This document shows positions 1-24,389 of a stretch of DNA of 24,389 bases, piece by piece (position 1 is the stretch's first letter; each line of letters opens with the position of its first letter). This DNA is from a virus. A program made the translations under genes and the position numbers. The notes beneath the pieces were generated by a model. That model saw only the letters and a list, made by a program, of their open reading frames with translations, had not been told where the DNA came from and searched no databases. The DNA is taken from positions 1 through 24,389 of the IMG/VR virus record IMGVR_UViG_3300006802_000548; one strand, written 5' to 3'.

Positions 1-313
1 GGTATTGACGGCACTTACCAAATCAGGGCACCAAAACACTAGTTTCCATTCGTGCGCCCACCTCCCAGGTGGTTCCAAAGGCACGCGGGGCCGGCAGGTC
101 CAACGCCGGCCCCATTTCCGTTTCAGGCGACCCGGCGCGGGGTTCATCCCCTCAACGCTCTCGACGCAAGGCCCTCACGCTCGGGCCGCCTGATACCCTT
201 TCCAGCCCCGTCCGCCCAACGCCCGCCGGTGATTCAATCCGACCGGCGGCCAAGGACGTGGCCCCGAACCCCACCAGGGCGGGGCTGGAGCTGTATATGC
301 GAGGAATGTCACA
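1..313. other. Gene-free leader before the packaging module, hairpin-rich
   Basis: I see no convincing gene here. Open frames exist on both strands, but none has a good start, a recognisable motif, or fits the tight overlap pattern of the following genes. The stretch holds four perfect or near-perfect inverted repeats (58-72, 87-113, 225-247, 261-285). It lies directly upstream of the block leading to the terminase genes, so it could hold transcription signals or the packaging recognition site. Neither can be shown from sequence alone. Confidence 0.5.
87..113 (+). terminator. Strong GC stem-loop, possible terminator
   Basis: GGGGCCGGC (87-95) and GCCGGCCCC (105-113) form a perfect 9-bp stem with a 9-nt loop. 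It is followed by ATTTCCGTTT, which is only weakly T-rich. It could end transcription from the upstream region before the late block. The lack of a clean U tract makes this tentative; a structured RNA or protein-binding site is an alternative. Confidence 0.35.
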
Positions 314-631
314 ATGAGATCATTGCCAGAACTGGGCGCGCTGATCAGCGAGTGCGCCTCGGACCTGAAGGCCAACACCGTGGCCGTCGAGAATGCCGAG
401 GCGGCTCTTGAGCGGGCCAAGGCGACGCAAGCCAACACGCTGCAACGCTTCGAAGCGCTCAGTGAGGAGTTCGAAACCGCCAAGGCGGCCGCGCTCGCCA
501 AGGGCTTGCGCCAGGCCGAGGAACCCAGCGCAGGCGAGGCGTTCGACGCCCGCGTGACCGAAGCCTTCGAACGCGCCACCACGCCCCAGGATCAGACCAC
601 GATCTTCAGCAACGGGCAGGGCTCATTTTGA
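314..631 (+). CDS. Small coiled-coil protein of unknown function
   Basis: A 105-residue protein. The ATG at 314 has a good ribosome site (GAGGA, 301-305, 8 nt upstream). Residues about 20-75 are rich in A, E, K and L with heptad-like spacing, suggesting a coiled coil; the C-terminus is polar. I recognise no family. It is the first gene of the tightly coupled set: its TGA stop overlaps the TTG start of the next gene. Its position before the terminase genes suggests an accessory or regulatory protein, but no function can be assigned. Confidence refers to it being a real gene. Confidence 0.65.
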   Translation: MRSLPELGALISECASDLKANTVAVENAEAALERAKATQANTLQRFEALSEEFETAKAAALAKGLRQAEEPSAGEAFDARVTEAFERATTPQDQTTIFSNGQGSF

Positions 632-807
632 AGTGGACGCCTGAGGAGGAAGAAACCCTCCGCACGCTATGGGGCGGCCTCCCGGCTCGGACGTGCTCCA
701 TCATTGGCAAGGCGAACCGTATGGGGTTGTGCAAGATCAAGCCAGAGGTCAAAAACGAGTGGCTTCGTGAGGGCTATCGCCGCTGGATGGTGGAGGCTGG
801 GCTGTGA
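628..807 (+). CDS. SANT/GcrA-like helix-turn-helix mini-protein
   Basis: A 59-residue protein starting at TTG (628), which overlaps the previous stop as TTGA; its own stop overlaps the next start as GTGA. The N-terminus reads KWTPEEEETLRTLW, followed by an IGKANRMGL motif. This W-T-x-E-E ... L-x-x-L-W ... I-x-x-K-A-x-R-x-G-L pattern is typical of small Myb/SANT-like helix-turn-helix domains. It resembles the N-terminus of the alphaproteobacterial cell-cycle regulator GcrA, but with a shorter middle. It may bind DNA and act in phage transcription or packaging regulation. The GcrA likeness is inference; a generic SANT-like phage protein is equally possible. Confidence 0.55.
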   Translation: MKWTPEEEETLRTLWGGLPARTCSIIGKANRMGLCKIKPEVKNEWLREGYRRWMVEAGL

Positions 808-1025
808 GCCGCGGCCTCGTTGAGGGCGCCAAGATTAGGCAGGTCGATGGCCTGTGGCCGGTCGAGCGGGTGAGTGTCCCGGAATTGGCAATGGTGTACT
901 TTGAGGCGCTAACCGGGAAACACCCTGCGACCGCGACCGACGATGAAGCCGCCCGGCATATCAAGGCGATGGAGACTGTTCTCGCCGCGCTGGTCGATGC
1001 CGACAATGTAAGGCTTTACCCATAA
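804..1025 (+). CDS. Small protein of unknown function
   Basis: A 73-residue protein with a GTG start (804) overlapping the preceding stop as GTGA; its TAA stop shares a base with the next ATG (1025). It is mildly acidic and mostly helical in composition after residue 25, with no membrane segment or cysteine motif. I do not recognise the family. The coupled arrangement on both sides supports its being translated. Confidence 0.55.
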   Translation: MSRGLVEGAKIRQVDGLWPVERVSVPELAMVYFEALTGKHPATATDDEAARHIKAMETVLAALVDADNVRLYP

Positions 1026-1204
1026 TGTCTCTCTACTGCGAGCCCGCCGACGCCGCGTCCTTAGAGATGGCCGAGAGCCTGAAACAATGGGCTCACGAAC
1101 AGGGCTGGACCGCCGTTGACCTGATGCTGGTCGCGCTCTGTGTCGCCACCGAAATGGCGTGTGAAGCGATCGAGTGGCAGACAAGCGGCGAGGTCATGAA
1201 CTGA
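1025..1204 (+). CDS. Small acidic protein of unknown function
   Basis: A 59-residue protein (MSLYCEPADAASLEMAESLK...) whose ATG overlaps the previous TAA and whose TGA overlaps the next ATG (ATGA at 1204). It is acidic, with two probable helices; the middle (VDLMLVALCVATEMACEAI) is hydrophobic but interrupted by charges, so it is more likely a buried amphipathic helix than a membrane span. No family recognised. The case rests on the unbroken chain of start/stop overlaps. Confidence 0.5.
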   Translation: MSLYCEPADAASLEMAESLKQWAHEQGWTAVDLMLVALCVATEMACEAIEWQTSGEVMN

Positions 1205-1656
1205 TGACTGACCCCGCCGTCACCCCGCTGGCCGCAGCAGAGTTGGCCCGCGCCCGCCTGAAGCAACGCGAGGACGGCATACGCGCGGCCGCCATCAAAG
1301 CAGGCCGCGAAGCCGAGCGCCGCGACCAGGCCGAAGCGCTGGCGCGGCTCGAGGGCCAGCACGCAGGCCAGCTTGAGGGCCAAGCCAAGGCGCATGAAGC
1401 TGAGATCAAGCGCGTGGGCAAATTGATCGGCAAGGCGGCATTCCGCGAAGGCGGCATCCTGGGCGTGGTGTTCGGCATGGGCATCAGCGCCGCCCTGATC
1501 GCGGGCACATACTGGATCATGAAGGACGCTGTGATATTGAACACAGCGACCCAGCGCGTGAACCATTCGCTAGACGCTGGCCCCGTGCCGTCACTCAGTG
1601 ACAGCTACCGGAACAGCGAGCCGGCCACGGGCGAGCCGATACGGCGGGGGCAATAA
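1204..1656 (+). CDS. Membrane-anchored coiled-coil protein
   Basis: A 150-residue protein; ATG at 1204 overlaps the preceding TGA. Residues about 10-80 are a highly charged Ala/Arg/Glu-rich coiled coil. Residues about 84-106 (GILGVVFGMGISAALIAGTY plus flanking residues) form one clear hydrophobic transmembrane helix, followed by a polar tail of about 40 residues. No signal peptide is present. The layout would put the coiled coil on one side of the inner membrane and the short tail on the other. Holin or spanin-like roles are conceivable, but no lysis partner is visible nearby. It lies just upstream of the small terminase. Confidence 0.6.
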   Translation: MTDPAVTPLAAAELARARLKQREDGIRAAAIKAGREAERRDQAEALARLEGQHAGQLEGQAKAHEAEIKRVGKLIGKAAFREGGILGVVFGMGISAALIAGTYWIMKDAVILNTATQRVNHSLDAGPVPSLSDSYRNSEPATGEPIRRGQ

Positions 1657-1657
1657 C

Positions 1658-2011
1658 TTGCCTTCGCGCACGCGCGGGAGGCCAGAGCATGAGCCAACCG
1701 ACCTTACCCGGAAGACCGTGGAAATCATGGTGGCGTGCGGCATCAAGCATGACGTGATTGCCGAGGCCGTGGGCGTGTCAGACGTGACCCTGCGCAAACA
1801 TTACGCCAACGAACTGGCCCACGGTCAGGATGTGGTCGCGGCGCGGGTGGCGAATGCCCTGGTCGATAAGGCGCTGAGCGATCGCCCCGACGCTGTGAAC
1901 GCTGCGAAGTTCTACCTACAGGCCCGCGCTGGCTGGGCGGAAAAGCAAGAGCAGAAGCTTAGCGGCTCTGTCGGGATCGGATGGCTGACGGATACGACCG
2001 AAGGGTCATAA
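1658..2011 (+). CDS. terS: Terminase small subunit (DNA recognition)
   Basis: A 117-residue protein that should recognise the packaging site and load the large terminase. The start is taken as TTG 1658, right after the previous TAA and behind a G-run (1646-1650). An upstream in-frame start would run far into the previous gene. The N-terminus has the basic RTRGRP segment, then a helix-turn-helix region (VACGIKHDVIAEAVGVSDVT, then LRKHY) typical of phage small terminases, followed by helical oligomerisation sequence and a flexible tail. It overlaps the large terminase start by 31 bases, the usual terS-terL order. Function is inferred from the HTH and position. Confidence 0.8.
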   Translation: MPSRTRGRPEHEPTDLTRKTVEIMVACGIKHDVIAEAVGVSDVTLRKHYANELAHGQDVVAARVANALVDKALSDRPDAVNAAKFYLQARAGWAEKQEQKLSGSVGIGWLTDTTEGS

Positions 2012-3255
2012 TCCCTTATGCGCCGCGGCTCCAGTTTCGGTCCTACCACAATCGTCGGCAGCGCTTTAGCTGCCTGGTCTGCCATCGGCGCGCGGGTAAG
2101 ACCGTCGCCACGCTGAACGATATGCAGAAGCGGGCGCTGACCACAGAACGCCCCGACTACCGGGCGGCTTACGTCGCCCCGTACTACGCCCAAGCCAAGG
2201 ACGTGGCCTGGGACTATATGAAGAAATACGCCTCGCCCATACCTGGCGTGGCCTTCAATGAGAGCGAACTGCGGGTTGATTATCCGAACGGGGCTCGCCT
2301 TCGCCTCTATGGCGCGGACAATTACGACCGGTTGCGGGGCATCTACCTCGATGACGTGACGCTTGACGAGTATGGCGACATGGACCCGCGGGCATGGTCC
2401 GAGGTCATCCGCCCCGCCTTGGCCGATCGCCAGGGGACGGCGACCTTCATCGGTACGCCGAAGGGGGACAATCACTTCCGGGAAGTGAACGAGCGCAGCA
2501 AGGATGACCCGGAGTGGTTCCACCTGACGCTCAAGGCGAGCCAGACCATGCTGATTGCGCCGGCCGAGTTGGAAGCGGCGCGTCGGGAAATGACGCCCGA
2601 CCAGTACAATCAGGAATTTGAGTGCGACTTCACGGCCGCGCTGGTCGGGGCGTACTACGGCAAGGACATGAACGCGCTCGATGCGCAGGGGCGCATGACG
2701 GGCGTGCCGTATGACCGGGCTGTCCCGGTCTGGACGGCGTGGGACTTGGGCATCGATGACAGCACAGCGATATGGCTGGCGCAGTTCGTCGGGCGTGAGA
2801 TTCACCTGATCGACTACATTGAGGCGAGCGGCGAGGCGCTGGACTACTACGTCAGCGAACTGAACAAGCGCTCGTATGTGTGGGGCGGGCATATCCTGCC
2901 GCACGATGCCGAGGCCAAGGAGCTGGGGACGGGCAAGACCCGAACCGAAACGCTTAAGAGCCTGGGGCTGGGCAATGTGAAGATTGTACCGGCGCAGCGG
3001 GTTGAGGACGGCATCAACGCCGTTCGGATGCTGTTGCCCCGGTGCTGGTTTGACAGGGCCGCGACCAAGCGCGGCGTGGATGCGCTGCGGAACTATTGCC
3101 GCGAGTTCGACGACAAGACGAAGGCGTTCAGATTGAAACCGTTACACAATTGGGCGAGCCACGGGGCGGATGCATTCCGTTATCTGGCGCTGGGTATGCC
3201 GAAGGCTGCTCAGCCGCAGCCCGCCCCGCGCCCGCGCTACGGGACGATGGCATGA
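1981..3255 (+). CDS. terL: Terminase large subunit (packaging ATPase/nuclease)
   Basis: A 424-residue packaging motor that hydrolyses ATP to pump DNA through the portal and cuts genome ends. The ATPase half shows a Walker A-like CHRRAGKT (residues 34-41), a Walker B region ending in LDE (128-130) and a coupling segment TFIGTPKG (155-162). The nuclease half shows the RNase H-like acidic motifs WDLGIDD (Asp255), a middle acidic patch near HDAEAKE (308-314), and the terminal HGADAFRYL (Asp397). Length fits short-form phage large terminases. The ATG at 1981 lies inside the end of terS, and the stop overlaps the next ATG. The Walker A begins Cys-His-Arg rather than the common Gly-Gly-Arg. Confidence 0.95.
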   Translation: MADGYDRRVIIPYAPRLQFRSYHNRRQRFSCLVCHRRAGKTVATLNDMQKRALTTERPDYRAAYVAPYYAQAKDVAWDYMKKYASPIPGVAFNESELRVDYPNGARLRLYGADNYDRLRGIYLDDVTLDEYGDMDPRAWSEVIRPALADRQGTATFIGTPKGDNHFREVNERSKDDPEWFHLTLKASQTMLIAPAELEAARREMTPDQYNQEFECDFTAALVGAYYGKDMNALDAQGRMTGVPYDRAVPVWTAWDLGIDDSTAIWLAQFVGREIHLIDYIEASGEALDYYVSELNKRSYVWGGHILPHDAEAKELGTGKTRTETLKSLGLGNVKIVPAQRVEDGINAVRMLLPRCWFDRAATKRGVDALRNYCREFDDKTKAFRLKPLHNWASHGADAFRYLALGMPKAAQPQPAPRPRYGTMA

Positions 3256-3485
3256 CGCCGGCTATCCGCGAGGACTTGGCTGACGTGCTTGCTCAGACCA
3301 TGGCGATCAGGGCTGAAGCGGAGCGCTTGGGCGTTGAGCCGCGCGAGGTCGGCTTACGCATACAGAACGACTTGCTGGCGTACCGCCGCACGCTTTCTGA
3401 TGTGCACGGGTATGAGCTCGTTAAGTATGAGCTCGTTGAAAAGCTCAAAGAGAAGGCAATCGAATTGGCGAAGGCGCTCACCTGA
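3252..3485 (+). CDS. Small helical protein between terminase and portal
   Basis: A 77-residue protein; ATG 3252 overlaps the terminase stop (ATGA), and its TGA touches the portal ATG at 3485. It is predicted mostly alpha-helical and rich in Leu, Glu, Arg and Lys, with a basic, amphipathic C-terminal half (YELVEKLKEKAIELAKAL). No known motif. Small genes at this location are common in podoviruses and are often structural or packaging accessory proteins, but I cannot name this one. Confidence 0.7.
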   Translation: MTPAIREDLADVLAQTMAIRAEAERLGVEPREVGLRIQNDLLAYRRTLSDVHGYELVKYELVEKLKEKAIELAKALT

Positions 3486-5809
3486 TGGCTGTCGCATACG
3501 AGCCCCGCGAACCTGATCGCGGTGAAGCGGAGGCCAAGCTCGTCCGTATGCTCAAGGGCGAGGAGGAGGACGCCCTCGGCTACGCGCAGACGGAGACAAC
3601 CGAACAGCAAATCGAGGCGCTGAAGCGGTACTACGGCGACACCTACGGCGACGAGGAAGAGGGCCGCTCCCAGGTCTGCACCCGGGAAGTGTTTGAGTGC
3701 ATCGAATGGACACGGCCCGATCTGATGCGGGTGTTCGCTTCAGGCGGGCAGGTCGTATTCCTTGAGGAGACGAGCCCCGAGGATGGGCAATTCGCCAAGG
3801 ACGCGGCGGATTATCTGCAATGGATATTCTGGACCGATAACCGCGGTTACGAGATTCTGGACGACTTCGCCTTCGATGGCTTGCTGCATCGGCGCGGTTA
3901 TCTGGCGGTGTACTGGCGCGACAAGGAATACCGCGCCCCGCAAACGCTGACCGGCTTGAACATCATGCAGGTGCAGCAGCTCATGGCTGACCCCAGCGTG
4001 GAGATCATCGGCCAGGACTTCGACCAAGAGTCCGAGGTTGGCGGCATCACGCTGGTTGTGCGCCGCACCAAGAGCCCAGCGCGGGCTGAGATCGTGACCG
4101 TGCCGCCCGAGGACATGCGGTTTAACGGCCGTGCTGTGGACTTGGACCAGGCCCGGTATGTCGGGCGGGTGATCCGCATGATGCGCGGCGAGGTCGCCCG
4201 CATGTGGCCTGAGAAGGCCGACGAGGTTCGGGAGTATAGCGGCAAGGGCGTGGGCCACGGCCAGGGCCGGCGCGGCGATGACGTGAGGGCTGTGCGCTTC
4301 CAGGACAACGACGATGACTTTGAGGCCGATGGCAACGACGCCAGCACCGAACTGGAAATCCTCGAGGAATATTTGAGGGTCGATTTGGACGATGACGGGT
4401 ATCCCGAACTGATCCGGTCCTATCGCTGCGGCGACCTGATGCTGGACTTCGATGAGGTCGAGGAGACGCCGTTCGCGTCTTGGACGCCCATTCGCGTGCC
4501 GCATCGGTTCATGGGCCTGTCGATGCATGACATCGTGGCTGACCTTCAGCGCCGCTCAACGGTGCTGACGCGGGCCGCGCTCGACGCGGTGTATCAGGCG
4601 GTGGTGAACCGCGAGGCATACGACAAGAACCGCGTGCCGCTGGACGAGCTTCTAAGCACGGTGGCGGGCAGCAAGATCGGCGTGGATGGAGCGCCAGGCG
4701 ACGCCATTATGCCGCTCACGGGCGGGCTGGATACGTCCAAGGTGGCGTTTGAGGCCATCAACCAAATGTCGGTCACGCTGGAGAACCGCACCGGCGCCAC
4801 GCGGCAGACGCAGGGGCTTGACCCCGATGCTCTGCTGAAGGGCCCGCACAGCGGCAAGGCGATCGAACTGCTCCAGACCGCAGGAGGGGCGCGCAAGGAG
4901 ATGATCGCGCGCAACATGGCGAGCGGCCTGATGACGCTGTTCTCCAAGCTCTACCGGCTGGTCTGCCGCAACCAGAACGAACCCCGCGCGGCCAAGGTGG
5001 GCGGCAAGTGGGCGCAATTCGATCCGCGCACATGGAACAGCGATCTGCGGGTGCAAATCCATACAGGGCTGGGCACGGGCAACCGCGAGCAGACGGTGAT
5101 GGGCCTGCAAATGGTCATCATGGAGCAGGACAAGATCATTGAGGCGCTGGGACCGGCGAACCCGCTGGTGACGGCGCAACATCGCTTCCGCGCGCTTGAG
5201 GAATTGCTGCGGGCGCTAGGCTATCGCAGCGCTGATCCGTTCTTCGGTGAACCGCCCGAGGGCTGGGCGCCTGAGCCTGGGCCCGACCCGGAAGCGGCGA
5301 AGATACAAGCCGAGATGCAGATGCAGGCCGCCAAGATGGAGATGGAGGCCAAGCAGACGCAGCTCCAATACCAGAAGGACATGGAGCTTGCGGCGCAGCA
5401 GCAGATCGACGAGCGCGAGCGCAATGCGGTGACGGCGGCCAAGGACGAGCGCGACGCGGCGCTGGCGGCGGAGAAGATTGCGCTGGATGCCGAGCGGCTT
5501 GAGTTTGAGCGGCAGAAGACGGCGGCGGAGCTGGAGCTGAAGGCGCGCGAACTGGAACTGAAGGGCGCGGAAATCGAGTTCAAGGCCAAGGAGGCCGAGG
5601 CGTCCAAGGACCACGAACTGAAGAAGATGGACCGCGACTACCGCAACAAGCGGAAGCTTGCGGCCGATCCGAAGGACGCGGCTGACATGGACGCCGAGGA
5701 CCGCGGCGAGCCGTCCACGTCGAAGGTTCTGTCTGACATCCTGGCGGAGATGAAGCGGCCGGCGAAGATCAAGCGCGGTCGCGATGGCAAGGCGGTGGAG
5801 CTTGAATAG
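3485..5809 (+). CDS. Portal protein, P22/SU10-type, with coiled-coil tail
   Basis: A 774-residue protein forming the dodecameric channel at the capsid vertex for DNA entry and exit; it docks terminase during packaging and the adaptor afterwards. The N-terminal part (YYGDTYGDEEEGRSQVCTRE around residues 40-60, then IEWTRPDLMRVFASG) is characteristic of P22-type podovirus portals. The central wing/clip region continues to about residue 580. Residues about 600-715 are a long charged coiled coil rich in Glu, Lys, Gln and Met, comparable to the barrel helices of long P22-type portals. Length is somewhat above P22 gp1 (725). The stop overlaps the GTG of the next gene. Confidence 0.93.
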   Translation: MAVAYEPREPDRGEAEAKLVRMLKGEEEDALGYAQTETTEQQIEALKRYYGDTYGDEEEGRSQVCTREVFECIEWTRPDLMRVFASGGQVVFLEETSPEDGQFAKDAADYLQWIFWTDNRGYEILDDFAFDGLLHRRGYLAVYWRDKEYRAPQTLTGLNIMQVQQLMADPSVEIIGQDFDQESEVGGITLVVRRTKSPARAEIVTVPPEDMRFNGRAVDLDQARYVGRVIRMMRGEVARMWPEKADEVREYSGKGVGHGQGRRGDDVRAVRFQDNDDDFEADGNDASTELEILEEYLRVDLDDDGYPELIRSYRCGDLMLDFDEVEETPFASWTPIRVPHRFMGLSMHDIVADLQRRSTVLTRAALDAVYQAVVNREAYDKNRVPLDELLSTVAGSKIGVDGAPGDAIMPLTGGLDTSKVAFEAINQMSVTLENRTGATRQTQGLDPDALLKGPHSGKAIELLQTAGGARKEMIARNMASGLMTLFSKLYRLVCRNQNEPRAAKVGGKWAQFDPRTWNSDLRVQIHTGLGTGNREQTVMGLQMVIMEQDKIIEALGPANPLVTAQHRFRALEELLRALGYRSADPFFGEPPEGWAPEPGPDPEAAKIQAEMQMQAAKMEMEAKQTQLQYQKDMELAAQQQIDERERNAVTAAKDERDAALAAEKIALDAERLEFERQKTAAELELKARELELKGAEIEFKAKEAEASKDHELKKMDRDYRNKRKLAADPKDAADMDAEDRGEPSTSKVLSDILAEMKRPAKIKRGRDGKAVELE

Positions 5810-6732
5810 TGGCGATTAGCCTTACCCACACAACGACCTCGGCCGAGCCCGACAGCGGCGACGGCAAGATTTCCAGCAATGCCTGGAACGAGGCGCATAC
5901 GCTGACGATGGCCGCCGACCGCATTCTGGGCCGGACCACGGCGGGGACAGGTGCGGTTGAGGAACTGACCGCAGCGGGCGTGCGCGCATTCCTCGACCTC
6001 GAGGCCGGCACCGACTTCATCGGCATCGGCGGCGGGACGTACACTGGCGATGTGAGCGTCCCTGACGAGGCGTATGGCTCGGCGTGGAATGCGTCGGTGG
6101 AAGTGCCGACGAAGAACGCGGTTTACGACCGGGTGGAGAACATCCTTCATCCCGGATTTGTCGCCGCAAATTGGTACCCCCTGAATGTTGGCTTCGCATC
6201 CGGCGCGTCGCAAACTGTTAGCGCCACCGCGATTGCAGCCGATACGATTTATTACATTCCTTTCGTGCTTGCGCGGCAGATCACCGTCAGCGACCTGGGC
6301 GCGCGGGTGACCACGGCTGTAGCCAGCGCAAAGTTCCGTGTGGCGATTTACGCCAACAATGCATCGACGGCTCGTCCGACCGGCACGCCGTTGGCTGAGA
6401 CGGGCGATATACTGACCGGCGGCGCGACGGGCACGTTTACCGGAGACATAACGGGCGCAAATGTGACCCTTGCGGCGGGCATTTACTGGGCAGCGTTCTG
6501 GTCAGATTCAGCGCTGGCTTGGACAGCGATGGTGGGGTCAAGCAACACGACTGATTTCATGCGCATGATGGGCAGCACCTTGGCAAATACGGCGGCGGGC
6601 GGCGCGACAGACATCGGCGTTTCGAGTGCGGAGACGTTTGCGGGTGGTTCGTGGCCGAACGCAGCCAGCGAGGGGTTCAGCTCTCTCAGCGCACTCAATC
6701 GCATGTATATTTTGATCGGGTTAGCGGTATGA
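5809..6732 (+). CDS. Tail-fibre-like / virion attachment protein
   Basis: A 307-residue protein with a GTG start sharing a base with the portal stop. The N-terminus (ISLTHTTTS ... GDGKISSNAWNEAHTLTMAA, then RILGRTTAGTGAVEELT) and the middle motif ASVEVPTKNAVYDRVE occur in phage fibre and appendage proteins, where they form the trimeric shaft. The C-terminal about 170 residues are rich in Thr, Ala, Gly and Ser with alternating hydrophobics, consistent with a beta-rich tip that could bind the host. It sits between portal and scaffold rather than with tail genes. Exact role (fibre versus head decoration) is not settled by sequence. Confidence 0.65.
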   Translation: MAISLTHTTTSAEPDSGDGKISSNAWNEAHTLTMAADRILGRTTAGTGAVEELTAAGVRAFLDLEAGTDFIGIGGGTYTGDVSVPDEAYGSAWNASVEVPTKNAVYDRVENILHPGFVAANWYPLNVGFASGASQTVSATAIAADTIYYIPFVLARQITVSDLGARVTTAVASAKFRVAIYANNASTARPTGTPLAETGDILTGGATGTFTGDITGANVTLAAGIYWAAFWSDSALAWTAMVGSSNTTDFMRMMGSTLANTAAGGATDIGVSSAETFAGGSWPNAASEGFSSLSALNRMYILIGLAV

Positions 6733-7271
6733 GCGTTGAATTCAAATCACGCGCGCCGACGAACGACCCCCGGCTTGCGGGCTGGACGGAATATCCTTGT
6801 GCGGTGGTCACCGCTGAGGACGGGACGTATCAGATTGTCACGCGTGCTCAGTTTGACGCCGATCCGCTGGCGTACATCGCAACGACCAAGCCGCTTGCCC
6901 AAACCAAACGCGAGGCGCTGTCGAAGCTTGCGGATATACGCTGGGAAAAGACGCAAGTGATGGTTTGGGACGGGGTGGTGACGCCTGCGTCGCCGGCCAT
7001 CTCGGCGCTGACCGGGGCTGTGGTGGCGATCCAGACGCGGGTGCCGCCGCCAAGCGTGGAGTGGAAGCTGGCGCCGGGCGAGTGGCGCACTTATGACCTA
7101 GCGCAACTGATCGCGCTGGGCAGCGCCATGCGTGACCATATCCAAGCGTGTTTCTCGCACGAGGCGGTGCTTGATGCGCAGATACAGGCGGCGGCCACAT
7201 CACGCGAAGTGATGGCTATCGACCTGACCCAAGGCTGGCCGGCGACGAGCTTGGCTGAAGTGGGCGGCTAA
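6729..7271 (+). CDS. DUF4376-like protein, possible fibre-assembly factor
   Basis: A 180-residue protein, ATG 6729 overlapping the fibre-like gene's stop as ATGA. The first 60 residues look like a small beta domain (GWTEYPCAVVTAEDGTYQIV). Residues about 60-175 resemble the DUF4376 helical module: KREALSKLADIRWEKTQVMV, a D-G, then LTGAVVAIQTR, W-K-L and a helical end. Such proteins commonly follow fibre genes and are thought to assist fibre assembly or attachment. The family call is from pattern memory; the coupling to the preceding gene supports joint function. Confidence 0.5.
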   Translation: MSVEFKSRAPTNDPRLAGWTEYPCAVVTAEDGTYQIVTRAQFDADPLAYIATTKPLAQTKREALSKLADIRWEKTQVMVWDGVVTPASPAISALTGAVVAIQTRVPPPSVEWKLAPGEWRTYDLAQLIALGSAMRDHIQACFSHEAVLDAQIQAAATSREVMAIDLTQGWPATSLAEVGG

Positions 7272-7834
7272 TGGCCGTCTTCGACGGTGGCGTATTTGAC
7301 ATCGGGGTATTCGATGTCGAGGCGGCGGCTGGAACAAGCACTGACTCGGGCGGCGGCGGTTCCAAGCGTTATTGGGACTGGATACGTGGTCGCAAGTCGC
7401 TGCCTGCGCATATCGCCGGCAAGCCGACTGAAGAGGACGTTCGCCGCATCCGTGCGGCGCTTACCGGCAAGAAGCGCAAGCCGATTGAGAAGCAGGCCGA
7501 AATCATCCTGCGTGCTCCCAAGCGGGACGTGGCGGTGGTGGAGGAAATCCTGCCTGACCGCCAAGCCGAGGCGGTGGTTGAGCTTCGCGAGACATTGGCC
7601 GCGACCTCGCTGTCCACGGTGGCGGCGCAGCGTTTTCTGGCCGAGCACGCCGAGGCGATTGAGCAGGCCCATGCGGCCTTGCTGGCGGTGCGGGAGGCCA
7701 AGGCCCGCGCCAAGGCGCTGCGGGATGCGGAGATTGAAGAGGACGATGCGCTCGTCCTCGAGCTGTTCATGGAGCGCAAGCGGCGCTTGGCGGCGATGGC
7801 CGTCGAGTTGATGCAGAAGCGGCGGGCGTCATGA
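7271..7834 (+). CDS. Phage structural protein with N-terminal F-D repeats
   Basis: A 187-residue protein. The N-terminus has short F-D-x-G-V-F-D repeats (VFDGGVFDIGVFDVEAA), a signature common in small phage virion proteins, followed by a Gly/Ser linker. Residues 40-187 are strongly charged and helical (many Ala, Glu, Arg, Lys), with coiled-coil potential at 100-185. ATG 7271 overlaps the previous stop; its own stop overlaps the next ATG. Function unknown; position among fibre, scaffold and capsid genes suggests a virion or assembly role. Confidence 0.55.
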   Translation: MAVFDGGVFDIGVFDVEAAAGTSTDSGGGGSKRYWDWIRGRKSLPAHIAGKPTEEDVRRIRAALTGKKRKPIEKQAEIILRAPKRDVAVVEEILPDRQAEAVVELRETLAATSLSTVAAQRFLAEHAEAIEQAHAALLAVREAKARAKALRDAEIEEDDALVLELFMERKRRLAAMAVELMQKRRAS

Positions 7835-8121
7835 ATGAGAGACTAGCGCGGCTGAGCGATGCGCTCGCTGCGGCAGCGGACGCGCGGCACATGTCCACCA
7901 CGGACGTGTGGGGCCGTGCGTGGGATGATTTTGAGCGGGAGCTGGTGGACCGGCTGCTCAAGTGTGGGCCTGAGGATGACGGCGTGCGGTATCGCCTGCA
8001 GGTGGCTGTGGAGACGGCTAGGCATGTGAGACGGACGATCGAACACGAGGGCCGGCGTGTCGATGCGCTGCAGAAGGACATCGACTTGATTGAAGGGCGC
8101 AAGCCCTATGCGGTGGCATAA
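7831..8121 (+). CDS. Small conserved head-region protein
   Basis: A 96-residue all-helical protein, ATG 7831 overlapping the preceding stop as ATGA. The C-terminal half (RYRLQVAVETARHVRRTIEH, then R-V-D-A-L ... IEGRKPYA) has a pattern I associate with small proteins found just before scaffold genes in related podoviruses. It is charged, with no membrane segment. Its stop overlaps the scaffold start. No function is known to me; an assembly accessory role would fit the position. Confidence 0.6.
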   Translation: MNERLARLSDALAAAADARHMSTTDVWGRAWDDFERELVDRLLKCGPEDDGVRYRLQVAVETARHVRRTIEHEGRRVDALQKDIDLIEGRKPYAVA

Positions 8122-9182
8122 TGGCAGAGAACCAAGAGATGGCTGGCGAGGACGCTAGCTTGGACGCAGCTACGGCCCGCATCATGGGCATCGGCATGGC
8201 CAATCTCGTGCAAGACGAGTCCAAGTTGGACCGGCTTGAGAACACGAGCGGCGAGGTCGATCTCAACGATGAGCAGGGGACCACTGACCTAGAACAGATT
8301 GAGCGCAGCGAGGCGCTTAAGGCCGAGGAGGCCGAAGGGGACGGCGAGGACGCCGGCGCGGGGGAGGAGCCCGCAACATTCATCGAGCTTCCATCGGACG
8401 AGGAAGGCAAGGAGGCGGAGCGGGTTCCGCTTGCCGAGGCCGTGGAAGCGATCAAGCAATATCGCCAGTTTCAGGGGGATATTGCGACAGCGGTTACCCG
8501 CGTCGAGGAAGAGGCATACGTCAAGCAGGATGCCTTGTTGAGAGAGACAAAGTCGGTGTTCGATGTCGTGGCGCAAAACGCCCGCGTGACATTGGCGGCG
8601 ATGGACGCTTATCTTCCGCAAGAGCCTGACAAGATCATGCTCGACCGAAATAGCGGGTACTACGATCCCGAGGGCTATCACAACGCCAAAATCTACTACG
8701 ACAGCTACAAAGCCTACCGCGAACAGGTGGTGGAGAAGCTGAAGGAAGCGGAGAAAGGCGTTGCACTGAGCACCCAATACGAAAAGGCAGAGTTCGAACG
8801 CCGGGAGCACGCCAAGACGGCGCGCTTTATATCTGGCTGGGACAAGCCCGAGGTGCGCGAGGCGCGCAAGGGCGAGATTCTGGACATTCTGTCGAAGCGT
8901 TACGGCGTCACCAAGGAAGACTTGGACGACATCGTGGACGTGAAGGCTTGGCGCATGATGAACGACCTCGCCAACATGGCGAAGGCCGTGCAGAAGGCGC
9001 CGGAAGTGCGCAAGGCGGTACAAGAGAAGGCGGCCAAGCTTGTTCAAGGCAAGCTGCCGCCGAGAGACACCGGCAATGGCCGGTTCGTCAGCGAAGCACG
9101 GGCTGAGTTGAAGAAATCGGGATCGGAGGACGCGTTCGCGAATTACCTCCAGAGAGCTGGCGCCTCACAGCGCCGGAAGTAA
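8121..9182 (+). CDS. Scaffolding protein
   Basis: A 353-residue protein expected to direct coat assembly inside the procapsid and then leave. It lies immediately upstream of the major capsid gene, the usual scaffold position. The N-terminal 110 residues are very acidic and low complexity (many Glu, Asp, Ala, Gly). Residues about 110-300 are charged helices with coiled-coil character. The C-terminus is basic (GNGRFVSEARAELKKSG ... YLQRAGASQRRK), as expected for a coat-binding helix in P22-like scaffolds. No protease motif is seen. Assignment rests on position, composition and tail motif. Confidence 0.8.
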   Translation: MAENQEMAGEDASLDAATARIMGIGMANLVQDESKLDRLENTSGEVDLNDEQGTTDLEQIERSEALKAEEAEGDGEDAGAGEEPATFIELPSDEEGKEAERVPLAEAVEAIKQYRQFQGDIATAVTRVEEEAYVKQDALLRETKSVFDVVAQNARVTLAAMDAYLPQEPDKIMLDRNSGYYDPEGYHNAKIYYDSYKAYREQVVEKLKEAEKGVALSTQYEKAEFERREHAKTARFISGWDKPEVREARKGEILDILSKRYGVTKEDLDDIVDVKAWRMMNDLANMAKAVQKAPEVRKAVQEKAAKLVQGKLPPRDTGNGRFVSEARAELKKSGSEDAFANYLQRAGASQRRK

Positions 9183-9200
9183 CAACCCCGGCGCTCCTGA

Positions 9201-9206
9201 AAGGGA
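9201..9206 (+). promoter_or_regulatory. Ribosome binding site of the capsid gene
   Basis: AAGGGA, 7 nt before the ATG at 9214, is one of the cleanest Shine-Dalgarno sites in the window. It fixes the start of capsid exon 1, which is easily missed because an in-frame TAA (9295-9297) follows after 27 codons in the unspliced RNA. Confidence 0.75.
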
Positions 9207-9213
9207 CGCCAAA

Positions 9214-9294
9214 ATGGTCAGCACGACCTATAGCACTTACGAGCAGATCGGTATCCGGGAAGACCTCTCGGACGCGATCTATGATATTTCGCCT
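9214..9294 (+). CDS. Major capsid protein, exon 1 of 3 (DUF5309/SU10-type)
   Basis: Exon 1 encodes the first 27 residues (MVSTTYSTYEQIG ... LSDAIYDISP). The Y-x-x-x-G-x-R-E-D-L-x-x-x-I-x-x-I-x-P pattern is the usual N-terminus of DUF5309 (SU10-type) major capsid proteins, where it is followed by T-E-T-P-F. Here the frame instead hits TAA at once; T-E-T-P-F resumes at 10222. The exon ends in GCCT, which pairs with GGGC at 9304-9307 with a U-G pair at the splice site, the group I P1 rule. Unspliced RNA could yield only a 27-residue peptide. The joined protein, 27+229+77 residues, has normal family length (333). Confidence 0.88.
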
Positions 9295-10221
9295 TAATCA
9301 GTAGGGCCATTGACGTAGAGGAACAATAACGTACATTGCACGCATGGAAATCAAGTGCGTGCAGTGTGGCAAGGGCTTTGACGTTTTGCCTTATCGGGCG
9401 GCGACGGCGAAGTTCTGTAGCTATGAGTGCCGAGGCGACTGGCGCCGGATCAATTACCGGGGGGAGGCCAACCCCCGCTGGACTGGCGGCAAGCGCTCAA
9501 AGAAGTGCCAAGGGTGCGGCGTCACGATGGAATGGAGCGGGGAACCGATCTCCACCTTTCGGAAGCGCAAGTTTTGCACCAAGGCGTGTGCGGACGAGCA
9601 CGGCTTCAGGTACTCAGGTGAACAACACCCAAATTGGACTGGCGGAAACCGGAAGCGACCCAACCAACAAGCGGCTTGGGCGGCTCAGGTCATTAGCCGG
9701 GACAAGGCGACGTGCCGGACCTGCGGTGCGGTTGGCGTGGAGCTTCATGCTCACCACGTCAAACCGTACAAGGATCACCCGGAACTTCGCTGGCAGGTCA
9801 GCAATGGGCTCACGCTCTGCGCTCGCTGTCATTGGGCGATACACTCTGCGTCAAATGCAAATGCGGTGAATTCGGGGAACCCTCAGCACGAATTGGGTGG
9901 TGGGAATCCCGAGCCAAGCCCAGACCGAAAGGTCCGGGAAGGTGTAACGACTAGAGGACGAGCCTACAGGCGCGTTGAAGGTCCCTGCCGGAAGTGCGGC
10001 GCGTTCGTTTCACGACGAGCGAGCAGCGCGGTCGGTCAGAACCTCTTTTGCTCCAAATCATGTGCGTCAAGCTTCAATGTGAAGGCGGGCAGGATCGGGA
10101 GGCAAAAGCGCCCAAGGCAGTAACGCCTCCACGAGCGCCGCACCAGAAACGGGTGATATAGTCTGAGCAGCCGGGAAACCGGTTGAAGCGAGGGATAAAG
10201 AGCCTTCGCGGTAACAAACTG
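9295..10221 (+). ncRNA. Group I intron 1 in the capsid gene (td-like core)
   Basis: A 927-nt self-splicing intron. P1: exon GCCT (9291-9294) with GGGC (9304-9307), U-G at the cut. P10: TCAGT (9298-9302) with the exon 2 start ACTGA (10222-10226). Core: AATCCCGAGCCAAGCC (9905-9920, Q/P4-P6), P6 hairpin GACC-GAAA-GGTC (9923-9934), P7 GACTA (9949-9953) with TAGTC (10159-10163), inside the typical GATATAGTC box. P9 is AGCCGG-GAAA-CCGGTT (10169-10184) and a further stem is GCGAGGG/CCTTCGC (10188-10194/10203-10209). The last base is G. The layout resembles phage T4 td-type introns. It enters between codons 27 and 28 (phase 0). Confidence 0.9.
9344..10123 (+). CDS. HNH homing endonuclease inside intron 1, triple zinc finger
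   Basis: A 259-residue endonuclease likely to cut intronless capsid alleles. Two zinc-finger repeats come first (C5/C8/C25/C29 and C55/C58/C78/C82), each followed by a NPRWTGG or HPNWTGG motif. The HNH domain spans about 111-168: C124/C127, H137-H138, N154, C159/C162, H163 and H167. Residues about 172-210 are encoded by the ribozyme core. After this comes a third finger of the same design (C215/C218/C236/C240), showing that the frame is used beyond the core. No good ribosome site precedes ATG 9344 (GAGGA lies about 20 nt away), so the start is less sure. Confidence 0.87.
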   Translation: MEIKCVQCGKGFDVLPYRAATAKFCSYECRGDWRRINYRGEANPRWTGGKRSKKCQGCGVTMEWSGEPISTFRKRKFCTKACADEHGFRYSGEQHPNWTGGNRKRPNQQAAWAAQVISRDKATCRTCGAVGVELHAHHVKPYKDHPELRWQVSNGLTLCARCHWAIHSASNANAVNSGNPQHELGGGNPEPSPDRKVREGVTTRGRAYRRVEGPCRKCGAFVSRRASSAVGQNLFCSKSCASSFNVKAGRIGRQKRPRQ

Positions 10222-10908
10222 ACTGAAACGCCGTTTATGACGACTTGCCGCCGCGGTGCGCCGGCCAAGAACCGTTTCATCGAATGGCAAAAGGACGCCC
10301 TGGCATCGGCAACGGTGGTCGGGTCGTTCGCGTATGAAGGCGAGGACGCGGTTGCGCTCACGGCAACGCCAACCTCTCGCCTGCGGAACTACTGCCAGAT
10401 CAACGCCAAGGCCATCATCGTGTCCGGTACTGCTAACGCAGTGACGACCGCCGGCCGCGAGAAGGAACTGGCGTACCAAATCGCGAAGCGCTCGAAAGAG
10501 ATGAAGCGCGATATGGAAAAGCAGATGACGGGCAACAACGCGTCGTCTGCGGGTACTGCGGCAACGACTGGCCGCCGCTCGGCGGGCTTCGAAGCGTGGA
10601 TCACCACGAACGGGCTCTACGGCGGCACGGCGGGCGCCACGGACGGTGCGGACGGCGGGTACACCGCTGCAGGCACGGTCACGGCGGCCACTGACGGCTC
10701 ATCGTCCAACCTCGTGACCTTCACCGAAGCGCGGTTGAAGTCGGTCATCGCCCTTTGCTGGGCGGCGGGCGGCCAACCGTCAACGCTGATGGTGGGTCCG
10801 TGGAACAAGCGGGCGGTGTCGGCGTTCAGCGGCATCACGACCAAGTACAGCGACTTTGGCAACAATCCGGCTAACCCTGGATCGCTCGCCATCGTCGCCG
10901 CGGCGGAT
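10222..10908 (+). CDS. Major capsid protein, exon 2 of 3 (DUF5309/SU10-type)
   Basis: Exon 2 encodes residues 28-256, the bulk of the HK97-like coat. It begins TETPFMTTCRRG and contains FIEWQKDAL, the RLRNYCQINAKAIIVSG segment, ELAYQIAKRSKEMKRDMEK, VIALCWAAGGQPSTLMVGP and the IVAAAD end. These match the DUF5309 family in order. A naive gene call would start earlier in the intron and end at TGA 10933-10935, adding eight intron-encoded residues and losing the normal ends. The exon ends in GCGGAT, paired with GTTCGC (10941-10946) in intron 2, again with U-G at the cut. Confidence 0.93.
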
Positions 10909-11644
10909 AAGCAAGAGTGGGCCCTCGCGGCCTGATAAATGTTCGCCTAAAACCTTACTATATGCTGGAAACCCCTAAAGCCTCGGGTACCAAATCAGTG
11001 TACAACTCTGATTATGGTGACAATCCCGCAGGATGGAACAATGGGCAATCAGCAGGAAAGATTGACAGCCTGGTTTGCAGGTATCTTGGACGGGGAAGGG
11101 TGTATATCCTTTCAGGTCTATACGATGCCCAGCGGCCTAATTCGTATCACTCCATTCCTCTGCATCACTAATTCCGATGCGGGGGTGCTAAAGCACTCGC
11201 AAGAGTGGCTGGACATGGCGACCAAAGACGCCAGGTTCGGCAAGCCACGCATCTGCAAAAGCAAAGGGACTAACAAGCCCTGCATCACGATCCGGGTTGA
11301 CGGCGTTGGGTGTAGGCCGGTCCTGGAGCAATTGCTCCCCTATCTGAGGTCAGATCAGAAGCGGCGCAGTGCAGAGGTCGTGCTGGAGTTCTTCGCTAGT
11401 CGGGACAAACACCTGATTAAGCGGGACGCTCGCGGACGTATTCAGCGAGACGGATACACCCGTGCGGAGGTGGAGCTTGTAAGCTCAATCCGGACGCACA
11501 AGGCGGCAAAATCCTCAGAGGCCATATGTAGGGCCCCGAACGTAATCGGGTGAAGATATGGTCCGACCCTACGGGAAACCGTAGGAGGCCGGCAGAACTA
11601 GAAATGACCGGCACGCCGCCCGCAAGGGCGGAGGTAACAGAAAG
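10909..11644 (+). ncRNA. Group I intron 2 in the capsid gene, different subclass
   Basis: A 736-nt intron. P1: GCGGAT (10903-10908) with GTTCGC (10941-10946), with a nested stem GGGCC/GGCCT (10919-10923/10929-10933). P10: ATAAAT (10935-10940) with the exon 3 start ATTTAT (11645-11650), 6 perfect pairs. The core has the AATCAGCAGG box (11046-11055), P7 GGCCATA (11520-11526) with TATGGTC (11557-11563), P8 CCCGA/TCGGG (11535-11539/11546-11550) and P9 CCTACGG-GAAA-CCGTAGG (11568-11585). The last base is G. The core differs from intron 1 and resembles introns carrying LAGLIDADG enzymes. Insertion is phase 0, after an Asp codon. Confidence 0.88.
11041..11553 (+). CDS. LAGLIDADG homing endonuclease inside intron 2
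   Basis: A 170-residue protein with a single LAGLIDADG-type motif, AWFAGILDGEG, at residues 10-20; the Asp/Glu near its end is the metal-binding position. One motif implies a homodimer that cuts a semi-palindromic site. The ATG at 11041 is chosen over 11014 because AGGA (11030-11033) sits 7 nt upstream and the motif then lies at the usual N-terminal place. The rest alternates beta and helical segments (FLCITNSD, CITIRVDG, VLEFFASRDKHLIK). The last 11 codons run through the P7 and P8 sequences of the ribozyme, and the TGA stop (11551-11553) overlaps the GAAGATATGG box. Confidence 0.9.
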   Translation: MGNQQERLTAWFAGILDGEGCISFQVYTMPSGLIRITPFLCITNSDAGVLKHSQEWLDMATKDARFGKPRICKSKGTNKPCITIRVDGVGCRPVLEQLLPYLRSDQKRRSAEVVLEFFASRDKHLIKRDARGRIQRDGYTRAEVELVSSIRTHKAAKSSEAICRAPNVIG

Positions 11645-11878
11645 ATTTATCTCTCGGACTTCGGCAAGCTGCAGGTCGTGCCTAACCGCTTTTCGCGGGA
11701 CCGCACGGCGCTGCTGATCGACTGGGAATACTGGTCGATCCACTACCTGCGGCCGTTCTTCATCCAAGAGATCGCCAAGACCGGCGACGCGGAAAAGCGG
11801 CAAATGCTGTGTGAATGGACGCTGTGCTCGAAAAACGAGGCGGCGTCAGGGAAACATGGGGATCTCCGGACTTCTTAG
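11645..11878 (+). CDS. Major capsid protein, exon 3 of 3 (DUF5309/SU10-type)
   Basis: Exon 3 encodes the last 77 residues. Joined after ...AAAD it reads IYLSDFGKLQVVPNRFSRDR, then LLIDWEYW, LRPFFIQEIAKTGDAEKRQM and NEAASGKHGDL, matching the DUF5309 C-terminus through its natural end at TAG 11876-11878. The splice position is fixed by the P10 pairing ATTTAT with ATAAAT and by the G at 11644. In other frames or taken alone, the only start codon here lies well inside the domain, so an unaware gene call would report a short orphan protein. Confidence 0.92.
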   Translation: MYLSDFGKLQVVPNRFSRDRTALLIDWEYWSIHYLRPFFIQEIAKTGDAEKRQMLCEWTLCSKNEAASGKHGDLRTS

Positions 11879-11890
11879 AACTTGTAAATA

Positions 11891-11921
11891 CCTTGGGATC
11901 GGCTTATGGTCGGTCCCAAGG
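11891..11921 (+). promoter_or_regulatory. Hairpin covering the Shine-Dalgarno of the free-standing HNH gene
   Basis: CCTTGGGA (11891-11898) pairs perfectly with TCCCAAGG (11914-11921), an 8-bp stem with a 15-nt loop. The AAGG of the AAGGAG ribosome site (11918-11923) lies in the 3' arm. No U tract follows, so it does not look like a terminator. It would keep the endonuclease poorly translated on long late transcripts from the capsid gene, as is known for T4 homing endonuclease genes. Confidence 0.6.
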
Positions 11922-11929
11922 AGTACAAG

Positions 11930-12541
11930 ATGTCCAAGAACCGGAATTGCTACGAACCGGACTGTGGCGGTGTCGTGTGGGCCGATGGCCTATGCAATAG
12001 GCACTACATGCGCCGCTACAGAACGGGGGTGACGAAAGACGGCCCGCGCGCGCGCTCTCCGTTCGAGGCGCGCCTGTGGGGTAAGATTGATGTGCGCGGC
12101 CCAGACGAATGCTGGGAGTGGAAGGCGCCGTGCAAACAAAGTGGCTACGGCTGGATAGGCACGGGCACTCGCAGGGGCAGAATGGTTCTTGCGCATCGTG
12201 CAGTATGGGAGCTGGAGAACGGCCCCATTCCGCCGCGCAAAGGCAAGGGCCACGGTGGCGTCATAATGCACACTTGCGACAATCGCTTGTGCTGTAACCC
12301 CGCGCACCTGCGATTGGGTACGCAGAAAGAAAACGTGGCTGACATGGACAAGAAGGGCCGCCGGCGCGTGTACAGTCCGCCCGGCTCAAAGCGCCCGAAG
12401 GCCAAGCATACAGAAGAACAAATTGCCGCCTTCAAGGCGGACAAGGAAGGCACGATCAAAGAGCGCGCCGCGCGGCATGGCGTCACCATTGGGGTGGCGA
12501 AGCAGGTGCTGTACGCGAAACGATGGAGCCACGTGAAGTGA
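11930..12541 (+). CDS. Free-standing HNH homing endonuclease 1
   Basis: A 203-residue enzyme following the capsid gene. ATG 11930 is preferred to 11906 because AAGGAG (11918-11923) lies 6 nt upstream. An N-terminal zinc-binding segment (C7, C12, C22, H25) is followed by an HNH_3-type nuclease: GPDECWEWK at 57-65, H89, HTCDNRLCCNP at 114-124 and H126. The C-terminus (161-203, TEEQIAAFKADKEG ... VAKQVLYAKRWSHVK) is a predicted helix-turn-helix for target contact. It shares the nuclease type and the end motif with the enzyme at 16389. There is no ribozyme core around it, and the capsid C-terminus upstream is complete, so it is free-standing, not intronic. Confidence 0.88.
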   Translation: MSKNRNCYEPDCGGVVWADGLCNRHYMRRYRTGVTKDGPRARSPFEARLWGKIDVRGPDECWEWKAPCKQSGYGWIGTGTRRGRMVLAHRAVWELENGPIPPRKGKGHGGVIMHTCDNRLCCNPAHLRLGTQKENVADMDKKGRRRVYSPPGSKRPKAKHTEEQIAAFKADKEGTIKERAARHGVTIGVAKQVLYAKRWSHVK

Positions 12542-12798
12542 GCGATTTGGACGACGAACTGGAAATCCCCCGCGCCAAGCGGGCGAAGGCTGAGCCGAAG
12601 GCGGAAGCGCCTGCACAGGAAGCGCCGTACATGACGGTGAAGCTGTTTCAGCGGAAGCACCTGAACGGCGATGCGTTCTGGAACCCCAGCGGCGACGCGC
12701 TGGCCGCGCCGCAGGACGTGGAGCCAGGCGTTGCGGTGACGCTGAAGGCGCATCGCGCGCGTGAACTGATCGCCAAGGGCGCGGCGGTGGCGGTATGA
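12538..12798 (+). CDS. Small head-region protein of unknown function
   Basis: An 86-residue protein. GTG 12538 is preferred over ATG 12523, since GTG overlaps the preceding stop as GTGA and GGAG (12525-12528) sits 9 nt upstream, inside the end of the HNH gene. The first about 35 residues are charged and Ala/Pro-rich (low complexity); the rest is a compact domain (TVKLFQRKHLNGDAFWNPSG ... ARELIAKGAAVAV) that resembles small phage proteins found right after capsid genes. The last part predicts beta strands plus one helix. No enzyme motif. It may be a head completion or decoration protein, by position only. Confidence 0.55.
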   Translation: MSDLDDELEIPRAKRAKAEPKAEAPAQEAPYMTVKLFQRKHLNGDAFWNPSGDALAAPQDVEPGVAVTLKAHRARELIAKGAAVAV

Positions 12799-13157
12799 GC
12801 GTTCTGCTCGACATTGACCCGCTGTCGGGCGCCATCGAAGAGATGGACTACGACGACACGACCGGTTCGCTGCTGATCCGCCGCACAGAGAACGTGCAGC
12901 AAGTGCTCGACGCGAACGAGGCGGTGCGCAACGACCCCGGCCAAGCGTGGCGTGGGGCAGACAACACCATGTGGCATGTCGCGACGGTTCCGCTGACCAT
13001 GCTTCAGGGCTGGCTCAAGGAGTTCAACCTTGGCCGCCCGCGCGCTGATCGCGTGCGATCCTACCTTGACCCCAACGATGACTGGCAGACGTTCATGTGG
13101 CGTCGGCTGCAATCGTCGGACTATTACAAATTCAAGACGACGCCGAAGAACCTGTGA
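12795..13157 (+). CDS. Conserved head-region protein after capsid
   Basis: A 120-residue protein, ATG 12795 overlapping the previous TGA as ATGA. It opens with LLDIDPLSGAIEEMDYDDTT, then a helix VQQVLDANEAVRNDP and W-R-G-A-D-N-T-M-W-H-V-A-T-V-P, and ends in LDPNDDWQTFMWRRLQSSDY. This order (acidic beta start, N-x-x-x-x-N-D helix, W-rich middle, D-P-x-x-x-W end) is familiar from small proteins following DUF5309 capsid genes. Function unknown. Its stop overlaps the GTG of the next gene. Confidence 0.6.
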   Translation: MSVLLDIDPLSGAIEEMDYDDTTGSLLIRRTENVQQVLDANEAVRNDPGQAWRGADNTMWHVATVPLTMLQGWLKEFNLGRPRADRVRSYLDPNDDWQTFMWRRLQSSDYYKFKTTPKNL

Positions 13158-14575
13158 CCAAGATTCTGACCGAGGACGAAAAGCTCCTGCTTGAGGCGCA
13201 TCGCGCGCTCGAGATGGGCGACAACATCCGCGCGTTGACGGCGGCCGATGAGTTGCTGATGCGCAACCCGGAGAACGACGCGGCCTTGTTCGTGGCCGGC
13301 ACGGCGTTGCTGCGGGGCGACCAGAAGGGCATTGCCTGCCAGTTGCTCAACGTGGCCCGCTCGCTGACCAAAGGCGACGACCACAAGCTGGGCGTGATCT
13401 GGAACAACATTGCGTACTGCCTCCAGGGCTATCACCCTGACCGGGCGTACAAGGCGCTGCTGAAGGCGATCGAGCACGGCTACGACGCCTTGAGCTATGA
13501 CAACCTGTGCAACGTGGCGAGCACGCTGGGCCGCCACGCCGAGGCGCTGGAATGGGCGGCGAAGTCGTCGGCCTCGGATGCGAGCTATAACCGTTCGTTC
13601 GCCCTGTTCGCCTTGGGCCGCTGGTCCGAGGCGTGGGAGGACTACGACAAGTCGGCGGGGACGCCATCGCGGCCGATGACCGACCGCCACTATGGCTTGC
13701 CGCGCTGGGACGGGCAGAAGGCGGGGAAGGTCATCGTTCACGGCGAGCAAGGCGTGGGCGACGAGATCATGTTCATGTCGATGCTGCCGGCCGACTTCGA
13801 CGGCGTGATCGATTGCAATCCGCGCAATGCGCCGCTGTTTCAGCGTTCGTTCCCGGCCGCGACCGTGTACGGGACGCTGTTGCAGCCGGTGCTTGAATGG
13901 CCGCTGGACGAGAAGGCGGACTACCATATCGAGATGGGCGGGCTGGGGCGGATATACGGGCAAGAGCCGTTCCGCCGTGGCGCGTACCTACAGGCCAGCA
14001 AGTCGCGCTGTGCGGCCTGGGATGCGTGGCTGCGGGCCGAGGCGGGGCATCAGTTCCGCGCCATCCCGCGCCCGTTGCGGGTGGGCATAAGCTGGACCGG
14101 CGGAACGTGGGAGACGGGGCGCAAGAAGCGCTCCATCCCGTTCGATACGGTGCGGCGCTTCCTGTTCGGCCAGCATCAGGACGTGACCTGGGTGAACCTT
14201 GAATATGACCCGCGCGATGCGGAGCTTGAGCTTGCCGAGGCCGATGGCGTGCGGGTGCTCAATCCCTACTGGGCGACCAAGAAGGGCGCTGAGATGGACG
14301 ACATGGCCGCGCTGGTGAGCTCGCTTGATCTGGTCATCACGGCCACGAACAGCACGGTCGATCTCTGCGGGGCGCTGGGCGTTCCTGTGTGGGCGCTGAC
14401 CAATGCGGAGCCTCAGTGGCGGTACGCGCACGCGGCCGGCGAGGACACGATGTGGTTTTACCAGTCGGCGCGGCTGTTCCGGCAGAAGCCCGACGATAAC
14501 GGCTCCTGGGACCGCGTCTGTGCGAATGTGGCGCTGGCGCTGGCGAAGCGCAAGCAAGAGGCGCGGGCGGCATGA
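13154..14575 (+). CDS. TPR-glycosyltransferase (GT-B/heptosyltransferase-like)
   Basis: A 473-residue protein starting at GTG 13154 (GTGA overlap); a longer frame from 13097 would run into the previous gene. Residues about 1-165 are helical repeats with the TPR pattern (ALEMGDNIRALTAADELLMR, then ALFALGRWSEAWEDYDKS). Residues about 190-473 resemble GT-B glycosyltransferases of the heptosyltransferase/OGT-like type: HGEQGVGDEIMFM (197-209), VGISWTGG (310-317) and a nucleotide-binding end (MAALVSSLDLVITATNSTVD, LCGALGVPVWAL). It should move a sugar from a nucleotide donor to an unknown acceptor. It opens a four-gene cassette of sugar and methyl transfer genes. Confidence 0.82.
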   Translation: MTKILTEDEKLLLEAHRALEMGDNIRALTAADELLMRNPENDAALFVAGTALLRGDQKGIACQLLNVARSLTKGDDHKLGVIWNNIAYCLQGYHPDRAYKALLKAIEHGYDALSYDNLCNVASTLGRHAEALEWAAKSSASDASYNRSFALFALGRWSEAWEDYDKSAGTPSRPMTDRHYGLPRWDGQKAGKVIVHGEQGVGDEIMFMSMLPADFDGVIDCNPRNAPLFQRSFPAATVYGTLLQPVLEWPLDEKADYHIEMGGLGRIYGQEPFRRGAYLQASKSRCAAWDAWLRAEAGHQFRAIPRPLRVGISWTGGTWETGRKKRSIPFDTVRRFLFGQHQDVTWVNLEYDPRDAELELAEADGVRVLNPYWATKKGAEMDDMAALVSSLDLVITATNSTVDLCGALGVPVWALTNAEPQWRYAHAAGEDTMWFYQSARLFRQKPDDNGSWDRVCANVALALAKRKQEARAA

Positions 14576-15120
14576 TCTTCCCAGGCGGCGACCCTGAGAC
14601 GCAATGCGGGGCGGGCTCCACCATGGCGGCGACGGCGGCGATCCGGGGTTGGTTGCCCGATGCGCTGCGGCGGCTGAAGGTGGATCTACTCATCGACGCG
14701 CCGTGCGGGGACCGCAACTGGATCAGGCATGTGGAATTGCCGTGCGAGTACTGGGGCATCGAGGTCGACGAGGCGCATCTGCCGAAGGCGCGGGAGGACG
14801 GCGCGCATGTCACCCAGGCCGATCTGCGGGACATGCATTTCCCGCTGATGCCTGGCCGGACAGCGATCCTGTCGCGGGACTTTTTTCAGCATTTGGACGA
14901 CGCGGACGGGATGCGAGTGCTGGAGAATTTCCGCGCATCGCAGGCCAATTATCTGATCGCCACCGACCACGGCGTCGAAGAGAACGGGCCGCTGCAACAA
15001 TTGCCTGAGGGTCCGTTTCGGCCCGTCAACATGAGCGCGGCGCCCTTCAACCTGGGCGAGCCGATCGACCAGTGCGATGACGGCAAGCATGGCCGCATCC
15101 TCGGGGTGTGGCGACTGTGA
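14572..15120 (+). CDS. SAM-dependent class I methyltransferase
   Basis: A 182-residue enzyme, ATG 14572 overlapping the glycosyltransferase stop (ATGA). Motif I is IDAPCGDRNW (41-50), a recognised SAM-binding variant; an acidic residue follows in WGIEVDE (61-67) and another motif in ADLRD (83-87). The motif IV-like region reads LSRDFFQHLDDADG. Length is short but complete for phage methyltransferases of this type. The substrate is not deducible. Placement between sugar-handling genes suggests methylation of a sugar or of a surface molecule rather than DNA; no DNA-methylase motif such as DPPY is present. Confidence 0.8.
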   Translation: MIFPGGDPETQCGAGSTMAATAAIRGWLPDALRRLKVDLLIDAPCGDRNWIRHVELPCEYWGIEVDEAHLPKAREDGAHVTQADLRDMHFPLMPGRTAILSRDFFQHLDDADGMRVLENFRASQANYLIATDHGVEENGPLQQLPEGPFRPVNMSAAPFNLGEPIDQCDDGKHGRILGVWRL

Positions 15121-15629
15121 TCCACGAGAAGGCGCACGTCGAAGGCGCCACGCTCGGCAAGGACTGCCATGTGTGGCAGTTCGCTTCCGTCATCCGCGGC
15201 GCGGTGCTGGGCGATGGGGTCACGGTCGCATCCTGTGCGATCGTGGACGGGGCCAAGGTGGGCGCGCGGTCAATCATCTGCCACGGGGCGAGCGTGCATC
15301 CTGGCGCTGAGCTTGGCGCGGACGTGTTTGTCGGGCCTGGCGTGACCATCTGCAACGATTCATGGCCCCGGACGCATAAGCACGGCTGGGGCTATCCAGA
15401 GCGCCCTGTGGTCATCGTGGAGCGCGGGGCGAGCATCGGGGCGAACTGTGTGGTTCTGCCGGGGGTGGTGATTGGCGAGGGGGCGATGATCGCGGCGGGG
15501 GTTACGGTGTGCCGGGACGTGCCGGCGTGGCATCTGCTGGGGCCTTCGGGCGCGGCGGGGCCGATCGGCAATGAGGATGCCAAGGTGCGGATGCGGTTTG
15601 CTGGCGAGCGGCTTAGGGTGTTCGGTTGA
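15108..15629 (+). CDS. Left-handed beta-helix acyltransferase (hexapeptide repeat)
   Basis: A 173-residue protein with GTG start (15108, or GTG 15117 overlapping the previous stop). It has the imperfect hexapeptide repeats of the LbH fold through residues about 8-95 and 110-145, for example GARSIICHGASVHPGAELGA and GASIGANCVVLPGVVIGEGA. These proteins are trimeric and mostly transfer acetyl groups from acetyl-CoA to amino or hydroxyl groups of sugars. An inserted loop (NDSWPRTHKHGWGYPER) carries two His that may include the catalytic base. The end VCRDVPAWHLLGPSGAAGPI is typical of sugar O/N-acetyltransferases. It likely acts on the same glycan as its neighbours. Confidence 0.85.
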   Translation: MATVIHEKAHVEGATLGKDCHVWQFASVIRGAVLGDGVTVASCAIVDGAKVGARSIICHGASVHPGAELGADVFVGPGVTICNDSWPRTHKHGWGYPERPVVIVERGASIGANCVVLPGVVIGEGAMIAAGVTVCRDVPAWHLLGPSGAAGPIGNEDAKVRMRFAGERLRVFG

Positions 15630-16339
15630 TTAACGTGGCGTGCGCCCTGTGGGACGCGAACCGGCTGTCGAAGCAGTTTTCCCGCCACTACACTGAGGCG
15701 GACGTGTGCGCGCTGTATCGGGGCTTCAAGAAGCACCTGACGGTCCCGTTCCGCTTCATCTGCTGGTCAGAGAAGGAACGGGACTACGCAGAGCCCGCGA
15801 TCGAGCAGCGGCGCTTGGCTGACAGCCATCCGTCCTATGGTTCGTTGACGCAGTGCTACGAACTGAACGAGCCGACCATCATGGTGGGGCTCGACACGGT
15901 GATCGCCGGCAACCTCGACAGCATGGCGGCCTATTGCCTGGGTGGCGACAAGCCTGCGGTTCCAATCGACCCGTTCTACCCGGACACGGTTTGCAACGGG
16001 GTAACGCTGGTTCCCGGCGGTAACGATTGGCTGTGGCGCGAGTATCCCGGCCAGAACGACATGGACTGGATACGCGATAGCTGGAAGGCGGGGCGGCTGG
16101 CGCTGATTGACGACCTCTTCCCTGGTCAGGTGGTGAGCTACAAGCGCCACGTCCGCACGCAGGGGCTCAGCGACGAGATGCGGATTTGCTATTTCCACGG
16201 CGAATGGAAGATGCATGAGCTGCCGCATGTCGGCTGGATTGCGAAGCATTGGGACTACAGGCCCGAGGAGATCAGGCGGTATCGCAACCTCGAGGACGAA
16301 AAGACGTTTGCGGTTCACACAGGGTATTCGGGGGCATAG
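15626..16339 (+). CDS. GT-A-like glycosyltransferase
   Basis: A 237-residue protein starting at TTG 15626 (TTGA overlap). It resembles phage-encoded GT-A glycosyltransferases with the pattern F-x-C-x-(S/T)-E near residue 45, LDTVIAGNLD (89-98), and PGQVVSYK, then CYFHGEWKMHEL at about 193-204. The usual metal-binding D-L-D of the family is G-L-D here (Gly88, Leu89, Asp90), so metal binding may differ. It closes the cassette of glycosyltransferase, methyltransferase and acyltransferase. Donor and acceptor are unknown. Confidence 0.72.
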   Translation: MINVACALWDANRLSKQFSRHYTEADVCALYRGFKKHLTVPFRFICWSEKERDYAEPAIEQRRLADSHPSYGSLTQCYELNEPTIMVGLDTVIAGNLDSMAAYCLGGDKPAVPIDPFYPDTVCNGVTLVPGGNDWLWREYPGQNDMDWIRDSWKAGRLALIDDLFPGQVVSYKRHVRTQGLSDEMRICYFHGEWKMHELPHVGWIAKHWDYRPEEIRRYRNLEDEKTFAVHTGYSGA

Positions 16340-16465
16340 GTGGCCGATTGGCTTGACTGGCTAGACAAGGCGTTTATGATCTTACCCCATGAGCACATAC
16401 GGACCGCCGAAGGGCAACGACACGGAAAGGTTTTGGTCAAAAATCGAGCGGCGCGGGCCGAATGA
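16340..16465 (+). pseudogene. Candidate gene start cut by the HNH insertion
   Basis: GTG 16340 directly follows the preceding TAG, and the frame reads VADWLDWLDKAFMILP for about 16 codons in a style fitting a small phage gene. It then runs into the HNH gene in another frame and ends at TGA 16463-16465. The 49-nt gap before the HNH start is unlike the tight overlaps elsewhere. It may be the remaining 5' end of a gene interrupted by the HNH insertion, or a chance frame. Confidence 0.2.
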
Positions 16466-16886
16466 TTGTTGGCCGTGGTTGGGCACGTTCAATAAGCGTA
16501 CGGGGTACGGCTGCATTCGCGTTGGCTCAATGAAAGACGGAACGCGCCGCCAGGTCGATGCGCACAGGTACATGTGTGAGATTACCTACGGGCTTCCTAA
16601 GGGGAGTCAGGCCCTTCATCACTGCGATAACCGGGCGTGCGTAAACCCTCTGCACCTGTATGTCGGAAGTCACGCTGACAACATGAGGGACATGCAGGTC
16701 AGAGGGCGGGCAAATGGGCGGGGCCTTGCTGGGCAAGGGAACGGCAACGCGAAACTCACAGAGGCGCAGGTGCGGCGAATAAAGAAGTCGCCGCAGTCAT
16801 TGAGCGTACTTTCCAAGAAGTACGGTGTTTCAAAAACGCAAATAAGCTGGATCAAAAACGGGAAGTCGTGGGCGCATGTCGGTTAG
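16389..16886 (+). CDS. Free-standing HNH homing endonuclease 2
   Basis: A 165-residue HNH_3-type enzyme. Key residues: GPNDCWPWLG (23-32), H59, LHHCDNRACVNPLHL at about 76-90 (H77-H78, N81, N86, H89) and the C-terminal helix-turn-helix LTEAQVRRIKKS ... KNGKSWAHVG. It lacks the N-terminal zinc segment of the enzyme at 11930 but shares its nuclease type and its end motif (T-E-x-Q ... W-(S/A)-H-V). No ribosome site is obvious, and no group I core flanks it. Its stop lies inside the adaptor gene start, an 11-nt overlap. Confidence 0.88.
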   Translation: MSTYGPPKGNDTERFWSKIERRGPNDCWPWLGTFNKRTGYGCIRVGSMKDGTRRQVDAHRYMCEITYGLPKGSQALHHCDNRACVNPLHLYVGSHADNMRDMQVRGRANGRGLAGQGNGNAKLTEAQVRRIKKSPQSLSVLSKKYGVSKTQISWIKNGKSWAHVG

Positions 16887-17529
16887 CACATATGCTGGAA
16901 TAAAAGCGGCGGTCGCGGATTACATGGAGCGAACGGATCTCTCCACGCCGATCGCCAACGACTTCTTCCCGATGATGCAGGCGAAGATGTATTTCGGCCA
17001 CGGGACGGATATCGCCCCGCTGCGGATCAGGGCGATGGTCAGCTCAACCACGCTGACCCCGGCATCGGGCGGGACCATCACCATCACGTCCGCGCTGGGC
17101 TCAAACTGGTTGGAGAACATCGAAATCACGCCGACCACGGCGGGGGCGGTGTCGCTGGACTACGTCGATCCCTGGCAGTTCCGCAAGATGAGCGACGAAC
17201 TGCAATCGAACACCGGGCCGCAGAGCTATTACACGGTTGAGGGCGGGGTGATCTACCTCGCCCCGGCTGCGGTCACCGAAGTCACCGTCCGCTGGTATGG
17301 CAAGTTCACGGCCCTGAGCGGCGACAGCGACACTGACTGGATCATCTCCAACGCGCCGCACATCTACATGGACGGCTGCTTGATGGAGGCTTGCGCTTAC
17401 CTGAGCGACGACCGCGAAGGCATGTTCCGGCAGAAGTTTGCGGCGGGCATCAAGGCGGTGAACATGACCGACCAGCGCCAGCGGGCGTCAGGCTCCACGC
17501 CGGTTGCGAAGCCGAGGTCTGTCGCATGA
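16876..17529 (+). CDS. Head-tail adaptor protein, SU10-type
   Basis: A 217-residue protein that should bind below the portal and link it to the nozzle. The N-terminus (TYAGIKAAVADYMERTDLST, then FFPMMQAKM) and the continuation with beta-rich TITSALGSNWLENIEI, WQFRKM, YYTVEGGVIYLAP and V-R-W-Y-G-K-F follow the order of podovirus adaptor proteins of the SU10 kind: a helical start, a beta sandwich and a final helical region (YMDGCLMEACAYLSDD). ATG 16876 overlaps the end of the HNH gene. Position before the nozzle-like gene agrees. Confidence 0.8.
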   Translation: MSVSTYAGIKAAVADYMERTDLSTPIANDFFPMMQAKMYFGHGTDIAPLRIRAMVSSTTLTPASGGTITITSALGSNWLENIEITPTTAGAVSLDYVDPWQFRKMSDELQSNTGPQSYYTVEGGVIYLAPAAVTEVTVRWYGKFTALSGDSDTDWIISNAPHIYMDGCLMEACAYLSDDREGMFRQKFAAGIKAVNMTDQRQRASGSTPVAKPRSVA

Positions 17530-17978
17530 CGGTCGAAGCCGACGACAGCCGCTTCGGTCAAATCCGGCTCGAGGACATGCGCGGCAATGAATTGCTGACA
17601 CGGACTGTCCTGCCGCTGATCAAGCGTGCGGTGGATCATAGCGACGGGCGCTACACGGTCGATAACATCGTTGACGGGCTGCTGGACGGGCGCTTCGAAC
17701 TGTGGGGCGCCATGCGCTTGCCGGCGACATTGCAGGCGGTGGCGGTCACGCACGTTGAGACGTATCCGAGCGGCAAGCGGGCTTACACGGTGCTGCACCT
17801 GGGCGGCCCGACCATGGCCGACGCGGCCGCGTTCTTTCGTTACTTGCCGAACATGGAGGCGGTCGCCAAGGCGGCGCGCTGCGACAAGCTGGTCATGGTG
17901 GGCCGCAAGGGCTGGGAGCGCGATCTGAGCGAAGGCTGGCGCGCTGTGGCGACGGTGTATGAACGTGGCCTTAGTTAA
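17526..17978 (+). CDS. Small GNAT-like phage protein A
   Basis: A 150-residue protein; ATG 17526 overlaps the adaptor stop (ATGA). After a helical start (about 1-60) comes LPATLQAVAVTHVETYPSGK, R-A-Y-T-V-L-H-L-G-G, then A-K-A-A-R-C-D-K-L-V-M-V-GRKGWERDL and GWRAVATVYER. This mirrors a small GNAT-fold family found among podovirus head-tail genes. The acetyl-CoA signature is not clear, so it may be a structural or degenerate member. The protein at 20093 has the same C-terminal plan. Confidence 0.5.
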   Translation: MTVEADDSRFGQIRLEDMRGNELLTRTVLPLIKRAVDHSDGRYTVDNIVDGLLDGRFELWGAMRLPATLQAVAVTHVETYPSGKRAYTVLHLGGPTMADAAAFFRYLPNMEAVAKAARCDKLVMVGRKGWERDLSEGWRAVATVYERGLS

Positions 17979-19458
17979 GCTCGAGATTCCGCCCGGCGTG
18001 GTTCGTCGCGGCACGGTCTATGAAGTGCAAGGCCGCTGGTACGACAGCCATCTCATCAGGTGGAACCAGGGCGTGATGGGTCCGATTGGCGGCTGGACGC
18101 AGCGGACCACGTCCGCGATGACCGGCAAGGCGCGGGCGGGCATCGCCTGGCGCGATGACAGTTCCGTCCGCTGGATGGCGTGGGGGACCAATTCCAAGCT
18201 CTACGCTGGCACGCAAAGCGTGGTGGCGCTGTCAGACATCACCCCGGCTGCGTTGGTGACGGGCGCGGCGGATGCGACGGCGGCGGGCGGGTATGGTTCG
18301 CTGGACTACGGCGAAGGCACATATGGCACGGCGCGCGTCGATGCGACGGCGATCCAAGAGGCGGCGGTGTGGACGCTCGACACGTTCGGGCAATACCTCG
18401 TCGCGTGTCTCAGCGATGATGGGCGCATCTTCCAATGGCAATTGAACACTGCAGTGGCTGCGGCGGCTCTTGGTGGGTCAGCGCCTACAGCGAACAGGGG
18501 CGTGGTGGTCACGCCGGAGAGGTTCTGCTTTGCTTTGGGTGCGGGCGGCAACAAGAGGCTGGTGCAGTGGGGCGATCAGGAGAGCCTATCGACTTGGACG
18601 CCTTCCGCAACGAACCAGGCCGGCAGCTTCGAACTGGCGACACAGGGTCAGTTGATGTGCGGCAAGCGCCTGCGGGCGGTGACGCTGCTGTTCACCGATC
18701 TGGACGTGCACGCGGCTACCTATATCGGCTTGCCCTACGTCTATTCGATCCAGCGCGTCGGTGAGAATTGCGGCATCATCTCGCGCGGGGCGGCGGCGGT
18801 GGCTGACACCCGCGCCTTCTGGATGGGCAAGTCGGGCTTCTTCTACTCGGACGGCTCGCAAACTCTGCCGCTGGCGTGCGATGTTTACGAAGCGGTGTTC
18901 AACGACATGAACACGACCCAGGCCAGCAAGATTTGGGCGATGCCGCAGGCTGGTAAGAATGAGATTTGGTGGGGCTTCCCATCGGCGGCGTCGAGCGAGT
19001 GCGATAAGATTGTCGTGTTCAACTACCTCGAAGGCCATTGGGCGCTGCACTCTTTGACGCGGCTGGCGGGCGTCGATCGCGGCATCTTCAACAACCCGAT
19101 CATGGCCGACTCGTCGGGCTACCTCTGGGACCACGAGACGGGCTATTCCTACACTGGCGCGCTGACGACTGACCCTTATGCCGAGAGCGGGCCTTATGAG
19201 CTCGGCGAGGGCGACCGTATCATGCGGGCGCGGCGGCTGATCGCGGACGAAAAGACGACCGCGGACGTGACGGTGTCCTTCAAGGTCCGGGATTGGCCGA
19301 ACGACAGCGAGACGACCTACGGGCCATATACGCCGGCCAACCCGACCAGCATCCGTTTCAGTGCGCGGCAGACGCGGCTGGTGGTGACGGGCGAGGTTGC
19401 GACCGGCTGGCGGTGGGGCAGCCCCCGCGTTGATGTGATTGAAGGATCGAAGCGCTGA
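17959..19458 (+). CDS. Tail nozzle / stabilisation protein candidate
   Basis: A 499-residue protein following the adaptor. It is beta-rich throughout, with repeated W and Y strands (for example GIAWRDDSSVRWMAWGTNSK, NEIWWGFPS, VVFNYLEGHWALHSL). That spacing suggests a beta-propeller, as in P22 gp10-type packaged-DNA stabilisation proteins and podovirus nozzles. The N-terminus LEIPPGVVRRGTVYEVQGRW, with DSHLIRW, is typical of this group. It would plug the channel after packaging. ATG 17959 overlaps the previous gene by 20 nt. Assignment rests on fold pattern and gene order. Confidence 0.7.
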   Translation: MNVALVKLEIPPGVVRRGTVYEVQGRWYDSHLIRWNQGVMGPIGGWTQRTTSAMTGKARAGIAWRDDSSVRWMAWGTNSKLYAGTQSVVALSDITPAALVTGAADATAAGGYGSLDYGEGTYGTARVDATAIQEAAVWTLDTFGQYLVACLSDDGRIFQWQLNTAVAAAALGGSAPTANRGVVVTPERFCFALGAGGNKRLVQWGDQESLSTWTPSATNQAGSFELATQGQLMCGKRLRAVTLLFTDLDVHAATYIGLPYVYSIQRVGENCGIISRGAAAVADTRAFWMGKSGFFYSDGSQTLPLACDVYEAVFNDMNTTQASKIWAMPQAGKNEIWWGFPSAASSECDKIVVFNYLEGHWALHSLTRLAGVDRGIFNNPIMADSSGYLWDHETGYSYTGALTTDPYAESGPYELGEGDRIMRARRLIADEKTTADVTVSFKVRDWPNDSETTYGPYTPANPTSIRFSARQTRLVVTGEVATGWRWGSPRVDVIEGSKR

Positions 19459-19862
19459 TGCCGTCGAATGCAATGAAAATCAGCCAGCTCATCGTGACGC
19501 TGCAAGGCATCATGGACAAGCAGGGCGATCTGGACGTGGTGGTCCCGAACCAGGCCGCTGATCGCGTGCTTGCGGTGCAACACGCCACGGTGGTCCCGCA
19601 GGCGTCTTATCCCTGGCGCAACCTGATCCGTCCGGTGCTGAGCTTTGAACCTACCGACGACTATCAGGCGACGCCCGAAGAGAGCGGCGGCTGGTCGTAT
19701 GACCTCGGCACGGCCCCGGATGGGGTGCGGGTGCGGATCATGAAGCGGCGTGGCGGCGAGGATGAAGGCGTCCGCAGCGGCGACAAGTGGGCGGCGTATG
19801 AAGGCGGGGAGCGGGCGTGGGAAGTCGCCCCCGGCGGCGTGCTGGCGTGGAGGCCGCTCTAA
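19458..19862 (+). CDS. Small protein with N-terminal phage helical motif
   Basis: A 134-residue protein; ATG 19458 overlaps the nozzle stop. The start MKISQLIVTLQGIMDKQGDL (from the second Met) followed by DVVVP is a short helix-strand motif seen in many small phage proteins (K-I-S-x-L-I-x-x-L-x-x-x-x-x-x-x-G-D-L-x-V). The remainder is polar and acidic with W-rich strands near the end. Function unknown; the motif alone does not define a role. Confidence 0.5.
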   Translation: MPSNAMKISQLIVTLQGIMDKQGDLDVVVPNQAADRVLAVQHATVVPQASYPWRNLIRPVLSFEPTDDYQATPEESGGWSYDLGTAPDGVRVRIMKRRGGEDEGVRSGDKWAAYEGGERAWEVAPGGVLAWRPL

Positions 19863-20096
19863 ATGGCGACAGCGCCGCGCCCCGGCGTATCGCTGCCGAA
19901 AGCGCCTGCGGCCTACGACCAGGGCAACGAACAGCGCACGCGGGATGCGCTCGAGCGGGCCGATCTGGTTCAGTTCAGGGCGGGGCGTGACGTGGAGCTC
20001 GCCCAAGGCGAACGGTTCATCCTGCGCGACACGAACGGCGTTCGGTACTCGATCACGGTCAACACGTCCGGTGTCTTGGTGGTGACGGCGCTGTGA
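19863..20096 (+). CDS. Small protein of unknown function
   Basis: A 77-residue protein starting directly after the previous stop. The pattern R-T-R-D-A-L-E-R-A-D ... GERFILRDTNGVRYSITVNT, then SGVLVVTAL, is one I have seen in small podovirus structural-region proteins: a helix followed by a beta hairpin. It is probably a virion or assembly protein. Its stop overlaps the next GTG. Confidence 0.5.
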   Translation: MATAPRPGVSLPKAPAAYDQGNEQRTRDALERADLVQFRAGRDVELAQGERFILRDTNGVRYSITVNTSGVLVVTAL

Positions 20097-20455
20097 CCGA
20101 GGCGGAAGTGATTGACGGGCTGGCGCAAGCGATCGACGGCCATCCGTTCGTCCGCATCGATGACCTGATTGCGGAAGTGCAGCGCGGCGAGGCCGAAATT
20201 TGGGTGGGCCAGAATGCAGCGGTGTTCTGGCGTGTGAGCGGAACGGTGATCGAGTGCGGTCCCGCCGCTGGCGACTTAGACGAGATTTTGCGTGTGTTCC
20301 GCCCCGCCATTGAAGGCTGGGGCCGCGAGCATGGTTGCAAGGAAATTCATATTCAGGCTGGCCGAGAGGGTTGGGCGCGGGTGCTGCGCTCCTCTGGCTA
20401 CCAAACCGCAGCGGTAATCCTCAGGAAGCACCTCGATGGGCCTCAGTTCCAGTAA
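20093..20455 (+). CDS. Small GNAT-like phage protein B
   Basis: A 120-residue protein with GTG 20093 overlapping the previous stop (GTGA). It shows helices, then strands AAVFWRVSGTVIECGPAAGD, then VFRPAIEGWGREHGCKEIHI and GREGWARVLRSSGYQTAAVI. This is the same arrangement as the C-terminal half of the protein at 17526 (strand, strand, helix with Cys, strand, G-R-x-G-W-x-R-x-L, strand). The gene overlaps the next one by 20 nt. Enzyme activity cannot be judged. Confidence 0.5.
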   Translation: MTEAEVIDGLAQAIDGHPFVRIDDLIAEVQRGEAEIWVGQNAAVFWRVSGTVIECGPAAGDLDEILRVFRPAIEGWGREHGCKEIHIQAGREGWARVLRSSGYQTAAVILRKHLDGPQFQ

Positions 20456-21482
20456 GCAGAAGCAGACGCAGAACAGCACGGCGTCGGCCACTACGCAGCC
20501 CATTGTGCCGGGGTACATTCAAGGGCCGGCGCAGAACTTTTACGGCCAGGTCGGCAACCTCCTGAACCCCGGTCAGCAGCCGGGGACGTACGGCCCGTCA
20601 ACGCTTCAGCAAGCGGCGTTCAATGGCGCGGCGCAACTGAACCAGCCCAACGCCAACATCGAGGCGGGGCTGGGCAGCTTGCGTGATCTGCTCAGCTTCC
20701 GCCCCGGCATGGCCGTCAACGAATACATGAACCCGTATGAATCGGGCGTGATCGACGCGGCCATGGGCGACCTCGGACGCTTTCAGGACCGCACGCTGAA
20801 CAACGTGCAATCGCAGGCCACGCGGCAAGGCGCGTTCAGCAATTCGCGGCTGGGCGTTGAGCGGGCTTTGACGAACGAGAGCTTCGGCCAGCAGGCGGCG
20901 GATACGGCGACGCGGCTGAGGTCGCAGGGCTTCGACAATGCTTACAGCCGCGCACTGGGCGACGCCAATTTCCGCTTGGGCGGAGCGCAGAGCTTGCTGG
21001 CGGGCGGCTTCGGCGCAGACGCCAACGCGCGCGGCAACATCGAAACGCAATCGGGGCTTGGCGACCAGCAGCGGGCCATCTCCATGCAGAACGACCCTGC
21101 GATGCAGCGGGCGCAATGGTTGCAGGCGATCGGCCAAATCCTCGGCATCGATCCGAGCCAGTTGATCGGTCAGCAGGTCAACAGCACCGGCACGGCGACG
21201 AGCACGACCAAGAACAGCGGCAGCGGTTTGGACGCCATTGGGCAGATCATGCAGATCGCCATGGGGGCGTCGAAGATGTTCCCCTCCGACCGCCGCCTGA
21301 AGCGCGACATCGATCACCGCCACACCGATGAGAACGGGCTCAGATGGTACACGTACCGTTACCTGTGGGACGATGAACAGCACTACGGCGTGATGGCCGA
21401 CGAGGCCCCGGCGCACGCGGTTCATGTTCACCCGTCCGGTTATCTGATGGTCGACTACTCGCAACTGGAGGCGCGTCCATGA
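20436..21482 (+). CDS. Internal virion/ejection protein with S74-chaperone-like tail
   Basis: A 348-residue protein. The start SSSKQKQTQNSTASATTQPI, then VPGYIQGPAQNFYG, is common in podovirus internal virion proteins. Residues about 60-280 are low-complexity helical, rich in Ala, Gln, Gly and Asn, with the R-Q-G-A-F-S-N-S-R motif. The end (284-348) opens with SDRRLKRDI and includes RWYTYRYLWDDEQHYGVMAD, which matches the intramolecular chaperone (peptidase S74) motif found at the ends of tail fibres and spikes. In a shortened form it also occurs on ejection-type proteins. The stop overlaps the next ATG. Confidence 0.65.
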   Translation: MGLSSSKQKQTQNSTASATTQPIVPGYIQGPAQNFYGQVGNLLNPGQQPGTYGPSTLQQAAFNGAAQLNQPNANIEAGLGSLRDLLSFRPGMAVNEYMNPYESGVIDAAMGDLGRFQDRTLNNVQSQATRQGAFSNSRLGVERALTNESFGQQAADTATRLRSQGFDNAYSRALGDANFRLGGAQSLLAGGFGADANARGNIETQSGLGDQQRAISMQNDPAMQRAQWLQAIGQILGIDPSQLIGQQVNSTGTATSTTKNSGSGLDAIGQIMQIAMGASKMFPSDRRLKRDIDHRHTDENGLRWYTYRYLWDDEQHYGVMADEAPAHAVHVHPSGYLMVDYSQLEARP

Positions 21483-22579
21483 GGGGAGCGTTCGCCCGCC
21501 GGTCCAAGATGAACGAGGCGCCTGCTGTCGCGCCGGTCGTTCCGGTGATGGGGCCTGAATGGTCTGTTGCGCCTGAAGCGCCCGCGCCTGTCGCGTTCGC
21601 TGGCAAGGACATGAACCGCCGCCCCGGCATGTTCGGCCGCCTCGGCAATGCGCTGCGGCGTGTGGACTGGGAGCGCGTCGCCGCCGCCATGCGGGACGAC
21701 CCCTCGCACATGCAATCGCTACTTGAGCAGCGCGAGAACGCCGCAGAGCGGATGCGCGCGGAGGCGGAAGCGGAGGCGCAGAGGCGGGCGGGGAAGCAAG
21801 AGAACACCGAGCGGCAAGCCGCCCTCGCCGCACTGCCCGAGCATCTACGTCCGCTGGCGCCGTTCCTGACGCCAGAAGCAATCAGTCGGGCCGTTGTGCC
21901 GGATGAGCCGGAATGGGAAATCGACTCCCGCACGGGGCGGCCATACACGATTCAAGGCGGCGCCATTCGCTATGGGCAGGGAAGCATTACCCCAGCGGGC
22001 GCGGGCGCCGGTGAGCGAGCGCCCCCGTCTGGTTATCGATGGACGGCTGACGGAAGCTTAGAGGCTGTCCCGGGTGGCCCGGCCGATGTGCGGGCGACAG
22101 CAGAAGGCCGCGCACGCGCTGACCAATTGGGCGCATCCGAACAGAACTTGAACCGCGCGCTGGCCGCGCTGGATCAAGCAGAGCCGCTTATCGGGCCGGG
22201 GTCCGCGGGCGTGTTTGGCTCCGCTACGAGGGACTTCAATCAGCAGGCGACGGACCTAGACGCAGCGCTTGAGCCGGTGCGCGCCATCCTGAGCTTTGAA
22301 ACCCTTGCGGAGATGCGGCGCAATTCCACGACCGGCGGCGCGCTTGGTTCCATTGCGGTGCGAGAGTTGGAGCTTTTGGGTTCGACCTATGAAGACCTCC
22401 GCATCGCCCGCTCGCCTGCGGCATTGCGACAGGCGGTGCGTCGTCTGCGGGTGCAACTGAGTCGGACAAGAGATGCCGTCTCTGCGGCCCGGCAAGAAGT
22501 TGCTTCTCAGGCGCCCGCGCCTGAGGGCGGCGGACAGCGCGAACGCACATTCAATCCCGAGACGGGAAGGCTTGAATAG
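21479..22579 (+). CDS. Internal virion/ejection-type protein
   Basis: A 366-residue protein; ATG 21479 overlaps the previous stop (ATGA). The N-terminal 120 residues are Ala/Pro/Arg-rich with a coiled coil (LEQRENAAERMRAEAEAEAQ). Residues about 180-200 contain GYRWTADGSLEAVPGGPAD, a short motif repeatedly found in podovirus ejection-type proteins, and about 260-310 contain ILSFETLAEMRRNST and GGALGSIAVRELELLGS, another shared segment. No catalytic motif. It probably travels in the capsid and enters the cell with DNA. Confidence 0.65.
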   Translation: MRGAFARRSKMNEAPAVAPVVPVMGPEWSVAPEAPAPVAFAGKDMNRRPGMFGRLGNALRRVDWERVAAAMRDDPSHMQSLLEQRENAAERMRAEAEAEAQRRAGKQENTERQAALAALPEHLRPLAPFLTPEAISRAVVPDEPEWEIDSRTGRPYTIQGGAIRYGQGSITPAGAGAGERAPPSGYRWTADGSLEAVPGGPADVRATAEGRARADQLGASEQNLNRALAALDQAEPLIGPGSAGVFGSATRDFNQQATDLDAALEPVRAILSFETLAEMRRNSTTGGALGSIAVRELELLGSTYEDLRIARSPAALRQAVRRLRVQLSRTRDAVSAARQEVASQAPAPEGGGQRERTFNPETGRLE

Positions 22580-24389
22580 ATGGTCAAGCGCGTCCGCACG
22601 CCTGACGGCTATGCAAACTTCCCCGACAGCATGTCCGACGAGGAGATCGAGCGCGTTCTGGCGCGAGAGTACCCATCGCCGGCCGTGCAACAGCAGAACG
22701 CCCAAGCCCGACAACAGGCAACGCAGCCGCAAGCCCCGGCAGGCCCGAACCGCGCGCAAGCGACCGAGGCCGCACGCATGGCGCTGGAGCGGCAAGTGCG
22801 GCGCTCTGGCGGCAACGTGCTAGGGTTGGGTATACCAGCCCAAGCGCTGACAAACCTCGTCACCACGCCATCGCGGCGGGAAGAGGCGCGGCAAGCCACG
22901 GGGCGGCTCGTGCGGGATGCGCAGCAAATCCCCAGCCTGAACCTCCCGCAATTGGCGCGGGACACGGCGGGGACGGTAGAAAGCGCCGTGCGCGGCGTCG
23001 CTGCGCGTCCGTTGCAATCGGCAGGCGCCTTCCTCGGCGCGCTTCCTGGCGCGCTTTGGGAAGCCACTGGCGTCCCGTCCGCGCAGCGGGAAGAACGCGC
23101 ACAGCAAGACATCGACCTGGCGCGCATCCAAGGTGACCCGGCCGCTGAGCGGCAAGCGGCCCGGCGCGCGAACGAAGCGACGGCGACGCTGGGGCTGACC
23201 GTGGCCGCGCCGCTGGCTTTGGGCGGCTCTACGTCCATGCTGCGGGCGGGGACCGTAGGGGCTGGCGCGGCGGCGCCGTTCGCCCTGAACCGCAACAGCG
23301 ATCAGCCGCTTCAGCAGCGTTTACCGGCGGCGCTGGCGGAAATCGGGACGGTCGGCGCAATCTCTGGCGGGTTTCAGGCTGGCGCCAACCGCCTCGGCCA
23401 AGGCGCAGCAAGGCGCGAAGCGGCGATTGATAATATTCGCCGCCGCACTCAGGAGTTCGATCAGGCCGGCGTGCGCCCGTTCTTGGCTGCGGTGCGAGGG
23501 TCTAGCGCCGGGAAGGGCGCGACGGATTCGATTGCAGCGCCGCTCACGATGGGTATTGCCGAGAACATCGTCGGCGGCAACGTGCGGCGCAATCTGTCGG
23601 GCGCGGTTCAAGACGTGGCGCGTGGCGCGCAGCGCTTGGCTGGTCGCTACGGGGAGCCGCAAGCGAACGTGGTGGCCGGCGAAAGCGTGCAGGGCGCTAT
23701 TCGGCGTTACTCGCGTGGCCGCAACGAAACGCCTGTCGGCGGGCAGCGCGATCCGTGGAGCATTCCAACGCGCGATTGGAGCCTGCCGCAGAAGGCAGAA
23801 GCGCTTTACGATGACACATTTGAAACGCTGGCGAACGACGCTCGGCAGCAGCAAATCGGCGGCGTTCAGGGCGAAATTTTGACGCTGGCAAATACTCAGC
23901 GCGTCATGGATCGCATCGTCGGCGGCATATCGGGCAATCGTTCTCGGGAGCGCTTGCCCAACCAAACGCTTCGCACTCTGGTCGATGAGATGACCGCCGA
24001 CCTCGATGACGGCAGCCTGAGCTTTGCCGACATGCGGCGCTGGCGGTCAACCATCCGCGAGATGAAGGGCGACGACCAATTGCGCCAGGGCATTTCGCGG
24101 GGAGAGCTTGATCAGATTTACAACGCACTGACCGCTGACATTTACCAATCGGCCGACAACATCGGCGGCCAAGCGGCCCAGGACTTGCGCCGCATTGACG
24201 ACTGGTACCGCCGCGAGTCGGCGATGATCGAAGACCAGCTCAGCCATTATTATGGGGCGGAAGGCGGTGAGACGGCGACCCGCCGGATTATTCTCGACGC
24301 GCGCAGCGGCGGGAACTTGCGGCGCTTGCAGGCGCTATCCGAGGCGCTTCGTGACGATCAGCGCCGCACGCTGGCGGCGTCGATCATCA
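22580..24389 (+). CDS. Large internal virion protein, N-terminal part (runs off window)
   Basis: ATG 22580 directly follows the previous TAG and the frame stays open for 603 codons to the window end. The N-terminus GYANFPDSMSDEEIERVLAREY has the F-P-D-x-M-S-D-x-E-I motif typical of large podovirus internal virion or DNA-ejection proteins. Then comes a Gln/Ala-rich stretch, an Ala/Gly-rich hydrophobic segment (about residues 206-228, TATLGLTVAAPLALGG) that could cross a membrane, and a helical region rich in Arg, Gln and Asp. No enzymatic motif is seen in this part; these proteins often carry a transglycosylase or other domain further on. Confidence 0.8.
   Translation, partial: MVKRVRTPDGYANFPDSMSDEEIERVLAREYPSPAVQQQNAQARQQATQPQAPAGPNRAQATEAARMALERQVRRSGGNVLGLGIPAQALTNLVTTPSRREEARQATGRLVRDAQQIPSLNLPQLARDTAGTVESAVRGVAARPLQSAGAFLGALPGALWEATGVPSAQREERAQQDIDLARIQGDPAAERQAARRANEATATLGLTVAAPLALGGSTSMLRAGTVGAGAAAPFALNRNSDQPLQQRLPAALAEIGTVGAISGGFQAGANRLGQGAARREAAIDNIRRRTQEFDQAGVRPFLAAVRGSSAGKGATDSIAAPLTMGIAENIVGGNVRRNLSGAVQDVARGAQRLAGRYGEPQANVVAGESVQGAIRRYSRGRNETPVGGQRDPWSIPTRDWSLPQKAEALYDDTFETLANDARQQQIGGVQGEILTLANTQRVMDRIVGGISGNRSRERLPNQTLRTLVDEMTADLDDGSLSFADMRRWRSTIREMKGDDQLRQGISRGELDQIYNALTADIYQSADNIGGQAAQDLRRIDDWYRRESAMIEDQLSHYYGAEGGETATRRIILDARSGGNLRRLQALSEALRDDQRRTLAASII

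Follow-up and report, generated by a model that had tools for sequence, protein, structure and literature searches.

A phage major capsid gene split by two group I introns, the second of which opens with a read-through tail resembling the ssrA degradation tag

Background

Introns in phage capsid genes are already known from mycobacteriophage LittleE and lactococcal phage Tuc2009. Splicing of the LittleE major capsid intron (JF937101) is proven by RT-PCR together with N-terminal sequencing (PMC3706429), and the element probably belongs to group I and carries a LAGLIDADG-like endonuclease, as is also seen in the capsid gene described here; it differs in that LittleE, an actinobacterial phage with an HK97-type capsid, has a single intron whose endonuclease lies on the opposite strand. 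In Tuc2009, a group I intron with an HNH ORF likewise interrupts the gene for the major head protein, mp4 (NC_002703). Two introns per gene, as in our case, are found in Bacillus phage Moonbeam, which carries two endonuclease-bearing group I introns in its terminase gene and likewise in its DNA polymerase gene, though not in a capsid gene (PMC4299906).

The gene that concerns us here lies in an IMG/VR virus contig of 24,389 nucleotides, called the window below. Two further systems bear on its interpretation. T4 td-type introns have an early in-frame stop that keeps ribosomes off the ribozyme core, and to our knowledge none has a degron-like tail. In the tmRNA (ssrA) system, a C-terminal tag ending in (A)LAA marks incomplete proteins for ClpXP or ClpAP, the LAA end being the core of the tag that ClpX recognises. 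The ssrA tag reaches stalled ribosomes in trans; the tail that we describe from intron 2 of the window would instead be cis-encoded and closed by an ordinary stop codon.

A major capsid gene in three exons

A first-pass annotation of the window had proposed a major capsid gene in three exons separated by two group I introns. Judged from profile matches, intronless relatives, introns at the same sites elsewhere and covariation, positions 9214-11878 are confirmed as an SU10/DUF5309-type major capsid gene of this form. Its exons are:

9214..9294, + strand: capsid exon 1, 27 aa, ending ..DISP; phrog_1328 positions 7-33 (E 0.0016), colinear with relatives
10222..10908, + strand: capsid exon 2, 229 aa; SU10_MCP (PF17236) E 1.7e-49; phrog_1328 positions 34-215
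11645..11878, + strand: capsid exon 3, 77 aa plus stop; SU10_MCP (PF17236) E 9.7e-18 (11678-11875); phrog_1328 positions 244-306

Joining the exons reproduces the predicted protein of 333 residues, free of stops and gaps, and profile searches place the three products in consecutive order on the phrog_1328 capsid profile. The family assignment is likewise upheld, since the joined protein matches the SU10/DUF5309 capsid profile along its whole length and aligns with 80 relatives fetched from IMG/VR (39-75% identical). All 80 lack any interruption and align straight through both junctions (ISP/TETP at site 1, AAD/IYLSDFG at site 2). In a nucleotide alignment with a 74%-identical relative (L002), similarity resumes at the predicted base, a single base separating the blocks that stop at 10907 and restart at 11645, and exact excision of both introns restores the gene form seen in the intronless relatives. 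The splice sites first proposed are right to the base, and the two-intron reading has independent backing from the 80 relatives, from the same-site introns described below, each with P1 and P10 fitted to its own exons, and from P3 and P7 covariation. The forecast that a standard gene call would go astray fits the ORF list, in which a 250-aa ORF starts at 10183, a 66-aa ORF starts at 11678 and exon 1 is represented by no ORF of at least 60 aa.

The gene sits in a structural cluster that runs terminase (phrog_2), portal (phrog_1216), the segment 8121-9182, capsid and head/tail genes. Two features had been overlooked in the first-pass annotation: the homing endonuclease genes in both introns, which overlap the ribozyme core, and the in-frame LAA-stop tail that opens intron 2 and recurs in capsid-gene introns.

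Structure of the two introns

Each upstream exon ends in U, which pairs with G at the 5' splice site, each intron ends in G, and the P1 and P10 pairings claimed from inspection are all present in the sequence. The elements of intron 1 are:

9295..10221, + strand: group I intron 1, 927 nt; RF00028 31 bits, E 2.6e-5 at 9801-10185; missing from the 80 relatives
9298..9302, + strand: P10 guide TCAGT, pairing with the exon 2 start ACTGA
9304..9307, + strand: P1 guide GGGC, pairing with the exon end GCCT; AGGGCC is kept in L082 and L084
9344..10123, + strand: HNH endonuclease ORF, 259 aa; PF01844 E 2.2e-6
9862..9868, + strand: P3 5' strand TGCGGTG, pairing with CGCCGCA at 10136-10142
10136..10142, + strand: P3 3' strand CGCCGCA, from comparison with L082
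10155..10163, + strand: P7 3' region GATATAGTC, from the RF00028 alignment; P7 5' strand GACTA at 9949-9953

An in-frame TAA follows exon 1 immediately, and in this intron 1 matches the T4 td-type introns. The HNH ORF overlaps the 5' strand of P3, P4-P6 and the 5' strand of P7, and its reading frame through the core is conserved in L082 (tblastx), so that the core sequence is doubly constrained. In P3, comparison with L082 (CGGGGTG/CGCCCTG) reveals two pairs changed on both sides, that is, compensatory changes. A wrong P3 assignment was considered for the long J7/3 stretch of this intron and rejected, the L082 comparison backing P3 as assigned; the evidence supports a P7.1/P7.2-type insertion here, and intron 1 probably belongs to subgroup IA.

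The elements of intron 2 are:

10909..11644, + strand: group I intron 2, 736 nt; RF00028 21 bits, E 0.027; P3/P7 covariation and same-site introns in L087, L089, L090 and L101
10909..10935, + strand: read-through tail KQEWALAA then TGA, in the P1 loop; proposed ssrA-like degron on a truncated capsid protein
10935..10940, + strand: P10 guide ATAAAT, pairing with the exon 3 start ATTTAT; guide and exon 3 change together in L089 and L101
10941..10946, + strand: P1 guide GTTCGC, pairing with the exon 2 end GCGGAT; covaries in L087, L089, L101, L150 and L195
10953..10958, + strand: P3 5' strand CCTTAC, pairing with GTAGGG at 11528-11533
11041..11553, + strand: LAGLIDADG homing endonuclease ORF (MGNQQERL..WFAGILDGEG); in its longest version the ATG is at 11014
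11528..11533, + strand: P3 3' strand GTAGGG, pairing with 10953-10958
11555..11563, + strand: P7 3' region GATATGGTC; P7 5' strand GGCCAT at 11520-11525

The LAGLIDADG frame likewise opens within the core (MGNQQER) and closes in P7/P3/P8. A profile built from seven relatives, five of which contain a LAGLIDADG_3 domain, matches I-MsoI (E 1.8e-8) and also I-CvuI; for the ORF itself no matching phage record was found. P3 of the site-2 introns differs in sequence from one to the next yet is complementary throughout (CCUUAC/GUAGGG, CUUGGC/GCCGAG, CCUGAC/GUCAGG and CUCGAC/GUCGAG), and most of a set of 53 related introns have a perfect 6-bp P3 partner where one would be expected.

Both introns, and the other same-site introns too, score under the curated RF00028 gathering cut-off of 50 bits, at which Rfam gives no match in the window or its relatives; as we read the model, scores are low because long ORFs split the ribozyme core. 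Single-sequence searches with each endonuclease returned no relatives among viral contigs, and a DNA search of a phage collection with the capsid region matched only Pseudomonas capsid exons (71%). Relatives of the introns were obtained only through patterns that join the ribozyme core to capsid codons, in a scan of virus contigs that required conserved exon 2 or exon 3 capsid codons at the right distance after the P7 3' motif.

Introns at the same sites in other phages

Introns inserted at exactly the positions used in the window were found in nine further contigs. At site 1, these are three identical introns (L082, L083 and L086) and a fourth in L084, all of which start after GCCT and end in G. 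In L084, exon ACAG faces guide CTGT where the window has ACTG and CAGT, a compensatory change, and both intron ends are kept while the middle is different, which suggests an exchange of the endonuclease. A further candidate (L085) was set aside as probably fortuitous, since its capsid match is not a full one.

At site 2, introns follow the same Asp codon in L087/L088, L089, L090 and L101, and in truncated form in L150 and L195. Their P1 pairs read GCGGAT/GTTCGC, ATCGAT/GTCGAT, GCGGAT/GTCCGC and GTCGAT/GTTGAC, the P10 pairs track the exon (ATTTAT/ATAAAT, GTGT/ACAT, ACCTA/TAGGT), and in L084, L087, L089 and L101 P1 and P10 change together with the exons. DNA blocks shared between the window introns and those at the same sites are 72-85% identical, whereas the capsid proteins are only 38-46% identical, which indicates that the introns moved between distant phages. 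With their endonuclease genes and their recurrence at the same sites in distant capsid genes, both introns look mobile (homing). The two together were seen at no other locus found.

A conserved read-through tail in intron 2

Translated without splicing, exon 2 continues from ..AAD into intron 2 as KQEWALAA followed by a stop. The tails of all six SU10 site-2 introns (window, L087, L089, L101, L150 and L195) end in LAA-stop: KQEWALAA in the window, and KLIGLAA, RLAA, KLNWALAA, KLAA and KQYRLAA. The codons are CTC GCG GCC TGA, TTA GCC GCC TAA, CTT GCC GCT TAG, CTT GCC GCC TAG, CTC GCC GCA TAA and CTC GCG GCG TAA; LAA is thus encoded with synonymous differences only, and all three stop codons are in use. 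From splice site to stop the distance is 24, 21, 12, 24, 12 and 21 nt, always a multiple of three, and from the stop to the P1 guide it is 5, 6, 9, 2, 8 and 2 nt, with no such rule. Since the multiple-of-three pattern is confined to the splice-site side, the tail behaves as a translated, selected peptide.

The six introns occupy one insertion site and are related by common descent, so they do not count as independent events. This lends some weight to the view that the window simply contains two ordinary mobile group I introns, which are fully supported together with their homing, and that LAA is a functionless leftover of shared ancestry. We nevertheless consider neutrality unlikely, because three residues have been kept while codons, stop and loop length changed, the length in steps of three, and because LAA tails turn up again, at different insertion sites, in four further families of head proteins. 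As far as these comparisons go, the tail is under selection at the protein level. It resembles the end of the bacterial ssrA degradation tag, and a protein carrying it may be degraded accordingly.

Frequency and host genes of LAA tails

A first collection of 143 distinct introns was gathered by core motif alone, blind to tails. LAA tails occur in 8 of 59 ORFs of at least 100 codons in this collection versus 1 of 804 ORFs of fewer than 60 codons (Fisher 2.6e-9), and the lone short-ORF case, L101, is the same SU10 capsid gene cut by the contig end. The background among all ORFs of at least 100 codons in the fetched DNA is 19/3394, or 0.56% (binomial 1.7e-9). In a second collection, of 89 introns found through another core motif, 2 of 48 long-ORF read-throughs end in LAA, versus none of 600 short ones.

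These counts bear on the possibility that the GCNGCNTAA-like sequence is required at the RNA level, for folding of P1/P10 or for choosing the 5' splice site, its likeness to a peptide being only apparent. The stop codon does run into or overlap the P10 guide in L101, L087 and L195, as might be expected of such an element. However, all four bases occur at third codon positions and the six-fold Leu codons are freely used. With the collections pooled, only long ORFs have the motif in their reading frame (10/107 read-throughs, versus 1/1404 frames of short ORFs), an out-of-frame control that argues against an RNA motif, and same-core introns whose hosts are DNA polymerase, tape-measure or terminase genes are without it. 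We regard this explanation as very unlikely.

The host genes, which could be called for most of the introns, point to virion heads: all 15 strict LAA tails with an assignable host lie in head-protein genes, of five families. Six are in SU10-type capsid genes (phrog_1328; the site-2 introns above) and six in phrog_1357 (L117, L131, L192, L254, L260 and L298, the classification of L131 being weak at E 0.0037); the others are in phrog_334 (L368), phrog_1623, a virion structural family (L255), and phrog_10, an HK97-type capsid family (L257). L254, L255, L257 and L260 came from a tail-seeking scan and speak to host range, not frequency. For two further pattern-found LAA matches, L256 and L259, no host gene could be identified, and these may be due to chance; L201, likewise without an assigned host, was dropped as a near-duplicate. 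When any xAA ending is counted in the first collection, tails are found in 11 of 18 head-protein hosts versus none of 49 other ORFs (Fisher 2.5e-8); outside head genes, weaker xAA tails are known from one tape-measure gene (L361) and one DnaB gene (L375). The LAA tail is missing from same-core introns in DNA polymerase, tape-measure, terminase, exonuclease and Sak4-like genes, and also from four head-gene introns (L155, L158, L163 and L112). Introns close to the start codon, as at site 1 (27 residues) and in Tuc2009 (55), end without the tag.

A possible role in removing truncated capsid protein

We propose, with a probability of roughly 0.7, that the capsid gene of the window harbours two mobile introns and that the tail of intron 2 tags the truncated product for ClpXP/ClpAP. 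Under this proposal, the introns, with HNH (intron 1) and LAGLIDADG (intron 2) endonucleases, would home into conserved capsid codons and be spliced out of the mRNA. Because bacterial translation is coupled to transcription, ribosomes would enter an intron before its removal. At site 1 they would meet the immediate stop and release a peptide of 27 residues; at site 2, read-through would release a 256-residue capsid protein without the last 77 residues, and this form, lacking the C-terminal quarter, could still bind partners and poison shell assembly. The P1 loop of intron 2, in the capsid frame, would add a short tail ending in LAA and a stop, which may mimic the terminal residues of the tmRNA (ssrA) tag and so direct the truncated product to ClpXP or ClpAP. 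Its destruction would spare the phage, and hence the intron. The sequences show the introns, their sites, the signature of mobility, the selected tail and its association with head genes; splicing in this phage, the amount of read-through product, its degradation and the harm it would do if undegraded we infer. The wider statement, that group I introns in phage capsid genes carry a cis-encoded, in-frame degron that mimics ssrA, as a form of quality control, seems to us fairly probable.

The read-through ORFs are long and open, as they would also be if the short unspliced capsid form were a functional second product, for instance a minor shell protein that the tail serves. We found no direct support for such a product; the truncated form lacks the conserved C-terminal part of SU10 (profile positions about 229-290), and what the tails have in common is the degron-like end, not the rest, which makes a second product most improbable. 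That the capsid gene is dead or chimeric, through pseudogene formation or faulty assembly, has a negligible chance of being correct given exons that are open, tandem and complete, introns at the same bases in nine other contigs, and two intact endonuclease ORFs.

If the tagging proposal is true, the degron allows the structural gene with the highest expression to tolerate an intron, and it gives a testable solution to the old question of how introns persist where hundreds of product copies are needed and truncated forms would jam assembly. An intron equipped with a signal for protein destruction would connect splicing of RNA in bacteria with translation and proteolysis, and would show that mobile introns evolve towards doing less harm to the host gene. 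LAA-stop in a P1 loop may also serve as a sequence flag for capsid introns that gene callers fragment.

Read-through tails in described phages

A literature search of partial coverage found no precedent for an intron-encoded degradation tag, an absence that is provisional. Isolates with related introns (L267, L266 and others) have no LAA tails, and the tail of the ribonucleotide-reductase intron of Lactococcus LW81 ends in LKIA. The Tuc2009 intron, unlike intron 2 of the window, is inserted after 55 codons, giving a 55-aa product, and its tail is FPAWS-stop, with no LAA. Read-through of the LittleE capsid intron gives WNSVATAAA-stop, which also ends in alanines; no mention of this tail was found in the available sections of PMC3706429. 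Among the introns collected here, near-miss tails ending in MAA and EAA also sit in phrog_1357 genes.

Endonuclease genes in and around the capsid introns

The endonuclease-related features are as follows:
L084 (virus contig with a capsid intron at site 1), 797-1515: site-1 intron, with the ends of intron 1 but a different ORF
window, 9344-10123: HNH ORF of intron 1
window, 11906-12541: immediately 3' of the capsid stop codon, a free-standing gene for an HNH_3 endonuclease
window, 16389-16886: flanked by structural genes, another HNH_3 endonuclease ORF, the second that is free-standing

The endonuclease has apparently been swapped between introns occupying one site, that of L084 and intron 1 of the window. 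In the latter, the ribozyme core from P3 5' to P7 5' lies inside the HNH reading frame, which ends just upstream of P3 3'; the N and C termini of this ORF are alike, both being CxxC zinc-finger-like. The 3' end of the post-capsid HNH_3 gene is overlapped by the next ORF (12523), and L101, which carries a capsid intron at site 2, has a different endonuclease-like ORF at roughly the same position (+955 from the core).

About 2 kb downstream of its spliced capsid gene, L084 carries a second match to capsid residues 8-56 (4389-4529; 43%, E 3e-8).

Introns outside capsid genes

Read-through tails ending in xAA also occur in a tape-measure gene (L361, LTAWAA), a DnaB-like gene (L375, KYNTAA) and a phrog_4088 gene of unknown function (L310, EYAIAA), so the proposal that introns encode an ssrA-like degron may extend past capsid genes.

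The intron-2 core motif is present in 47 bacterial genome contigs (L207-L253) from many phyla, most of them without a long ORF upstream of it; the hosts of most of these introns are perhaps RNA genes, with tRNAs as candidates.
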